Shown here: positions 1-64,000 of the stretch, one piece after another
How positions within the stretch are numbered: the first letter of the stretch is position 1
How the letters are laid out: each line of letters begins with the position of its first letter
Origin: Microbacterium testaceum
Lineage (GTDB): Bacteria; Actinomycetota; Actinomycetes; Actinomycetales; Microbacteriaceae
DNA: 64,000 nucleotides
Assembly (NCBI RefSeq): GCF_020781835.1
Contig: NZ_JAJGNJ010000012.1
Location: 1-64,000, forward strand
Direction: 5' to 3'
Translations under genes and position numbers: made by a program
Notes under the pieces: generated by a model
The model's input: the letters and a program-made list of their open reading frames with translations, nothing else
Told to the model about the DNA's origin: nothing
Databases searched by the model: none

Positions 1-100
1 CTTTTCGTTCACCCCCGATGCTTGTTCCCTTCCCCTGTTGTGGGGGTGGGGGCGGGCATCGGGGGTGTTTCGTCGTTCCCGGGCGGCAGCGTCCGCTGGG

Positions 101-295
101 TCACTTCCCGCCGAGCTCGCGGTACGACCGCATCGACGACATCGACAGCAGCCCGAGCACCGCGGCCGCGACGAGGAGCCCGACCCCGACGCCGGGTGCG
201 AAGAACAGGAACACGATCCCGGCCAGGGCTGCGATGACCGCGAGCCCGCCGAACAGGATCCCGACTGACAGACTCACGATCGCCCACCTCGACAT
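101..295 (-). CDS. small two-helix membrane protein
   Basis: A 64-residue protein with two hydrophobic stretches (about residues 4-29 and 33-52) and a short charged tail ending RSYRELGGK. I do not recognise a family. The ATG at 295 is preceded on the minus strand by TAGCGT and exactly six bases, the TANNNT-N6-ATG arrangement of a leaderless actinobacterial transcript, which supports both expression and this start. It is divergent from the DUF3263-like gene at 387. It is probably an inner-membrane protein; function is unknown. Confidence 0.55.
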   Translation of the reverse strand: MSRWAIVSLSVGILFGGLAVIAALAGIVFLFFAPGVGVGLLVAAAVLGLLSMSSMRSYRELGGK

Positions 296-301
296 GCCGA
301 C

Positions 302-307
302 ACGCTA
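302..307 (-). promoter_or_regulatory. leaderless -10 element TAGCGT
   Basis: Minus-strand TAGCGT lies six bases before the ATG at 295, so transcription should begin at or next to the start codon. No ribosome binding site is visible. Confidence 0.45.
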
Positions 308-386
308 CCGCCTGCCCTCGCGACCCCCGCACTCACGAGCCACACTTACACGGGCCGATGTCGGAACCCCAGTCCACACTGGTCTC

Positions 387-593
387 ATGCCCACCGTCGC
401 CGAGCTGTTCGCGTTCGAGAACGAACACCCGCGGCACACCGGCCGCAAGGAAGTGTTGATCCTCGACGAGCTCGGCGTGAAACCCGCACGCTACTACCAG
501 CTCCTCCTGCACGCGGCCACGTCACCCGAAGGCGTGCGACTCGACCCACTCCTCTGCGGACGGCTCCGCTCGAGACGCCGCACCGCGGCATGA
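387..593 (+). CDS. DUF3263-like small protein
   Basis: A 68-residue protein whose pattern (ELFAFENEH, a basic GRKE segment, ARYYQLL, then DPLLCGRLRSRR) matches my memory of the actinobacterial DUF3263 family. These are small helix-turn-helix-like proteins with a conserved RYYQ core and a basic C-terminus. The ATG at 387 gives the usual family length; upstream in-frame starts would add unlike sequence. A clear hairpin terminator follows at 598-628. The biochemical role is unknown; DNA binding is only suggested by the basic composition. Confidence 0.7.
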   Translation: MPTVAELFAFENEHPRHTGRKEVLILDELGVKPARYYQLLLHAATSPEGVRLDPLLCGRLRSRRRTAA

Positions 594-597
594 AGAA

Positions 598-628
598 AGC
601 CCCCGCTCGGCGAGTCGGGGGCTTCTCT
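598..628 (+). terminator. intrinsic terminator after the DUF3263-like gene
   Basis: Stem AGCCCCC (598-604) pairs with GGGGGCT (617-623), with an inner CTCG/CGAG pairing and a pyrimidine-rich tail. It begins five bases after the stop codon at 591-593. Confidence 0.75.
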
Positions 629-841
629 TCTCACGCAGGGCGAGGTAGTCGTTCGGGGTGATCCTGGACCTTCTTTGCCGTTGGCGGGGACTCCGTTGTC
701 CCCTCATCCTCTTCTGAGGGCCATACTCACCGCCACCGGCCTGATGGTGCTTGTGCTCATATGGGAACACTAGCGCGCCTATGGGTACACGCGCAACCGT
801 GCGGGGGTGGTCATATTCGAGCGAGTGTGAGCACGACAGCG

Positions 842-861
842 TGCCCACAATTTGCCCACAA
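842..861. repeat. TGCCCACAA tandem pair (possible integrase arm sites)
   Basis: Two exact 9-mers TGCCCACAA start at 842 and 853, spaced by one helical turn, about 90 bp before the tRNA fragment. Short direct repeats at helical pitch beside a tRNA end are typical of tyrosine integrase arm sites. No integrase gene is present in the window. Confidence 0.4.
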
Positions 862-949
862 GCACATGCATGCAGATGTGTTCAGAGACGTCCGAGCGTG
901 CTCCCTGTCAACCGTGCTTGTGCGGAACGCCCCCGGTAGTGCGGCGCGC

Positions 950-979
950 TCAAGGGTTCGATTCCCTTAGGCGGCTCCA
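950..979 (+). other. tRNA 3'-end fragment (T-arm, acceptor, CCA)
   Basis: Bases 952-968 form a perfect T-arm: AAGGG, loop TTCGATT, CCCTT. They are followed by a 7-nt acceptor strand AGGCGGC (969-975), discriminator T and CCA (977-979). No complementary 5' acceptor, D-arm or anticodon arm is found upstream, so this is a fragment rather than a working tRNA. The U discriminator followed by CCA resembles actinobacterial tRNA-Thr, but I cannot fix the isoacceptor. Such fragments are left when an element integrates into a tRNA gene. Confidence 0.6.
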
Positions 980-983
980 CACG

Positions 984-1015
984 ACGAAAGGCCCGGGTTA
1001 CTCCGGGCCTTTCGT
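984..1015. terminator. strong intrinsic terminator hairpin
   Basis: A perfect 13-bp stem ACGAAAGGCCCGG (984-996) pairs with CCGGGCCTTTCGT (1003-1015) around a 6-nt loop. It lies directly behind the tRNA fragment and was probably the original tRNA terminator. Confidence 0.8.
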
Positions 1016-1126
1016 GTTCCCGGGGTACCCCCCGGGTGCCCGGCCGAGAGCGTTCCGCCCGATAGGCTGGAGGCCCACCCGTCGCGCCTCGGCGCGGAGA
1101 TCGTCGCCCCGCCCGCAGGAGCCCCC

Positions 1127-1522
1127 GTGTCGAACGTCGTCGATGTCGTCATCGAGCTGTTCACGTGGGTCGGCCTCGGCGCAGGCGTCCTGCTGGCCGT
1201 CGCCGCGCTCATCCTCTACGTCGCCGACGGCACGTGGCTGCCCGTGCGAGCCGTCGTCGAAGACGTCGACGGTCACCGGGTGGTGCGCTGGTTCGACGAG
1301 AACGGGGGAGTCAACGAGGCGCCCCTGTCGCCCCACGACGACGCGCGTATCGGTCGCGCCGACATGGCCGACATCTTCGCCCGGCGCGGATCGCGGCACC
1401 GCATGCGGTTGACGTCGTTCTCCCCGCTCGTCCGCTTCGTCGCGCTGCTGGCCACCGGCGTCCTCGGCCTGGGCGCCGTGGCGTTCCTCGTCTCGATCAT
1501 CCTGCTGTTCACGCGGGGATGA
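1127..1522 (+). CDS. two-TM membrane protein, unknown function
   Basis: A 131-residue protein with one hydrophobic helix near the N-terminus (about 9-31), a soluble 65-70-residue middle (VRAVVEDVDGHRVVRWFDENG and onward) and a second helix at the C-terminus (about 100-127). The GTG at 1127 is preceded by CAGGAG at good distance, which decides the start. The middle segment resembles a small beta-rich domain, but I recognise no family. It may share transcription with the nicotinamidase downstream, although that gene has its own promoter-like hexamer. Confidence 0.7.
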   Translation: MSNVVDVVIELFTWVGLGAGVLLAVAALILYVADGTWLPVRAVVEDVDGHRVVRWFDENGGVNEAPLSPHDDARIGRADMADIFARRGSRHRMRLTSFSPLVRFVALLATGVLGLGAVAFLVSIILLFTRG

Positions 1523-1548
1523 CAGGGCCCGGTGTGGGCGGTCGCGCG

Positions 1549-1554
1549 TAGGCT
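1549..1554 (+). promoter_or_regulatory. leaderless -10 element TAGGCT
   Basis: TAGGCT is followed by exactly six bases and then the ATG of the nicotinamidase gene at 1561, so the mRNA is predicted to start at the ATG. Confidence 0.55.
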
Positions 1555-1560
1555 CGGAGC

Positions 1561-2136
1561 ATGAGCCGGGCACTGTTCATCGTCGACGTCCAGAACGACT
1601 TCACCGAGCGCGGAGCTCTCGGGGTGGTGGGAGGCGACGAGGTCGCCGCGCGCATCTCGCGCTACCTCGACGCCCACGCCGACGACTACGCCATCGTCGT
1701 CGCGTCGCGCGACTGGCACAACGGCGACGACGACAACGGCGGACACTTCTCGTCCCAGCCCGACTTCGTCGACACCTGGCCCGTGCACTGCGTCGGTGGC
1801 ACCTACGGCGCCGACTACGACGAGGTGTTCGACACGCGCCGCGTCACCCACCACCTCAAGAAGGGTCAGGGCAGGCCGGCGTACTCGCTCTTCGAGGGGG
1901 TGACCGACGACGGTCTCACGGCCGACCGGCTCCTCGAGGACCACGGCATCCGAGACATCGACATCGTCGGCATCGCCACCGATTACTGCGTGCGCGCGTC
2001 CGCGCTCGACGCCCTCGCGGCCGGCCGCACCGTGCGCGTGCTCACCGACCTCGTCGCGGGTGTGCACCCCGATTCGAGTGCCGCGGCACTCACCGAGGTC
2101 GAGTCGGCGGGAGCACGCCTCATCCGATCGGCGTGA
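1561..2136 (+). CDS. pncA: nicotinamidase (isochorismatase fold)
   Basis: A 191-residue protein of the cysteine hydrolase superfamily that converts nicotinamide to nicotinate in NAD salvage, in the cytoplasm. Visible signatures are VDVQNDF with catalytic Asp9, SRDWHN with metal ligands Asp51 and His53, a WPxHC motif at 73-77, Lys100/101 as catalytic-lysine candidates, and TDYCV with nucleophile Cys143. Length matches PncA. The start is an ATG without SD, preceded by a leaderless TAGGCT. Its last 17 bp overlap the 3' end of the convergent histidine kinase gene. A related amidohydrolase substrate cannot be excluded, but metal ligands plus WPxHC favour PncA. Confidence 0.88.
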   Translation: MSRALFIVDVQNDFTERGALGVVGGDEVAARISRYLDAHADDYAIVVASRDWHNGDDDNGGHFSSQPDFVDTWPVHCVGGTYGADYDEVFDTRRVTHHLKKGQGRPAYSLFEGVTDDGLTADRLLEDHGIRDIDIVGIATDYCVRASALDALAAGRTVRVLTDLVAGVHPDSSAAALTEVESAGARLIRSA

Positions 2137-3235
2137 CCTCGTCGTCGGCACGGGGGATGGTCAGGGTCACGGTCGTGCCGACATCGAGCTCGCTCGAGAT
2201 CCGCACCCTGCCGCCGTGCTCCTGAGCGATCTGTCGGACGCTGGCCAGTCCGATGCCGCTGCCGCCGTCACGCGCGTCCGCCAACCGCCCGCGCTCGCCC
2301 TCGTTCAGCACCGCCCGCAGGTCATCGGGATGGATGCCACGTCCCCCATCGCGCACCGCTACGGTCGCGCCCTCGTCGGTCTCGTAGACCTGCACGTGGA
2401 TGACGTCGTCGGAGTACTTCGCCGCGTTCTCGAGCACGTTCGCCACCGCGCGCCGGAGGCCGAGGACGTCACAGACGACCGGAACGGCATCCATCCTGCC
2501 GAAGGCGACCCGATCCGGCGCCTGGCCGGGGAGCACGAGCGCGACGGCTCCGCGCGCCACGGAATCCATCGTCGCGCGGCGACGTCCGCGCTCGGGACGC
2601 GCGATCGCGCCGGACATGAGCGCCTGGGCCATCCCGACGAGATGATCGCTCGCCTCGCGGGCCAGCGTGATGAGGCGGTGGTCGGCCGGGAGCTCTTCGG
2701 CGACCAGATCCAGGTAGCCGCGGAGCGCCGTGACGGGCGAGAGCAGATCGTGGGCGAAAGTGCGCTGCAGTGCGGCCTGCTCATCGGCTGCCTGCTTCTC
2801 AGCGGTCAGGTCACGCACGATCTTGACGAATCCGAGCACCTGTCCGTACTCGCCGCGGATCGCCGAGATGGTCACGCGCGCCCAGAACTCGCCGCCGTCC
2901 TTGCGGACGCGCCAGCCCGTGTCCTCGACATGACCGTCGTGCTGTGCGGCGGCGAGCAGTCTGTTCGGCAGGCCGCGCCGCCGGTCCTCCTCGCGATAGA
3001 ACCGCGAGAAGTGCTCGCCGACGATCTCGTGCTCCGCGTAGCCCTTGATGAGTTCGGCACCGAGGTTCCAGCCGCTCACCACACCGCCGCCGTCGAGCTT
3101 GACGATGGCGAACTGGTCGACCTGTCCGTCCCAATCCGACGGCAGGTCGCGGCGGAGGCTAGCGATCGGTCGCCCCTTCTCGGGAAGGGGCAGCGTGAGA
3201 GGTGCAGAAGAGATCTCGTCCTCGTGGACGCTCAT
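2120..3235 (-). CDS. PAS-domain sensor histidine kinase, soluble
   Basis: A 371-residue kinase with no membrane segment. A PAS domain (about 40-145: VSGWNLGAELIKGY, then FVKIVRDLTAEK) precedes a HisKA domain with FAHDLLSP and phospho-acceptor His162. The ATPase domain has an N-box NVLENAAKYS, a DGGRGI loop and a GSGIGLAS loop. No response regulator lies beside it, so it is an orphan within this window. It is downstream of the sulfite-oxidase-like gene in the same direction, 116 bp away, and converges with pncA. The PAS type suggests a cytoplasmic small-ligand, redox or light signal; which one is not visible. Confidence 0.85.
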   Translation of the reverse strand: MSVHEDEISSAPLTLPLPEKGRPIASLRRDLPSDWDGQVDQFAIVKLDGGGVVSGWNLGAELIKGYAEHEIVGEHFSRFYREEDRRRGLPNRLLAAAQHDGHVEDTGWRVRKDGGEFWARVTISAIRGEYGQVLGFVKIVRDLTAEKQAADEQAALQRTFAHDLLSPVTALRGYLDLVAEELPADHRLITLAREASDHLVGMAQALMSGAIARPERGRRRATMDSVARGAVALVLPGQAPDRVAFGRMDAVPVVCDVLGLRRAVANVLENAAKYSDDVIHVQVYETDEGATVAVRDGGRGIHPDDLRAVLNEGERGRLADARDGGSGIGLASVRQIAQEHGGRVRISSELDVGTTVTLTIPRADDEVTPIG

Positions 3236-3351
3236 GCGATCGGGCCGATGGGCGACGGGATGCTTGCTGAAGGCATGAGCCGATCATGCCCGCCGCCGAG
3301 GGGCGGGAACAGCGCTTGACATCGGCCCTTCGTTGGTCGTCGACCGAAACC

Positions 3352-4938
3352 TCAGCTGACGGTGACAAGGGTGCGCTGCCAGCCGCTCGACCCGTTCGGG
3401 GCGATCGCCGCCGGTTCCTGGATCTGCACGTTCCCCTGCTTGTCGACCGCGCGCACCGTGATGTAGTGCGAGCCGGGCTGCGCGTCCCACTCCAGCACCC
3501 ACTGCACCCACGACTGGTCGTTGATGGGTGTCGAGAGTGTCGCCTGCTGCCAGTCGCCGTCGTCGATGCTCACCTCCACCGCCTGCACGCCGATCGGCTG
3601 CGCCCAGGCCATTCCCGCGATCGGCACCTTCCCCGCCGACACCGGGCTGCCGATCTTCGGGGTGTCCACCCGTGACGACATCTTGATCGGCGCTTCGGCC
3701 GAGTACCCGCGCGGAGTCCAGTACGCCTCGTCCCGGTCGAACCGCGTGACGGTGAGCTTTGTGACCCACTTCGTCGCCGAGACGTAGCCGTACAGACCGG
3801 GGACGACCATCCGCACGGGGAACCCGTGCTCGAAGGGCAGCGGTTCGCCGTTCATGGCCACCGCGAAGATGGCATCCAGACCGTCGTCGGTGAGCGAGGA
3901 CAGGGGAGTGGATGCCGTGTACCCGTCGACGCTCTCGGAGAGCACCATGTCGGCGTCGGCCTGGGGACCCGCCATGCGCAGGATGTCGCGGATGGGCACC
4001 CCGGTCCAGATGGCATTGCCGACGAGTCCGCCACCCACCTCGTTGGACACGCACGTCAGCGTGACGCCGTATTCGTCGAGACCCATGCCGACGAGGTCCT
4101 CGAAGCTCAGCTCGATCGGCTGGTCGACCATGCCCTCGATGCGCAAACGCCACGTGGACGGATCGACGTTCGGCACGGTCAGGGCGGTGTCGACACGGTA
4201 GAAGTCCGCGTTCGGCGTGATGATCGGCGACAGTCCGGACACATCGAGCGACGCGCCCTCGGGCACGGTCACGGTGCTCCGCGCGGAGGGCAGACGCAGG
4301 GCGTCGCGGGCGGCAGCGACGGACGCTGTCGCGGCGTTGACGACACGCGCACCGACGCCCACGACGACGGCCGTGGCCGCGGCGATGCCGGACAGGAGGA
4401 AGAAGCCACGCCGGTTGACACCGGCCTGGGTCGCGTCGTCGCCGGCAGCGGCGGAGACCCAGCGGCGCAGACGCCGCACGAGGAACACCAGCAGCGCGAC
4501 GCCCGTCACGGTGCCGAGCACGGGAGGCAGCCAGGCAAGAGCGCCGGCTCCCGCGCGCGTGATGATCGCGGCGGTCGCGAGCGCGCCGCCCGCCCCGAGG
4601 AGGATCGCCCCGACCGGGCGGAGGCGGTACTGCAGCGCGCCGGCGACGGCGGCGGCGACCGCGGCCCCGAGACCGACGCCGACCAGCAGCGCGATCTTGT
4701 CGGCTTCGCCGAAGACGGTGATCGCGAACTCCTTCAGCGGTCGCGGGACGACGTCGACGATGAACGACCCGACCGCGAGCACCGGGCTGGCCGATCGCGC
4801 GACGAGGACGGCGAACAGCTCGGCGACGGCGAGCAGCGCGGCGGCGGAGACCAATCCGGCCAACGAGGCCCAGAACCACGCGCGCGGGCGCCGGGCGGTC
4901 GGGGCGTCGTCGGCGCGGGCCGCGGTGTCGGTCGTCAT
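3352..4938 (-). CDS. membrane-anchored sulfite-oxidase-family molybdopterin oxidoreductase
   Basis: A 528-residue protein. The first 190 residues hold about five hydrophobic helices (near 20-40, 75-97, 101-120, 122-145 and 170-190). The rest is an oxidoreductase molybdopterin-binding domain with TLTCVSNEVGG, where Cys296 is the expected molybdenum ligand, followed by a C-terminal Mo-co dimerisation domain containing DGDWQ and WEWDAQPG. The ATG at 4938 has GAGGAAGAGGGATG upstream; in-frame sequence further upstream is basic and unlike the protein. The enzyme should face outside and oxidise or reduce an oxyanion or sulfoxide-type substrate. The substrate and electron partner are not evident, and no haem or partner subunit gene is adjacent. 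Confidence 0.85.
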   Translation of the reverse strand: MTTDTAARADDAPTARRPRAWFWASLAGLVSAAALLAVAELFAVLVARSASPVLAVGSFIVDVVPRPLKEFAITVFGEADKIALLVGVGLGAAVAAAVAGALQYRLRPVGAILLGAGGALATAAIITRAGAGALAWLPPVLGTVTGVALLVFLVRRLRRWVSAAAGDDATQAGVNRRGFFLLSGIAAATAVVVGVGARVVNAATASVAAARDALRLPSARSTVTVPEGASLDVSGLSPIITPNADFYRVDTALTVPNVDPSTWRLRIEGMVDQPIELSFEDLVGMGLDEYGVTLTCVSNEVGGGLVGNAIWTGVPIRDILRMAGPQADADMVLSESVDGYTASTPLSSLTDDGLDAIFAVAMNGEPLPFEHGFPVRMVVPGLYGYVSATKWVTKLTVTRFDRDEAYWTPRGYSAEAPIKMSSRVDTPKIGSPVSAGKVPIAGMAWAQPIGVQAVEVSIDDGDWQQATLSTPINDQSWVQWVLEWDAQPGSHYITVRAVDKQGNVQIQEPAAIAPNGSSGWQRTLVTVS

Positions 4939-5126
4939 GGCATCCCTCTTCCTCGTCGACGGCGCACGAAGCACGGCCGTCTTCCGATTATTCGGAGCGG
5001 GAGGGGGAGCGGATGTCGTTCGGTGCCTCTTCCTGGCCGGTTCGGCTCGCGTCAGCGCTGTAGGTGTCCGCCGTCCGCTCCGCAAGCGGGACGGACGCGA
5101 CCCGTCGGCGGCTGTCTAATGGCCCC

Positions 5127-6173
5127 GTGGACTCGCTGCCTTTCGCTCTGCTCGTCGTGATCTTCGTCGTCGCCGCTGGTGTGGTGTGGGCCGCGGGTAT
5201 CCAGTTGTCCAAGGCGACCGATGTGCTCGACGCGCGCCTGCACGTGGGCAGCGCGCTCGGAGGTCTGATCGTGCTGGCCGTGGCCACGAACCTTCCGGAG
5301 ATCGCCATCACCGTCTCGGCGGCGATGTCGGGCAATCTCGACGTCGCGGTCGGCAACATCCTCGGCGGTATCGCGCTGCAGACGGTCGTGCTCGTCATCC
5401 TGGACGCGTTCGGTACGCGCGGCCGGGGGATGAAGCCCCTGACGTATCGCGCGGCATCCCTGGCACTCGTTCTCGAGGGCCTTGTGGTGGTCGCCGTCCT
5501 CGCCGTCGTCATCGCCGGGAGCCAGCTGCCCGACGGGCTGGAGCTGCTGCGCCTCACGCCCGACGTCGTCCTGATCGCCGCCCTGTGGATCGTCGGGCTG
5601 GTCCTCGTCCAGCGTGCCGGATCGCACCTTCCGTGGCACGAGGACGGCCGCGCCCCCGATGCGACCCCGAAATCGACGAAGAGCGGCGGCGAGACGAAGA
5701 TGAGCACGAGGAAGGCGGCGATCGTGTTCGCCTTCTCCGCCCTGGCCACCCTCGTCGCCGGTGTCGTGCTGGAGCGCGCGGGTGATGCGGCCTCCTCGCA
5801 GATCGGCCTCTCGGGCGTGCTGTTCGGTGCGACGGTGCTGGCGCTGGCGACCTCGCTCCCCGAGATCTCGACGGGCCTGCAAGCGGTCCGCCAGGGAGAC
5901 GACAACCTCGCGATCAGCGACATCTTCGGCGGGAATGCGTTTCTGCCGGTGCTGTTCCTGCTGGCGACCGTGATCTCGGGGTCCGCGGTGCTGCCTCGCG
6001 CGAACGCGGCCGATGTCTACCTGACGGCGCTGGCGGCGCTGCTGACCCTCGTCTACGTCGTGGGTCTCATCTTCCGCCCGCAGCGGCGCATCATCGGCAT
6101 GGGCGTGGACTCGTTCGTGGTGCTCACGCTCTATGCGCTGGGCATCGGCGGGCTGTTCGCCATATCCGCTTGA
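5127..6173 (+). CDS. sodium/calcium exchanger family antiporter
   Basis: A 348-residue multi-spanning protein of the CaCA superfamily made of two inverted halves. The paired alpha-repeat motifs are clear: ATNLPEIAI in the first half and ATSLPEIST in the second, the latter followed by ISDIFGGNAF, which mirrors VGNILGGIAL. A charged cytoplasmic linker (about 175-210) separates the halves. It probably exchanges cations, Ca2+ or another metal, against Na+ or H+. The GTG at 5127 is chosen because hydrophobic sequence begins immediately after it; a more upstream in-frame start is possible. It is divergent from the molybdoenzyme gene. Confidence 0.85.
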   Translation: MDSLPFALLVVIFVVAAGVVWAAGIQLSKATDVLDARLHVGSALGGLIVLAVATNLPEIAITVSAAMSGNLDVAVGNILGGIALQTVVLVILDAFGTRGRGMKPLTYRAASLALVLEGLVVVAVLAVVIAGSQLPDGLELLRLTPDVVLIAALWIVGLVLVQRAGSHLPWHEDGRAPDATPKSTKSGGETKMSTRKAAIVFAFSALATLVAGVVLERAGDAASSQIGLSGVLFGATVLALATSLPEISTGLQAVRQGDDNLAISDIFGGNAFLPVLFLLATVISGSAVLPRANAADVYLTALAALLTLVYVVGLIFRPQRRIIGMGVDSFVVLTLYALGIGGLFAISA

Positions 6174-6272
6174 TGCCCCGTCGTGGCGGCTCGATGCCCG
6201 GCTCGCCGCCGCGGCTACGCTGTGAGGCATCCGCTCGGCGGCATCCGCCCGTTCGCGGGAGAGGAGCCCGCC

Positions 6273-6971
6273 GTGTCCGACGTCGCTCGCTGGGTCGCGG
6301 CGCTGTCCACCCTCGTCGGCCTCGGGCTCAGCCTGGGCCTCAACCCGGCGCTGTACGCGGCCACGACGAACGTGCTGGCCCAGAACACCCGGGTCGCCCC
6401 GAGGATCGGGGGGATGATCGTCGGTCTCGCCGTGGGAGCGACCGTGCTGTACTTCCTGCTGCAGACCTTCGACCCGACCGCGTTGGTGACCGCGGCCGAG
6501 ACGCGCGCGACCGATGCCGTGCGAGATGCGCGGGTGGACGCCCTCGCCGGTGCGCTCTTCCTGGTGGGCGCCGTCGGGGTGGGCGGGTGGAAGCTCCGTG
6601 AGCCGAAGCGCCCGCCCCGGGTCGCCACCATCGCTCCCCGGACTCGCACCTGGAGCTATGTCGCGCTCGGTCTCGGCTGCTCGGTCATCGGCTTCACGAC
6701 GCTGCCCATCATGTACATGACCGGTCGTGTGACCGAGGGGGTGACGGCAGACCCCCTCCTGCGGATCGCGGCGTTCGTGGTGTTCCTCGTCGCGCTCGCC
6801 GCACCGTTCGCCGGGCTGGCCGGCGTCTGGTCCTTCTTCCCCTCGGCGGCGGCCAGGGTGAACGGCATCTACGCACGGCTGGCCCGCACGGATCACCGCT
6901 GGCTCTACACGGGTGTCCTCGCCGGGGCCGCCGTCGGCTGCTTCGTGCTCGCGCTGCTGCCGGCGCGGTGA
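6273..6971 (+). CDS. GAP/LysE-like multi-pass membrane protein
   Basis: A 232-residue protein with about six hydrophobic helices, an N-terminal LGLGLSLGLNPALYAATT segment and a basic loop near residues 95-110. The layout resembles the GAP family of small-molecule exporters in actinobacteria, but this is a topology-level guess. The GTG at 6273 follows GGAGAGGAG at good spacing. A TACGCT -10-like hexamer lies at 6216-6221. It ends in a hairpin shared with the convergent ABC transporter gene. Confidence 0.6.
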   Translation: MSDVARWVAALSTLVGLGLSLGLNPALYAATTNVLAQNTRVAPRIGGMIVGLAVGATVLYFLLQTFDPTALVTAAETRATDAVRDARVDALAGALFLVGAVGVGGWKLREPKRPPRVATIAPRTRTWSYVALGLGCSVIGFTTLPIMYMTGRVTEGVTADPLLRIAAFVVFLVALAAPFAGLAGVWSFFPSAAARVNGIYARLARTDHRWLYTGVLAGAAVGCFVLALLPAR

Positions 6972-6986
6972 CGTCGCCGGCAGCAG
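6954..6986. terminator. bidirectional terminator hairpin
   Basis: CTGCTGCCGGCG (6954-6965) pairs perfectly with CGCCGGCAGCAG (6975-6986). It spans the stop codon at 6969-6971 and lies just before the stop of the convergent gene at 6993. Confidence 0.7.
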
Positions 6987-6992
6987 CGGGTC

Positions 6993-7718
6993 TCACGCGC
7001 GCGTGATGTCGCTGATCGCCCCCTTCGCCAGGCGCAGCCGCCGCCGTGCGCGGCGGGCGACGGCCGAGTCGTGGGTGACGACGACGAGTGTGAGCCCCTC
7101 GCCGTTGAGGGCGTCGAGCACGTCGAGGATCTCGTCGCGCATGTGCTCGTCGAGGTTGCCCGTCGGCTCGTCGGCCAGAAGAACCTTCGGTTGCTTGGCC
7201 ACCGCGCGGGCGATGGCGACACGCTGCTGCTGGCCGCCGGAGAGTTCTCCCGGCCGGTGATCGTGACGGTCGGCGAGGCCGACGCGGTCGAGCGCCTCGG
7301 TGACCCGACGATGGCGCTCGTCCCGGTCGAGCCGGAGCGGCTCGAGCCCCATCTGGACGTTCTCGGCGGCGGTGAGCGTGGGGATGAGGTTGAACCCCTG
7401 GAACACGAAACCGATCTCCGCGGCGCGGACGCGACCGAGTTCACCGTTCGACGCGCGGGCGAGATCGAGGTCGCCGAGGCGGACGCTGCCCGAGGTCGGA
7501 CGGTCCAGCGCACCGAGCATCTGCAGCAGCGTCGATTTGCCGCCGCCGGTCGGCCCCTGGATCGTGACGAAGTCCCCGGCGGCGATCTCGAGATCGATAC
7601 CCGCGAGCGCCGTCACCGAGCGCTCCCGCTGACGATACGTGCGGGTGACGCCGTCGAGACGGTACGCCGTGGCGTTCGCCGCCGGGTCGGCGGTGGAGGA
7701 CGTGGCTGTCATGGTCAT
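6993..7718 (-). CDS. ABC transporter ATP-binding protein, MacB/LolD type
   Basis: A 241-residue ATPase with Walker A GPTGGGKST (55-63), a Q-loop region VFQGFNLIPTLTAAENV typical of the MacB/LolD/FtsE group, signature LSGGQ near 150, Walker B LLADEP and an H-loop VVTHD. GAAGGAGA precedes the ATG at 7718. It lies 33 bp downstream of the FtsX-like permease gene in the same orientation, so the two form one transporter unit. The upstream two-component system is divergent and probably controls it. Likely roles are export of an envelope-active compound or a mechanotransmission-type function; the substrate is unknown. Confidence 0.9.
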   Translation of the reverse strand: MTMTATSSTADPAANATAYRLDGVTRTYRQRERSVTALAGIDLEIAAGDFVTIQGPTGGGKSTLLQMLGALDRPTSGSVRLGDLDLARASNGELGRVRAAEIGFVFQGFNLIPTLTAAENVQMGLEPLRLDRDERHRRVTEALDRVGLADRHDHRPGELSGGQQQRVAIARAVAKQPKVLLADEPTGNLDEHMRDEILDVLDALNGEGLTLVVVTHDSAVARRARRRLRLAKGAISDITRA

Positions 7719-7751
7719 GATGTCTCCTTCGAGGATGAGAACGGAAGCCGG

Positions 7752-9221
7752 TCAGGCGACGGCGCGGAGGGCGGCCGCCGGGCTGAGGCGAGCGGCGCGC
7801 CACCCGCCGAAGGCACCCGCGAGGACTCCGCCGAGCACGGCGATCCCGACCGCCGCGACCACGACGGTGGGTGTCACGGGAGCGTTGAGGACGATGTCCG
7901 TGGCCTGCTGCGCGGCCTGTCCGAAGCCGCCGGGGCCGCCCATCCCGGGGCCCCCTTGCCCGCCCGCACCGGTGGCGTCGGTCGACGAGGACGTCACCGA
8001 GATCGTCGGGGAGATGAGGTTCACCAGCAGGATGCCGCCGAGCCCGAGCACGAGACCTGCGGCGCCTCCGATGAGTCCCTGCACGAGCGACTCTCCGGCG
8101 ACCTGACGCACGACCCGGCCGTTGGACCACCCGATGGCCTTGAGGGTGCCGAATTCCCGCGTACGCCGGGCGACACCCGAGAGGGTGAACAGCACCGCGA
8201 GGGCCACGGCCACGGCGAGCACGACGATCGAGAGCCACGTGCCGAGGTTCGTGATGAGCGACGACGCGCTGGACAGCGACCCGGACACGGTGGAGGCGAG
8301 CTCGGACTGCGTGCTCACCGTCGCATCGGGCAGCGCGGCCGACACCTCACTCTGCACGGCGTCGATGGCATCCGCCGATGTCGCCTGCACATAGACGGTC
8401 GAGACCACGTCGCCGACGCCCGCGAGCTCCTGCGCGACGTCGAGGGGAAGGTACACGTTCGCGGCGGTGTCGGCTTCGGCCGACGCGGATGCCACGATGC
8501 CGACGATCTGCAGGGCGGTGCCCCCCACGTCGATCGTGCCGCCGACGGTGAGATCGTTGGCAGTGGCGTAGGTCGCATCGATCACGGCGACGTCGGTCCC
8601 CGCGTCCGACGCGGTGAGTGCGCGTCCGTCGGAGACGGTGATGGACGACAGGGGTCCCACGGTCGCGGCGGGGTCCACGCCGAGCACGCTGAACGACTCG
8701 ATGCCGAAGGCGCTGCCGCCGTCGCCGTTCGGTCCGCCCGCGGGCGGACCTCCCATGCCTCCGTCCTGCGTGCCGTCCGATCCGGACATCGCGCTGCGGT
8801 CGGGGATCTCCCCGGAGAAGGTGGTGTTCGTCAGCGAGAGCGCCCCCGTGGCGGCGGCGACTCCGTCGAGATCGGCGACGGTGGTCACGGTGGAGGCGTC
8901 GAGCGTCTCGCGCAGGAAGTCGGTCATCAGACGCGACTGGCTGAGCGACGTCGTGCCGTCTTCGGTCGATCCATCTTCGGCGCCGAAGTCGAAGCGGGGA
9001 CCTCCGCCGCCCTCGGCGGGCTGCGTCTGAGCCCCGGTCACGGTCAGGTCGGTGCCCACGCCGTACACCGACGACAGCGCCTGGGACTGGGCGTCGCGCA
9101 CGCCCGCAGAGAGGGCGTTGACGACGATGACGAGCGCGATCGCGACGGCGAGTCCGACGGCGACGATCACGGTCTGTTTCGTGCGGCCCGAGAGTTCGCG
9201 CCTCAGGTACGTCCAGTACAT
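7752..9221 (-). CDS. MacB/FtsX-type ABC transporter permease
   Basis: A 489-residue permease with one N-terminal helix (about 17-37), a large extracytoplasmic region (about 40-290) of MacB periplasmic-core type, and three C-terminal helices, the FtsX arrangement. Glycine-rich low-complexity stretches occur in the extracellular part (QPAEGGGG, GGMGGPPAGG) and between the last helices (GAGGQGGPGMGG). It pairs with the ATPase gene directly downstream. An inverted repeat (9263-9299) and a 12-bp palindrome (9304-9315) separate it from the divergent response regulator. Confidence 0.88.
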   Translation of the reverse strand: MYWTYLRRELSGRTKQTVIVAVGLAVAIALVIVVNALSAGVRDAQSQALSSVYGVGTDLTVTGAQTQPAEGGGGPRFDFGAEDGSTEDGTTSLSQSRLMTDFLRETLDASTVTTVADLDGVAAATGALSLTNTTFSGEIPDRSAMSGSDGTQDGGMGGPPAGGPNGDGGSAFGIESFSVLGVDPAATVGPLSSITVSDGRALTASDAGTDVAVIDATYATANDLTVGGTIDVGGTALQIVGIVASASAEADTAANVYLPLDVAQELAGVGDVVSTVYVQATSADAIDAVQSEVSAALPDATVSTQSELASTVSGSLSSASSLITNLGTWLSIVVLAVAVALAVLFTLSGVARRTREFGTLKAIGWSNGRVVRQVAGESLVQGLIGGAAGLVLGLGGILLVNLISPTISVTSSSTDATGAGGQGGPGMGGPGGFGQAAQQATDIVLNAPVTPTVVVAAVGIAVLGGVLAGAFGGWRAARLSPAAALRAVA

Positions 9222-9262
9222 GCTTCTCCTTCCGGCGCGGGGTGCGGCCGTCGACCCGAAGG

Positions 9263-9299
9263 TAGGAACGCGGGCCTCACCGTTGCCTCATCGTTCCTA
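9263..9299. promoter_or_regulatory. inverted repeat TAGGAACG-N21-CGTTCCTA
   Basis: Perfect 8-bp arms at 9263-9270 and 9292-9299 sit in the divergent space between the ABC permease and the response regulator genes. This is a candidate binding site for the adjacent two-component regulator. Confidence 0.45.
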
Positions 9300-9303
9300 T
9301 GAA

Positions 9304-9315
9304 CCGCATATGCGG
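9304..9315. promoter_or_regulatory. 12-bp palindrome CCGCATATGCGG
   Basis: A perfect palindrome four bases after the larger inverted repeat and 37 bases before the response regulator start; a second candidate operator. Confidence 0.35.
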
Positions 9316-9351
9316 CCGTGCGAGGGCGTGCCCCGCGGCCGCGTACACGGC

Positions 9352-10086
9352 ATGCTGATGCACATGCCTGCGCCTCGACTGCCGCTGACCCGTCCCGACG
9401 GCTCGCCCGTGCGTGCCCTCGTCGTCGACGACGAGGTCAACCTCGGTGAGCTGCTGCGCATGGCTATGAGCAACGAGGGGTGGGACGCCCGCGCCGCCAC
9501 GAACGGTCGCGAGGCGCTGGAGCTGATGCGTGGCTTCGATCCGGACCTCCTGGTCCTCGACGTGATGATGCCCGGCCTGGACGGCGTCGAGTTGTTGACT
9601 CGCATCCGGGCGGCGGGCAATGACCTGCCGGTGCTCTTCTTGACCGCCAAGGATGCCGTCGAGGATCGGATCGCCGGGATTGCCGCAGGCGGCGACGACT
9701 ACGTGACCAAGCCGTTCAACCTCGAAGAGGTCATCCTGCGCCTGCGCGGAATGGCACGGCGCCATGTCGCGGCCGCTGCGGCGGCGGACACGCTTCTGCG
9801 TGTCGGCGATCTCGCGCTCGACGAGGAGGCGTACGAGGTGAAGAGGGGTGGCATCCCGATCAAGCTCACCGCGAAAGAGTTCGAGCTGTTGCGCTACCTG
9901 ATGCAGAACGCGCGCCGGGTCGTGAGCAAGGCGCAGATCCTCGACGCCGTGTGGGGATACGACTTCGGGGGCGACAGCGGTGTCGTGGAGATCTACATCT
10001 CGTACCTGCGGCGAAAGATCGACGCGGGCCGTGACCCGCTCATCCACACCGTCCGCGGTGTGGGGTACACGATCAAGGCCTCATGA
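9352..10086 (+). CDS. OmpR-family response regulator
   Basis: A 244-residue regulator with a receiver domain (VVDDEVN near 24-30, phospho-acceptor Asp70 in LVLDVMMPG, the FLTAKDA switch and Lys in YVTKPFN) and a C-terminal winged helix (LTAKEFELLRYL, VWGYDFGGDSGVVEIYISYLRRK, VRGVGY). Three in-frame ATGs (9352, 9358, 9364) are possible and none has a good SD, so the first few residues are uncertain. Its TGA overlaps the ATG of the cognate kinase by 4 bp. It probably controls the divergent ABC transporter and its own operon. Confidence 0.9.
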   Translation: MLMHMPAPRLPLTRPDGSPVRALVVDDEVNLGELLRMAMSNEGWDARAATNGREALELMRGFDPDLLVLDVMMPGLDGVELLTRIRAAGNDLPVLFLTAKDAVEDRIAGIAAGGDDYVTKPFNLEEVILRLRGMARRHVAAAAAADTLLRVGDLALDEEAYEVKRGGIPIKLTAKEFELLRYLMQNARRVVSKAQILDAVWGYDFGGDSGVVEIYISYLRRKIDAGRDPLIHTVRGVGYTIKAS

Positions 10087-11603
10087 CCCGCCGACCACAG
10101 ACTCTGCAGCGCGTCCTCGTCGTCGGGGCGAGCAGCCTGGTCGCCGTCGCCATCGTCGTGATGAGTCTGGCGACGATCACCGCGCTGCGGGCGTTCGTGT
10201 ACGACCGGCTGGACGAGCAGGTCTCCGCAGCGCTTCAGTTCGCTGGCGTTCGTGCCGCGGCCATCCCGGGGGGCATGAGCGCGGCGCCCGAGAAATCGGA
10301 GACTCCGCGGTCCGACGCGTCGGAGACGGCGCGACCCTCCCCACGTGTCGGGTCGCTCCAAGCGGTGATCGGCAGCGACGGGAAGGCCCTGACGTCCGGA
10401 TACGCGCGCGGCGACGGCACCGAGGTCTCCCTGTCCGACGAGCAGGTGGCCACGCTCGCCGCCGCCCTGCGTTCCGGAAACGGCCCCGTGACGGTCGACC
10501 TCGACGGCGACCTCGGCGCGTTCCGGGTCGCGGCTCGCACGGTCGGAAGCGACACCGTGGTGGCCGGTCTGTCGGTGGGCGACGCCGAGGCGACGACGCG
10601 CGCGCTCACGGCGATCTTCGTCGGCGTCGGTGCCGTCACCCTCCTCGCTGCGGTCGCGGGCTCCTCGCTGCTCGTGCGCCGAAGTCTGCGTCCCCTCGAA
10701 CGAGTCGCCGCCGTCGCCCAGCGGGTGTCGGGCCGAACCCTCGGACGCGGGGACGTGGACATCCCCGATCGAGTGGACGCCGCCGACACCGATCCGCGCA
10801 CGGAGGTGGGTCGCGTCGGCGCCTCGTTGAACGAACTCCTGGGTCACGTTCAGGCGGCGCTCGCCGCGCGCGAGCACAGCGAGAGCGAGCTGCGTCGGTT
10901 CATCGCGGATGCCAGCCACGAGCTGCGCACACCGCTGGCGAGCGTTCGCGGGTATGCGCAGCTCTCGCTCGCCGACGTCGAGCCGATGAGCGCTGCCCAG
11001 AGACGCTCGCTGCAACGCATCGAGTCCGAGGCTCGACGCATGGGGGCCCTGGTCGAGGATCTGCTTCTGCTCGCCCGGCTGGATGCGGGACAGCGCCTGC
11101 GCGGCGACGATGTGGAACTGCCCCTGCTCGCCGTGGATGCCGTCAGCGACGCGCAGACCGTCGATCCCGAGCGTGAGTGGCGCGTGGAGATCGCGACCGA
11201 TGCCCCCCTCACGATCCCGGGCGACGAGGATCGTCTGCGGCAGGTGGTCGCGAACCTGCTGCGCAACGCGCACACCCACACTCCGCCGGGCACCGTCGTG
11301 ACGACCGCGGTGTTGCACGACGGCGAACACGCCGTTCTGCGCGTGTCCGACACCGGTCCGGGGATCGATCCTGCCGTGGCCGATCGCCTGTTCCAGCGTT
11401 TCGCCCGCGGGGATGAGTCGCGTAACCGCGACGCCGGCAGCACCGGGCTCGGACTCTCGATCGCGCAGGCCATCGTCGCCGCCCATGGCGGGACCATCAC
11501 GGCCCTCTCTCGTCCGGGAAGGACGATCTTCGAGGTGCGCCTGCCTGCGCAGAGGGTGGCCCCCGCTCGGGGGACGGGCGAGGAGGCAGACCGTCGTTCC
11601 TGA
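10083..11603 (+). CDS. membrane sensor histidine kinase
   Basis: A 506-residue kinase. TM1 (about 12-36) and TM2 (about 175-197) bracket a 140-residue extracytoplasmic sensor. A HAMP region (about 198-255) and HisKA follow with SHELRTPLAS, His279. The ATPase domain has NLLRNAHTHTPPG, DTGPGIDP and STGLGLSIA. It overlaps the response regulator by ATGA, so the two are translationally coupled. The organisation resembles actinobacterial TcrY/TrcS-type kinases next to MacB-like exporters; the signal is unknown. Confidence 0.9.
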   Translation: MTRRPQTLQRVLVVGASSLVAVAIVVMSLATITALRAFVYDRLDEQVSAALQFAGVRAAAIPGGMSAAPEKSETPRSDASETARPSPRVGSLQAVIGSDGKALTSGYARGDGTEVSLSDEQVATLAAALRSGNGPVTVDLDGDLGAFRVAARTVGSDTVVAGLSVGDAEATTRALTAIFVGVGAVTLLAAVAGSSLLVRRSLRPLERVAAVAQRVSGRTLGRGDVDIPDRVDAADTDPRTEVGRVGASLNELLGHVQAALAAREHSESELRRFIADASHELRTPLASVRGYAQLSLADVEPMSAAQRRSLQRIESEARRMGALVEDLLLLARLDAGQRLRGDDVELPLLAVDAVSDAQTVDPEREWRVEIATDAPLTIPGDEDRLRQVVANLLRNAHTHTPPGTVVTTAVLHDGEHAVLRVSDTGPGIDPAVADRLFQRFARGDESRNRDAGSTGLGLSIAQAIVAAHGGTITALSRPGRTIFEVRLPAQRVAPARGTGEEADRRS

Positions 11604-11654
11604 CCTCGCTCTCGACCGGGGCGCGCGGGCGGCGCGAAGGCGCGACGAGGGAGG

Positions 11655-12569
11655 TCAGCCCGCCGGATTGGTCGCGACGCCGCGAGCGAGAGCGACCTCT
11701 CGAGCCCAATCGCTGTAGTCCTGTGGGGCGCGCCCGAGGAGAGCCGTCGTCGTGGCGAGGTGGCGAGCATTCGTTGCGAGGCGATTCTTCGCGAGCGAGC
11801 CGAACGCCGCGCGGAAGTCGGTGCCCTTCCGACCGGGCGGGAACCGGTCGGCCACGATTCGCTCCCAAGCGCTGCTGTCGTCGCCCGTATAGGTGACGGG
11901 ACGGCCGAGGGCGTCCGCCCACACTGCAGCAGCGAGCTGTCCGGTGACGGTGCGCGGCCCCATGAGCGTGTAGCTGCCGGCCGGGAAGTCCGCCTGCGTG
12001 AGTGCATTCGCCGCGATCTCACCGACATCGGTCGTGCTGATCATGTTGAAGCCGCGGAGGGGCACGGGATACTTGCCGTCCGAGATCTCCTCCAAGAACA
12101 GCTCGTCGTTCTGGAAGAAGGCGGTCGGGGCGAGGAGGACGGCGTCCGTCGCGCGCTTCTCGATGTCCGCGGCGAGGGCCAGCTTGTCACGGTAGGCGGG
12201 CATGAGCCGGCGGAGAAGGGTCGCCTGCAGCCGTCCGGACAGGGTCCGTCGGCTCGAGTGCACGCCGGCGAACACGATCCGTACGCCCGCTCTCTCTGCC
12301 TCATCGACGAACGTGCGGGCGTAGTCGATCTCGGAAGGCTCGTGTGGAGAGACGTAGAACGCATGCGTCCTTCCCTGCAGGGCATGGCGCACGGCCCGCC
12401 GGTCGCCGAGGTCCGCGATCTCCTGGTGAACGAGCGGGTGGGTCAGGCTCGGGCGATGGCGTCGCACCAAGGCGGCCAGGGGGATGCCTCGTCCAAGGAG
12501 TGCTGTCGTGACGGCGCCGCCGAGAGAGCCGGTGGCCCCAACGACGAGGATGCGAGGTTCGGTGTTCAT
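11655..12569 (-). CDS. NmrA-like NAD(P)-binding protein
   Basis: A 304-residue protein with an N-terminal Rossmann motif GATGSLGG (about 11-18) and the atypical short-chain dehydrogenase/NmrA pattern. Lys/Tyr catalytic positions of classical SDRs are not obvious, so it may sense or bind NAD(P) rather than catalyse. It lies 34 bp downstream of the glycosyltransferase gene in the same direction, probably co-transcribed from the promoter shared with tetR. Alternative: a quinone- or nucleoside-diphosphate-sugar-modifying reductase. Confidence 0.75.
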   Translation of the reverse strand: MNTEPRILVVGATGSLGGAVTTALLGRGIPLAALVRRHRPSLTHPLVHQEIADLGDRRAVRHALQGRTHAFYVSPHEPSEIDYARTFVDEAERAGVRIVFAGVHSSRRTLSGRLQATLLRRLMPAYRDKLALAADIEKRATDAVLLAPTAFFQNDELFLEEISDGKYPVPLRGFNMISTTDVGEIAANALTQADFPAGSYTLMGPRTVTGQLAAAVWADALGRPVTYTGDDSSAWERIVADRFPPGRKGTDFRAAFGSLAKNRLATNARHLATTTALLGRAPQDYSDWAREVALARGVATNPAG

Positions 12570-12603
12570 GAGCTTCTTTCTGATGTGGGGAAGGGAGGAG
12601 GCG

Positions 12604-13926
12604 TTACCAGCAGGGGGTCGGAGGGCGTGTGGTCGAAACGGCGTCCTTCAGCACGCGTTCGATTTCGAGCAGCGGGTCGCCCACTTTCGCCATCGCCGCG
12701 GCGATCTCCTCTGCACGCGACCGGTAATGACCCTTCAGGACCGCACGGACGCCCCGAGTGACGGCCCCGGGCGTGGGGGTTCCCGTTTTGAGATTGACGC
12801 CCGCGCCGGCCCACGCGACTCGGGCAGCCACCTCCGGCTTGTCCTCGGTGGCCCCCGCGAGGACGAGAGGAACGCCCGCGGCGATGCTGAGCTGCACACC
12901 GCCGAACCCGCCGTTGGTGACGACGACGTCGGTGCGGGGCAGCAACGCCGAGTAGGGGATGAACTCGGCCACGCGAGCGTTGCCCGGAATCGTTCCTCCG
13001 CACGCCCGATGTACTGCGTCTACGGGTGTTCCCCCGGTCGTGGCGACCACGATGACGTCCTCGGTGGCGAGCCCGAGGATGGTCGGCGCGATCAGGCGCG
13101 TCATGTCCGCATTGTCGATGGTGCCCTGCGTGACGTGGACCACCGTCTTGCCGTCGAGGTCCGCCCACCAGTCAGGCAGGGCGACGTCCGCCTTCGCCGC
13201 CGCCGGGCGAAGCGGTCCGAGGAACCGTACGTTCTCGCCGAGCTCCCGACGGGGATACTCCAGCTCCGGCGCACTGAGCTGCAGCAAGAGGTCGTAGGTG
13301 GTCGGCGCATCGAAGAAGACGCGCGGCTCCCCGGGCGCACCGCATTCGGCGAGCGCGTCCCCGAAGGCCGCGTACAGGGGGCGGAACGGTCCCTTCGCCA
13401 GCATCGTGTTCAGTGCCCTGTTGCGAAGGCGCGAGACGGGCCCCTTGCCGGGGGCCAGAGCCGGGCCGAAGGGCGCCGCGTCCACGCTGCTCTGCGTCAC
13501 CGGCAGAGCGGAGATGCCGACGATGGGTTCGCGCTGTCCAGGCTTCTCTTTCAACAGAGTCGGGAGGAGCCCCAGGAAGGCGCTCTCCCCGACGATGGCG
13601 TCGAACGAATGAGCCTGGCGTAGGGAGTGAACGGCCCGGTGCTGGGCGGCCAGGGGACGCAGGAACATGCCGGTGATGTCGTACACCACCGCATCCAGTC
13701 CCTTGCGCGAGGAGCGGTCCGGCAGCCACGCCTCGAGGTCGGCGTCGTCGTAGTCGGCTTCGGCGGGAAGCGCGACGAAGGTGGCACCGGCGTCTTCGAC
13801 GCGCGCCTGGTACTTGCGACCCGTCAGGAAGATCACGTCGTGGCCTGCCTCGGTGAGACTGGCGGCGACGGTGATCAGGGGGCTGACGTGGCCGAAGATC
13901 GGACTGGAACACAGGAGAAGCTTCAT
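12604..13926 (-). CDS. UGT/MGT-type glycosyltransferase
   Basis: A 440-residue GT-B enzyme of the GT1 (UGT, macrolide glycosyltransferase) kind. The N-terminal half opens with LCSSPIFGHVSPL, the usual acceptor-side GHxxP motif. The C-terminal half carries VVHVTQGT and the nucleotide-sugar signature as TNGGFGGVQLSIAAGVPLV. That signature normally begins HGG; here the His position is Asn, which may alter donor contacts. It likely glycosylates a small hydrophobic compound and, with the divergent TetR regulator, may form a detoxification unit. The ATG at 13926 is preferred because family homology begins there. Confidence 0.85.
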   Translation of the reverse strand: MKLLLCSSPIFGHVSPLITVAASLTEAGHDVIFLTGRKYQARVEDAGATFVALPAEADYDDADLEAWLPDRSSRKGLDAVVYDITGMFLRPLAAQHRAVHSLRQAHSFDAIVGESAFLGLLPTLLKEKPGQREPIVGISALPVTQSSVDAAPFGPALAPGKGPVSRLRNRALNTMLAKGPFRPLYAAFGDALAECGAPGEPRVFFDAPTTYDLLLQLSAPELEYPRRELGENVRFLGPLRPAAAKADVALPDWWADLDGKTVVHVTQGTIDNADMTRLIAPTILGLATEDVIVVATTGGTPVDAVHRACGGTIPGNARVAEFIPYSALLPRTDVVVTNGGFGGVQLSIAAGVPLVLAGATEDKPEVAARVAWAGAGVNLKTGTPTPGAVTRGVRAVLKGHYRSRAEEIAAAMAKVGDPLLEIERVLKDAVSTTRPPTPCW

Positions 13927-13978
13927 CACAGGACTTTCGCTAAGTGGCAAGTATTGAATTAGTGGTACTGTAGTGAAT
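13927..13978. promoter_or_regulatory. AT-rich divergent promoter region of tetR and the glycosyltransferase
   Basis: This 52-bp gap is clearly less GC-rich than its surroundings and must carry both divergent promoters. The only dyad I see is weak, AGTA...TACT over about 20 bp, so a TetR operator is likely by context but not defined by sequence. Confidence 0.4.
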
Positions 13979-14644
13979 ATGGCGACAAAGTCAAACACCA
14001 CGTCGAGAAGCCCTGAGCGACGCGTCTATCGATCGCCCCTCAGAGAGGCGCAAGCGAAGGAGACGCGGCGGAAGATCGTGCAAGCGGCTGTCGCGTGCTT
14101 CTCGCAGTACGGGTACTCCCGTTCCACGCTCGCCCTCATCGGCCGCGAGGCGGAGGTTTCAGCCGAGTCGGTGGCTGCGCATGGGCCCAAGGCCGCGCTG
14201 CTGATCGCCGCGTTCGAGTACGCCTTCACGGGGCAGGAAGGAGCCGATCCCGTCGCCGCCCGCGAAGACATCGAGCGCATCTTCGCGATCGAGGACACGA
14301 ACGAGATGGCGCGCGCATACGCCGACTTCTCCGTCTCGGTGCACGGGAAGGGCATCGACATGTGGCGTGCCGTTCAAGACGGGGCAGCTCAAGACGAGAG
14401 CGTGGCCGAGCTCTACCGATCCCTGATGGAGCGTCGACTCCGCGACAACCGGACCATCGTCCGTCTGCTGGCGGATCGCGGGATCGTCCGGCGTGATCAA
14501 CCGGAGGAGATCACAGCTGGAACGCTCGCACTGATCAGCAGCTTCGACCCGTACCAGCTGTATGTACGCGACTTCGGATGGTCCGAGCAACAGCTCACGG
14601 ACTGGTTCGTCGAGGTCTTCAGGCGCAACGTCTTGAGCTCCTGA
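13979..14644 (+). CDS. TetR/AcrR-family transcriptional regulator
   Basis: A 221-residue regulator. The N-terminal HTH spans about residues 24-70 (KETRRKIVQAAVACFSQYGY, then IGREAEVSAESV) after a basic, Ser-rich tail; the remaining helices form the ligand domain. The recognition helix departs from the usual TTxxxIA pattern (STLALIG). The ATG at 13979 is chosen over a GTG six bases upstream. It is divergent from the glycosyltransferase-NmrA pair, the usual arrangement for a local repressor responding to their substrate. The ligand is unknown. Confidence 0.85.
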   Translation: MATKSNTTSRSPERRVYRSPLREAQAKETRRKIVQAAVACFSQYGYSRSTLALIGREAEVSAESVAAHGPKAALLIAAFEYAFTGQEGADPVAAREDIERIFAIEDTNEMARAYADFSVSVHGKGIDMWRAVQDGAAQDESVAELYRSLMERRLRDNRTIVRLLADRGIVRRDQPEEITAGTLALISSFDPYQLYVRDFGWSEQQLTDWFVEVFRRNVLSS

Positions 14645-14876
14645 TCGCCCGACGCCCGGCGCCGTCCGAGCCTCAGGCGTTGGCAGGCGTCCGGCATCTT
14701 CCCGTCGAATTCGGTGAGCGCACGTCGGGGGGGAGCCGAATTCTTCGTCGTGCGGCGGACACGCACGATCCGGCTCATTTGCCCAGCCCATTCATAGAAA
14801 CGCTGAGTCGGCGTACGGTACTAGGTCCCTACTGTCAAAATCCCCATCCTCTTCCCCCCGACCTCAGGAGACCGTG

Positions 14877-16268
14877 ATGACAGGATCGTTCGATGCCGAT
14901 GTGGTCGTCCTGACCAGCCGATTCGCTCCGGAGAAGGACGGTGGTTATGCCGTCGCCGTCATGTCCCGCCTCCTCGCCGTTCAGCGGGCCGGCGCGTCGC
15001 CGCCGCTTCTTCTGACCCTGGATGCCGGTCCGCCGCACGATCGCGAGCACGCCGCTGCCTTCGCGATCGAGAGCGGCATGCCCTCAGAGTCCTTCACGAT
15101 GCGCAATCTCTTCGACGAGGCGTTGCGGGATCCGCGCTGGTTGAGCGCCTCGGCCCGGCCGGGCGAACCTACTCCGGGTCTGGCATATCGTCAGCTTCGC
15201 GACGATCAGGGGACGCCCGTGCTGTCGTTGCCGGTCATCAACGATCCGTCGGGGTGGTATCTGTCCGAAGCGAACGTCGTGATCCATGACGGCGACCGCG
15301 ACCTCGTCCTCTCCGGATTCGGGGAGCTGTACGTCGCGTGGCTTTCGCACGTCGCAGAAGGTCTCCGTGCGGCCGCGGGCGACGACGAGCGTCAGCTGGT
15401 CGTGATCTGCGAGTCGCGTCAGGTGGGGGAGGTGTTGCACCGGTGGCGCGATCCGCGAGTTCGCATCGTCCACACGGTGCACAACTCCCACCTCGCCTCC
15501 CCGTTCGACAGGTCGGCGCCCCTGCGGGACGACGGGTGGCGGCGCTGGTTGGAGGGGATGGACAACTTCGATCTCGTCGTCTGGCCCACCCACGCGCAGC
15601 GGAGCGAGGTCGACCAGCGCTTCCCGCACCGGGTGCCGTTCGCATCGGTGCCGTCTGCCATCCTGCCGAGACCGTCCCGGCGGGCCGCGCCACGCAGAAG
15701 CGCCGATGTGGTGATCATGGCGTGCCGCCTGGTCGATCAGAAGCGCGTCGATCTCGCGGTGCGGGCCTGGGAGGAAGTCGTCCGGCTGCGGCCCCGTGCG
15801 CGCCTCGACGTCTACGGAAACGGACCTCTGCGTGATCGCCTGGCCGCCCTGATCCGTGAGCGGGGCTTGGAGCGCGCGGTTCGTCTCCGCGGACACAGCG
15901 ATGACGTACGCACCGCCATGGAGCAGGCGCGCGCCTTCCTTTCGACCAGCGCGTTCGAGGGGCAGGGGCTGGCGATCATCGAGGCCATGTCGGCAGGACT
16001 GCCGGTCGTCTCCTTCGACGTGCGGTACGGGCCGGCCGAGATCATCGGTGATGGTGGCATCCTGGTCGCTCCCGATGACGTGTCGGGCATCGCAAGAGCG
16101 ATCGTGGCGCTGCTCGAGGACGACGATCGCTGGGAGCACGCCTCTGCGCACGCCCGCCGTGCCGCCGCCCGGTTCGCGCCAGAGGTGGTGGGTCGCCATC
16201 TTCTCAGCGAGCTCGATGCGGTCCTCGCGGTGCCCGCGAGCCGGCTCTGCGCGCTCGCCGAAGCGTGA
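14877..16268 (+). CDS. GT4 glycosyltransferase, TarM/TagE-like
   Basis: A 463-residue GT-B enzyme. The C-terminal half has MACRLVDQKRVDLAVRAW, YGNGPLRDRL, an E-x7-E motif in EGQGLAIIEAM, and VSFDVRYGPAEII. The last resembles poly(polyol-phosphate) glucosyltransferases of the TarM/TagE type, which decorate wall teichoic acid. The atypical long N-terminal half (about 1-270) fits that group. The start is the ATG at 14877 behind CAGGAG; an adjacent GTG at 14874 is an alternative. It stands alone, 232 bp after tetR. The acceptor is inferred only from motif similarity. Confidence 0.8.
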   Translation: MTGSFDADVVVLTSRFAPEKDGGYAVAVMSRLLAVQRAGASPPLLLTLDAGPPHDREHAAAFAIESGMPSESFTMRNLFDEALRDPRWLSASARPGEPTPGLAYRQLRDDQGTPVLSLPVINDPSGWYLSEANVVIHDGDRDLVLSGFGELYVAWLSHVAEGLRAAAGDDERQLVVICESRQVGEVLHRWRDPRVRIVHTVHNSHLASPFDRSAPLRDDGWRRWLEGMDNFDLVVWPTHAQRSEVDQRFPHRVPFASVPSAILPRPSRRAAPRRSADVVIMACRLVDQKRVDLAVRAWEEVVRLRPRARLDVYGNGPLRDRLAALIRERGLERAVRLRGHSDDVRTAMEQARAFLSTSAFEGQGLAIIEAMSAGLPVVSFDVRYGPAEIIGDGGILVAPDDVSGIARAIVALLEDDDRWEHASAHARRAAARFAPEVVGRHLLSELDAVLAVPASRLCALAEA

Positions 16269-16440
16269 TCAGCGAACCGAGCGGCAGGTGCGGGGGCGGG
16301 GAGCCGAAGAAGCGGAAGAGCGGAGGTCTCCTCACGACTCCGCCTCGGCGCGTCATCCCCGCTGTTTGCCCGCAGACGACAGCGCCGAGCGTCGCGACGT
16401 CATCGCTGCTCGCGGTCCCGGCGAACGGTTCCCTCGTCGC

Positions 16441-17307
16441 TCATTTTCGTCTGCTCTGCGTCCCGAGGAACTCTCGCACGGCGGCGGCCACCTCGGCCGA
16501 GGTCGGGTACTCGTTCTCCGGCGCCGGGAACGCGCCCTCGCGTACCTCGCGCGCGTAGGTCTCCACGCCCTCGACCATCGCATCGCCGATCGTGGCATAC
16601 CGCTTGACGAAGACCGGGGCGCGGCCCTCGGTGATCCCGAGGAGGTCGTGCTGCACGAGCACTTGTCCGTCCGCCGTGCCGGCACCGATACCGATGACGG
16701 GGATACGCAGGGCCCGTCGGATCTCGGACACCACATCGGAGGGAACGGCTTCGATCACCAGGGCGAACGCGCCGGCATCCTGCACGGCGAGCGCGTCGCC
16801 GGCCACGCGGATGGCGTCGTCGGGGGTGCGGCCCTGCGCGCGAAGGCCGCCGAGCGCGGTCGCCGTCTGCGGGGTGAGGCCGACATGGCCCACGACCGGG
16901 ATGCCGGCGTCGACGATCGCCCGCAGCCGCGAGAGGCGCGCGGGACTCGCCCCCTCGATCTTGACGGCCTCGGCGCCGGCTTCGTGCACGAATCGGACCG
17001 AGGTGGTGACGGCCTGCTCGTCGCTGACCTCGGTCGACCCGAACGGCAGGTCGCACACCAGCAACGGCGTCCGCACCGCTCGGCGGACGGCCTTGGCGAG
17101 CATGAGCATCTCGTCGAGCGTCACCGAGGTGGTGTCGGGGTGGCCCAGGACCACCTGTGCGCCCGAGTCTCCGACGAGCACGATGTCGACTCCGGCGCGC
17201 TCGGCCACCCGGCCCGACGCGAAGTCGTACGCCGTGACCATGACGATCGGCGTCCCTTCCGCCGCGAGCTCGCGGAGGCGACGCAACGTGACCTTCGAAG
17301 GCGTCAC
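16441..17307 (-). CDS. panB: 3-methyl-2-oxobutanoate hydroxymethyltransferase
   Basis: A 288-residue ketopantoate hydroxymethyltransferase, which uses 5,10-methylene-THF to convert 2-oxoisovalerate to ketopantoate. Signatures include VTAYDFASGR, VLVGDSGAQVVLGH with the metal-binding Asp, CDLPFGS, VKIEGA, VGHVGLTPQ and VIGIGAG. The length is close to the family norm. The start at 17307 overlaps the panC stop by 4 bp. It is the last gene of a three-gene operon running DUF2520 - panC - panB. Confidence 0.95.
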   Translation of the reverse strand: MTPSKVTLRRLRELAAEGTPIVMVTAYDFASGRVAERAGVDIVLVGDSGAQVVLGHPDTTSVTLDEMLMLAKAVRRAVRTPLLVCDLPFGSTEVSDEQAVTTSVRFVHEAGAEAVKIEGASPARLSRLRAIVDAGIPVVGHVGLTPQTATALGGLRAQGRTPDDAIRVAGDALAVQDAGAFALVIEAVPSDVVSEIRRALRIPVIGIGAGTADGQVLVQHDLLGITEGRAPVFVKRYATIGDAMVEGVETYAREVREGAFPAPENEYPTSAEVAAAVREFLGTQSRRK

Positions 17308-18200
17308 GGCCGGGTCCTCTCAGGAGAGATCAGGGGGATGCGGTCGTCGGCACCGGGAACCAGCACGACGTTGTCGATGAGTCGCACCGGCCCCACGCGT
17401 ACCGCGAGTGCGAGCAGGGCGGGATGCGCGACCTCGCTCATCGGCTCCAGGCTCTCGGCGTCCACCGTCTCCACGTATTCGGGGTCCAGCCCCGCGGCAT
17501 GGAGTTCGGCGCATACAGCGGCCGCGAGTCGGTGAGAGTCACGGACGCCGAGGGCGAAGGCATCCTGCGCAGCCCGGAGCGACCGGGGGACCGCGGCCGC
17601 GATCTCGCGTTGGTCGGGGGAGAGGCGCGTGTTGCGACTCGAGCGTGCCAGACCGTCTGCCTCGCGAGAGGTCGGGCGCGTGACGATGTCCACCGGGATG
17701 CCGAGATCGGCCACCATGCGGCGGACCACGACGACCTGCTGCGCATCCTTCGCTCCGAAGTACGCGCGATCGGGCTGGACGGCGAGGAGAAGCTTCGCGA
17801 CGACCGTGGCGACACCATCGAAATGGGACCGTCCCCGGACGGCTCCCTCCAGGGTCTCGCTGAGGGGACCGCCCACCGACACGGTCGTGGCGAACCCTGT
17901 CGGGTACATCTCGTCGACGGAAGGGGCGAAGACGAGGTCGACGCCCGCTTCGGCGGCGAGGGCGACGTCGGCCGCCTCGGTGCGCGGGTACGCATCGAGA
18001 TCGGCTGCCTCGCCGAACTGCGTCGGGTTCACGAAGATCGACAGCACGACGGTGCCGTTCTCGGACCGCGCAGCGCGCAGCAGCGAGAGGTGCCCTTCGT
18101 GGAGCGCCCCCATGGTCGGCACGAAACCGACGCCGTCGGCACGGCTCGGGGCGAGGACGGTTCGTAGTTCGCTGACCGTGCGGACGATGCGCGGGCTCAC
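17304..18200 (-). CDS. panC: pantothenate synthetase
   Basis: A 298-residue ligase that joins pantoate and beta-alanine with ATP. It carries the nucleotidyl-transferase HxGH motif in PTMGALHEGHLSLL, the pantoate-binding FVNPTQFG, FGAKDAQQ, and SSRNTRLS, which corresponds to the KMSKS-like loop. It overlaps the upstream DUF2520 gene and the downstream panB gene by 4 bp each, so the three are translationally coupled. No panD (aspartate decarboxylase) is in the window. Confidence 0.95.
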   Translation of the reverse strand: MSPRIVRTVSELRTVLAPSRADGVGFVPTMGALHEGHLSLLRAARSENGTVVLSIFVNPTQFGEAADLDAYPRTEAADVALAAEAGVDLVFAPSVDEMYPTGFATTVSVGGPLSETLEGAVRGRSHFDGVATVVAKLLLAVQPDRAYFGAKDAQQVVVVRRMVADLGIPVDIVTRPTSREADGLARSSRNTRLSPDQREIAAAVPRSLRAAQDAFALGVRDSHRLAAAVCAELHAAGLDPEYVETVDAESLEPMSEVAHPALLALAVRVGPVRLIDNVVLVPGADDRIPLISPERTRP

Positions 18201-18958
18201 GGGGCCGCCGCCGTTCCGGCGCGCTGCGCCGCCGCGAGGTCCCGGGTCGCGTCGACGAGCGCGTCGAAAAGGGCCAAGCGGTCGGGGAGCCGCTCGGCGA
18301 TCGCCCGGCGCTGGCGGTCGACGGTGGCGCTGTCGCCACGCGAGACCGGTCCGGTGAGAGCGGACGCCGCCCCGCGTTCCGCCCAGTTGTCGACGGCGGC
18401 GCGCACGAGCGGGACCAGCGCCTCTCGATCGACGCCGGCGGTGGCGGCGAGGTCCTCGGCCATCCCCTCGAGCGTGACGAGGAAGTTCGCGGCGATCGAG
18501 GCGGCGGCGTGGTAGGCCGCACGGTCGTCATCGTGCACGATGACACCGGTCACTCCCAGCACATCGGCGAGCGCCTCAGCGACCGCATGAGCACGCGGAG
18601 TCGTGCCCGCCAGGGCGGCCGTCACACCTGAGAACGATGCGCCGGCCCCGGTGACCGTCATGAGGGGGTGGATGCCGAACGCCTCGTGCGGCGCAAGGAC
18701 CGAAAGGTCCAGCGCGCCCGAGAGGTGTCCGACGAGGCGACCGGGAGCGAGGGCGCGCGCCGCCGCGGCGATCGCGGCATCCGGCACCGCCAACAGTACG
18801 ATGCCGGCGTCGGCACCGTTCTCGCCCCGGGGGGCGGGACCGATCAGCGGCACGGCGGCAGCGGTGAGCGCGGCAGCGAGCGCCCGGCCCATCCGGCCGT
18901 CGCCGACGATGAGCACCGGTGCATCGAGCCGGAGGGTGGCGAGGGAAGAGGTCTTCAT
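18197..18958 (-). CDS. Rossmann-like DUF2520 protein, probable PanG-type ketopantoate reductase
   Basis: A 253-residue protein with an N-terminal NAD(P) motif in VGDGRMGRAL, a conserved GIHPLMTVTGAG segment and a helical C-terminal DUF2520 domain (about 140-250). It is the first gene of the operon with panC and panB. Ketopantoate reduction is the one step between PanB and PanC, and no panE is nearby, so a PanG-like reductase role is the natural inference. DUF2520 proteins are known as alternative ketopantoate reductases in some bacteria. The ATG at 18958 lacks a visible SD. Confidence 0.75.
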   Translation of the reverse strand: MKTSSLATLRLDAPVLIVGDGRMGRALAAALTAAAVPLIGPAPRGENGADAGIVLLAVPDAAIAAAARALAPGRLVGHLSGALDLSVLAPHEAFGIHPLMTVTGAGASFSGVTAALAGTTPRAHAVAEALADVLGVTGVIVHDDDRAAYHAAASIAANFLVTLEGMAEDLAATAGVDREALVPLVRAAVDNWAERGAASALTGPVSRGDSATVDRQRRAIAERLPDRLALFDALVDATRDLAAAQRAGTAAAP

Positions 18959-18960
18959 AG

Positions 18961-19002
18961 TGTGCAGCGCGCCCGCACGGGCGGGCGCCGCACACCAGCG
19001 TA
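18961..19002 (-). promoter_or_regulatory. pan operon promoter and 5' leader hairpin
   Basis: On the minus strand a TACGCT -10 candidate (19002-18997) precedes a strong leader hairpin. GCGCCCGC (18969-18976) pairs with GCGGGCGC (18981-18988), and outer TGTGC/GCACA arms lie at 18961-18965 and 18990-18994. It ends three bases before the ATG at 18958 and could limit ribosome access. Confidence 0.4.
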
Positions 19003-19128
19003 TCCCGGCGGGGCGCCGGGAGGCGGCGGGACGGTGCGCCCCCTCGATCGTCCCTCGTGAGGAGGCGGTCGCCGAGGGCCGTGATCGGCGTTGTCGAAGC
19101 GAGATCGTGCACTCGGTCGCCGCGAGGC

Positions 19129-19962
19129 TCAGGGGAGAGTCCGTTCTTCCTCCACGGGGTTGGCGAGCGTTCCCAACCCCGCGATGCTCACCTCGACGCG
19201 GTCCCCGGGCCTGAGGAAGACCTGCGGCTCGCGTCGGTACCCCACCCCGCCAGGGGTTCCGGTGAGGATCACGTCCCCCGGTTCCAACGTGGTGAACGTG
19301 GAGATCGTCGAGATCAGGAAGGGGACGCTGAAGATCAAGCGGGACAGGTCCGAGTCCTGGAGCCGTTCGCCGTTCAGGGTGAGCGATATGCGCGCCCCCT
19401 CGAGGTCGACCTCATGCGGGAGGAACAGAGCGGGGCCGAGCGGCGTGGACACGTCCCACGCCTTGCCCGGCAACCATTGGTGCGTCTTGTACTGGAAGTC
19501 GCGCATCGTGACGTCGTTGGCGATGGTGTACCCCATGACGTGCGCCAGAGCATCCGCCTCCGCGATCCGACGTCCGGACGTGCCGATCACGACCGCGAGC
19601 TCCGCCTCGTAGTCCACTTGACCGGACTCCGGCGGGAGGGGGATCGGCGTCCCCGCCGCGATGAAGCTCGACCCGAACTTCGGGAAGAGGACGGGGTAGT
19701 CCGGGAGATCCCGCTTCGTCTCATCGACATGGGACAGGTAGTTCAAGCCGACACAGAACACCTTCCCCGCGTGGGGGACGACGGGGAGCAGGTCGACCTC
19801 GTTCAGCGGGACGGTCCGACGGGTGTCGCGCGGCGCGGATGCCAGGGTGTCGCCGGCGGTGTCACGACCGATCTCGCTCAGCCCGTCGAGGGGGACGACG
19901 CCGTCGCCGACCACCTCGCCCACGTGGGCGGCGCCCTCGAACAGATAGCTGATGTACGGCAT
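19129..19962 (-). CDS. fumarylacetoacetate hydrolase family protein
   Basis: A 277-residue protein of the FAH superfamily, which cleaves or decarboxylates C-C bonds of ring-fission products. The N-terminal part is divergent. The catalytic core shows GLNYLSHVDE, DYEAELAVVIG with metal-binding acidic residues, GYTIANDVTMRDFQ and GDVILTGTPGGVG. The start is 3 bp from the stop of the extradiol dioxygenase gene, so it acts on that enzyme's product or the next intermediate. Substrate is inferred by context (hydrolysis of a vinylogous diketone or oxalocrotonate-type decarboxylation). Confidence 0.85.
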   Translation of the reverse strand: MPYISYLFEGAAHVGEVVGDGVVPLDGLSEIGRDTAGDTLASAPRDTRRTVPLNEVDLLPVVPHAGKVFCVGLNYLSHVDETKRDLPDYPVLFPKFGSSFIAAGTPIPLPPESGQVDYEAELAVVIGTSGRRIAEADALAHVMGYTIANDVTMRDFQYKTHQWLPGKAWDVSTPLGPALFLPHEVDLEGARISLTLNGERLQDSDLSRLIFSVPFLISTISTFTTLEPGDVILTGTPGGVGYRREPQVFLRPGDRVEVSIAGLGTLANPVEEERTLP

Positions 19963-19965
19963 CCG

Positions 19966-20889
19966 TCAGTTCCCTTCGCTGGTCTTGCGCCACACCGGCA
20001 GCTGGCCGCCCCACAGGTTCACGGAACCCGGCGTGGGCGTCCACCGTCGAGGCGTGTACTCGACGCGGTCGTCGTAGAACTTCTCCATCTCCGCGGAGAG
20101 CTCGATGTGGGTGCCTGCGGGGTCGTCGAAGAACACGAACAGGTTGTTCCCCGGTCCGTGGCGCCCCGGTCCCCACGCGACCGGGACGTCCAACTCGGTC
20201 AACCGGTCGCACCACGACTTGAAGTCCTCCCACTCGGCGAGGTCGTACGAGTAGTGGTCGAGGTCACCGCCGATCCCCACGTTCACCACGGCGAGAGTGT
20301 GGTGATCCCGGTCGCTGCGCAGCCAGCAGAATCGTCCGTCGGCGAGCTGGTCCGACACGCGGAATCCGATCGTGGTGAAGAAGTCGACGACGGGTTGGAC
20401 ATCCGCCGTCCCCAGGGTGGTGTGCTGGAATTTGATCGGCCGGCGCCCGGGGTCCGCGGCGTTCTCACCCGGACGGGCGACCGTGGTGTGGAAGTGAACG
20501 GCGGTCCCGTCGGGATCGGTGACGACGATTCCGTCCGCGTCTCCGACCGCGTGATCGACGTAGTCGGCCGAGAGCGGCTCGAACGGAATGCCCGCGTCGT
20601 TCAGCCGTTCCCGGATGCCGTCGAGTCCGCCGTCATCGCGCACCTCGAAGCCATAGTGGTGAAGGCCCTTCTCTCCTTCGCGCAGCTCCAGGACGTGGTG
20701 CCCCGCACCCCACCCCAGCCGTACGCGCTCGTCGGTGATGTCGTGCACGTGCATCCCCAGCACGCGCCCATAGAACCGGGTCGTGACCTGTAGGTCGGGA
20801 ACGCGGAAGCCGATGTGCGAGACGGCTGTCCGCCGGAGGACACCGGCCGGACTCTTCTCCTTCAACAGCACACGCTGCGGTCTGGTCAT
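19966..20889 (-). CDS. extradiol ring-cleavage dioxygenase (VOC family)
   Basis: A 307-residue two-domain VOC protein of the catechol 2,3-dioxygenase type. The C-terminal domain holds the likely 2-His-1-Glu iron site: His in FQHTTLG, His in DHYSYD and Glu in THIELSAEM. The N-terminal domain retains VSHIGFRV and HHYGFEV. AAAGGCAG precedes the ATG at 20889. It lies between the flavin hydroxylase (13 bp upstream) and the FAH-like hydrolase (3 bp downstream), an operon for hydroxylation, ring cleavage and hydrolysis of an aromatic compound. Confidence 0.88.
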   Translation of the reverse strand: MTRPQRVLLKEKSPAGVLRRTAVSHIGFRVPDLQVTTRFYGRVLGMHVHDITDERVRLGWGAGHHVLELREGEKGLHHYGFEVRDDGGLDGIRERLNDAGIPFEPLSADYVDHAVGDADGIVVTDPDGTAVHFHTTVARPGENAADPGRRPIKFQHTTLGTADVQPVVDFFTTIGFRVSDQLADGRFCWLRSDRDHHTLAVVNVGIGGDLDHYSYDLAEWEDFKSWCDRLTELDVPVAWGPGRHGPGNNLFVFFDDPAGTHIELSAEMEKFYDDRVEYTPRRWTPTPGSVNLWGGQLPVWRKTSEGN

Positions 20890-20902
20890 CTGTCTGCCTT
20901 TC

Positions 20903-22501
20903 TCATTCGTGCTCGGCGGACACTCCGCCGGCGAGGACCGGTTCACCGACGAACCAGGTCGTGATTTCGGTGACGACGGTGGCGTCGTCAACGGGTTCCC
21001 ACGCGGCGGCCACAACGTGATCGGGACGCACGAGGACGCGGCGGCCGCGCCACGGGGTGAACTCGCGCAGCAGGGAGCCGTCGACGTCCAGCAGCGTGCG
21101 CGCCCCGGGGTCTATCCGTCGTTCCTCGCTGAGCGCGACATCGAAACGTGCGACGGACGAGGGCAGCGTCGCCGACAGCGGTGTGCTGACCTCGACGTCG
21201 AAGAGAGCCCACCCATCGCCGACCACGTCGTCCAACATGCTGATCCGCCCGCCCGGGGTCGCGAAGACCCGCGGCTGACCCACCTGGCATCCGATTCCTT
21301 CTCCGTCACCCGTGACGAGCCCGGACGTGAAGCGTGCCGGCGGGCGGAATCGCATGTTCTCGAGAAACTCGCGACCTCCGGTGGTGTCCAGCGCCCGTCG
21401 CACGGCATCGTCGCGGAACGTCGCCAGTCGTTCGGACACCGTCATCACGACCCGGCCGAGCTTCTCGGACAGTCGAACCGACTGGAGCGCGTGCGGCAGC
21501 CGCTCCGCCTCGTAACTGTCGAGGATGGTCTCCGGCGCCGTGCCGTGCAGCACGGAGGAAAGCTTCCAACACAGGTTCGCCGCATCCCGGATGCCGGAGT
21601 TGAGCCCTTGGCCCGCGAAGGGAGGCATCATGTGCGCCGCGTCGCCCATCACGAACATGCGCCCTTTCCGCCACCGGTCGGCGACGAGGCCGTGGAAGCG
21701 GTAGACCACGGCGCGCTCGACGTCTTCGGGCTCGAGTGCGCGGTGGGGAGAGAGCACGTCGCGCAGGAGCTCGAACGACGGCTCCTCGCCGGCGGTCGCC
21801 TCGCCGTCGAAGAGGCGGAACTCGTAGCGGCATCGGCCTTCGCGCCCGGGCACGATCACGTGCGGGCGCCGGGGATCGCCGTGGTGCATCCCGTACCGCT
21901 CGACGTGGGCGTCGTTCCGCGTGTCGACGACCAGCCAGAGGTCCGGATGGGAGCGTCCCTGGAGCCGCACGTCCATGGCGGAGCGCACGACGGAGCGTCC
22001 GCCGTCGGCGCCGATGAGGTACTCAGCGGCGTACGACCGTGCGACCCCCGCCGAGACGGCGTCGACGGAGACCCCGTCGGGGCTCTGATCCGCGGACTGG
22101 ACCACCGTGTCGAAGTGGAACCGGACGTTCGGACGTGCACGAAGGTGCCGGAGGAGCTCTCGCTCCAGGTCGGGTTGCGCGAAGGGGTTCTTGAAGGGGA
22201 ATCCCAACCGGAACGGGTGGTCCGTCCCCGCGTGGAACAGGGCGGCGCCATCCGCTCCGTAATACCGCGTTCCGGAGCCCGGCAGGATCAGGGGGAGAAG
22301 GGGCCCGTCCAGGCCCGCCTGCGCGAACGTGCGCAGCGCCTCGTCGTCGATCGAGATGGCCTTGGGTTCGTCGCTCGTGCTCGAGTTCCGCTCCAGGACG
22401 ACGACCTCATGCCCTCGCGAAGACAGAAGGGCAGCGGCAGTCAGTCCGACAGGACCCGCGCCCACCACGAGCACTTCCGCCTGCTGCGTCCCTTGTCTCA
22501 C
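20903..22501 (-). CDS. FAD-dependent aromatic hydroxylase (MhpA/PheA type)
   Basis: A 532-residue group A flavin monooxygenase. Motifs are GAGPVGLTAA near the N-terminus for FAD, GADGGRSVVR (DG motif) and GDAAHMMPPFAGQGLNSGIRD (GD motif), the latter close to 3-(3-hydroxyphenyl)propionate hydroxylases; a thioredoxin-like C-terminal domain is likely. It should add an ortho hydroxyl to a phenolic substrate for the adjacent extradiol dioxygenase. The start is a GTG at 22501 with AAAGGCGG upstream. Divergent iclR and two operator-like dyads (22550-22586) lie immediately upstream. Confidence 0.88.
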   Translation of the reverse strand: MRQGTQQAEVLVVGAGPVGLTAAALLSSRGHEVVVLERNSSTSDEPKAISIDDEALRTFAQAGLDGPLLPLILPGSGTRYYGADGAALFHAGTDHPFRLGFPFKNPFAQPDLERELLRHLRARPNVRFHFDTVVQSADQSPDGVSVDAVSAGVARSYAAEYLIGADGGRSVVRSAMDVRLQGRSHPDLWLVVDTRNDAHVERYGMHHGDPRRPHVIVPGREGRCRYEFRLFDGEATAGEEPSFELLRDVLSPHRALEPEDVERAVVYRFHGLVADRWRKGRMFVMGDAAHMMPPFAGQGLNSGIRDAANLCWKLSSVLHGTAPETILDSYEAERLPHALQSVRLSEKLGRVVMTVSERLATFRDDAVRRALDTTGGREFLENMRFRPPARFTSGLVTGDGEGIGCQVGQPRVFATPGGRISMLDDVVGDGWALFDVEVSTPLSATLPSSVARFDVALSEERRIDPGARTLLDVDGSLLREFTPWRGRRVLVRPDHVVAAAWEPVDDATVVTEITTWFVGEPVLAGGVSAEHE

Positions 22502-22549
22502 GTCATCCGCCTTTCGCCTGTGGCTCTGACGAAACCTACGAGCGCCGTG

Positions 22550-22564
22550 TCTCGTTAATCAAGA
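22550..22564. promoter_or_regulatory. IclR operator candidate 1
   Basis: TCTCGTTAATCAAGA is a 15-bp imperfect dyad in the divergent gap between the hydroxylase and iclR. It shares nine positions, including the TCTCG start and the AGA end, with the site at 22572; the centres are 22 bp (two helical turns) apart. Confidence 0.55.
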
Positions 22565-22571
22565 CGCTCTG

Positions 22572-22586
22572 TCTCGATATATGAGA
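22572..22586. promoter_or_regulatory. IclR operator candidate 2
   Basis: TCTCGATATATGAGA is a 15-bp dyad 12 bp before the iclR start codon. Together with the copy at 22550 it suggests tetrameric IclR binding that controls both divergent promoters. Confidence 0.55.
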
Positions 22587-22597
22587 TTGTGGTTCGT

Positions 22598-23368
22598 ATG
22601 TCCCCACAGACGGGAACGCGCAACTCGACCGCTGATCGGGCGCTGGAGATCCTCGGACTCTTCACCGCCGATTCGCCCCTGCACAGCGCGGCCGACATCG
22701 GTCGTCTTCTTCACCTCAGCCGCGCGACGGCATACCGGTATCTGCAGTCGCTCGTGGCGCACCAGTTCTTGGAGGACACCGGAGAGGGGACCTTCCGACT
22801 CGGTGTACGGGTGCTCGAACTGGCACGCGTCGCCCGGGAAGGGTTCGGAGTCTCTCGGCTGGCGCTGCCGGAGATGCGTCGCCTGGCGGATGACTTCCAG
22901 CAGACCGTCCTCTTGACCCGGTTGGGCGGGCACTCGATCCATTGCGTCGAACGCGAGGAGTGGCACGGACAGTTCCTGCGCCTGTCCTACGACCCGGGTG
23001 TGGAACTCCCGATCAACGCGGGCGCCTCTGCGCTGGTCAATCTCGCCTGGCTGCCGGAGGAATCCGCTCGAGCGCTCCTGCAGCGCCCCCTGCGCCGGTT
23101 CACGACGCACACGCTCGTCGATCCGGAGGCGATCATCCGGCGGCTTCGCGAGATCAGACGAGCCGGCTACGTCATCACCGAGGCACACGTCGACGCGGAC
23201 ACCGTCGGCATCGCGGCGCCGATCCACGGCCCCCAGGACGACGTCGTCGCCGGCCTCAGCATCGTCGCGGTGGGTTCCCGCTTTCCCGCCGCGGAGCGCG
23301 AGCGCGCGGCGAGCGCGCTTCGCGCGGCCGCGTCACGGATCGCCCGGCGTCTGGCCATCGCACAGTGA
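22598..23368 (+). CDS. IclR-family transcriptional regulator
   Basis: A 256-residue regulator. A winged helix HTH occupies about residues 8-70 (STADRALEILGLF, SAADIGRLLHLSRATAYRYLQSL) and the IclR effector domain follows (about 85-250), with VGIAAPIHGPQDDVVAGLSIVA. The ATG at 22598 is chosen over an upstream GTG because it starts right after the second dyad; no SD is visible, so the message may be leaderless. It is divergent from the hydroxylase operon and is probably its aromatic-responsive regulator. It converges with the PucR-like gene, with 2 bp between the stops. Confidence 0.9.
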   Translation: MSPQTGTRNSTADRALEILGLFTADSPLHSAADIGRLLHLSRATAYRYLQSLVAHQFLEDTGEGTFRLGVRVLELARVAREGFGVSRLALPEMRRLADDFQQTVLLTRLGGHSIHCVEREEWHGQFLRLSYDPGVELPINAGASALVNLAWLPEESARALLQRPLRRFTTHTLVDPEAIIRRLREIRRAGYVITEAHVDADTVGIAAPIHGPQDDVVAGLSIVAVGSRFPAAERERAASALRAAASRIARRLAIAQ

Positions 23369-23370
23369 GC

Positions 23371-24651
23371 TCAGGCGGGGAGCGGCGATGACCTCTCTTC
23401 AAGGAGCTCCGGAAACGCGTGAGCGAGCTGGAGGGCCAAGATCGTCTCCTGCACCCTCGTCGTGCTGGAGCGGCCCAGCATCTCCTCTGCGCGCCGGACA
23501 CGGTAGGCGACGGTGGTCGGTGCCACATGTGTCGCGGCTGCAGCCACCTGCCGGCTCCTCCCGCTGATGAGGAACTGGCACAGCGTGTCGCGGATGGACG
23601 CCGATCCGGGATCATCCCCGATCAGGCCTCCGATCTCCCGGCGCACGAACTCGCCGGCCTGACCCCAGTCGCTGGATGCCAGAGCGAGAACGCTCACCTC
23701 GTCGTACTCCACGACGTCCGGGGGATGCCCCATGCGCAGGCCGATCGAGCGGGCGCTGCGCGCCGCGCGGGTGCTGGCGACGAACCCCCGCATCCCCGGG
23801 GCGACGAAACCGACGGCGAGTCTCATCCCGCCGGGGCGTTCGCGACGGACCACCCCGGGGTCGAAGCTCTCCGGGCGGGGGAGAGACCAATGGAACTCGA
23901 CGTGGTCTCCGCGCTCCACGATGAGGGAGGACCCGCCGAACGCTCGCGCCACCTGCCGAGCGAAACGCTGCGCGTTGTCCTCGGTGTGCAGGGCGCGATT
24001 CCCCGCGGACGACCACCCCACGGCGGCGACGTGGTGATCGGTCCATCTCAGCCCCAGCACCCGTTCGGATCCCTCGGGCGCGGGAGCGCCGTTGAGGACG
24101 GCGTCCACCACGCGGCGGCGCCCGGCGAGAAGGCGACCTTCCGTCTCTCGCTGCTCTTCCGCGTAGGCGTTGCTGATATCGCTGATGTACTGATCGATGC
24201 ACGCCGTGAGCCGGGACACCAGGTACCGCACCTCCCTCATCATGACGGCCGGTGGCACGGATGACTGGACCAGCGTGGGCAACCGCTCCTGGACCTCCGC
24301 GTGACATCCCCAGGCGACGCGGAGGAGCCGCTCCAGGGCGATGTCGGCGCGAGCCGCGACGCGGGCGTCATCCAGCGCGGCCTCGGGCGTGACGATCGTC
24401 AGCCCCTCGTCGGCGAGGCCGACCAGGGCCACCAGCGTGCACTCCTCACAGCCCCGCGCGCCGGCCACCTCCGTCGGCCCGGACTGGGAAGAACGCCGCA
24501 CGACCAGGGCCTCCAGCACGGCCACGGTCACTTCGGCGGCCCACTCCACCGCGTCCTGACCGACGCGCTCCGCGGCCCAGGCACGGAGAGCGGGGGACGA
24601 GGCAGGAGCCACCTTGCGTGAGGCCCGGAGGGCCGTCATCCACTGTCGCAT
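23371..24651 (-). CDS. PucR/CdaR-type helix-turn-helix regulator
   Basis: A 426-residue regulator with a C-terminal PucR-type HTH (about 365-410: AAATHVAPTTVAYRVRRAEEMLGR) preceded by a GGDEF-like linker region and an N-terminal helical sensor of unclear type. The ATG at 24651 follows GAGGTG on the minus strand; an ATG 12 bases in is the alternative. It is divergent from the MFS transporter gene, so it may control the second half of the island (pump, stilbene-type oxygenase, aldehyde dehydrogenase). Two different regulators in one island suggest two inducible operons. Confidence 0.82.
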   Translation of the reverse strand: MRQWMTALRASRKVAPASSPALRAWAAERVGQDAVEWAAEVTVAVLEALVVRRSSQSGPTEVAGARGCEECTLVALVGLADEGLTIVTPEAALDDARVAARADIALERLLRVAWGCHAEVQERLPTLVQSSVPPAVMMREVRYLVSRLTACIDQYISDISNAYAEEQRETEGRLLAGRRRVVDAVLNGAPAPEGSERVLGLRWTDHHVAAVGWSSAGNRALHTEDNAQRFARQVARAFGGSSLIVERGDHVEFHWSLPRPESFDPGVVRRERPGGMRLAVGFVAPGMRGFVASTRAARSARSIGLRMGHPPDVVEYDEVSVLALASSDWGQAGEFVRREIGGLIGDDPGSASIRDTLCQFLISGRSRQVAAAATHVAPTTVAYRVRRAEEMLGRSSTTRVQETILALQLAHAFPELLEERSSPLPA

Positions 24652-24815
24652 CCCGCACCTCACTGTCGTCGGACAACAAACACGATAGATCTCTTCCTCG
24701 TGCCGCGCGCAGAATCCTGCGGGCTGGGCTGATGAGACTGGCGTGAACACCCGGTTCGGATGTCGGGGGCACCCCGGCCCCCGGATACCGACTGCTACAA
24801 GGAGGTAGCTTCGCC

Positions 24816-26399
24816 ATGTCATCCCGTGAGACCGCATCCACACCGCACCTCGTCCACCACCCGACCATCTGGGCGTCGGCGGCGGCCGTGCTCCCGGCGC
24901 AGATGTGTCTGACCGTTCTCGCTCCCCTCAACGACACGATCCAGGCGACCTACGGAGCCAGTGCGACCCAACTCACCTGGCTGACCGCCGCCGTCTTCGC
25001 CCCGACGGCCCTGCTCGAGTTGAACTTCGGCGTCATCGGCGACATCTTCGGCCGCAAGAAAATGATGCAGATCGGCTTGCTGATGGTGGTCCTGGGCGCC
25101 GCGGTCGGCTGCTTCGCGGCGAGTCTGGTGGTCCTCGCGATCGCACTCGTCGTGCTCGGTCTCGGAGCGGCGATGCTTCTTCCCGCCACCCTCGCCTCGG
25201 CCGCCGAATACTCGCCGGACGCACGCACACGGGCGCATGCGCTGTCGCGGTGGGCCGTCGCCATCTCCGTCGGCGCCGCCCTCTCGCCGCTCCTCTCGGG
25301 GCTGATGGTCCAGCAATTCGGTCTGGGATCGGCGTTCCTGCCGGTCCTGGTCGTCGCGATCGCCGCGTTGTTCCTCGTGTCCTTCGTGGCTCGCGAGAGC
25401 AAGTCGGAGCACAAGCGAGAGCTGGACTGGCCGGGGCAGACGCTCGTCATCGTGGGGCTCCTCGGGGTGATCTTCGCGATCATCCACGGGTCCGAAGCGG
25501 GCTTCGGCAACGCGCTGGTCCTGCTGGCCTTCGCCGTTGCCGCCGTGGCGCTGGCCTTCTTCGTGGTCGTCGAGCTCCGCAGCGCGAACCCCATGTTCCA
25601 GGTGCGCCTGCTGAAGATCCCCGCTTTCGCCGCGTCGGCGGCCGTCGGGTTGCTCGGCATGCTCAGCTTCTTGGGGACGGCGTACGCGATGGCCATCAAG
25701 CTCGGACCGATCGCGCACGCGTCGCCACTCATGGTCGCGCTCCCCTTCGTGCTGATCCAGCTCGTGCCGCTGGTCCTGGCGCGCTGGCTGCCCGCGCTGG
25801 TCCATCGAGTGTCGTCGCGCGTCCTGCTCGTCGTGGGGTTGATCATCCTCGCGATCGGACAGGTCTGGCTCGCCATGCTCGCGGACGGCACGGTCGATCT
25901 CCTGCCCCTCGCTCTGCCGATCCTTCTGCTGGGTATCGGCTTCATCGTGATGTTCACGTCGCTGACGGCGGCTGCGGTGAACTCCGTCGCCCACGAGCAC
26001 ATCGGGATGGCGGCCGGGGCGACCAGTCTCGTCCGGGAGACGGGGCAGACGCTCGGGTCGGCCGTCGTCGCGGCCGTGGCGATCGGCTCGGCCTCCGCCG
26101 CCACGAGCGCTCAGCTCGGCTCGGGCGAACTCCCGCCCGAGGTGACCCAGGTGGCGAACGAGGTGCTGGCCCAGGGTGGTCCGCTGGCGCTCGCCAACGC
26201 CCCGCTGCCGGACCCCATCCGTGAGCTCGTCGCGCCGATCGCCACAGCCGCCCTGGAGCGCGGCTTCGATGTCGGTCTGCTCACGATGGCCGGACTCTCG
26301 GTCCTCTCCGCCCTCATCGTCCTCGTCGTGATGCGTCCGACGAAGCGCGACTCCGGCCCCGTCCCCACGCCCGGTGCCGATGTCGGATTGGTGGGCTGA
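24816..26399 (+). CDS. MFS transporter, DHA2 (14-TM) type
   Basis: A 527-residue transporter with about 14 hydrophobic helices, the conserved loop FGRKKMMQIG after TM2, and a C-terminal pattern (HIGMAAGATSLVRETGQTLGSA) typical of DHA2 drug:H+ antiporters. AAGGAGG lies before the ATG but within a loop closed by GCTAC (24794-24798) and GTAGC (24805-24809), a possible translation-modulating hairpin. It is divergent from the PucR-like gene and followed by the carotenoid-oxygenase-like gene. It could export or import the aromatic substrate. Confidence 0.9.
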   Translation: MSSRETASTPHLVHHPTIWASAAAVLPAQMCLTVLAPLNDTIQATYGASATQLTWLTAAVFAPTALLELNFGVIGDIFGRKKMMQIGLLMVVLGAAVGCFAASLVVLAIALVVLGLGAAMLLPATLASAAEYSPDARTRAHALSRWAVAISVGAALSPLLSGLMVQQFGLGSAFLPVLVVAIAALFLVSFVARESKSEHKRELDWPGQTLVIVGLLGVIFAIIHGSEAGFGNALVLLAFAVAAVALAFFVVVELRSANPMFQVRLLKIPAFAASAAVGLLGMLSFLGTAYAMAIKLGPIAHASPLMVALPFVLIQLVPLVLARWLPALVHRVSSRVLLVVGLIILAIGQVWLAMLADGTVDLLPLALPILLLGIGFIVMFTSLTAAAVNSVAHEHIGMAAGATSLVRETGQTLGSAVVAAVAIGSASAATSAQLGSGELPPEVTQVANEVLAQGGPLALANAPLPDPIRELVAPIATAALERGFDVGLLTMAGLSVLSALIVLVVMRPTKRDSGPVPTPGADVGLVG

Positions 26400-26552
26400 G
26401 ACGTGCCTTGCGGGAAGACGACGAGACCACGGATGCCTGCTTCCCTCCGACCGACCGAGCCGACCACGTGACGGTCGACGACTTCGACACCCCGTGACCG
26501 ACGGGCGACAGGTGCCCTCGTACCTGCTGTCCCCTCACCGAAAGGACCCGCC

Positions 26553-28094
26553 ATGGCCTATGAGCCCCTCGTCTCCCCGACCCAGTTCCTCCCTCGAGTC
26601 ACGCCTCCACGCCACGTGCAGGATGTGGACTGGGACACCTCGAACAAGTTCCTCAACGGACCCTTCGCTCCGTGGGCGGAGGAATCGGAGGCGTTCGATC
26701 TGCCGGTGATCGGTCGGATACCCGACGATCTCGCGGGGGCGCTGTTCCGCATTGCGAACAATCCTCGTTTCGCGCCGCGTGAGCCCGACCGGTACCACTG
26801 GTGGGAGGGCGACGGGGGCGTGGCGGCGACCTACATCCGCGACGGAAAGGCGTCGTTCCGGATGAAGTGGGTCTTGACCGACTCGATGAAGATCGAGGTG
26901 GAAGCGGGGGAGGCCCTCTACAGCGGGTTCGTGAACGGTTCGGGATTGTCGCCGCGACAGCTTCCGCCCGGAGCCCCCCGTTCGAAGAACGTCGCGAACA
27001 CCAACGTCGGCATCTTCGCCGACCACCTGCTCGTGTATTTCGAAGGAGGTCTGCCCCACTCCCTCGATCCCGGCACGCTGGACACGATCGGAACGTACGA
27101 CTTCAACGGCGGCATCGACGTCCTCTGCACGGCTCACTACAAGCTGGACCCCCGCACGGGGAACATGCTCTTCTTCGCCGCCGTCGGGAACAACCTCACC
27201 TGGTACGAGGCGGATGCGCGCGACGCGCGGATTCTGGACAGCGTCACCTTCGACATGGGGTGCCCCGCCATGGTGCACGACTACATCGTCAGCGAGCACC
27301 ATGCGATCTTCCTCATCTCGCCGACGCAGTTCCGGCTGGATCGGATCATGCAGGGCCGGCCGGGCGTGCTGTGGGATGAGGACGCCGTCCCGGGCGGCAG
27401 CAGATTCGCCGTGCTGGATCGACGGACGAAGCGCGTCACCTGGTACGACACGGGCACGATGCTCGCGCCGACGCACTTCTTCAACGCGTTCGAGACCGAC
27501 CAGCGCATCGTCGTCGACCTCCACGTGATCGCGCGCCTGGGCAACCCCGTCGACGACGGCGACAGCACGCACGATTCGCACAACTGGTTCCCGCCCGCCA
27601 TGGCCTGGCGCTTCGAGCTGGACACGGTCACCAAGCGAGTGACCCACCGAATGCTCAGCGGCGTCGCCGGCGAATTCCCGAAGATCAACGACGCGTTCCT
27701 GGGGCGAGAGCTGCAGTACGGCTACTTCGCGACGACGCGTGCGCTCACGCCCGAGACGATGACGGACGGCCTCGCCCGTTTCGACTTCGGTACGGGGCAG
27801 ACGATCATCGTGGAGGGCGCCGAGGATCTCACCAATCCGAGTGAGCCCATCTTCGTGGCGCGGCGCGGATCGGTGGAAGAGAACGACGGATACCTGCTGT
27901 CCCTGTGGTGGAACAGGCAGACGGGGCTGTCGGAGGTGCTCGTCCATGAGACGGCGTCGTTCACGCCGGCCCCGCTGGCGCGCATCCAGCTGCCGGTGCG
28001 TGTGCCGTTCGCCTTCCACGGCTCGTGGGCGGACGCGGAGCAGCTCGACGCCGCTCTCGCGGCCCACCGCACGGCCGTGGCGACACGACGCTGA
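26553..28094 (+). CDS. carotenoid cleavage / lignostilbene dioxygenase family protein
   Basis: A 513-residue non-haem iron oxygenase of the RPE65/CCD superfamily. The four iron-binding histidines are visible: His195 (CTAHYK), His242 (MVHDY), His308 (PTHFFNAFE) and His489 (FAFHGSW). Enzymes of this length without a signal peptide include lignostilbene dioxygenases, which split a stilbene double bond into two benzaldehydes; a carotenoid substrate is the alternative. The immediate partner is an aromatic-type aldehyde dehydrogenase 20 bp downstream, which fits stilbene cleavage. AAAGGA precedes the ATG. Confidence 0.87.
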   Translation: MAYEPLVSPTQFLPRVTPPRHVQDVDWDTSNKFLNGPFAPWAEESEAFDLPVIGRIPDDLAGALFRIANNPRFAPREPDRYHWWEGDGGVAATYIRDGKASFRMKWVLTDSMKIEVEAGEALYSGFVNGSGLSPRQLPPGAPRSKNVANTNVGIFADHLLVYFEGGLPHSLDPGTLDTIGTYDFNGGIDVLCTAHYKLDPRTGNMLFFAAVGNNLTWYEADARDARILDSVTFDMGCPAMVHDYIVSEHHAIFLISPTQFRLDRIMQGRPGVLWDEDAVPGGSRFAVLDRRTKRVTWYDTGTMLAPTHFFNAFETDQRIVVDLHVIARLGNPVDDGDSTHDSHNWFPPAMAWRFELDTVTKRVTHRMLSGVAGEFPKINDAFLGRELQYGYFATTRALTPETMTDGLARFDFGTGQTIIVEGAEDLTNPSEPIFVARRGSVEENDGYLLSLWWNRQTGLSEVLVHETASFTPAPLARIQLPVRVPFAFHGSWADAEQLDAALAAHRTAVATRR

Positions 28095-28114
28095 GAAGAA
28101 GAAGGAGAGAACTG

Positions 28115-29563
28115 ATGGCTGAGAAGTGGGACGAACGGATCTTCTCGACGGGAGGATTCGTCCCCGGTCGCGGCGAGGCGATCGACGTCGTCGCTCCGGC
28201 GACGGGGGAGGCGCTCTCCCGGGTGGGCGGGGCCACGATCGACGACCTGGAGGATGCCGTCGCGGCAGCGGTCCGCGCTCAAGCCTCGTGGGCAGCGCTG
28301 CCGTACACCGAGCGGTCGGCGGTGATGCGTCGTGCCGCCGCCCTCCTCGAGGATGACCCCGACCGACTGGTTCGGTGGCTCGTGCCAGAGTCGGGCTCCG
28401 GGCACGGGAAGGCGGCGTTCGAGACAGCCCTGGTCGCGTCGGAGTTCGCCGCGGGCGCCGCCGTGGCTGCCCAACCGTATGGCGAACTCCTGCGGAGCAT
28501 GAAGCCGCGCACGTCGATCGGGCGATACGTTCCCGTGGGCGTCGTCGGTGTCATCAGCCCCTTCAACTTCCCGGCCATCCTGGCGATGCGCTCGGTGGCT
28601 CCGGCGCTCGCTCTCGGCAACGCCGTGATCCTGAAGCCGGACCCGCGGACACCGGTGTCCGGAGGTCTCGTCCTCGCCGAGATCCTGGCCGAGGCGGGCC
28701 TCCCCGACGGACTTCTGCACGTGCTTCCCGGAGGTGCCGAGATCGGCGCCGCGCTCGTTGCACACCCGCACGTTCCGTGCATCTCTTTCACCGGGTCGAC
28801 GGCCGCCGGCCGGCGGATCGGAGAAGCCGCGGGACCGCTCCTGAAGAAGGTGCACCTGGAGTTGGGCGGGAACAACGCCCTTCTGGTCCTGCCCGACGCC
28901 GACGTCGAGGCGGCGGCCTCGGCGGGCGCGTGGGGGTCATTCCTTCACCAGGGCCAGATCTGCATGACCACGGGTCGACACCTGGTCCCCCGCGAGATGG
29001 CGGCGGAATACACGAGACGGCTCGCCGAGATCGCCGATCGCATCACGGTGGGCGACCCCACCGATCCCGCGAATGCGCTGGGTCCCATCATCGACGACGG
29101 ACAACTCAGGCGCGTCGAGAGCATCGTCGCGGAGACGCTCGCGGCCGGGGCGGCGCTCGAGGCGGGAGGGGTCTCGGACGGGCTCTTCTACCGCCCCACG
29201 GTCCTTTCGGGTGTTCCGCTCGACGCTCCGGCGTTCGAGCAGGAGGTCTTCGGGCCGGTGGCACCCGTGGTCGCGTACGACACCGTCGATGAGGCCATCG
29301 ACATCATCAACTCCTCCGAGTACGGCTTGTCCGTCTCGATCCTGACCGGCGACCCGTACCGGGCGTTCGAGCTCGCCGACCGCATCCACTCCGGAGCGGT
29401 ACACATCAACGATCAGACGGTCGATGACGAGGCCGTCGCACCGTTCGGGGGAACGAAGGCATCCGGTGTCGGAGGACATTTCGGCTCCTCCGTGAACGTG
29501 GACACGTTCTGCGAGCTGCAGTGGGTGACCATCCAGTCGCACATCGAGAAGTATCCGTTCTGA
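28115..29563 (+). CDS. aldehyde dehydrogenase, benzaldehyde/vanillin type
   Basis: A 482-residue NAD(P)-dependent aldehyde dehydrogenase. SPFNFP, the LELGGNN motif with general base Glu249 and the nucleophile Cys283 in GQICMTTGR are intact. The QICM context and overall pattern resemble benzaldehyde, vanillin and salicylaldehyde dehydrogenases. AAGGAG precedes the ATG at 28115. It probably oxidises the aldehyde(s) released by the upstream oxygenase to hydroxybenzoates. A 15-bp hairpin terminator follows the stop. Confidence 0.9.
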   Translation: MAEKWDERIFSTGGFVPGRGEAIDVVAPATGEALSRVGGATIDDLEDAVAAAVRAQASWAALPYTERSAVMRRAAALLEDDPDRLVRWLVPESGSGHGKAAFETALVASEFAAGAAVAAQPYGELLRSMKPRTSIGRYVPVGVVGVISPFNFPAILAMRSVAPALALGNAVILKPDPRTPVSGGLVLAEILAEAGLPDGLLHVLPGGAEIGAALVAHPHVPCISFTGSTAAGRRIGEAAGPLLKKVHLELGGNNALLVLPDADVEAAASAGAWGSFLHQGQICMTTGRHLVPREMAAEYTRRLAEIADRITVGDPTDPANALGPIIDDGQLRRVESIVAETLAAGAALEAGGVSDGLFYRPTVLSGVPLDAPAFEQEVFGPVAPVVAYDTVDEAIDIINSSEYGLSVSILTGDPYRAFELADRIHSGAVHINDQTVDDEAVAPFGGTKASGVGGHFGSSVNVDTFCELQWVTIQSHIEKYPF

Positions 29564-29565
29564 TC

Positions 29566-29599
29566 GAGCGGTCGCCCCGGACTCCCGGGGCGACCGCTC
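29566..29599. terminator. bidirectional terminator, 15-bp stem
   Basis: GAGCGGTCGCCCCGG (29566-29580) pairs with CCGGGGCGACCGCTC (29585-29599) around an ACTC loop, between the convergent aldehyde dehydrogenase and flavin monooxygenase genes. It overlaps the latter's stop codon. Confidence 0.85.
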
Positions 29600-31172
29600 A
29601 GCGGGCCGGTTCTGTCTGCGGGAGGCCGGCGATTGCCGTGATGACCTGAGGACTCTCGCTCGGGGAGGCGTAGCGACCGAGGATGTGGGCATCGGGCCGG
29701 ACGAGGACAGCGCCGTCGTCGATAAGACCGAGGAGAGCGTTCCACCAGGAGTCCTCCTCGAACGCGAGTTCGACTTCGACGACCCGCGGTGCGAGCGGCG
29801 ACCGGGCGAGGGCGGACGCCCAGCGCGCCCCGGCGCCGGGCGCGACGAGGAGGGAGAATCCCTTGCGATCGATGATCGAGCGGATGCCGCTGCCGATGGC
29901 CAGTGGCACGGCCGGTACGTGATCGCCCACTTCCGCGGTGGGTTCGTGGGTGAGGACCGTGATCTCCTTGCCGCCGCCGTAGCGATAGCCCAACTGCAGA
30001 CCGATGGTGTTGACGGCTGCGAGCTGGCGATCGATCTTCCGCTGGAGGAGTTCGTCGTCACGGTGCTCGTCGTAGGCGATCATGGCGGGGTAGACCTGCA
30101 TGAGGTCGACGAGGTTGGCCAAGCTCTGGTCGCGATTCTGCTCTCCGACCGGTCGTCGTTCGCTGTCGTAGGTGTCCAGGAGGCCGGGCGCGGCCCATCC
30201 GTGCAGCACGGCCGAGATCTTCCAGGCGAGGTTGTCCGCATCCCCCAGCCCCGTGTTCAAGCCGAGGCCGCCGGTCGGTGGGAAGCGATGCGCGGCGTCG
30301 CCCACGAGGAAGGTCCGTCGATCGGCGTAGCGCTCGGCGACTTCAGCGGCCACGGTCCACGACGAGATGCCCTTGATCTCGAACGGGCGATCGGCTCCGA
30401 TCGCCGCGCGGATGATGTCGACGGCATCCCGTTCGGCGGTCTCGGGGGTCAACGGGGCGCACAGGTAGGCCCACGTGGAAGCCGGGTCGTAGGCCAGGAG
30501 GGTGCCTTCGGTGCGCTCGTTCCCCACGAAGTACAACATCCCCTGGCGGCCGCCCACGAGATCGCGGAGATCGGCTTCGAAGTGGATCGTCGCGCGGGCG
30601 TCGGGGGGCGGCGGACCTTGCATCCGAATGCCCAGCGACTCGCGGATACCGCTCCCGGCGCCGTCGGCGGCGATCAGATACGAACTGCGAAGGTGATACG
30701 ACCCGTCCGGGCCATGGATCTCGGACAGCACCCCTTCGTCGTCGGTCAGGGAACGGATCCACCGATGCTCCGTGCGCAGGGTGCCGGGCTTGATTGCTTC
30801 CAGGTGCTCGCGGAGCGCGTTCTCCAAGAGGGGCTGGGCGATGTTCAGGCGTTCCGCGAACTGTCCGCGCTCGGTGCCGGGTTCGTAGGGCCGCCAACCG
30901 AACGCTCGGCCCGCGAGGGAGTTGACGTACCAGGCCTTGGTGTTCGCGGTGCGCGGCGGGGCCAAGGCCTCCAGGCGCTCCACGGGGATGCCGGCGGTCG
31001 TGAGGATCTCGAGGGATCGGGGGCTGATCAGGTGCGCCTTGGGCGCCGCGAGCATCGACGCATAGCGCTCGAACACGACCACATCCACTCCGGATCGGAT
31101 GAGGAGCAGCGCCGCGACGATGCCGACGGGTCCACCCCCGACGATGAGGTTGCTGGAACAGCGAACCAGCAT
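29598..31172 (-). CDS. second FAD-dependent aromatic hydroxylase
   Basis: A 524-residue group A flavin monooxygenase with N-terminal GGGPVG, DG motif AADGAGSGIRE and GD motif GDAAHRFPPTGGLGLNTGLGDADN. It differs clearly from the enzyme at 20903, so it is a functional paralogue rather than a recent duplicate. It converges with the aldehyde dehydrogenase and is divergent from the Nit1C-type cluster. A role on hydroxybenzoate- or resorcinol-type intermediates is plausible by context. The ATG at 31172 has only a weak upstream SD. Confidence 0.87.
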   Translation of the reverse strand: MLVRCSSNLIVGGGPVGIVAALLLIRSGVDVVVFERYASMLAAPKAHLISPRSLEILTTAGIPVERLEALAPPRTANTKAWYVNSLAGRAFGWRPYEPGTERGQFAERLNIAQPLLENALREHLEAIKPGTLRTEHRWIRSLTDDEGVLSEIHGPDGSYHLRSSYLIAADGAGSGIRESLGIRMQGPPPPDARATIHFEADLRDLVGGRQGMLYFVGNERTEGTLLAYDPASTWAYLCAPLTPETAERDAVDIIRAAIGADRPFEIKGISSWTVAAEVAERYADRRTFLVGDAAHRFPPTGGLGLNTGLGDADNLAWKISAVLHGWAAPGLLDTYDSERRPVGEQNRDQSLANLVDLMQVYPAMIAYDEHRDDELLQRKIDRQLAAVNTIGLQLGYRYGGGKEITVLTHEPTAEVGDHVPAVPLAIGSGIRSIIDRKGFSLLVAPGAGARWASALARSPLAPRVVEVELAFEEDSWWNALLGLIDDGAVLVRPDAHILGRYASPSESPQVITAIAGLPQTEPAR

Positions 31173-31300
31173 CGGAAAGGTGGTCCTGCGAATCGACGAC
31201 TGAGCACGAGCTGTCGTCGTGGAGTGAGGTCACCGTAGACCTTCTCGGTCTGCATCCGCCACGCCTGCTCTCGCGCTCGGAGGCGAGCCTCGCACGAAAC

Positions 31301-31340
31301 GCGATCGCTATCCGATCGCCGTCGTACGGAAACACTCCGT
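31301..31340. promoter_or_regulatory. two inverted repeats upstream of the radical SAM gene
   Basis: GCGATCG-ctatc-CGATCGC (31301-31319) and ACGGA-aacac-TCCGT (31326-31340) are both perfect and lie 17-56 bp before the start at 31357. GAAAC pentamers occur at 31296-31300 and 31329-31333, 33 bp (3 x 11) apart, which could be degenerate GlnR half sites. Confidence 0.4.
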
Positions 31341-31356
31341 GGTTCTACTGGACTGC

Positions 31357-32451
31357 ATGGACAACGCTTCAGCGCTCGCACCAGCCGACAGTGATCGTGT
31401 ATCGACGCGTGTCAGCCTAGCCCTGCTCGGCGTCCGCAGCGACGCGCCCGTCCGCCGCACCGGCGGAGCCGGTCCCAGCGACGACGGGCACTTCGTGCTC
31501 GACGGCGAGGGTGCGGCCATCCCCCTCAACCCGAACAGTCCGTACGTGATCACCGCGTCGGGGCGACTGACCCGCGACGGCGCCGACCTTGGTTTCGACG
31601 TCGCGCCGGTCGTGCGGCCGAAGTTCTACGACCTGCAGACCGACGAGGGGGTCGCGTACGACAAGATCGCGAAGCTGCACGGCAAGAACGTGCTCGCGAC
31701 CACCGTCGTGCAGACGTGCGTGCGCTACGACGAGAGCGAGCGGTGCCGCTTCTGCGCGATCGAGGCGTCCCTCGATGCCGGCACGACCATCGCCGTCAAG
31801 ACGCCCGCCATGCTGGCCGAGGTGGCCGAGGCGGCGGTGCGCCTCGACGGCGTCACGCACATGGTCATGACGACCGGAACGTCCAACGGGTGGGATCGGG
31901 GCGCGAAGCACCTGGCCCGGTGCGTGCGCGCGGTCAAGGCGGCCGTGCCGCAGCTCGAGATCCAGGTGCAGTGCGAACCGCCCGCCGACCTGCAGGCGAT
32001 CACCGATCTCTACGACGCCGGCGCCCGCTCGATCGGCATCCATGTCGAGTCGATGGACGACGACGTGCGTCGACGGTGGATGCCGGGGAAGTCGCGCGTG
32101 AGCATGGACGAGTACCGCGCGGCGTGGCGGGAAGCCGTGCGCGTGTTCGGGTGGAACCAGGTGTCGACGTACCTCATCGTCGGAATGGGTGAAGATCCCG
32201 ATGAAGCGGTCGAGGGTGCGCGCGAGCTCATCGAGATGGGGGTCTACCCCTTCGTCGTCCCCTTCCGTCCCCTCAAGGGCACGCTCGCGACCGACGTCGA
32301 CAAGGTCCCGGCGCCGCACCGTGCGGTCGTCGACGACATCACCTCCCGGGTGGCGGCACTGCTGCACGGGGCCGGGATGCGCGGGGAGGATCAGCGCGCG
32401 GGCTGCGCGGCGTGCGGCGCGTGCAGCATCCTCAAGACGGCGGGCGCGTGA
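31357..32451 (+). CDS. MSMEG_0568-family radical SAM protein (Nit1C cluster)
   Basis: A 364-residue radical SAM protein. The cluster-binding cysteines are spaced C-x8-C-x2-C (Cys121, Cys130, Cys133) rather than the canonical C-x3-C-x2-C, as I recall for the MSMEG_0568 family (NitD of Nit1C clusters). A C-terminal Cys-rich tail (GCAACGACS) may bind a further cluster. It would use SAM to start radical chemistry on an unknown substrate. The ATG at 31357 is preferred over an upstream GTG at 31339. Its TGA overlaps the next gene's ATG by one base. Confidence 0.87.
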   Translation: MDNASALAPADSDRVSTRVSLALLGVRSDAPVRRTGGAGPSDDGHFVLDGEGAAIPLNPNSPYVITASGRLTRDGADLGFDVAPVVRPKFYDLQTDEGVAYDKIAKLHGKNVLATTVVQTCVRYDESERCRFCAIEASLDAGTTIAVKTPAMLAEVAEAAVRLDGVTHMVMTTGTSNGWDRGAKHLARCVRAVKAAVPQLEIQVQCEPPADLQAITDLYDAGARSIGIHVESMDDDVRRRWMPGKSRVSMDEYRAAWREAVRVFGWNQVSTYLIVGMGEDPDEAVEGARELIEMGVYPFVVPFRPLKGTLATDVDKVPAPHRAVVDDITSRVAALLHGAGMRGEDQRAGCAACGACSILKTAGA

Positions 32452-33842
32452 TGTTCGACGTGCCGGTGCTCACCGGCGCTCCGCGGCTCCGCGAGACCCC
32501 CGCGTGGGTCATCCGGGTCGCGGATGCCGCGGACCTCGCCGCCTATCGCGCGATCCGGCGCGATGTCTTCGTCGACGAGCAGGGGTTGTTCGCCGGGACG
32601 GACCACGACGACATTGACGACGATCCGCGCACCGTCGTGCTGGTCGCGACCACGGCCACGGGCGACGTGCTCGGCGGGGTGCGGCTCGCGCCGGCCACCG
32701 CGCGCGACATCGGCTGGTGGACGGGTGGGCGCCTGGTCGTCCGGCGGGCCGCCCGCCACGCCGGCGGCATCGGCTCGGCCCTCGTCCGGGCGGCCTGCCG
32801 CGAGGCCCTGAGCCGCGGCGTGCTGCGCTTCGACGCCACCGTGCAGGAGCGCAACGAACCCCTGTTCCGGCATCTCGGCTGGGTGCGTTGGGGGGAGGCC
32901 GTGATCGGAGACGTCCCGCACGTGCGGATGCGCTGGCCCATCGAGCGCATCGCCGATCTCGTCGACGCGATGAAGCTGCCGCTCGGCGACGTGCTCGCCG
33001 GCATCCGCGACGACCATCCGCAGGGGCTGGGAGGCGACGGCTGGGTGGGTGACGATGGCGCGTTGGTGTCGGGGACCGACGTCGTGGTCGCCACCGATGC
33101 GATCCTTCCCGCTCTCATCGACAAGGACCCGGAGTGGGCCGGGTGGTGCGGGGTGCTGGTCAACGTCAACGACCTGTCGGCGATGGGGGCCCGAGCGGTG
33201 GGGCTCATGGATGCCGTGTCGGCACCCACCCCGTCGGCCGTGCGCCGCATCGTCTCGGGGCTGCGCAGCGCCGCGGTCGCCTGGGGCGTCCCCCTACTCG
33301 GCGGCCACACACAGGTGCGGGGAGCGTCCTCGCTCGCGGTGACGGCGCTGGGGCGCACGACCACGCCGATCCCCGGTGGGGGAGGCCGCGCGGGGCACCG
33401 GCTGGGTCTGACCGTCGACCTGCACGGCCGCTGGCGTCGCGGATTCGAGGGACGCCAGTGGGACTCCACGTCGACACGCACGGGGGAAGAGCTGCGGCAT
33501 CTGGCGGCTCTGATCGCCGACCATCGCCCGGCGGCCGCGAAGGACGTGAGCATGGCAGGTCTCGTCGGTACGGCGGCGATGCTGGCCGAGGCGTCGGGGA
33601 CGGGTGCGCGCATCGATGTGGCCGATGTCCCGGCACCCGACGGCGTCGCGTTCGGGGACTGGCTGACCTGTTTCCCCGGGTTCGGCATGGTGACCGCCGA
33701 CGCGCCCGAGATCGCCTCACCGCTGGCGGAGTCGTCGACGATCGGCGAGCTCACCGCGATTCCGGGCGTGGTGCTGCGCTGGCCCGACGGCGTCGAGACC
33801 CGAGCCCTGGATGCCGGAGCGACCGGCCTCGGCAAGGCGTAA
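32451..33842 (+). CDS. GNAT acetyltransferase - AIR-synthase-like fusion (MSMEG_0567 type)
   Basis: A 463-residue fusion. Residues 1-160 form a GNAT N-acetyltransferase (VIRVADAADLAAYRAIRRDVFVDEQ, RRAARHAGGIGSALV as the acetyl-CoA loop). Residues about 165-463 resemble AIR synthase/PurM-type ATP-binding proteins (VATDAILPALI, VNVNDLSAMGARAVG, LLGGHTQV). In other Nit1C clusters the two may be separate genes (NitE and NitF); the fused form is the actinobacterial type as I remember it. Substrate unknown. Coupled to the radical SAM gene by TGATG; a 102-bp gap with a GlnR-like site follows. Confidence 0.87.
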   Translation: MFDVPVLTGAPRLRETPAWVIRVADAADLAAYRAIRRDVFVDEQGLFAGTDHDDIDDDPRTVVLVATTATGDVLGGVRLAPATARDIGWWTGGRLVVRRAARHAGGIGSALVRAACREALSRGVLRFDATVQERNEPLFRHLGWVRWGEAVIGDVPHVRMRWPIERIADLVDAMKLPLGDVLAGIRDDHPQGLGGDGWVGDDGALVSGTDVVVATDAILPALIDKDPEWAGWCGVLVNVNDLSAMGARAVGLMDAVSAPTPSAVRRIVSGLRSAAVAWGVPLLGGHTQVRGASSLAVTALGRTTTPIPGGGGRAGHRLGLTVDLHGRWRRGFEGRQWDSTSTRTGEELRHLAALIADHRPAAAKDVSMAGLVGTAAMLAEASGTGARIDVADVPAPDGVAFGDWLTCFPGFGMVTADAPEIASPLAESSTIGELTAIPGVVLRWPDGVETRALDAGATGLGKA

Positions 33843-33860
33843 CGCAAGCTCTTTCCGGAC

Positions 33861-33876
33861 GAAACCAAAACGAAAC
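33861..33876 (+). promoter_or_regulatory. GlnR box candidate GAAAC-N6-GAAAC
   Basis: GAAAC at 33861-33865, six bases, GAAAC at 33872-33876: the 11-bp-pitch arrangement of actinobacterial GlnR a/b half sites (GTNAC-N6-GAAAC). It lies 69 bp before the MSMEG_0572-like gene, in the longest intergenic gap of the cluster. The GTNAC half is not canonical. Confidence 0.5.
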
Positions 33877-33944
33877 ACCTGCACGCGAGCCTGATATCAG
33901 ACACGCGCTCCATCCCCGGCTCCACCGACGCGAAGGACACGACC

Positions 33945-34472
33945 ATGACCACCGACCTCGACGCCCAGATCGCGGAGAACATCGCCAAGTCCCTCGGCGA
34001 GATCCCGCACCCCTCGCTCCCCAAGGGCAGCAACATCTACGGCTCGACCAAGCTGTTCCCCGACTTCCAGGCCGAGGACGGTGAGACGTATTTCACGCTC
34101 ATCCACGGCATCCCGCACGAGTCCTCGGTGAGCTTCGTCGCGATCCTGCAGGCGACCCGAGCGCTCCGCAAGGGCTTCGAGTCGGCCATCTACCTGTACG
34201 GCCCCGGCACCCTCGCCGCCACCGCGAACCGCGGCTTCCCCACCACGGGCGACGCGGGCTTCCCCGGCGAACTGAACATGAACAACTCCCTCGAGACGTT
34301 CATCAAGGAGGGCGGAACGGTCTACTGCTGCCGGTTCGGCCTCGCGCTGCACGGCATCCGCGAAGAGGACCTCATCGAGGGCGTCATCCCCGCCCACCCG
34401 CTCGACGTGCAGGACGCGCTCATCTATTACGCGCGCAAGGGCGCGATCATCAACTCGACCTACAACCTCTGA
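33945..34472 (+). CDS. MSMEG_0572/Sll0783-family nitrogen starvation response protein
   Basis: A 175-residue soluble protein with IPHPSLPKGSNIYGSTKLFPDF, GIPHESSVSFVAILQATRALRKGFES and GGTVYCCRFGLALHG, which I recognise as the MSMEG_0572/Sll0783 family (NitB in Nit1C). Cyanobacterial Sll0783 is known to be induced on nitrogen starvation. The biochemical role is unknown; the fold may resemble DsrE-like sulfur-relay proteins, but that is a guess. It is the first gene after the GlnR-like site and lies 8 bp before the nitrilase gene. Confidence 0.88.
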   Translation: MTTDLDAQIAENIAKSLGEIPHPSLPKGSNIYGSTKLFPDFQAEDGETYFTLIHGIPHESSVSFVAILQATRALRKGFESAIYLYGPGTLAATANRGFPTTGDAGFPGELNMNNSLETFIKEGGTVYCCRFGLALHGIREEDLIEGVIPAHPLDVQDALIYYARKGAIINSTYNL

Positions 34473-34480
34473 GGCTCGCC

Positions 34481-35383
34481 ATGTCGATCACCGTCGCCTC
34501 CGTCTCGGCGAACTTCACCCGGGACCTGGAGCAGAACTACGCGCTCATCGCCGACCTGGTGGCCGAGGCGCGGGCCGCGGGAGTGTCGTTCCTGGCGTTC
34601 CCCGAGGCCGCGATCGGCGGCTACCTCTCGTCGCTCGGCAATCACGGAGACACCGTCAAGACGACCACCCGGTCGATGCCGCCGGCGATCCGGCTCGACG
34701 GCCCCGAGATCGCTCGGGTGCAGGAGCTGGTGGGCGACATGATCGTGACGATCGGCTTCTGCGAGCTGGCCGACGACGGTGAGACGCGCTACAACGCGGC
34801 GGTGTGCCTGGACGGCGAGAACATCTACGGCTCGTACCGGAAGGTCCACCAGCCGCTCGGCGAGAACATGTCGTACTCGGCCGGAGACACGTACGAGGCG
34901 TTCGACACCCCCGTCGGACGCGTGGGGATGCAGATCTGCTACGACAAGGCATTCCCCGAGGCCGCGCGCATGCTGGCGCTGGACGGCGCCGAGATCGTGG
35001 TGAGCCTGTCGGCGTGGCCGGCGGCGCGCACCGCCACCGCGGAGAACCTCCAGGACGATCGGTGGACCTATCGGTTCAACCAGTTCGACATCGCCCGCGC
35101 CCTGGACAACCAGGTGTTCTGGCTGGCATCCAATCAGTCGGGCACCTTCGGGTCGCTCCGCTACGTCGGGAATGCGAAGGTCGTCGACCCGGGCGGGAAC
35201 ATCCTCGCCACGACGTTGCTCGGCACCGGGCTCGCGATCGCCGAGATCGATGTGGCCGAGACCTTCCGCGCGATGCGCGGGGGCATGTTCCACCTGCGCG
35301 ACCGTCGGCCCGACGTCTACGGTCCGGTCGCCGAGACGGCCGGTGAACACGTCGAGGGGTGGAGGGAGCTGGCCCATGCCTGA
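34481..35383 (+). CDS. nitrilase, Nit6803/Nit1C type
   Basis: A 300-residue C-N hydrolase with an intact triad: Glu42 in FPEAAIGGY, Lys121 in YRKVHQP and Cys153 in QICYDKAFPEAAR. It corresponds to the nitrilase (NitC) of Nit1C clusters, whose product in Pseudomonas hydrolyses cyanide to formate and ammonia and is needed for growth on cyanide nitrogen. The context (radical SAM, GNAT, AIRS-like, flavoprotein) is the full Nit1C set. The next gene starts 8 bp inside this one. A nitrile product of the other enzymes is the alternative substrate. Confidence 0.92.
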   Translation: MSITVASVSANFTRDLEQNYALIADLVAEARAAGVSFLAFPEAAIGGYLSSLGNHGDTVKTTTRSMPPAIRLDGPEIARVQELVGDMIVTIGFCELADDGETRYNAAVCLDGENIYGSYRKVHQPLGENMSYSAGDTYEAFDTPVGRVGMQICYDKAFPEAARMLALDGAEIVVSLSAWPAARTATAENLQDDRWTYRFNQFDIARALDNQVFWLASNQSGTFGSLRYVGNAKVVDPGGNILATTLLGTGLAIAEIDVAETFRAMRGGMFHLRDRRPDVYGPVAETAGEHVEGWRELAHA

Positions 35384-35675
35384 GATGCGCTTCGCCGTCC
35401 GCTGGCCCGACGGTGCCGAGTCCTCGCACTATTCGCCGAGTCTCGTCATGCACGACTACCTCACGACGGGCGAGAGCTACGGGGTGGCCGACTTCGCGGC
35501 GCGCGCCGGTGAAGCCCTGGATGCCGCGGGTGAACGCGTGCGGGCAGCGTACGGTTTCGCGTGCACGTCGGCCATGGCATCCCGCGACGAGATCGTGCGC
35601 GCCGCGGCCGGCTACGCCGGGGGAGAGGTCACCGTGCTGCGCATGGAGCCGCCCCTCCCGGCGGAGGCGTCGTGA
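35376..35675 (+). CDS. MSMEG_0570-family nitrogen starvation response protein
   Basis: A 99-residue protein (MRFAVRWPDGAESSHYSPS, DFAARAGEALDAAGERVRAAYGF) matching the MSMEG_0570 family (NitG in Nit1C). It has no known enzymatic motif, and Nit1C clusters keep it next to the nitrilase. The ATG at 35376 overlaps the nitrilase stop by 8 bp, and its own TGA overlaps the flavoprotein's GTG by 4 bp, so all three are coupled. A carrier-like or scaffold role is only speculation. Confidence 0.85.
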   Translation: MPEMRFAVRWPDGAESSHYSPSLVMHDYLTTGESYGVADFAARAGEALDAAGERVRAAYGFACTSAMASRDEIVRAAAGYAGGEVTVLRMEPPLPAEAS

Positions 35676-36928
35676 TCCCCGTCGAGCTCCGGCCCGGCGA
35701 CCACTACGCCGCCGTGATCGTCGGGGGCGGGCAGGCCGGACTCTCGGTCAGCTGGCACTTGACCCGCGCCGGGGTGCGGCACGTCGTGATCGAGCGCGAG
35801 TCCGCGGCGCACGAGTGGCGCGACGGGCGGTGGGACAACTTCACGCTGGTGACACCGAACTGGCACTGCCGGCTCCCCGGCTACGCGTACGACGGTCCCG
35901 ACCCCGACGGGTTCATGACCCGCGACGAGGTGTACGCGTGGGTGCGCGGCTACGCCGACACGTTCGACGCGCCGCTCGCCGAGGGCGTGGAGGTGCACCG
36001 CGTGGATCGCCGGGACGACGGGGTGTTCGTCGTGCAGACCAGTGTCGGCGAGATCACGGCCGACACGGTGACGTCGGCCACGGGCGGGTACCACCGTCCC
36101 ATCACGCCATCGTGGGCCGATGACCTGCCGGAGCGCATCGTGCAGATGCACTCGCATCACTACCGCAACGCCGCTCAGCTCCCGGGGACCGTCCTCGTCG
36201 TCGGCACGGGGCAGTCGGGCACGCAGATCGCCGAAGACCTCCACCTCGAGGGACGCCGCGTGCACCTCGCGGTCGGACGTGCCCCCCGCGTCGCGCGGTT
36301 CTACCGGGGCCGCGACTGCATGACGTGGCTGGCCGACATGGGCGTGTACGACGTGCCGGCGGGCGCACAGGCCGCTGCGAAGCGCGCCGCGACCAACCAC
36401 TACGTCACGGGGCGCGACGGCGGGCGCGACATCGATCTGCGGGCGTTCGCCGCGCAGGGGATGCGCCTCCACGGACGCGCGATCGGCGTCTCCCGGGGCA
36501 CGCTCGCCTTCGACGACAGCCTCGCCGCCAACCTCGACCACGCCGACTCGGTGGCCGAGTCGATCAAGAACGACATCGACGCCTACATCGCCCGCGAGGG
36601 GATCGACGCCCCGACCGAGGCCCGCTACCGGCCGGAGTGGAGTCCCGAGGCGGGCCCGACGCTGCTCGACCTCGCCGAGATTGACGCGGTGGTCTGGGCG
36701 ATCGGCTTCCGCGCGGACTGGTCGTGGCTCGGCGATCTCGACGTGCTCGACGTCCACGGGCACCCCGTGCACGAGCGCGGCGCGACGACGGTCCCCGGGT
36801 TCTCGTTCGTGGGTCTGCCGTGGCTGCACACATGGGGCTCGGGCCGTTTCCACGCGATCGCCCGGGATGCCGAGCACGTCGCCGGATCCGTCGTGGCGGC
36901 AGCGCGCGACGTCTTCGCGGTGCGCTGA
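35672..36928 (+). CDS. MSMEG_0569-family flavin-dependent oxidoreductase
   Basis: A 418-residue FAD/NAD(P)H enzyme of the flavin monooxygenase-like type. An N-terminal VGGGQAGLS and a central VGTGQSGTQIAED give the two dinucleotide-binding sites. It matches the MSMEG_0569 family (NitH). It could oxidise an amine or thiol to feed a nitrile- or aldoxime-forming step. The start is GTG at 35672, overlapping the previous stop by 4 bp. The following gene is 33 bp away and has its own promoter-like hexamer. Confidence 0.88.
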   Translation: MIPVELRPGDHYAAVIVGGGQAGLSVSWHLTRAGVRHVVIERESAAHEWRDGRWDNFTLVTPNWHCRLPGYAYDGPDPDGFMTRDEVYAWVRGYADTFDAPLAEGVEVHRVDRRDDGVFVVQTSVGEITADTVTSATGGYHRPITPSWADDLPERIVQMHSHHYRNAAQLPGTVLVVGTGQSGTQIAEDLHLEGRRVHLAVGRAPRVARFYRGRDCMTWLADMGVYDVPAGAQAAAKRAATNHYVTGRDGGRDIDLRAFAAQGMRLHGRAIGVSRGTLAFDDSLAANLDHADSVAESIKNDIDAYIAREGIDAPTEARYRPEWSPEAGPTLLDLAEIDAVVWAIGFRADWSWLGDLDVLDVHGHPVHERGATTVPGFSFVGLPWLHTWGSGRFHAIARDAEHVAGSVVAAARDVFAVR

Positions 36929-36949
36929 GCGGCCCGCACGGCGACCGCG

Positions 36950-36955
36950 TACCCT
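36950..36955 (+). promoter_or_regulatory. leaderless -10 element TACCCT
   Basis: TACCCT, six bases, then the ATG at 36962 of the degenerate nitrilase paralogue. This predicts a separate leaderless transcript for the last three genes of the cluster. Confidence 0.5.
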
Positions 36956-36961
36956 CGAGAA

Positions 36962-37819
36962 ATGGCATCCGTGACGATGGCTGCGGTGGCGGCCCATTTC
37001 GGCCGCGACATCGATCGCACGCTCGCGAAGCTGCCCGGCATCGTCGGCGACGCACGCGAGCGCGGGGTCGACCTGCTCGTTCTCCCGGATGCCACGATCG
37101 GCGGGTATCTGCTGGACCTCCACCACCCGGTCGACGAGAGTGACGGCATCCCGCACTCGGTCGAGATCGACGGACCCGAGGTGGCGGCGATCATCGCTCT
37201 CGCCGGCGACATGACGGTGTGCTTCGGCATCGCCGAGCACGCCGTCGAGGACGGCGAGGAGCGCCGCTACAACTCCGCGGTGTGTGTGACCGGCGACGGC
37301 GTGCTCGGGGTCCACCGCAAGGTGCACCTGCCGCTGGGAGAGTCCGAGGTCTACGCCGCGGGCACCGACTTCCACGCGTTCGACACCCCCGCGGGGCGCA
37401 TCGGGATGCTGATCGATTTCGACAAGACCTTTCCCGAGGCCGCGCGTTCGCTCGCGCTCGACGGCGCGCAGGTCATCGCCTGTCTCAGCGCGTGGCCGGC
37501 GAGCGTGACCGATCGGTCGGACCGCATCCGCAACGACCGCCAGGCTCACCTGTTCGACCTGTACGACTGCGCCCGCGCCGCCGAGAACCAGGTGTACCTC
37601 GTGTCGTCGAACCAGACCGGCGTCCTGGGTGGGCTTCGCTTCCTCGGTCAGGCGAAGGTCGTCGACCCGGCCGGAGAGATCGTGGCGAAGACGTGGGCGA
37701 AGGGCGGTCTCGCCGTCGCGAAGGCCGACATCTCCGCCGACATCGCGCGGGCACGCCGCTCGCTCAATCACCTGGCGCAGCGCGCCGAGCACGCCTACCG
37801 GCTCACCGCCCCGGTCTAG
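36962..37819 (+). CDS. nitrilase-fold paralogue lacking catalytic Cys and Glu
   Basis: A 285-residue C-N hydrolase-fold protein similar along its length to the nitrilase at 34481. The Lys of the triad remains (Lys120 in HRKVHLP). The catalytic Glu is Asp43 (LPDATIGGY against FPEAAIGGY) and the nucleophilic Cys is Asp152 (LIDFDKTFPEAAR against QICYDKAFPEAAR). Neighbouring residues are well conserved, so this is neither a frameshift nor random decay. It is predicted to be a pseudoenzyme, perhaps a partner or regulator of the active nitrilase, or an enzyme with different chemistry. Leaderless ATG start. Confidence 0.88.
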   Translation: MASVTMAAVAAHFGRDIDRTLAKLPGIVGDARERGVDLLVLPDATIGGYLLDLHHPVDESDGIPHSVEIDGPEVAAIIALAGDMTVCFGIAEHAVEDGEERRYNSAVCVTGDGVLGVHRKVHLPLGESEVYAAGTDFHAFDTPAGRIGMLIDFDKTFPEAARSLALDGAQVIACLSAWPASVTDRSDRIRNDRQAHLFDLYDCARAAENQVYLVSSNQTGVLGGLRFLGQAKVVDPAGEIVAKTWAKGGLAVAKADISADIARARRSLNHLAQRAEHAYRLTAPV

Positions 37820-37841
37820 GCCGCGCCCGGAAAGGACACCG

Positions 37842-38945
37842 ATGCGCATCGCGCAGCTGACCTACTCCACCAAGCCCCGCGGCGGGGTCGTCCACACTCT
37901 CGCGCTCGCCGAGGCGCTCGCCGCCCGGGGCCACGACGTCGAGGTCTGGACCCTCGGCCGCGGTGACGACACGGCGTTCTTCCGTCCCGTTGATCCGCGC
38001 GTCGACGTGCGGGTCGTCCCCTTCCCGCCGCGCGACGGCGAGGGCGTGGGCGAGCGCATCGAACGCTCCATCGAGGTGATGGCCGCAGCCCTGGACACGG
38101 ATGCCGATGTCGTGCACGCGCAGGACTGCATCTCCGCGAACGCGGCGCTGCGGCGCGGCATCCCCGTCGTCCGCACGATCCACCACCTCGACTCGTTCAC
38201 GACGCCTCAGCTGGTCGCGTGCCACGACCGGGCCGTCACCGAGCCGGTCGCTCGGCTGTGCGTCTCGCACGCGGTGGCACGCGAGGTGGAGGAGGACTAC
38301 GGCGTGCGCCCCGAGGTGATCGCGAACGGCGTGGATGCCGAGCGGTTCTCCGTCGCGTCGTCGGACGCGGACGCGCGCGCGGCGTGGCGGGCGCGGCTGG
38401 GCGTGTACGTGCTGGCGCTCGGAGGCATCGAGCCGCGGAAGGGTTCGATCGACCTCCTCGACGCCTACGCCCTCACGCGGAACGCCCACCCGGGGCTGCG
38501 CCTGGTATTCGGCGGCGGCGAGACGCTCTTCGACTACCGCGACTACCGCGAGCGCTTCGACGCACGCGCCGCGGAGCTCGGCATCCATCCGACCGTGCTG
38601 GGACCGGTCGACGACGACGCGCTGCCGGCCCTCGTCGCCGAGGCCCGCGCGCTGGCGTTTGTGTCCACCAAGGAGGGGTTCGGCCTCGCCGCGATGGAAG
38701 CGCTCGCCGCCTCGACGCCGGTGATCGCGCGCGATCTGCCGGTCATCCGCGAGGTGTTCGGCGACACGGTGCTCTACGGCTCGACGCCAGCCGAGATCGC
38801 CGGGCAGCTCGACGCCGTGCTGCGCGGGGCGGCGTCGACCGACGCCGAGGGCGGACGCGTGCTTGCCCGCGCGCACACGTGGGATCGGGCCGCGCGAGCG
38901 CACGAGGAGTTCTACGCGCGCGTGCCGCTCGGAAGTCCGCGATGA
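37842..38945 (+). CDS. MSMEG_0565-family GT4 glycosyltransferase
   Basis: A 367-residue GT-B glycosyltransferase. It opens IAQLTYSTKPRGGVVHTLALAEAL, and has VVHAQDCIS, a donor domain with LGGIEPRKGSIDLL and an E-x7-E type motif in STKEGFGLAAMEALAASTPVI. It matches the MSMEG_0565 family, which accompanies Nit1C clusters in actinobacteria as I remember. AAAGGA precedes the ATG at 37842. It overlaps the ligase gene by 4 bp. A sugar transfer in this cluster implies that the product or a carrier is glycosylated; the acceptor is unknown. Confidence 0.85.
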   Translation: MRIAQLTYSTKPRGGVVHTLALAEALAARGHDVEVWTLGRGDDTAFFRPVDPRVDVRVVPFPPRDGEGVGERIERSIEVMAAALDTDADVVHAQDCISANAALRRGIPVVRTIHHLDSFTTPQLVACHDRAVTEPVARLCVSHAVAREVEEDYGVRPEVIANGVDAERFSVASSDADARAAWRARLGVYVLALGGIEPRKGSIDLLDAYALTRNAHPGLRLVFGGGETLFDYRDYRERFDARAAELGIHPTVLGPVDDDALPALVAEARALAFVSTKEGFGLAAMEALAASTPVIARDLPVIREVFGDTVLYGSTPAEIAGQLDAVLRGAASTDAEGGRVLARAHTWDRAARAHEEFYARVPLGSPR

Positions 38946-40372
38946 CGACGCGCTCCTTCTCGGCGATCCTCGCCGACCGGGCGCGGTCCGACACGGACGA
39001 GCCGATCGTGGTCGACGCCGAGGGCGTCCTGACCGCCGGAGAACTGGATGCCGCCACCTCGGCGCTCGCCCACGAGCTGGTCGGCCGCGGCGTCCGGCTC
39101 GACGACACCGTGGCCGTCTCCCTGCCCAACGGGAGGGACATGGTGATCGCGTGCTTCGGCATCTGGCGCGCCGGTGCGACGCCGCAGCCGCTGTCGCCCG
39201 AGCTCACGGCGGCGGAGCGCGCGGAGCTCGAGGGGATCGCGCGACCTGCGGCGGCCATCGGCATCCGACCCTCGTCGGCCGGCATCCCGTGGGTGTCCGA
39301 GGTTCGCGTCGATCCGCGCCCGGGCGCGCTGCCAGATCTGGCGGCCTCGTGCTGGAAGGCTCCGGCGACGTCGGGATCGACGGGGCGGCCGAAGATCGTG
39401 CGGGCGGCGGCGCCGGCGACCCTCGATCCCTCTCGTCCCGTCGCCGAGTTCCTGCCGCGCGTGGCGACGCAGATCGTCGCCGGGCCGCTCTGGCATTCGG
39501 CGGTTTTCACGTATGCGTTCCGGGGTCTGCTGACGGGGCACCGGCTCGTCGTCCTCGACCGGTTCGACCCCGAGGCGTGGATCGCGGCCGTCGAGACCCA
39601 CCGTGCGACGTGGGGGCTGCTGGTTCCCGCCATGATGGCGCGATTGCTGCGCCTTCCGCCCGAGGTGCGGGCGGTGAAGCGGGTCGAGACCATCGAGAGC
39701 GTGCTGCACATGGGGGCTCCGTGCGCCCCGGCCCTCAAGCGCGCGTTCCTCGACTGGCTCGGTCCCGAGCGTGTCGACGAGGTGTACGCCGGGAGCGAGT
39801 CCAACGGCCTCACGCGGATCACGGGTGTGGAGTGGCTCGAGCGGCCCGGCAGCGTGGGGAGGCCGATCGGTGGCACCCGCGTCCGTGTCCGCGACGACCG
39901 CGGTGTCGATCTCCCGGCCGGACGGGAGGGGCTGGTGTGGATGCGACGCGGCGACGCGGCCGCCTACTCCTACGTGGGCGCGACCTCCCGCCGCGACGGT
40001 GACGGATGGGACACGCTCGGTGACGTCGGTCACCTGGATGCCGACGGCTACCTGTTCCTGCACGATCGGGCCGACGACGTCATCAACCGGGGCGGGGACA
40101 AGATCGCCCCCGCCACGGTCGAGGCGGTTCTCGAAGCGCACCCCGCGGTGGTCGAAGCGGTTGCCTTCGGCGTGTCCGACGAAGAGTTCGGCCAGGTCGT
40201 CCATGCGGCCGTCCGGCTGACGGATGCCACGGCCCTCCCGCTCGTCGCCGCCGACGCGCGTGCTCACCTGGGCCGGCGCGCTCCCGACGTCCTCCACCTG
40301 TCCACGACACCGCTGCGCAACGATGCGGGAAAGGTGCGGCGTTCGGCTGTGGCCGAGCGGTTCCGCGGCTGA
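38942..40372 (+). CDS. AMP-forming acyl/aryl-CoA-ligase-like adenylating enzyme
   Basis: A 476-residue ANL-superfamily enzyme. The P-loop-like A3 motif is TSGSTGRPKIV, followed by LHMGAPCAP, the adenine-contact region VYAGSES, DVGHLDADGYL, NRGGDKIAP, and a C-terminal Lys in RNDAGKVRRS, the catalytic lysine position. It activates a carboxylate as acyl-AMP, probably as a CoA thioester; no carrier protein is adjacent. It is joined to the glycosyltransferase by ATGA overlap and is the last gene of the Nit1C-type region. I do not recall it as a core Nit1C member. Confidence 0.85.
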   Translation: MTTRSFSAILADRARSDTDEPIVVDAEGVLTAGELDAATSALAHELVGRGVRLDDTVAVSLPNGRDMVIACFGIWRAGATPQPLSPELTAAERAELEGIARPAAAIGIRPSSAGIPWVSEVRVDPRPGALPDLAASCWKAPATSGSTGRPKIVRAAAPATLDPSRPVAEFLPRVATQIVAGPLWHSAVFTYAFRGLLTGHRLVVLDRFDPEAWIAAVETHRATWGLLVPAMMARLLRLPPEVRAVKRVETIESVLHMGAPCAPALKRAFLDWLGPERVDEVYAGSESNGLTRITGVEWLERPGSVGRPIGGTRVRVRDDRGVDLPAGREGLVWMRRGDAAAYSYVGATSRRDGDGWDTLGDVGHLDADGYLFLHDRADDVINRGGDKIAPATVEAVLEAHPAVVEAVAFGVSDEEFGQVVHAAVRLTDATALPLVAADARAHLGRRAPDVLHLSTTPLRNDAGKVRRSAVAERFRG

Positions 40373-40474
40373 GCGCCGGTCGGGCGCGAGCTCGACACCT
40401 TTCCGGTTCGCGCGCCGCTTCGGCATCGGCGGCGATCCGGGCGAGCGGCGTCTCCGGTGCGTAGGTCTTGACGC

Positions 40475-41155
40475 TCAGTGGTGTCGATCGTGGTCGTGTT
40501 CGTCGTGCTCCTCCTCGAGAAGCATGCCGACCGATGTCGCGCACGCGTCGCCACGCCAGGCCTCGATGCCCTCACGGATCGCGAACGCGGCGATGACGAG
40601 GCCGGCGATCGCGTCCGCCCACCACCACCCGAACAGGCTGTTCACCACGAGGCCGACGAGCACCGCCGCGGAGAGGTAGGTGCAGATGAGGGTCTGTGTG
40701 GAGTCCGCGACAGCGGTTGCCGATCCCAGTTCGCGACCAGCGCGGCGTTCTGCGAGCGAGAGGAACGGCATGATGACCACGCTGAGAGCGGTGATGACGA
40801 TACCCAGCGTGGAGTGCTCCATGTCGACCTGGCGGACGAGCGCAAGCGCCGAGGAGACGGTCACGTACGCCGCGAGGGCGAAGAACGCGACGGCGATCAC
40901 GCGCAGCGTCCCCGCCTCCCATCGTTCGGGATCGCGGCGCGTGAACTGCCAGGTCACCGCGGCCGCCGAGACGACCTCGATAGTGGAGTCCAGGCCGAAC
41001 CCGATCAGTGCTGCAGACGATGCCACCGTGCCGGCGGTGATCGCGATGACCGCCTCGATCAGGTTGTAGCCGATCGTCGCGGTGACGATCCACCGGATAC
41101 GACGTTGAAGGACATGCCGGCGGTCGTCGGCCAGGCGGGGCGCGGGAGGTGTCAT
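40475..41155 (-). CDS. CDF-family cation transporter
   Basis: A 226-residue cation diffusion facilitator of the short type, with about six helices, GFGLDSTIEVVSAAAV as the metal-site region in TM2-TM3, WWADAIAG in TM5, and a His/Glu-rich C-terminus (EEEHDEHDHDRHH) that can bind metal. It lacks the usual cytoplasmic domain. The start overlaps the CmtR-like regulator's stop by 4 bp. It likely exports a divalent metal such as Cd2+ or Zn2+ under control of that sensor. Confidence 0.85.
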   Translation of the reverse strand: MTPPAPRLADDRRHVLQRRIRWIVTATIGYNLIEAVIAITAGTVASSAALIGFGLDSTIEVVSAAAVTWQFTRRDPERWEAGTLRVIAVAFFALAAYVTVSSALALVRQVDMEHSTLGIVITALSVVIMPFLSLAERRAGRELGSATAVADSTQTLICTYLSAAVLVGLVVNSLFGWWWADAIAGLVIAAFAIREGIEAWRGDACATSVGMLLEEEHDEHDHDRHH

Positions 41156-41502
41156 GCGCGGGTGCACGTGCAGCGTCCTCCGGCGCAGCAGTCGGGCTCG
41201 ACGTGGAGGACGACGCGCAGCAGCTCGTCGAGGGCGGGGGCAAGGTGAGAATCCGCAAGGCGATACCAGGTGCGTCGCCCGTCGGGCACGGCCTCCACGA
41301 GACCGCAACCACGAAGGCACGCGAGCTGGTTCGACATCACCTGGCGCGAGACGCCGAGAGCGTCGGCCAGATCGGCGGGGTAGGCCGGCGCTTCGCGCAG
41401 GGCAAGCAGCACGCCGGTTCGGGTGTTATCCGAAAGCGCGTGCCCGAGACGAGCCAGTGCCGCGGTGTGCGTCGCGGTCGCAGTGGGGCAGACGGTCGAC
41501 AT
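41152..41502 (-). CDS. cmtR: CmtR-like ArsR/SmtB metal-sensing repressor
   Basis: A 116-residue winged-helix repressor. It follows mycobacterial CmtR, a Cd/Pb sensor, closely: ALARLGHALSD at the start and SNQLACLRGCGLV with the paired CxxxC ligands in the recognition region. The C-terminal tail (DCCAGGRCTCTRA) supplies extra cysteines where CmtR has its third ligand. The ATG at 41502 aligns with the CmtR N-terminus; an ATG at 41526 is possible. A dyad at 41527-41548 is the probable operator. It controls itself and the CDF exporter downstream. Confidence 0.85.
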   Translation of the reverse strand: MSTVCPTATATHTAALARLGHALSDNTRTGVLLALREAPAYPADLADALGVSRQVMSNQLACLRGCGLVEAVPDGRRTWYRLADSHLAPALDELLRVVLHVEPDCCAGGRCTCTRA

Positions 41503-41526
41503 GGCCGCAAGAGTACATCGAGTCAT

Positions 41527-41548
41527 GAATACAGAAAAGCCTGTACTC
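41527..41548. promoter_or_regulatory. CmtR-type operator dyad
   Basis: GAATACAG (41527-41534) and CTGTACTC (41541-41548) are complementary at seven of eight positions with a 6-bp spacer. The dyad lies 25 bp upstream of the chosen cmtR start. Confidence 0.55.
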
Positions 41549-41736
41549 GGTCCGGCTGTCGCCCATTCCCGCGATCGCTGGACGCTGATCCTTCTCGACG
41601 GAAGGCCCGTTGCGATTCCGCAGCGCGCCGAAGCACCTCGTGACGTGCGAGCTCGCCACGGTCGAGTCTTCCGGGGCACGTTCGTACGCGTGACGCTCCG
41701 CATGCTCTGTGAGCGATCGAGGAACGGCTATGTGTG

Positions 41737-41809
41737 TGGGCCCCGTGGGGCTCGAACCCACGACCCGCGGATTAAAAGTCCGATGCTCTACCGACTGAGC
41801 TAGAGGCCC
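41737..41809 (-). tRNA. tRNA-Lys (UUU)
   Basis: A complete 73-nt cloverleaf on the minus strand: acceptor GGGCCTC pairing with GGGGCCC (forward 41738-41744), D-arm AGCTCAGTCGGTAGAGC, anticodon loop ACTTTTAAT with UUU, T-arm GTGGGTTCGAGCCCCAC, discriminator A. CCA is not encoded. Confidence 0.97.
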
Positions 41810-41869
41810 GTGGCATCCAGCCTACCGGCCTGCGCGGGGCGGATCGTGCACGGGTCGGCACGCAAAGAG

Positions 41870-41906
41870 CGAGCGCCGGACCCCCTCGCCTGGGGTCCGG
41901 CGCTCG
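41870..41906 (-). terminator. intrinsic terminator of the fasciclin gene
   Basis: GAGCGCCGGACCCC (41871-41884) pairs with GGGGTCCGGCGCTC (41892-41905) plus one outer C-G pair, with a CTCTTTG tail in minus-strand reading. Two smaller perfect hairpins (41916-41934 and 41940-41956) lie between it and the stop codon. Confidence 0.8.
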
Positions 41907-41964
41907 CCGTCAGGTCCGATCGTTCATCGATCGGTCGGAAGCGTGGTGATCACGCTCCGAGGAC

Positions 41965-42630
41965 TTACATCGGGGGCATCAGCACCGAGTCGATGAGGTA
42001 CACGGTGGCGTTGGCGGTCTGAACGCCGCCGCAGATGACGTTGGCGTCGTTGACCATGATCGAGTCACCCGAGCCGGAGACGGTGACCTCCTGGCCCTCG
42101 ACCGTGGCCTGCGCGCCCTCGATCTCGTCGGGGGTCATCTGGCCGGGGACCACGTGGTACGTGAGGATCTTGGTCAGCAGGTCGGTGTCGGTCTTCAGCG
42201 TCTCGATGGTGGCGGGGTCGATCTTGGCGAACGCGTCGTCGACCGGAGCGAAGACCGTGAACTCGCCACCGTTGAGGGTGTCGACCAGGTTCACGTTGGG
42301 GTTCAACTGACCGCTGACGGCCGCGGTGAGCGTGGTCAGCAGCGGGTTGTTCGAGGCGGCGACGGCGACGGGGTCAGCGGCCATGCCCTCCACCGAGCCG
42401 GCACCCGAGGGGACGGCGGCGGCGTAGTCGGCGCAGCCGGGGCCGACGAGGTTGGCGGCCGGGTCCATCATGTCCGACGACGCCGACGGCGATGCCGACA
42501 TCGAGGGCGCCGAGGTCTCCTCGGTCATGGACTCGCCGGAGGTGGAGCCACCCGAACATGCGGTGAGAGCGAAGGCCGAACCCAGGACGAGGGCGAGACC
42601 GGCGACGACGGGCTTCTTCTTGGTGAGCAT
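41965..42630 (-). CDS. fasciclin-domain lipoprotein (MPT70/MPT83-like)
   Basis: A 221-residue exported lipoprotein. The signal peptide ends in the lipobox LTAC at about residues 22-25, then a Ser/Thr/Met-rich linker, then one fasciclin domain (about 75-221) with [37 protein letters not shown] and [22 protein letters not shown] precedes the ATG at 42630, and CCGAA-atcg-TTCGG (42640-42653) overlaps it. It is divergent from sigK-rskA. Mycobacterial SigK controls the fasciclin proteins MPT70/MPT83, so the same link is likely. Role: cell-surface adhesion-like protein. Confidence 0.9.
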
Positions 42631-42960
42631 GGAATTCCTCCGAAATCGTTCGGACCGCGGCTGCGACCCGTGGGACACCCCGGTGCGGGGGGTGGTTCGC
42701 CGTGCGGCGTACACAGGGTCTTCGGGACCCCCACGGCTTCGGATTGCGCTTTCCTGGGAGATATCGGTCGGATCCGAGGTCGCGAGCGAAGAAAATCCCA
42801 GGTCAAATGCGTCTAAATATTCTTCGGAATGTTTCCGCGGCGCCGCCCCCATTTCTCCCTGAGCGGCGTGCAGGCGGCTCGGTTCACGGTTGTCTACCTC
42901 ATGCGCGCCACGCGCGCACGTGTGAGGGAAGTCCGTGTTCGGTGCGGCATGCTGGGACTC
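42631..42960. other. divergent regulatory region of the fasciclin gene and sigK
   Basis: About 330 bp without a supported gene. It holds dyads CCGAA-atcg-TTCGG (42640-42653), GGGTC-ttcgg-GACCC (42716-42730) and CGGAA-tgt-TTCCG (42825-42837), plus an AT-rich stretch around TAAATATT (42813-42820) that is the best promoter location. I did not find a convincing mycobacterial SigK consensus. Confidence 0.4.
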
Positions 42961-43551
42961 ATGGTGATCGACGGTTTCTCTCTCCCCGATGACGGGGCGG
43001 ACCACGTCGACCACGTCGGAGAATTGCTGCAGAAGGTCGCCACGGGCGACCGGAATGCCTTCGCCGAGCTCTACGACACGCTGTCTGCTCGCGCGTTCGG
43101 TCTCATCCTGCGGGTGCTCGTCGACCGGTCGCAGAGCGAGGAAGTGCTCCAGGAGGTGTTCCTGGAGATCTGGCAATCCGCCGCGCGTTTCGTTCCGAAC
43201 AAAGGGCAAGGAAGATCGTGGGTTCTCACGATCGCGCACCGGCGGGCGGTGGACCGCGTGCGGTCATCGCAGTCGAGCGCCGATCGTGACGTGCGTGCGG
43301 GTTTCCGGAACATCGACGTCGCGTACGACGGTGTCTCCGAGAGGGTGGAACTCAAGATCGAAGGGCGGCGTGTCGTAGATGCGCTCGCGACGTTGCCCGA
43401 CGCCCAGAAGGAAGCGATCACTCTCGCTTACTTCGGTGGGTACAGCCAGAGTGAGATCGCTACTCTCGTCGGAGCGCCGCTCGGTACGGTCAAGACACGA
43501 ATGCGCGACGGTCTTTCGCGCTTGAGAATGGAAATGGGGGTGGACAAGTGA
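42961..43551 (+). CDS. sigK: ECF sigma factor, SigK-like
   Basis: A 196-residue ECF sigma factor. Region 2 has [31 protein letters not shown], and [15 protein letters not shown], the last identical in pattern to SigK. Region 4 has [41 protein letters not shown]. The ATG at 42961 gives an N-terminus about the length of mycobacterial SigK; an ATG at 42949 is possible. It overlaps the anti-sigma gene by 4 bp and is divergent from the fasciclin lipoprotein. Confidence 0.88.
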
Positions 43552-44354
43552 ACGAGAGGGATTTCGCCGACCTCGCTGCCGGTCACGCGCTGAACGCGCT
43601 GTCAGAGGCAGACGAACGCGCGTACCAGGAGGCTCTCGCGGGCAATCCGCACTGGTCCTCCTACGTCCGGGATGCCATCGACGCCGTCGCCGCGATCAGC
43701 GAGGCCGTCGCGCCCGTCGAGCCGCCGGCATCGATCCGTGCCTCCCTCCTGGCGCGCATCACCGATCTTCCCCAGACCGCCTCCACCGAGCCGGAGCGCG
43801 ACCCCGGCGATGTCGAGGACTACGCCGCAGCCGGCCCCGCGCCGGTCGACCGAGAGATCGAGGCCGACGCCGAGGGAACGCCTGCCGCGTCTGCGTGGGG
43901 CCTGCGGCGCTGGTTCACCCTGGCCGCCTCCATCGTCGCCGTCCTCGTCCTCGGCTTCGGCGCGGTCGCGATCAGTCAACAGCTCACCCGCCCGGCCGCG
44001 GTCGTGGCGCTCGAACAGATCACCACGGCCCCGGATGCGCAGTCGGCGACCGCGACCATGCCCGACGGTGCCGTGGTGACGGCGCACTGGTCGGCATCCA
44101 CGGGCCAGAGCGTGCTGGTGACCGAGGGCATGCCCTCGCTGCCGGACGACCAGACGTACGAACTGTGGTTCGTCCGCGACGACACCCCCATCGCCGCGGG
44201 CATCTTCGAGACGGATGCCGAGGGTCAGGCGACGGCCGTGCTCGAGGGCGAGTTCCATTCGGGTGACGTGATCGCCGTCACCGTGGAGCCCGCCGGCGGA
44301 TCGCCCGACGGGACGCCGAGCTCCGCGCCCGTCGTCACGGTGGCCACCGCCTGA
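43548..44354 (+). CDS. rskA: anti-sigma factor, RskA family
   Basis: A 268-residue membrane anti-sigma factor. The cytoplasmic part (FADLAAGHALNALSEADERAYQEAL) is the RskA-type sigma-binding segment. A Pro/Glu-rich linker, one transmembrane helix (about 122-144) and an extracytoplasmic RskA domain with MPDGAVVTAHWS and YELWFVRDDTPIAAGIF follow. The start is a GTG overlapping the sigK stop. It holds SigK inactive until proteolysis; in mycobacteria redox state affects release, but I see no obvious cysteines here for that. Confidence 0.88.
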   Translation: MNERDFADLAAGHALNALSEADERAYQEALAGNPHWSSYVRDAIDAVAAISEAVAPVEPPASIRASLLARITDLPQTASTEPERDPGDVEDYAAAGPAPVDREIEADAEGTPAASAWGLRRWFTLAASIVAVLVLGFGAVAISQQLTRPAAVVALEQITTAPDAQSATATMPDGAVVTAHWSASTGQSVLVTEGMPSLPDDQTYELWFVRDDTPIAAGIFETDAEGQATAVLEGEFHSGDVIAVTVEPAGGSPDGTPSSAPVVTVATA

Positions 44355-44392
44355 ACGCTTCGCACCCGGCCCGGGGTGTTCGGCTCACGCTC

Positions 44393-44398
44393 TAGCCT
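44393..44398 (+). promoter_or_regulatory. leaderless -10 element TAGCCT
   Basis: TAGCCT followed by six bases and the ATG at 44405, giving the hypothetical gene its own leaderless transcript after rskA. Confidence 0.5.
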
Positions 44399-44404
44399 GG
44401 AACG

Positions 44405-45043
44405 ATGAGCGATTCCCCTCGCGAGTTCCACAAGCCCGTGCGGCGCCCCGCGGAACTGTTCGACCGGCTGTTCGCCGCGGACGATCCGGCCGAGGTGTCG
44501 CGCGTCGCGCACAGCACGGCCCACGCCCTCCTGTCGCGGGTTCGGGCCGACCCGAGCGTCGACGTCGTGGAACGGCTCGTCGCTTTCACCGACGACCACG
44601 GCATCGACGACATCGCCGAGCTGTGGTCGCGTTCACCGGCCCGATCGCTCCCGGGGGCGCTGTGGCGCCTGTACCTGTTGCAGCTCATGATCCATGACGA
44701 CGCGGCGACCGCCGCTCTGCTGTTCGAGCGGGGGCGCGTGGAGATGGCCACCGTCGATCCCGTCGTCGTCGGAGCACCGGCGCCCGCGGGGCCTGAAGAG
44801 CTCGTCCAGCTCATCGACACGATTCTCCGGGGTCTTTTCGAGGGCGACTTCGCCGTCGCATTGGAGCGTGCCGCCGCGTTCTGCCGCGTCCAGGCGTCGG
44901 GGTCGACGCATCTGGCCGACGATTACGAGAACACCGAGTCGGAACGCGCGACGGCCCTCACGACCCGCGCACTGCGCCTGTCTACATACGCCGACGACCT
45001 CGCCGCCGCTGCCGCGCTCTGGCGTCGCGACGCACTGACCTGA
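44405..45043 (+). CDS. hypothetical helical protein, probably conserved in Microbacteriaceae
   Basis: A 212-residue soluble protein, mostly helical (EFHKPVRRPAELFDRLFAADDPAEVSRVAHSTAHALL, then ALWRLYLLQLMI, and LRGLFEGDFAVALERAAAFCRV). I have seen close relatives in Microbacteriaceae that carry an unfounded RNA polymerase subunit beta label; nothing in this sequence supports that. Function unknown. The gene has a leaderless start and is followed by a structured intergenic element. Confidence 0.75.
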   Translation: MSDSPREFHKPVRRPAELFDRLFAADDPAEVSRVAHSTAHALLSRVRADPSVDVVERLVAFTDDHGIDDIAELWSRSPARSLPGALWRLYLLQLMIHDDAATAALLFERGRVEMATVDPVVVGAPAPAGPEELVQLIDTILRGLFEGDFAVALERAAAFCRVQASGSTHLADDYENTESERATALTTRALRLSTYADDLAAAAALWRRDALT

Positions 45044-45114
45044 CGTCGATGCGGCACGCCGCGCGACGGTGCAGATCGGCGGCCGTCACTCGAAGCCGGG
45101 GCTGCAAAGAAAGT

Positions 45115-45192
45115 GCCGGGCCGCAGAACGCCTCTCGGCGCAAGGCCGCTCGCAGCGGCAGAAGATGGAGCCCGGGGTTACTGCGGCCCGGC
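45115..45192 (+). ncRNA. candidate structured RNA element upstream of pabC
   Basis: A 12-bp perfect stem (GCCGGGCCGCAG at 45115-45126 with CTGCGGCCCGGC at 45181-45192) encloses two smaller hairpins, CGCC/GGCG (about 45129-45140) and GCCGCT-cgc-AGCGGC (45145-45159), giving a multibranch junction. GTTAC (45177-45181) can instead pair with GTAAC (45202-45206). It lies in a 244-bp gap; pabC has its own leaderless promoter downstream, so a cis role is uncertain. It could be a small RNA, a transposon-like end or an attenuator; no family is recognised. Confidence 0.4.
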
Positions 45193-45275
45193 TATGAGAG
45201 TGTAACAAGGGCTGCGTCGAGACATTCCCCCGGGCAGGGCGGTTGACGCGGCCCGGGCGTGTCGGTACCAGGGCA

Positions 45276-45281
45276 TAGGGT
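45276..45281 (+). promoter_or_regulatory. leaderless -10 element TAGGGT
   Basis: TAGGGT, six bases, then the ATG of pabC at 45288. TGTCG/CGACA arms bracket this site. Confidence 0.55.
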
Positions 45282-45287
45282 CGACAC

Positions 45288-46172
45288 ATGGCTTGGCGTT
45301 TCGCGCTCCTGATCGACTCCGTGGCATCCGATCTCCAGCGCGGCGACTTCGCCGAGACGTTCACGATCGTCGATCCGTCCGGTCCGGTGCTGAGCCTCGG
45401 CGAGTTGAGCGCCCAGCGCGGCGACGGTGTCTTCGAGTCGCTGGGCGTCGTCGACGGGCACGCACAAGAGGTGGGTCCGCACCTCGACCGGCTCGCGCAT
45501 TCGGCGCGGCTGTGCGAGCTGCCGGCTCCGAACCTCGACCAGTGGCGTGCGGCCGTCGGCCGTGTCGCCGCCGAGGCCGGGCGAGGCGAGGCGGTCATCA
45601 AGCTGATCCTGAGCCGCGGAGTCGAGCACGGCCCGTCACCGACCGCCTGGGTGACACTGGGCGACGCCCCCGACAACGCGCGCGCCCGCATCGAGGGTGT
45701 CCGCATCGCCACCCTCGACCGCGGGTACGCGCTCGAGGCGCCGAGCCGCGCCCCGTGGCTCCTTCTCGGGGCCAAGACCCTGTCGTACGCGGTGAACATG
45801 GCCGTGATCCGGGAGGCCAGACGGCGCGGGGCCGACGACGCCGTCTTCGTCACGACCGATGGATTCGTGCTGGAGGCGCCCACGGCGTCCGTGATCCTTC
45901 GCTTCGGCGACCGCTTCGTCACACCGGAGCCGAGCGCCGGAATCCTGCACGGCACGACCCAGCGGAGCCTGTTCGCCCACCTCGAGCAGAGCGGGTTCGA
46001 GACCGCCTACGAAACGGTGCCGGTGACTGATCTCGTTCGGGCGGATGCCGCGTGGCTTCTGTCGAGCGTGCGTCTGGCGGCACCGATCTCGGCGGTCGAC
46101 GGCGAGCCCGTGGCCGTCGACCGTGCCTTCACCGACGCCCTCAACGCGTACCTGCTCTCGCCGCGCGACTGA
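45288..46172 (+). CDS. pabC: aminodeoxychorismate lyase (class IV PLP enzyme)
   Basis: A 294-residue fold-type IV PLP enzyme. RGDGVFESLGV, AKTLSYAVNM with the PLP lysine, GADDAVFVTTDGFVLEAPTASV and STRL-type VRLAAPISAVDG match 4-amino-4-deoxychorismate lyases, which release p-aminobenzoate for folate. A branched-chain or D-amino acid aminotransferase is less likely given the short sequence and the HLDRLAHSARL pattern. The gene sits beside pst and near glnR and ygfZ, a neighbourhood shared with mycobacteria. Leaderless start; terminator shared with pstB. Confidence 0.82.
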   Translation: MAWRFALLIDSVASDLQRGDFAETFTIVDPSGPVLSLGELSAQRGDGVFESLGVVDGHAQEVGPHLDRLAHSARLCELPAPNLDQWRAAVGRVAAEAGRGEAVIKLILSRGVEHGPSPTAWVTLGDAPDNARARIEGVRIATLDRGYALEAPSRAPWLLLGAKTLSYAVNMAVIREARRRGADDAVFVTTDGFVLEAPTASVILRFGDRFVTPEPSAGILHGTTQRSLFAHLEQSGFETAYETVPVTDLVRADAAWLLSSVRLAAPISAVDGEPVAVDRAFTDALNAYLLSPRD

Positions 46173-46181
46173 GCCCCGGAG

Positions 46182-46215
46182 CGACGATGGCCCCGCCGGA
46201 GCGGGGCCATCGTCG
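46182..46215. terminator. bidirectional terminator between pabC and pstB
   Basis: CGACGATGGCCCC (46182-46194) pairs perfectly with GGGGCCATCGTCG (46203-46215) around an 8-nt loop, between two convergent genes. Confidence 0.85.
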
Positions 46216-46227
46216 GGGGAGAAGGGC

Positions 46228-47007
<780 letters not shown>

Positions 47008-47047
47008 GATTCCTCGGGTGTTTCTACTGGGGTCTGACGAAAAGGGT

Positions 47048-48157
47048 TCAGCGGCCGAGCTTGGGCGAGAAGATCTTCGCCACGACGCGGGCCACGAGGT
47101 TCAGCACCATGACGATGACGATGAGCACGAGGGCGGCGCCCCACGCCCGATCGACGAAGGCCGTGGCCGGGATGCCCTGGTTCATGTACTGCGAGTACGC
47201 GAACACCGGCAGCGTCATCATGCGGCCGCTGAACAGGTCGTAGTTGACGGAGGTCGCCACGCCGGCGGTCAGCAGCAGCGGAGCGGTCTCGCCGATCACA
47301 CGCGAGATCGACAGCATGACGCCCGTCGTGATGCCGGCCACGGCGGTCGGCAGGACCACCTTGCTGATGGTGAGCCACTTCGGCACGCCGAGCGCGTACG
47401 AGGCTTCGCGCAGCTCGTTGGGGACCAGGCGCAGCATCTCTTCGGTCGAGCGGACGACGACCGGGATCATCAGCACGGACAGAGCGATCGCGCCCATGAT
47501 GCCCATGCGGATGCCGGGGCCGAAGATCAGCGCGAACAGGGCGTACGCGAACAGGCCCGCCACGATCGAGGGGATGCCGGTCATGACGTCGACGAGGAAC
47601 GTGATGGCCTGCGCCAGGCGGCGGCCCGCGCCGTACTCGATGAGGTAGATCGCGGTGAAGATGCCGATCGGGATGGAGATGACGGCGGCGGCCAGCGTGA
47701 TCATCAGCGTTCCGACGATGGCGTGGAGAGCGCCGCCGCCTTCGCCGACGACATTGCGCATCGACGAGCTGAAGAACTCTCCGCTGATGCCGTTGATGCC
47801 GTTGGTCACGACGGTGACGGCGACGGAGACCAGCGGCACCATCGCGATCGCGAAGGCGATCACGACGACGCCGGTGACCAGACGGTCGGTGCCCTTGCGG
47901 CGTCCCTCGACCACCGTGGAGACGGCCGTGATGAGCACGAGGTAGAGCACCGCGGCCAGGACGACCCAGCCGGCGACGTTGAAGCCGCTGCCGGAGGAGA
48001 GGGATGCCACGGCGAAGGGAGCAGCGCTCAGCGCGGCACTGCCGCCGAGGATGCCCCACGGCACCCACGAGGGAAGGCGGCCGCTCGTGAGCTTGTTCGA
48101 GGGGGCCGCGACGGCGGTCGTCGTGGGGGTGCGCGGAGCGGTGGTGGTCGTGGTCAT
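47048..48157 (-). CDS. pstA: phosphate ABC transporter permease PstA
   Basis: A 369-residue permease with a Thr-rich N-terminal tail, two or more helices before the core, and a binding-protein-dependent transport domain (about 165-360) with the EAA-like loop [39 protein letters not shown] is characteristic of PstA. The longer N-terminal half is common in actinobacterial PstA. The gene lies 1 bp downstream of pstC. Confidence 0.95.
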
Positions 48158-48158
48158 G

Positions 48159-49103
48159 TCAGTTGGCCCCCGAGAATTCCTTGCGACGGCTCACGACGTA
48201 GCGCGCCAGCGCATTCACAGCGAAAGTGACGATGAAGAGCACAAGGCCGGTGGCGATGAGCACGTTGACGTTGAAGCCGTAGGCCTCGGGGAACGTGAGC
48301 GCGATGTTGGCGGGAATCGTGCTCGGGTTCTCGGACGTGAAGAGCTGGAAGGTGATGACGCCGGATGCCGAGAGCACGAGCGCCACCGCCATGGTCTCGC
48401 CGAGCGCGCGGCCCAGGCCGAGCATGGAGGCGGACACGATGCCGCTGCGCCCGAAGGGGAACACGGCCATGCGGATCATCTCCCACCGCGTCGCCCCGAG
48501 CGCGAGTGCCGCCTCCTCGTGGAGGACGGGCGTCTGAAGGAAGATCTCGCGGCAGATCGCCGTGATGATCGGGGTGATCATGACGGCGAGGACGACCGCG
48601 GCGGTCAAGATCGTGCGCCCCGTGGCCGACACGGTGCCGGAGAAGAGGGGGAACCAGCCCGCGTTGGTGTTCAGCCACGCGTAGACCGGCTGGATCGCGG
48701 GTGCGAGGACGAGGATGCCCCACAGGCCGAAGACGACGGACGGGACGGCCGCCAGCAGGTCGACGATGTAGCCGAGTCCCTGGGCGAGTCGACGCGGCGC
48801 GTAGTGCGAGATGAACAGGGCGACGCAGACCGAGAGCGGGACGGCGAGGATGAGGGCCAGGATCGATGCCCAGATCGTTCCGAACGCGAGCGGGCCGACG
48901 TAGGCCCAGAAGTTGCTGCCCAGGATCGAGGCGTTCTCGCTCGTGGCGGTGAAGCCCGGGATCGACTGGACGACGAGGAAGATCGTCACCGCGGCGAGCG
49001 TGACGAGGATCATCGACCCTGCGAACAGGGCGGTACCGGAGAAGACGCGATCTCCGGGGCGTTGCTTCGGCTTCTCGGGTGCCGGAGCAGTGGTGGCTGT
49101 CAT
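48159..49103 (-). CDS. pstC: phosphate ABC transporter permease PstC
   Basis: A 314-residue permease with six main helices, ALFISHYAPRRLAQGLGYIVDLLAAVPSVVFGLWG and the EAA loop EEAALALGATRWEMIRMAVFP, then GLGRALGETMAVALV, all typical of PstC. It lies 80 bp downstream of pstS and 1 bp upstream of pstA, the normal operon order. Confidence 0.95.
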   Translation of the reverse strand: MTATTAPAPEKPKQRPGDRVFSGTALFAGSMILVTLAAVTIFLVVQSIPGFTATSENASILGSNFWAYVGPLAFGTIWASILALILAVPLSVCVALFISHYAPRRLAQGLGYIVDLLAAVPSVVFGLWGILVLAPAIQPVYAWLNTNAGWFPLFSGTVSATGRTILTAAVVLAVMITPIITAICREIFLQTPVLHEEAALALGATRWEMIRMAVFPFGRSGIVSASMLGLGRALGETMAVALVLSASGVITFQLFTSENPSTIPANIALTFPEAYGFNVNVLIATGLVLFIVTFAVNALARYVVSRRKEFSGAN

Positions 49104-49183
49104 GGCTTCCTGTTTCGGGTCGATAACGGGCCGAAACCCGGCCCGACGCGGTGACGCATCGGGCCGGGCATCGGAAGGGGCGA

Positions 49184-50293
49184 TTACTCCGCGACGATCA
49201 GGTCGATCGCCGAGTTCACGCGCTCGCGCAGCGTGTCGCTGATGGGCGCGCTACCGGCGGCGTCGGCGGCCGCCTGCTGGCCCTCTTCGCTCGCGACGTA
49301 CTGGAGGAACGCCTTCACGATCGGCGCGTTCGCCGCGTCGGCGTACTCCTGGCAGGCGATCATGTAGCTGATGAGGACGATCGGGTAGACGCCCGCCTCC
49401 TGCGACGTGCGGTCGAGCTCGATCGCGAGGTCGCCCTCGGAGCGGCCCTCGACGAAGGGCGACTCGTCGACGATGGCGGCGGCGGCCTCAGGCGAGTAGG
49501 ACACGTACTCTTCGCCGACCTTGATCGCGACGGTGGAGAGACCCTCCTCGGCGGCGCGCGACGCGTCCGCGTAACCGATGGTGCCGTTGGCGCCCGACAC
49601 GGCCGAGACGACACCGGAGGTGCCGTTGGCGGCCTCGCCCGAGCTCAGCGGCCACTCGCCGTCCGGCTCCGACGTCCAGACGCTCGGGGCGGCCTGGTAC
49701 AGGTAGTCGGTGAAGTTCTCGGTGGTGCCCGAGTCGTCCTGGCGGTGGACGGGGGTCACGGCGAGGTCCGGAAGCGTGACACCCGGGTTCATCGCGGCGA
49801 TGGCGGGGTCGTTCCACTTGGTGATCGTGCCGGCGAACAGGCCCGCGACGGTCGCGGCGTCGAGGTTGAGCGAATCGACACCCTCGAGGTTGAAGATGAC
49901 GGCGATGGGCGAGATGTAGGTCGGCAGCTCGATGATGCCCGAGCCGTCGGCGCACGCGGCGAAGTCGCCCGAGGCGATCTCGTCGTCCTTGAAAGCGCGG
50001 TCCGAGCCGATGAAGGGGAACGCGCCGGCCTGGAACGACTCACGTCCTGCACCCGAACCGGAGGGCTCGTAGGTGATGGTGACGTCGGGGTTCGCTGTCT
50101 GGAAACCAGCGGTCCAGGCCTGGACCGCAACCTCCTGGGCCGACGAGCCGCCGCTGGCGACCTCGCCGGACAGCGTCGAGCCCGAACCACCGTCGGTGCT
50201 GCCGGATCCGCCCTCGTTCGCGGCGCAACCGGCGAGAGCGAGTGCTGCGACGGCCGAGACGGCGCCGAGCTGGGCGAAGCGAGTGATCTTCAC
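49184..50293 (-). CDS. pstS: phosphate-binding lipoprotein PstS
   Basis: A 369-residue periplasmic-type binding protein exported as a lipoprotein (lipobox LAGC near residue 23, then a Gly/Ser-rich linker). Binding-site signatures include GSSAQEVAVQAW, YEPSGSGAGRESF, FIGSDRAF, TVHRQDDSGTTENF and NGTSGVVSAVSGANGTIGY. It is the first gene of pstSCAB; a PHO-box-like direct repeat lies 100 bp upstream. No second pstS is present in the window. Confidence 0.96.
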   Translation of the reverse strand: MKITRFAQLGAVSAVAALALAGCAANEGGSGSTDGGSGSTLSGEVASGGSSAQEVAVQAWTAGFQTANPDVTITYEPSGSGAGRESFQAGAFPFIGSDRAFKDDEIASGDFAACADGSGIIELPTYISPIAVIFNLEGVDSLNLDAATVAGLFAGTITKWNDPAIAAMNPGVTLPDLAVTPVHRQDDSGTTENFTDYLYQAAPSVWTSEPDGEWPLSSGEAANGTSGVVSAVSGANGTIGYADASRAAEEGLSTVAIKVGEEYVSYSPEAAAAIVDESPFVEGRSEGDLAIELDRTSQEAGVYPIVLISYMIACQEYADAANAPIVKAFLQYVASEEGQQAAADAAGSAPISDTLRERVNSAIDLIVAE

Positions 50294-50392
50294 GATGTGG
50301 AATCCTTCTGGATATCGGGTGCTGTGGTCGAAACCCTGTGCGGGGTTCGCCGGGAACGCTAAACGCCGACCCCTAACAGAGTGCGTTGCACG

Positions 50393-50410
50393 GGTGAACG
50401 GAAGGTGAAC
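50393..50410 (-). promoter_or_regulatory. PHO-box-like direct repeat (PhoP site)
   Basis: On the minus strand, GTTCACC at 50410-50404 and again at 50399-50393, an 11-bp pitch as in actinobacterial PHO boxes (GTTCACC-N4 repeats). It is 100 bp upstream of pstS and 51 bp upstream of the divergent NRPS gene, so it may regulate both. phoP/phoR are not in the window. Confidence 0.65.
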
Positions 50411-50460
50411 CGGTGCGGCCGTTCCGGGGTGTTTTCCCGGCGCGTATACGCTTCACCCCC

Positions 50461-53400
50461 GTGACGACCCCCGCGTTCTCCGCCCAGGCGGTGCTCGACC
50501 GCTCCCGCGCAGCCACGCCGCCGCGTACGCTCATCGACATCCTCGCCGACGTGGCATCCCGGCATCCGGAGGCCTCCGCGATCGACGACGGCTCGGGCGC
50601 CCTCAGCTACCGGGAACTCCTCGCTCGCGTGTGGCGCACCGCGGCGGCGCTGCACGCGGCGGGTGTGCGTCGCGGGGACCGGGTCGGTGTGCGGATGCCG
50701 TCGGGGTCGAAGGAGCTGTACGTCTCGATCCTCGCGGTGATGGCGGCGGGCGCCGCATACGTGCCGGTGGATGCCGACGACCCGGACGAGCGCGCACGTC
50801 TGGTGTTCGGCGAGGCCGGGGTGAAAGGCATCGTCGCCGGCGACGGCGAGTTCGTCGCGGGCGACGATCAGCTCGTGCGCCTCTACGACGGCGAGGCTCC
50901 CCACCCGAGCACGAGCGCGGTGCCGACCGTGGCCCCGCCGACCGTGGACGATGACGCATGGATCATCTTCACGTCCGGGTCGACCGGCGTGCCCAAGGGG
51001 GTCGCGGTGACGCACCGGTCGGCGGCTGCCTTCGTCGAGGCGGAGGCGCGCCTGTTCCTGCGGGACGACCCGCTCGGCCCGGGGGACCGCGTCCTCGCGG
51101 GACTGTCCGTGGCGTTCGACGCGTCGTGCGAGGAGATGTGGCTCGCGTGGGGCCACGGTGCGTGCCTCGTGCCCGCCCCCCGGTCTCTCGTGCGTTCGGG
51201 CGAGGACCTGGCGCCGTGGCTGCTGCGCCAGGGCATCTCGGTCGTCTCGACCGTGCCGACGCTCGCGGCGATGTGGCCGGCCGACTCGATCGAGAACGTT
51301 CGCCTGCTGATCTTCGGGGGCGAGGCCTGCCCACCCGAACTGGCGGCACGGCTGGTGGCCGACGGGCGCGAGGTGTGGAACACCTACGGACCCACCGAGG
51401 CGACGGTCGTGGCGTGCGCCGCGCCGCTGGACGGCACTCCACCCGTGCGCATCGGACTGCCCCTCGACGGGTGGACGCTCGCGGTCGTCGACGGCGAGGG
51501 ACGACCGGTGGCCGAGGGCGACGTGGGGGAACTCATCATCGGGGGAGTGGGCCTGGCACGGTACCTCGATCCGGCCAAGGATGCCGAGAAGTACGCGCCC
51601 ATGCCGACGCTGGGGTGGGAACGTGCCTATCGGTCCGGGGACCTCGTCCGCTTCGAACCCCAGGGCCTGGTCTTCCAGGGGCGCGCCGACGACCAGGTGA
51701 AGGTCGGGGGGCGCCGCATCGAGCTGGGCGAGGTCGAGGCCGCGCTGCAGGATCTGCCCCGGGTCCACGCCGCCACCGTCGCCGTCCGCGAGACCGAGGC
51801 GGGCGTCCCGGTGCTCGTGGGCTACCTGGTGATGTACGAGGGCGTCGAGCTCGACCGCGCCGCCGCGCGCGCTGCGCTCGCGGACCGCCTCCCCGCGGCG
51901 ACCATCCCCCTCCTCGGGGTGGTCGACGAGCTTCCGGTGCGAACCTCGGGCAAGGTCGACCGGGCGGCGCTTCCGTGGCCGCTCCCCGGCGTCGACGCCC
52001 CGGCGGCGACGGATTTCTCCGCCGACGAGGCGTGGCTCGCCGAGCAGTGGCAGGCCGTGCTCGGACTGGCGGTCACCGATCGCAAGGCCGACTTCTTCGA
52101 CCTCGGGGGAGGGTCGCTCTCGGCGGCGCAACTGGTCTCGCGCATCCGCGCCCGGGTCCCGGAGTTCTCCGTCGCCGACATCTACGATGTGCCGCGTCTG
52201 GGCGCCATGGCCAAGGCGCTCGGTCCGCAGCTGAACGACGACGCCCCCGCAGCGTTCCACCGGCCGACACCGACGCCCCGTACGACCCAGTGGGCGCAGA
52301 CCCTGCTGGGGGCGCCGCTGTTCATCCTGTCGGGGGTGCGCTGGCTGCTCTACCTGCTCACGGCCTCGGCGATCCTCCGGCTCATCCCGGGCTTCGACGT
52401 GCTGCCCACCCTCCCCTGGCCCCTGCTCCTGCTGGGACTGGTGCTGTTCGCCACCCCGTTCGGGCGCATGGCGATCGCCGTCATCTCGGCGCGGGTCCTG
52501 CTGGCGGGGCTGCGGCCGGGCGACTACCCGCGCGGGGGCGGGGTGCACGTGCGCCTGTGGCTGGCCGAACAGATCGCCGCGCAGGTCGACGCCGTGGGTC
52601 TCGCCGGGGCGCCGTGGGTGTCGTACTACGCCCGCGCTCTCGGCGCCCGCATCGGCCGTAATGTCGACCTTCACGCGCTGCCCCCGGTGACGGGGATGCT
52701 CGAGATCGGCGACGGCGCGTCGATCGAACCCGAGGTCGACCTCACGGGGTACTGGATCGACGGCGACCTCGTCCGCATCGGCGAGGTGCGGATCGGATCG
52801 GATGCCACCGTCGGCGCACGCTCCACTCTCGCACCGGGCACACGCATCGGGCGACGGGCGGAGATCGCGCCGGGGTCGGCGGTGTTCGGACGCGTCAAGG
52901 CCGACCAGTCGTGGGCCGGCTCGCCGGCCGTCCGGGTCGGCGGCACCGCGAAGGACTGGCCGGACGAGCGACCCCCCGCACCGACACGGTGGCTCTGGGC
53001 CTACGCCGCGTCCGCCGTCGTGCTCTCCCTGCTCCCGCTGCTCTCCTTCGCGGTGGGCGGCCTCGTCATCGCACAGGGCCTGCGCGGGGCCGGGTCGCTG
53101 GCGGCGGCGGCCGGAGCCGCCTTCGTCTGGCTGGTGCCCGCTGTCGCCGTCACCGGCCTGGTGTTCGCGGCGTCGGTCGTGCTGCTCGTGCGCGTCTTCT
53201 CGCTCGGGCTGGTGGAGGGCACCTTCCCCGTGCGCAGCCGTGTCGCCTGGCAGGCATGGACGATCGAGCGTCTGCTGGACGCGGCCCGCACGATCCTGTT
53301 CCCGCTGTACTCGAGCCTGTTCACTCCGGTGTGGCTGCGTATGCTCGGCGCGCGCGTCGGCCGTGACGTCGAGGCATCCACGGTCCTGCTCCTGCCGACG

Positions 53401-54399
53401 ATGACGCGGATCGAGGACGGGGCGTTCCTCGCCGACGACACGATGGTGGCCTCCTACGAACTGCGCGCCGGGTGGCTGCGCGTGGGGTCCGTGCGCATCG
53501 GCAAGCGGGCGTTCCTCGGCAATTCCGGGATGGCGGCCCCCGATCACCGCGTACCGCGCGACGGTCTGGTCGCAGTGCTGTCGGCGGCGCCGCTGAAAGC
53601 CAAACCAGGATCGTCGTGGCTCGGCTCACCGGCCGTGCGCCTTCGGCGACTGTCGGCGGAAGGCGACGAGTCGCGCACCTACCGCCCGACGCCCGGGCTG
53701 CGACTCGCCCGCACGCTCTGGGAACTCGGCCGGTTCGTGCCCGTCGTCGCGACGTGCGCGATCGGACTCGGGGTGCTGTTCGCGCTCGCCGGGCTCTGGG
53801 AGGCGACGGGGCCGGTGTGGACGCTCCTGCTCTCCGGGGTCGTGCTGCTGGTGGCCGGAGCGCTCGCCGCGGCCGTGTCGACGCTGGCGAAGTGGGCGAT
53901 CGTCGGCGTCATCCGCGCGGGCGAGCAACCACTGTGGTCGAGCTTCGTGTGGCGCACCGAGGTGTCGGACACGTTCACCGAGATGGTCGCGGCGCCCTGG
54001 TTCGCCAGGGCCGCCGCAGGCACCCCGGCACTGGCCGTCTGGCTGCGCAGTCTGGGCGCTCGGATCGGCCGCGGCGTCTGGTGCGAGAGCTACTGGCTGC
54101 CCGAGCCCGATCTCGTGAGGCTGGGGGACGCGTCGACGGTCAACCGCGGGTGCGTCGTCCAGACCCACCTCTTCCATGATCGAATCATGAGTATGGACAC
54201 CGTCGAGCTCGAACCCGGTGCGACCCTGGGGCCGCACAGCGTGGTTCTCCCCGCATCGACCCTCGGTGCGCATGCCACCGTGGGTCCCGCGTCGCTCGTC
54301 ATGCGCGGAGAGACCGTTCCCGTCGGGTCGCGCTGGAGCGGCAACCCCATCGGACCGTGGCGCGCGGTGAAGGTGCGCGCCTACCAGTCGACCACGTGA
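50461..54399 (+). CDS. Pls/PosA-family single-module NRPS with membrane and hexapeptide domains
   Basis: A 1312-residue protein. The adenylation domain (about 1-500) has FTSGSTGVPKGV near 170, NTYGPTEATV, YRSGDL, GRADDQVKVGGRRIELGEVE and RTSGKVDR. The carrier domain has its phosphopantetheine Ser552 in LGGGSLSA. From about 610 to the end, three units combine paired helices with left-handed beta-helix hexapeptide repeats. There is no condensation or thioesterase domain. Length and layout match poly-epsilon-lysine synthetase (Pls) and relatives that polymerise a basic amino acid across the membrane. The GTG at 50461 is the homology start, with TACGCT eight bases upstream. Confidence 0.9.
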   Translation: MTTPAFSAQAVLDRSRAATPPRTLIDILADVASRHPEASAIDDGSGALSYRELLARVWRTAAALHAAGVRRGDRVGVRMPSGSKELYVSILAVMAAGAAYVPVDADDPDERARLVFGEAGVKGIVAGDGEFVAGDDQLVRLYDGEAPHPSTSAVPTVAPPTVDDDAWIIFTSGSTGVPKGVAVTHRSAAAFVEAEARLFLRDDPLGPGDRVLAGLSVAFDASCEEMWLAWGHGACLVPAPRSLVRSGEDLAPWLLRQGISVVSTVPTLAAMWPADSIENVRLLIFGGEACPPELAARLVADGREVWNTYGPTEATVVACAAPLDGTPPVRIGLPLDGWTLAVVDGEGRPVAEGDVGELIIGGVGLARYLDPAKDAEKYAPMPTLGWERAYRSGDLVRFEPQGLVFQGRADDQVKVGGRRIELGEVEAALQDLPRVHAATVAVRETEAGVPVLVGYLVMYEGVELDRAAARAALADRLPAATIPLLGVVDELPVRTSGKVDRAALPWPLPGVDAPAATDFSADEAWLAEQWQAVLGLAVTDRKADFFDLGGGSLSAAQLVSRIRARVPEFSVADIYDVPRLGAMAKALGPQLNDDAPAAFHRPTPTPRTTQWAQTLLGAPLFILSGVRWLLYLLTASAILRLIPGFDVLPTLPWPLLLLGLVLFATPFGRMAIAVISARVLLAGLRPGDYPRGGGVHVRLWLAEQIAAQVDAVGLAGAPWVSYYARALGARIGRNVDLHALPPVTGMLEIGDGASIEPEVDLTGYWIDGDLVRIGEVRIGSDATVGARSTLAPGTRIGRRAEIAPGSAVFGRVKADQSWAGSPAVRVGGTAKDWPDERPPAPTRWLWAYAASAVVLSLLPLLSFAVGGLVIAQGLRGAGSLAAAAGAAFVWLVPAVAVTGLVFAASVVLLVRVFSLGLVEGTFPVRSRVAWQAWTIERLLDAARTILFPLYSSLFTPVWLRMLGARVGRDVEASTVLLLPTMTRIEDGAFLADDTMVASYELRAGWLRVGSVRIGKRAFLGNSGMAAPDHRVPRDGLVAVLSAAPLKAKPGSSWLGSPAVRLRRLSAEGDESRTYRPTPGLRLARTLWELGRFVPVVATCAIGLGVLFALAGLWEATGPVWTLLLSGVVLLVAGALAAAVSTLAKWAIVGVIRAGEQPLWSSFVWRTEVSDTFTEMVAAPWFARAAAGTPALAVWLRSLGARIGRGVWCESYWLPEPDLVRLGDASTVNRGCVVQTHLFHDRIMSMDTVELEPGATLGPHSVVLPASTLGAHATVGPASLVMRGETVPVGSRWSGNPIGPWRAVKVRAYQSTT

Positions 54400-55694
54400 G
54401 CGGGCCCGATCCGTACGCTCCGCTGAGCGGCGACGGCGGATACCGTGTCGAGTCGTACGACCTCGCGCTGAGCTATCGGGTGCGTACGAACCGCCTCGAA
54501 GGCACGGCTGTGATCGCAGCCGTGGCCGAGGAGGATCTCGCAGCCGTGTCTCTGGACCTCGTCGGTCTTCGTGCCTCGCGCGCGCGCATCGGCGGTGCTC
54601 CCGCCCGCTTCTCCGCCGCGGCCGGGAAGCTGAGGGTCACGCCCGCGCAACCGATCGCCGCGGGCGAGCCGTTCGAGGTCGAGGTCGTCTACGCCGGGGC
54701 GCCCGCCCCGCGTCGTTCGCGCTGGGGCATGGTCGGCTGGGAGGAGCTCGCCGACGGGGCTTTGGTGGCCGGCCAGCCCATCGGCGCTCCCACGTGGTTC
54801 CCCTGCAACGACCGACCCGACGCCCGCGCCCGCATGACCATGCGGGTCACCGTCGACGAGGGGTACGAGGTCGCGGCCACCGGCGTCGCCGGGCCGCCCC
54901 GTCGCCGCGGCGGCCGTGTCACGACGACCTTCACCTCGAACGTTCCGACCGCCACCTACCTCGCGGCCGTCCACGTGGGCCGGTACCGGACGCGACCGGT
55001 CGCGGGATCCGGCGACGGCGTCGTGCCCCCCGTGACGGTGACCGCTCCGCCCGCCCTCTCCGCGGCGGCCGATCGGGCATTCGCCCCCGTGCCCGAGATG
55101 TTGCGGGTCTTCGACGATTTCTTCGGCCCGTATCCGCAAGAGGCCTGCACGCTCGTCGTCACCGCCGATGAGCTGGAGATCCCGCTCGAGGCGCAGGGTC
55201 TCGCCGTCTTCGGCATGAACCACCTCGTTCCCGCCGCGGAGCGTCTGATCGCGCACGAGCTCGCGCACCAGTGGTTCGGCAACAGTGTCGGGATCGCGCG
55301 CTGGAGCGACATCTGGCTGAACGAGGGTTTCGCCTGCTATGCGGAGTGGCTGTGGTCGGAGGCATCCGGGAGCCGGACCGCCGACGACTGCGTCCGCGCT
55401 CACTACGCGCGTCTGGCCGCGAAGCCCCGAGACCTGCTGCTGGTGGACCCGGGGCCGGACGACATGTTCGACGACCGCGTCTACAAGCGCGGGGCGATCG
55501 CCCTCCACGCCCTGCGGAAGCATCTCGGCGACGGGTCCTTCTTCGGTCTGGTGCGCGGGTGGACGTCCACCCACCGGCATTCACTCGTGAGCACCGACGA
55601 CTTCCGCGCCGCCGTGCGCGAGGCGGGCGGACCGGATGCCACCGAGCTGCTGTCGCGCTGGATCGAACGCGCCGAACTCCCGCCGCTGCCCTGA
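54396..55694 (+). CDS. M1-family zinc metallopeptidase
   Basis: A 432-residue peptidase with HELAHQWFGN and, 19 residues on, NEGFACYAE, which together give the M1 zinc site (HExxH-x18-E). The catalytic-domain segment precedes a short C-terminal part; length is short for aminopeptidase N. It overlaps the NRPS stop by 4 bp (GTGA), so the two are coupled. Secreted or membrane-associated M1-type enzymes degrade poly-lysine in producers; here no signal peptide is visible, so it may hydrolyse polymer internally or trim the product. Inferred from linkage. Confidence 0.85.
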   Translation: MSGPDPYAPLSGDGGYRVESYDLALSYRVRTNRLEGTAVIAAVAEEDLAAVSLDLVGLRASRARIGGAPARFSAAAGKLRVTPAQPIAAGEPFEVEVVYAGAPAPRRSRWGMVGWEELADGALVAGQPIGAPTWFPCNDRPDARARMTMRVTVDEGYEVAATGVAGPPRRRGGRVTTTFTSNVPTATYLAAVHVGRYRTRPVAGSGDGVVPPVTVTAPPALSAAADRAFAPVPEMLRVFDDFFGPYPQEACTLVVTADELEIPLEAQGLAVFGMNHLVPAAERLIAHELAHQWFGNSVGIARWSDIWLNEGFACYAEWLWSEASGSRTADDCVRAHYARLAAKPRDLLLVDPGPDDMFDDRVYKRGAIALHALRKHLGDGSFFGLVRGWTSTHRHSLVSTDDFRAAVREAGGPDATELLSRWIERAELPPLP

Positions 55695-55709
55695 CCCTGA
55701 CACTGCTGT

Positions 55710-55791
55710 CGCACAACCTCAGTGATCCGCACAGGATCCGTTCGCGGGGGCGGCGAAGGAGTGAGGTTGCGTGAATCACTGAGGTTGTGCG
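55710..55791. repeat. 17-bp perfect inverted repeat between convergent genes
   Basis: CGCACAACCTCAGTGAT (55710-55726) is exactly complementary to the sequence at 55775-55791, leaving a 48-nt loop. A third partial copy, GTGAGGTTGCG, lies inside the loop. The right arm runs into the 3' end of the PPTase coding sequence. It could be a bidirectional terminator, but its arm length and loop size are unusual for one. Confidence 0.7.
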
Positions 55792-56297
55792 CGGCTGGGC
55801 CGTCCGCCGAGCGCGAGAGCGACGAGCACACCGGGCGGCCCGTCGAGGTCCCACCCCGCGAGGAGTCCGCCCGCGTCGACCCGGCCGCTCCAGTGGGCAC
55901 CGGCAACGGCCTCGACCACGCGGACGCGACCCGGATCGACGGCGAGACCGCGACCGTCCGCCTTCAGCACCGCCTCGACGCGCGCCCACGATCGCGCATC
56001 CGCCCGGGGAAGCACCCGCTCCAGACCCCGGGCGTCGGCGGCGACGGCATCCACACCGATTCGGCGCCCGTGTCCATCGGCGGCGACGACCGCCCACCCC
56101 GCCGCGTACGAAACCGACACCGAGGCATCCGCTCCGATGACGTGCACCCGGCCGTGCGGGCCGCCGCAGCGCGGGCACCGCGACACGAAGGTCGCCGCGG
56201 GGTGCATCTCCTGGAGCAGCGCCCGCGAGACCGCGCGGCGCTCGACGCCTTCCGGGACGCGGCGCCACCTCAGGCGCACCTCGGCGGGGAGCGTCAC
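55776..56297 (-). CDS. 4'-phosphopantetheinyl transferase (Sfp-like, short)
   Basis: A 173-residue protein with CPRCGGPHGR in the first half, typical of Sfp/PcpS-type transferases, the core GVDAV and a WARVEAVLKADGRG helix that matches the W-x-x-K/V-E-A-x-x-K-x-x-G motif with Glu and Lys kept. It would add phosphopantetheine to the carrier domain of the NRPS encoded on the opposite strand next door. The GTG at 56297 overlaps the NUDIX gene's stop by 4 bp. It is shorter than most Sfp proteins (about 220 aa), mainly at the N-terminus. Confidence 0.8.
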   Translation of the reverse strand: MTLPAEVRLRWRRVPEGVERRAVSRALLQEMHPAATFVSRCPRCGGPHGRVHVIGADASVSVSYAAGWAVVAADGHGRRIGVDAVAADARGLERVLPRADARSWARVEAVLKADGRGLAVDPGRVRVVEAVAGAHWSGRVDAGGLLAGWDLDGPPGVLVALALGGRPSRAQPQ

Positions 56298-57232
56298 ACC
56301 TGCGGCTCGTGCGTCTCGATCGCGACGATGCCCGACCCGGGATGGGCGACGGGGATGTGGGCCACCGAGAACCCCGCCGGCTCGAGCGCCGACGAGCTGC
56401 CCAGGTAGGACCCGCGCATCGTCCCGGTGGCCAGCGCCAGCTCGTGCATGATGTCCGGGAGCACGGGGCCGTGGCTCACCAGGACCACCGGCTTGCGGGC
56501 GCGGACGCGCTCGCCGACGACCGCCCGCGCATCGCTGCGCCCCTCTTCCCACGCGTCCTGACTGATCGCCTCGGTGAGCTGAACACGCTGGGCGAGCGCG
56601 GCCGACAGCGGCGTCACGGTCCGCACGCAGCGTTCCGCGGGACTGGACACGATCCGCCGGATCCCGAACGCCAGGAGCGGCCCGACGATCGCGTCGGCCT
56701 GACGGCGGCCCCGCGTGCTGAGCGGTCGAGCGGCGTCCGCCCCGTCCCACTCGTCCCGCGGGCGCGCCTTCGCGTGCCGCAGCGCGACGACGGGGAATGT
56801 CGGGAGGGCCTGCTCGTCGATGAGGCGCACGAACTCGTCGAGGATCTCGATGTCGACCGGGTAGCTGAGGTGTTTGCGTGCCTTCTTCAGCCCCACCCAC
56901 TCGATCGCCGCGATCTCCTTGTTGGGGACGAACGTCGAGGTCCGCACGGCGGCGTCGGTCGCCTCGGCCGCCCAGTAGTGCACGATCTTGGTTCGAGAAC
57001 TCGGCATCCGGTAGCGCGAGACGCCCACGGGCACACCGAGGGCGACCCGGATGCCGGTCTCCTCGCGGATCTCGCGCACGGCGGTCTCGGCGAGCGTCTC
57101 GCCGGGGTCGACCTTGCCCTTGGGCAGCGTCACGTCGCGGTACTTGGTGCGATGGATCAGCAGGACACGGTACTTGCCCTCGACCATGCGCCAGACCACG
57201 CCGCCAGCCGCGTAGACGGCGGTTTCCGTCAC
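56294..57232 (-). CDS. NUDIX hydrolase fused to a histidine phosphatase (SixA/phosphoglycerate-mutase-like)
   Basis: A 312-residue fusion. The N-terminal NUDIX box is [22 protein letters not shown] (G-x5-E-x7-REUxEExGU). The C-terminal histidine phosphatase domain has [10 protein letters not shown] with the RHA motif in place of RHG, and [10 protein letters not shown]. Such fusions (MutT/Sco-like) are common in actinobacteria and act on oxidised nucleotides or dinucleoside polyphosphates; substrate is not evident. GTG at 57232 overlaps the ppk1 stop by 4 bp. The operon is ppk1 - NUDIX/SixA - PPTase. Confidence 0.88.
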
Positions 57233-59397
57233 CGGACCGCCCGCGAACGGCGCTTGCGCTGGACCTGTGCCATCGTGCGCTCCTGGAGGTCGATCAGCGG
57301 GACTCCGTCGGCGTCCACGCTGTGCCGCGTCCACTCGCCCTCGGGTCCGAGGTGCCACGAGCTCGTGCGGTCGTCCATCGCGAGATCGAACAGATCGGAC
57401 AGCTCCTGGATCTGCTTCGGATCGATGACGCGCACGAGCGCTTCGACACGGCGGTCGAGGTTGCGGTGCATCATGTCGGCGCTGCCGATGAACACCTGCG
57501 GATCGCCGTCGTTGACGAATGTGAAGATGCGCGAGTGCTCGAGGTAGCGGCCGAGGATCGACCGGACGCGGATGTTCTCGCTCATGCCCTCGACGCCGGG
57601 CTTGATGGAGCAGATGCCGCGTACCCACACCTCGACCGGGACACCCGCCTGGCTCGCCCGGTAGAGCGCGTCGATGATCTGCTCGTCGACCATCGAGTTG
57701 ACCTTGATGCGCACGCCCGAGGGCTTGCCCGCGAGGGCGTTGGCGCGCTCTCGCTCGATGTGACGGACCAGTCCCTTCCGCAGGTGCAGGGGGGCGACGA
57801 GCAGACGCTTGAACTTCTTCTCGATCGCGTAGCCGCTGAGCTCGTTGAACAGACGTGTGAGGTCGCGACCGACCTGGTCGTCGACCGTGAACAGTCCGAA
57901 GTCCTCGTAGATGCGGCTGGTCTTCGGGTTGTAGTTCCCCGTGCCGACGTGACTGTAGTGGCGCAGTCGCCCCTCTTCCTCGCGGATGACGAGCGCGAGC
58001 TTGCAGTGGGTCTTGAGCCCCACGAGGCCGTAGACGACGTGGACGCCGGCCTTCTCCAGCATGCGCGCCCACACGATGTTGTTCGCCTCGTCGAATCGCG
58101 CCTTCACCTCGACCAGCGCCAGCACCTGCTTCCCGGCCACAGCGGCGTCGATGAGCGCCTGCACGATGGGGCTGTCGCCCGACGTGCGGTACAGCGTCTG
58201 CTTGATGGCCAGGACGTTCGGGTCTTTCGCTGCCTGTTCGAGGAACGCCTGGACACTGGTGGCGAAAGATTCGTAGGGGTGGTGCACGAGCACGTCGCCC
58301 TTGCGGATCGCGCCGAAGATGTCGGCGCGGCCGTTCTGCTCCGGCGGCTGGAACGCGAGGGCCGTCTTGGGCACATGCGGCGGGTAGTGCAGATCGGGGC
58401 GGTCGATGCGGGACAGGTCGAACAGGCCGCGCAGGTCGAGCGCGCCGGGCAGCCGGTACACCTCCTGCTCGGTGATGTCGAGCTCGCTGAGCAGCAGCTC
58501 GCGGGTCACGTCATCCATGTCCTCGGTGATCTCGAGGCGGATCGGCGGGCCGAAGCGGCGACGCAGCAGCTCCGCCTCGAGCGCCTGGATGAGGTTCTCG
58601 GTCTCGTCCTCCTCGATCGTGACGTCCTCGTTGCGCGTCAGCCGGAAGGCGTGGTGATCGAGCACCTCCATGCCCGGGAACAGATCGCCCAGGTGGTTCG
58701 AGATGAGCTCCTCGAGCGGAAGGTAGCGCACCCCCGGCCCGGTGCCGGGGACCTCGACGAACCGCGGGAGCATCGGCGGCACCTTCAGGCGCGCGAACTC
58801 CTGGCGGCCGGTGCGGGCGTTGCGGATGCGGATCGCGAGGTTCAGTGACAGGCCCGAGATGTACGGGAAGGGATGCGCGGGGTCGACGGCCAGCGGCATG
58901 AGAACGGGGAAGACGTTGCGCTGGAAGTACTCGGTGAGCCGCGCCGCGGAGTCCTCGTCGAGCGAGTCCCAGGACACGACCTCGATACCCGCCTCGGCGA
59001 GAGCGGGGCGCACCTGATCGGTCCACACGGCGGCGTGCCGCAACTGCAGGCGGTGGGCCTCGGCCGAGATGTCGGCGAGGACGTCCTGCGGTGCGCGGCC
59101 GACGTTGGTCGGCACGGCCAGCCCGGTGACGATGCGGCGCTTGAGTCCGGCGACGCGCACCATGAAGAACTCGTCGAGGTTGCTGGCGAAGATCGCGAGG
59201 AAGTTGGCCCGCTCCAGGACCGGGACCGTGGGATCTTCGGCCAGCTCGAGCACGCGCTGGTTGAACGCCAGCCAGCTGACCTCGCGGTCGAGATAGCGGT
59301 GGTCGGGGAGCTGCGCGTCCTCGGCCTCCACCGCCTCGTCGAAGTCGTCGTCGTCCGCGTCACCCAGGCCCGCGTCCAGCACGTCGTGTTCGATCAT
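57229..59397 (-). CDS. ppk1: polyphosphate kinase 1
   Basis: A 722-residue polyphosphate kinase that polymerises the gamma-phosphate of ATP. N-terminal [18 protein letters not shown] and [15 protein letters not shown], the [13 protein letters not shown] segment, [11 protein letters not shown] with the first autophosphorylation-site histidine, [20 protein letters not shown] and the later [14 protein letters not shown] are diagnostic. The ATG at 59397 is preferred over a GTG two codons upstream. It heads an operon with a NUDIX/phosphatase and a PPTase, near pst, giving a phosphate-storage theme. Confidence 0.97.
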
Positions 59398-59452
59398 CCC
59401 CACATCATTGCAGGGGTCGATGACGTGCGCGTGAACGGTTGCGCGGCGGGGC

Positions 59453-60145
59453 TCAGGCCGAGGGTGCGGCGACGGGCGGCTGATCGTCCTCGTACACGTT
59501 GAACCGGTAGCCGACGTTGCGCACGGTGCCGATGAGCTGCTCGAGGTCTCCGAGCTTGGCGCGCAGACGCCGGACGTGCACGTCGACCGTGCGCGTGCCG
59601 CCGAAGTAGTCGTATCCCCACACCTCGCTGAGCAGCTGCTCCCGCGTGAACACGCGGGACGGGTGGGTGGCGAAGAAGTGCAGGAGCTGGAACTCCTTGT
59701 ATGTCAGGTCGAGCGGCTTGCCGTGGACCTTCGCCGAGTAGGAGGACTCGTCGATCGTGATGCCGGACGTGGAGATGCGCGAGGAGACCTGCTCGGCGCT
59801 GCGGCGTCCCATCGCCAGGCGGATTCGGGCGTCGATCTCTGCGGGACCGGCGCCGACGAGAACGACGTCGTCGACGCCCCAGTCGGTCGAGACCGCGGTG
59901 AGGCCGCCCTCGGTGACCACGAGGACGAGCGGTGCCTCCATGCCCGTGGTGGTCAGGATCTTGCACAGCGATTTGGCGCCGACGAGATCGACGCGGGCGT
60001 CGACGAACACGACGTCGGCGCTCGGGGCGTTGACCAGTTGCGCCGGCTCGGCGGGGATCTGCCGCACCCGGTGGCTCAACAGTTCGAGCGCAGGCAGAAC
60101 CGCGCCGCCGCCTGGGGCGGAGCTGAGAACGAGAAGCTGAGCCAA
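59453..60145 (-). CDS. glnR: global nitrogen regulator GlnR
   Basis: A 230-residue OmpR-like regulator. The receiver-like domain opens [12 protein letters not shown] and has [37 protein letters not shown] and [14 protein letters not shown], the pattern of Streptomyces GlnR. It lacks the usual acidic pocket, so it is an orphan, non-phosphorylated type. The winged helix has [34 protein letters not shown] and TVRNVGYRF. The start is a TTG at 60145 with GGGAGG five bases upstream, chosen because homology begins there. TAAGAT (60186-60181) is the likely -10. It should control nitrogen assimilation, plausibly including the Nit1C cluster. Confidence 0.92.
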
Positions 60146-60180
60146 ACGGACCTCCCAGTGCGTGCCTGCCGCACCCGCCC

Positions 60181-60221
60181 ATCTTAGGGTCAGCCGCCCG
60201 GTCGTGCCGTCACCGCGTGAC
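60181..60221. promoter_or_regulatory. glnR promoter with GTCAC-cgc-GTGAC dyad
   Basis: A minus-strand TAAGAT -10 (60186-60181) is preceded by a perfect dyad GTCAC-cgc-GTGAC (60209-60221) at -35 distance. The dyad half GTCAC is like a GlnR GTNAC half site, consistent with autoregulation. Confidence 0.4.
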
Positions 60222-60275
60222 CGGGCTGGTCGTCGCTGCGTGCGAGAGGGGCCGCCGTGCGCGATGATGGAGGGT

Positions 60276-60566
60276 ATGTCGACCCCCGACCTGGCGCCGC
60301 GACGCACGTTCGGCGGCATCGTCGCGGTCTGGGCGCTGGCCCTCGTGGCGGGTGTCGCGATCGGCCTCTTCGTTCCCGGCGAGTGGCGCGCCCCCTGGAT
60401 CACGCTCGCCCTGGGCGGCTGCGTCATCGCGGCGTTCGCTGTGCAGCTCTGGTACGGGCGCTCGCAGGCCTTCATCCAGCGCGTCGCGGCGAGCGTGCTC
60501 GGCGCGGTCGTCGTGCTCGGCCTCATCACCGCGGGGTTCGGGCTGGCATCCATCGTTCCCCGGTAG
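60276..60566 (+). CDS. small three-helix membrane protein
   Basis: A 96-residue protein with three hydrophobic helices (about 12-33, 41-60 and 70-92). I recognise no family. The ATG at 60276 follows GGAGGG closely (one base between), so the exact start is uncertain. It is divergent from glnR and is followed, 9 bp on, by a leaderless 37-codon gene. Probably part of the nitrobindin/ygfZ neighbourhood, function unknown. Confidence 0.65.
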
Positions 60567-60569
60567 AGT
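60564..60569 (+). promoter_or_regulatory. leaderless -10 element TAGAGT
   Basis: TAGAGT overlaps the stop of the preceding gene and is followed by six bases and the ATG of the 37-residue ORF at 60576. Confidence 0.55.
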
Positions 60570-60575
60570 TGGGTC

Positions 60576-60689
60576 ATGGACCTCCTCGCGCTCGAACTCT
60601 TCTTCGTGGGACTTCTCGGTCTCGCCTCGCTGGCGATCGCCTTCGTCTCCGGCACCGTCATCTGGAATCTCTACCGCGGCCAGCGCTGA
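60576..60689 (+). CDS. 37-residue single-TM microprotein
   Basis: The ATG at 60576 opens a 38-codon frame ending TGA at 60687-60689. The product is one hydrophobic helix ([18 protein letters not shown] within residues 9-26, with a TVIWNLYR end) and a short charged tail. It is supported by the leaderless TAGAGT-N6-ATG signal, by fitting exactly between two real genes without overlap, and by clean GC-biased third positions. No family is recognised; likely an inner-membrane accessory or regulatory peptide. Confidence 0.6.
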
Positions 60690-60697
60690 ACGCCGTC

Positions 60698-61297
60698 GTG
60701 ATCGAGATTCCGACCGACCTTCCCGCCGACCTCGTCCCGCTCTCGTGGCTGATCGGCGTGTGGGAGGGCACCGGCGTCATCGACTACGAGGCCGACGGTC
60801 GCACGTTCTCGGGCGAGTTCGCGCACCGCGTGAGCTTCAGTCATGACGGCGGCGACTTCCTGAACTATTCGGCGCACGCCTGGCTCCTCGACGGGGAGGA
60901 GCGTCGTGCCCTGGTGTCCGAAACCGGGTACTGGCGCGTCGCGCGACCCGCCACCGATGCCGACCCGGGTCCTGCTCTTCTTCCGCCGACCGCGACGGCA
61001 CCGCGGCGGACGGCCGACGACGTCGAAGCGCTGCGTACCGCCGAGGGCGGCTTCCCGCTCGAGGTGAGCCTGGCCCATTCGGACGGCATCCTGGAGCTGT
61101 ACCTCGGTCAGGTGCGGGGGCCCCGCATCGATCTGGCCAGCGACGCCGTCGTCCGCGCGGCCGGAGCCAAGTCGTACACGTCGGCGACGCGCCTGTACGG
61201 TCTGGTCGACGACCACCTCCTGTGGGCCTGGGACGTCTCGGCGTTCGGACGCGAGCTCGCGTCCCACGCGTCCGCTCGTCTGGCCCGGGCCGAATGA
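60698..61297 (+). CDS. nitrobindin-like FABP family protein
   Basis: A 199-residue beta-barrel protein with LSWLIGVWEGTG near the N-terminus, the hallmark of the nitrobindin/DUF1794 (THAP4-like) family, and FAHRVSFSHDGGDFLNYSAH, SETGYWR and LYLGQVRG. Actinobacterial members bind haem or small hydrophobic ligands in the barrel. The GTG at 60698 begins 9 bases after the microprotein stop. It overlaps ygfZ by 4 bp (ATGA). The same pair of genes lies near glnR and pabC in mycobacteria as I recall. Confidence 0.85.
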   Translation: MIEIPTDLPADLVPLSWLIGVWEGTGVIDYEADGRTFSGEFAHRVSFSHDGGDFLNYSAHAWLLDGEERRALVSETGYWRVARPATDADPGPALLPPTATAPRRTADDVEALRTAEGGFPLEVSLAHSDGILELYLGQVRGPRIDLASDAVVRAAGAKSYTSATRLYGLVDDHLLWAWDVSAFGRELASHASARLARAE

Positions 61298-62400
61298 TGG
61301 CCGCGCTGTCCGAAGTCCCTGGTGCCGTCGTCGACGACGGCGGTCTCCGTCACGTCGGCTCACCCCTCGCCGAGCAGCGGCGACTGGCATCCGGTGCCGC
61401 ACTCGCTCCGCTGGGTGAGCGCGGGGTGCTGTCGGTCACGGGCCCCGACCGTCTGAGCTGGCTCGACTCGTTGTCGTCGCAGGCGCTCACCCACCTTCCG
61501 CCGGGCGTGTCGACCGAGATGCTCATCCTCGACCCGAACGGACGCGTGGAGCACGCCGCCGCAGTGATCGACGACGGTGAGACGGCGTGGCTGCTCGTGG
61601 ACGCCGTGGACGCCGAGCCGCTCGGGGCGTGGCTGTCGCGTATGCGCTTCCGACTGCGGGTGGAGGTGCGCGACCGGTCCGACGAGCTGTCCGTGATCGG
61701 CGGGACGCGCGCCGCGGTCGGTGCGCTCACGCCGCTCTCGCCGACGGGTGTCGCCGTGGTGTGGGTCGACCCGTGGCCCGAGGTCGCTCCCGGCGGGTGG
61801 GCGTACGCCCGCGTCGACGATCACCCCGGTGCCGAGCGTGATTGGGCCGAAGCGGTGGTGGATGCCGCCGAGGCGGACCGCGTCGTCGCCGCGGCCGTGG
61901 CGGGCGAGATCGCCCTGGCCGGACGGGAGGCCGTCGAGGCCCTCCGGATCGCCGCTTGGCGCCCACGACGTGCGATCGACGCCGACGAGCGGCTGCTGCC
62001 GCACGAGATGGACTGGCTCCGCACCGCGGTGCACCTGTCGAAGGGCTGCTACCGCGGGCAGGAGACCGTCGCGAAGGTGCACAACCTCGGCCATCCGCCC
62101 CGTCGCGTCGTCGCCCTGCAGCTGGACGGCAGCGACAGCGTGCTGCCCGCGCGCGGCGACGTCGTCCGCGTCGGCGACGACGCGATCGGTGCGGTGACCT
62201 CGGTCGCCCTGCACTACGAAGAGGGGCCCATCGCGCTGGCCCTGGTCAAGCGCACGGCGCCGGCCGACGTGCCGTACGTCGTCGAGACCGCGGACGGACC
62301 GATCGCCGCGGCCGTCGAGACGGTGGTCCCCGCTGACGCCGGAGCCACCGCCGGCGTGCCGCGCCTGCCGCGCCTCGGTCGTCGTCGCGCCGCGGAATGA
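61294..62400 (+). CDS. ygfZ: folate-binding YgfZ/IbaG-type iron-sulfur assembly protein
   Basis: A 368-residue tetrahydrofolate-binding protein with the diagnostic KGCYRGQE motif (about 250-257) and a GcvT-like beta-barrel C-terminal domain. YgfZ supports assembly or repair of iron-sulfur enzymes. The ATG at 61294 overlaps the upstream stop, and its own stop overlaps the FUSC-like gene (ATGA), so four genes form one operon. The radical SAM protein of the Nit1C-type cluster is a possible client, but that is only suggestion. Confidence 0.9.
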   Translation: MMAALSEVPGAVVDDGGLRHVGSPLAEQRRLASGAALAPLGERGVLSVTGPDRLSWLDSLSSQALTHLPPGVSTEMLILDPNGRVEHAAAVIDDGETAWLLVDAVDAEPLGAWLSRMRFRLRVEVRDRSDELSVIGGTRAAVGALTPLSPTGVAVVWVDPWPEVAPGGWAYARVDDHPGAERDWAEAVVDAAEADRVVAAAVAGEIALAGREAVEALRIAAWRPRRAIDADERLLPHEMDWLRTAVHLSKGCYRGQETVAKVHNLGHPPRRVVALQLDGSDSVLPARGDVVRVGDDAIGAVTSVALHYEEGPIALALVKRTAPADVPYVVETADGPIAAAVETVVPADAGATAGVPRLPRLGRRRAAE

Positions 62401-63506
62401 CCGGCGAGGACTCCTCGACGACCGTCGGTGTCGTCCTGCCACGATCGCGCCTGCGCACGACGCTGCGCCGGCGGTGGGCGAGGGTGCGCGAGTCGCTGCC
62501 GGCCGTCGTCCAGATCGTCGTGGCCGCCACCGCCGCGTACGCGTTCGCGCACTTCGTGCTCGGCCACCCCGTCCCGCTCCTCGCGGCGACGGTCACGGTG
62601 TCCAGCCTGGGCCTCGTGCGCGATGCGCGGCCGTGGCGAGTCGCCGAGACCGTCGCGGGCATGCTCGTCGGCATCCTGCTCGCCGAGCTGGTCCTCCTGG
62701 TCGCCGGCGCCGGGTGGTGGCAGATCGCCCTCGCGATGTTCGTCACGCTCGTGGTGGCGCGGTTCCTGTCGCCGCAGCCGGGGTTCGCGCTGGCCGCCGT
62801 GGTGCAGTCGCTCATCGCGCTCGTCCTCGTGACCGGTGTTCCCTTCGTCCGGGTCGTCGACGGAGCCGTCGGGGGAGCGGCCGCCCTGCTGGTCACGGCG
62901 CTCATCCCGCGGACGCTGCGGCGTACCGAGCTCCGCGACGCCGACGAACTCTTCGATGCGTTCGATGTGGCCACCGCGACGATCGTGCGGGCGCTGCGAC
63001 GCGGAGATCGCGCCCGCGCCGAGCGCGGACTCGAACGTGCTCGGGCGCTGCAGACGTACGTGGACGCGTGGAGTGGTTCTCTGGAATCCGGGCAGGAGGT
63101 CGCGCGCATCTCGCCGTTCCTGCGTCGTCAGCGCGCGGAGCTGGAACGGCACGCGCGTGTACGGGCCGCGATGGACCTCGCCACCCGCAACCTCCGCGTC
63201 GTCGCGCGACGCGCCGCATACCTGTGCGCCGATGGCCGGCCGCGAGCCGTACCCGCGGATCTCCTCGGCGAGATCGAGCGCGGCGCGGGTCTGGTCCGCG
63301 ACGCCCTCGACGACGTCTCGATGGAGCCGGCTGCCCGCTCCGCGCTGGCCGCTCTGGCCACTCGTCTCGACCCGGCGGCGCTCCTGCCCGACGGCAACAT
63401 CGGCGAGCTCAACCTCGTCTCGGCCCTCCGGCCGCTCACGGTCGACCTGCTCGTGGCGACCGGGATGCCGTTCACCGAGGCGCAGGCGCTGCTGCCGCGC
63501 GTCTGA
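62397..63506 (+). CDS. FUSC/aromatic-acid-exporter-like membrane protein
   Basis: A 369-residue protein. The first 165 residues carry about five hydrophobic helices after a basic tail (RSRLRTTLRRRWARVRESL), the half-FUSC layout. The rest is a helical cytoplasmic domain rich in Arg/Ala. It resembles ArAE/FUSC-type exporters, which release aromatic carboxylates. It is coupled to ygfZ by ATGA. A hairpin terminator follows. Confidence 0.75.
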   Translation: MTGEDSSTTVGVVLPRSRLRTTLRRRWARVRESLPAVVQIVVAATAAYAFAHFVLGHPVPLLAATVTVSSLGLVRDARPWRVAETVAGMLVGILLAELVLLVAGAGWWQIALAMFVTLVVARFLSPQPGFALAAVVQSLIALVLVTGVPFVRVVDGAVGGAAALLVTALIPRTLRRTELRDADELFDAFDVATATIVRALRRGDRARAERGLERARALQTYVDAWSGSLESGQEVARISPFLRRQRAELERHARVRAAMDLATRNLRVVARRAAYLCADGRPRAVPADLLGEIERGAGLVRDALDDVSMEPAARSALAALATRLDPAALLPDGNIGELNLVSALRPLTVDLLVATGMPFTEAQALLPRV

Positions 63507-63517
63507 CCGGCGCCGGG

Positions 63518-63549
63518 GCCGTCGCTCGCCCTCAGGCGGGGGCGACGGC
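63518..63549. terminator. bidirectional terminator
   Basis: GCCGTCGC (63518-63525) pairs with GCGACGGC (63542-63549), with an inner CGCC-ctca-GGCG (63527-63538). It sits between two convergent genes and overlaps the methyltransferase stop. Confidence 0.7.
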
Positions 63550-64000
63550 GCTCCAGTCGACGCCCACCTCGCCGAGGCGCCACCGCGACCGCCCGTGGAC
63601 CGGCCACCCTTCGGCGGCCAGGGACTCGACAGCGGTCCGCCACCGATGCACCGGACCGAAGGGCGCGACCGCCGCGGCGCGATGCCACTCCCTCTGGAGG
63701 GCGGCGACGTAGTCGTGCACCCTCTCGCCGGGGACGTTGCGGTGGATCAGTGCCTTCGGCAGACGTTCGGCGAGGATCGCCGGATCCTCCAGCGCGGCGA
63801 GCCGGAGCGAGACGGTCAGAGTGCGGGGCACGGCATCCGCCCCCACCTCCACCCAGGTCACGACGCGACCGATCTCGTCGCACGTCCCCTCCACGAGGAT
63901 GCCGCCGTGGGCGAGCCGTCCGCACATCCGCGCCCACGCGTCGGCGACGTCGGCTTCGTCGTACTGCCGCAGCACATTCATCGCCCGGATGATCACGGGG
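63532..64000 (-). CDS. class I SAM-dependent methyltransferase-like protein, 5' end outside the window
   Basis: The last 156 codons of a minus-strand gene that runs off the window end. The visible part (VIIRAMNVLRQYDEADVADAWARMCGRLAHGGILVEGTCDEIGRVVTWVEV) resembles the C-terminal half of class I methyltransferases with their post-motif helix, followed by an unfamiliar domain (YVAALQREWHRAAAVAPFGPVHRWRTAVESL). The GTG at 63996 is internal sequence, not a start, since the frame stays open to the window edge. The substrate cannot be judged. Confidence 0.7.
   Translation of the reverse strand, partial: PVIIRAMNVLRQYDEADVADAWARMCGRLAHGGILVEGTCDEIGRVVTWVEVGADAVPRTLTVSLRLAALEDPAILAERLPKALIHRNVPGERVHDYVAALQREWHRAAAVAPFGPVHRWRTAVESLAAEGWPVHGRSRWRLGEVGVDWSAVAPA

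Follow-up and report, generated by a model that had tools for sequence, protein, structure and literature searches.

Introduction

Epsilon-polylysine is an approved food preservative, and to our knowledge no product has been shown for most pls clusters outside Streptomyces. In Streptomyces albulus, the gene pldII overlaps pls by 4 bp within one operon and its product is reported to be the main degrading enzyme (PMC4361855, PMC9223678); PldII is further described as located outside the membrane (PMC9223678). The Pls of Corynebacterium variabile is reported as proven by expression in Streptomyces coelicolor under the S. albulus promoter, and the same account gives no detectable polymer in the culture of C. 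variabile itself, nor with pls in C. glutamicum (PMC8117764). Microbacterium is named there among the genera with Pls homologues (PMC8117764), and together with a second report this account places Pls in Corynebacterium, Brevibacterium, Arthrobacter, Microbacterium and others (PMC8117764, PMC12067966), so that the novelty outside Streptomyces implied by an initial annotation of the present locus does not hold. Predicted epsilon-poly-L-lysine clusters are listed for Microbacterium canaveralium, M. jepli, Agrococcus phoenicis and Leifsonia (PMC12067966). The Pls/PosA family is presented as widespread, and a pseudo-threefold arrangement of beta-helices has already been proposed for PosA (PMC10522769).

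Here we analyse a 64,000-nucleotide stretch of Microbacterium testaceum DNA (the window), part of a 3.6-Mb genome assembled in 67 contigs, and describe in it a locus that, read from its sequence, is very probably a three-gene epsilon-poly-L-lysine cassette composed of Pls, an M1 peptidase and a PPTase. The domain anatomy, a lysine pocket, a gene overlap, the PPTase fold and co-occurrence are the observed basis of this reading.

Results

Layout of the locus

The locus and its flanks hold the following features, with coordinates in the window.

50393..50410, minus strand: PHO-box-like direct repeat (GTTCACC-N4-GTTCACC) between pls and pstS, oriented toward pstS; a neighbour element
50461..54399, plus strand: Pls/PosA-family synthetase gene (GTG start at 50461; 1312 aa)
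54396..55694, plus strand: M1 zinc metallopeptidase gene, probable PldII-type (PF01433, PF17900)
55776..56297, minus strand: short Sfp/PptT-like PPTase gene, probable activator of the Pls carrier (from its model, invariant residues and co-occurrence with Pls)
56294..57250, minus strand: NUDIX and histidine-phosphatase (MutT1-like) gene (NF052459 at 190 bits, below the 475-bit cut-off)

The M1 gene starts at a GTG that sits within the synthetase stop (GTGA at 54396-54399), giving a 4-bp overlap, and an in-frame GTG at 50413 is an alternative synthetase start. The PPTase gene runs on the minus strand from a GTG start at 56297 to a stop at 55776 and encodes 173 aa. These coordinates bear out the initial annotation, which had described a 1312-residue synthetase, an M1 gene coupled to it by 4 bp and an adjacent, facing PPTase; the convergent operon of which it spoke also stands, as the minus-strand PPTase gene faces pls-M1 and overlaps a NUDIX/phosphatase gene of its own strand.

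Two sets of loci were used for comparison. The 199 genomes of the family are a tool-drawn sample of a larger group, and 20 of them fall short of high completeness with low contamination; 83 places scored over the TIGR02353 cut-off, from which the omission of the own locus, a second copy in genome G187 and a split gene in genome G076 left 80 family loci. The 594 confirmed relatives are represented by their best 80, the 80 named loci, which are therefore biased to close kin; at least five of these lie on the same contigs as family loci.

On the PPTase side, the overlap is one of 4 bp with the end of the NUDIX/histidine-phosphatase gene, which lies directly upstream of the PPTase gene, and the genes for polyphosphate kinase, NUDIX/histidine-phosphatase and PPTase follow one another on one strand in an operon-like run (window 56294-59403, PPTase last). 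Relatives of the NUDIX/phosphatase and polyphosphate kinase genes are found near pls in 12 of the 80 named loci (the best 80 of 594) and in 0 of the 80 family loci; the NUDIX/histidine-phosphatase gene is a neighbour, outside the cassette.

Upstream of pls lies pstS, divergently oriented. The direct repeat between the two, which resembles a PHO box, is exact; a scan of the window that allowed up to 2 mismatches gave no other match. Phosphate control of pls was considered and rejected, since across loci the repeat tracks pstS rather than pls. With at most 1 mismatch it occurs in every one of the ten named loci (from the best 80 of 594) where pstS is close to pls, always beside pstS: it is 67-81 bp before pls in L114, L115, L118 and L121 (68 bp in the window), and 698-991 bp from pls, still beside pstS, in the six further loci. 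It was not found in L124 and L125, which are without pstS. Because the repeat stays beside pstS at those larger distances from pls, it most likely belongs to pstS.

Two further elements were observed. Between the convergent peptidase and PPTase genes lies an inverted repeat with 24-nt arms (window 55710-55791), whose 17-base unit has 15 genomic copies at up to 2 mismatches, several of them paired, versus 0 for the reversed control; it is a member of an interspersed repeat family. The sole tRNA gene found in the window is a tRNA-Lys (TTT) at 41736-41809, about 9 kb from the synthetase gene, and its closeness to a predicted polylysine synthetase is probably a coincidence.

The synthetase has a lysine-type pocket

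The TIGR02353 model (Pls/PosA terminal domain) scores 700.1 bits on the synthetase, well over its cut-off of 423.1, so the assignment is not due to chance; TIGR01733 scores 350 bits, and the Pfam matches are PF00501, PF00550 and PF00132. The protein is divided as follows.

About residues 8-509: adenylation domain
Residues 524-586: carrier domain, with an LGGGSL motif
Residues 611-1296: membrane part, made up of three pairs of helices and three domains of left-handed beta-helix

Neither a condensation nor a thioesterase domain was found with Pfam at E <= 0.1, where just AMP-binding, its C-terminal domain, PP-binding and two hexapeptide models matched. By hydropathy, the hydrophobic stretches fall into three groups, and the C-terminal 706 residues were modelled as three units of helix pair plus beta-helix (pLDDT 88.8), in keeping with six membrane helices in three pairs. 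The 50 Foldseek matches listed for this model, at E 6.7e-5 to 8.6e-4, comprise hexapeptide acyltransferases together with designed proteins of that fold.

The best solved relative is the epsilon-poly-L-lysine synthase 7WEW (610 bits; the next scores 424 bits), with 310 of 506 aligned positions identical (61%), while the closest synthetase among the named relatives listed is that of Microbacterium sp. T32, at 93% identity. Read by motif positions in the Stachelhaus numbering, the adenylation pocket is DAESIGTVVK and equals that of 7WEW at all ten aligned positions. The same code is found in 157 of 161 Pls sequences, the others being DAESVGTVVK (two) and DFECLSVVTK (two). At pocket position 2, alanine is reported for Lys enzymes, methionine for the Orn enzyme PosA and phenylalanine for PDAP/PDAB enzymes (PMC10522769). 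Since the pocket is identical to that of 7WEW and has alanine at this position, we predict lysine as the substrate, the pocket being of the lysine type for diamino acids. The comparison with Pls that the initial annotation had proposed thus excludes a pocket incompatible with amino acids, and the product residue, which it had held to be unreadable from sequence, becomes predictable.

The Pls/PosA family does span several monomers (PMC10522769), and the enzyme might instead take ornithine, diaminobutyrate or beta-lysine and make a different polymer. We consider this highly improbable, because a code that agrees with 7WEW at ten out of ten positions differs from the DMEHNGTVSK of PosA and from the DFECLSVVTK of the second copies, in a comparison that covered the Lys, Orn and PDAP/PDAB codes. 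A non-lysine substrate was accordingly rejected on the pocket, and lysine is the predicted monomer.

The two loci with DFECLSVVTK, L110 and L113, are second Pls/PosA copies in genomes G134 and G071; these paralogues are about 24% identical to the own synthetase in the C-terminal part and possibly make a different polymer. At G076:C1:2188642-2190701, the Pls terminal domain is matched across two overlapping frames, and this gene is probably frameshifted.

An M1 peptidase accompanies lysine-type synthetases

With 93.9 bits for Peptidase_M1, over the Pfam cut-off of 27.7, the M1 assignment is likewise not a matter of chance. Among solved structures the closest relative, at 216.6 bits, is 6A8Z from Deinococcus ('zinc metalloprotease, putative'), and HExxH-18-E is intact in all 159 M1 proteins examined, the own one included. 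Of the 160 loci, 158 have an M1 gene that follows pls in the same orientation (78/80 family loci and 80/80 named loci, the latter the best 80 of 594); in L156, L159, L160, L172 and L187 it lies roughly 0.5-2 kb further downstream. The two genes share an NTGA overlap in 90 of the 158 pairs; this simple overlap is absent in the other 68. The only loci without an M1 gene, L110 and L113, are the second copies with a non-lysine pocket and serve as an internal control: as the gene is absent just beside these, the peptidase follows the lysine type. By analogy of gene order, overlap and M1 type, the protein is a probable PldII-type polymer-degrading enzyme.

M1 enzymes are common housekeeping enzymes, and in this protein hydropathy revealed no stretch hydrophobic enough to suggest a signal peptide or a membrane helix (maximum KD19 1.51), as would be expected of an ordinary cytosolic aminopeptidase unconnected with the polymer. 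Such an origin is nevertheless very unlikely, given that the gene keeps its same-strand downstream position in nearly every locus and is missing only beside the non-lysine second copies, and that in S. albulus the overlapping pldII is reported to degrade the polymer and its repression to shift chain length (PMC4361855, PMC9223678). A PldII-type enzyme remains the probable reading.

The PPTase is of the Sfp/PptT type

The PPTase scores 17.4 bits with Pfam ACPS, under the 25-bit cut-off, and has no NCBIfam match; as its matches by PF01648, by NCBIfam and by phmmer in the PDB were too weak, a family profile was built. Its AlphaFold model (pLDDT 93.4) matches PptAb, PptT, Sfp and the aminoadipate-semialdehyde-dehydrogenase PPTase across the whole chain, with Z values of 11.6-15.2 (PptAb 6QYG: VIA Z 15.2, 160 aligned, rmsd 3.4; Sfp 4MRT: VIA Z 14.1, 150 aligned, rmsd 3.1) and 11-19% identity to the Sfp/PptT-type structures. 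AcpS, the single-lobed enzyme of primary metabolism with about 120 residues, matches no more than the second half of the model, with a best Z of 8.8 over 90 residues. Judged by its model, the PPTase is two-lobed and Sfp/PptT-like, not AcpS; the initial annotation had called it Sfp-like and had named a best match to AcpS as the finding that would speak against this, and it is the Sfp/PptT structures that match best. AcpS was rejected as its identity on the fold and on the presence of a separate AcpS-sized gene, whose PF01648 match on contig C33 is the one such match in the own genome.

In the family alignment, C41, H48, G49, D83, W104, E108, K112, G115 and G117 are invariant; D83, W104, E108 and K112, which belong to the two PPTase motifs, are kept in 104 of 104 rows, among which the own protein stands twice. 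At the third acidic position of GxDxE the own PPTase has V85 and therefore lacks the full three-acid metal site; this position is E in 96 of 104 rows, valine in T32 and alanine in RU1D. The PPTase is also the fastest-changing of five genes compared, with 64% identity to T32 versus 84-97% for the others. Against its two nearest relatives, T32 and RU1D, its dN/dS is 0.34 and 0.40, versus 0.07 and 0.09 for Pls and 0.13 and 0.21 for M1, both below the PPTase; against four more distant Microbacterium loci it is 0.53-0.71, with dS near saturation.

The loss of a metal ligand in the own protein and both nearest relatives, the rate of change and the dN/dS against the distant loci could be those of a decaying, non-functional PPTase in this strain, with AcpS or nothing activating Pls. 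We find this quite unlikely, since the reading frame is open, D, W, E and K are retained, the model is a confident Sfp/PptT fold and the dN/dS against the nearest two relatives is below 1. Moreover, human AASDHPPT is active despite a non-acid at the same third position of GxDxE. Judging from sequence, we read the own PPTase as functional but fast-changing, and as no pseudogene.

The PPTase follows Pls across genomes

Pls scores over the cut-off in 80 of the 199 family genomes, and the PPTase profile at E <= 1e-10 is matched in all 80 of these versus 9 of the 119 Pls-free ones (16 of 119 at E <= 1e-3). A Fisher test of Pls against PPTase treats genomes as independent, and the within-genus count is safer: across 19 genera of mixed Pls status, a strong PPTase match occurs in 27 of 27 Pls-positive and 4 of 28 Pls-free members, and in 16 of the 19 genera the PPTase follows Pls in every member. 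Of the 80 family pls loci, 70 contain the PPTase gene, as do 36 of the 80 named loci (the best 80 of 594). Among these 106 in-locus PPTases, 99 are downstream and convergent, six are on the upstream side on the same strand and one is further off. For the other 10 family loci the PPTase lies outside the stretch fetched, and those genomes have one elsewhere or at a second pls.

A regulator, transporter or resistance gene as a further cassette member was considered and rejected: any further gene family was confined to at most 12 of the 80 family loci, in a screen that omitted frames of <100 aa or with >40% overlap with core genes and whose clusters include spurious GC-rich frames. In the Pls-free genome G130, a short PPTase-profile match with a stop codon (G130:C8:26536-26763) looks like a remnant after cassette loss; its genus-mate G066 has both genes.

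For 52 of the 80 Pls-positive genomes, the search turned up just two PP-binding domains. In the own genome, which has one PPTase-profile match, they are a stand-alone carrier on contig C44, presumably the fatty-acid ACP, and Pls itself. These genomes, together with the position of the PPTase in most family pls loci, argue against a general activator of all secondary carriers whose adjacency to pls would be incidental. The other 28 Pls-positive genomes have more than two such domains, and among the 9 genomes that match the PPTase profile strongly but lack Pls, 7 have at least two (G014 4, G016 2, G019 5, G056 7, G135 4, G142 2 and G186 3; G079 and G133 have 1), as a general activator would lead one to expect. 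However, 110 genomes lack both Pls and a strong PPTase match, and 17 of these also have at least two PP-binding domains (counted by eye), so that other carriers there manage without a PPTase of this type. Taking both sides together, a general activator is unlikely, and the well-supported reading is that the PPTase is probably a dedicated activator of the Pls carrier.

Outside the family, where 27 of 28 genomes were covered, all 22 Pls genomes with a PPTase-less locus have at least two PF01648 enzymes, as do all 5 with a PPTase in the locus. Since the PPTase-less ones, mostly Nocardia, Rhodococcus, Tsukamurella and mycobacteria, have this second PF01648 enzyme, it could, whatever its type, serve Pls there.

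Discussion

For substrate use, carrier activation by the PPTase, polymer production and export, and M1 activity on the polymer, we infer the following steps. The PPTase would attach 4'-phosphopantetheine to the carrier serine of Pls, whose adenylation domain would activate L-lysine and load it on the phosphopantetheine arm. The membrane-embedded triple beta-helix part would then link lysines repeatedly via their epsilon-amino groups, the membrane part of Pls passing the growing chain out of the cell, and the co-translated M1 peptidase would trim or degrade the polymer, which would set chain length and protect the producer. By analogy with C. variabile, where polymer escaped detection both natively and with pls in C. 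glutamicum, the polylysine cassette may be silent; since pls and the PPTase gene are transcribed separately, a switch that keeps such clusters silent could lie in carrier activation.

The occurrence of Pls in Microbacterium (PMC8117764, PMC12067966), the peptidase partner with its overlap (PMC4361855) and the spread of the family (PMC10522769) are already known. A link between a PPTase and Pls was not found in the open-licence PubMed Central literature, including the available text of PMC4361855, PMC12067966, PMC11078813 and PMC8117764, and a dedicated PPTase as the third cassette gene is the probable, modest addition made here. A broader reading, to which we incline with some reserve, is that Microbacteriaceae and neighbouring Micrococcales carry a self-sufficient pls-peptidase-PPTase unit with a small, fast-evolving PPTase dedicated to one carrier, and that the T32-like Microbacterium PPTase works without one of its three acidic metal ligands. 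If true, a dedicated PPTase would be the component that has so far been lacking when these pathways are reconstructed in hosts without a suitable PPTase; in the two-carrier genomes, one enzyme and one carrier form a clean pair on which PPTase specificity can be studied, and the V85 lineage allows one to ask what number of metal ligands a PPTase requires.

Comparison with known systems

The own PPTase resembles Sfp, PptT and PptAb in its two-lobed fold, as modelled, and in the motif residues D, W, E and K, and departs from them in its length of 173 aa, its 11-19% identity and the replacement of one usual acidic ligand by valine. With PosA of A. baumannii the synthetase shares the family and the predicted triple left-handed beta-helix membrane domain (PMC10522769), whereas the PosA pocket is that for ornithine, DMEHNGTVSK; the word 'peptidase' is absent from the main text of that account of PosA.

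The clusters of PMC12067966 share genus or family and the synthetase with the present locus, and a conserved cluster architecture is claimed there; 'phosphopantethein' is absent from its main text. C. variabile Pls and its coryneform homologues are similar in architecture, lysine pocket and the peptidase gene in the operon (PMC8117764), but the available text of that account mentions no PPTase, and the product is proven there.

As in the pls-pldII pair of S. albulus, a Pls gene is followed by a metallopeptidase gene with a 4-bp overlap, and the pocket is that of 7WEW. Unlike PldII of S. albulus, which is described as external, the Microbacterium M1 protein is by hydropathy without a visible membrane or export signal, and, unlike in S. 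albulus, a PPTase gene here faces the pair as its third member.
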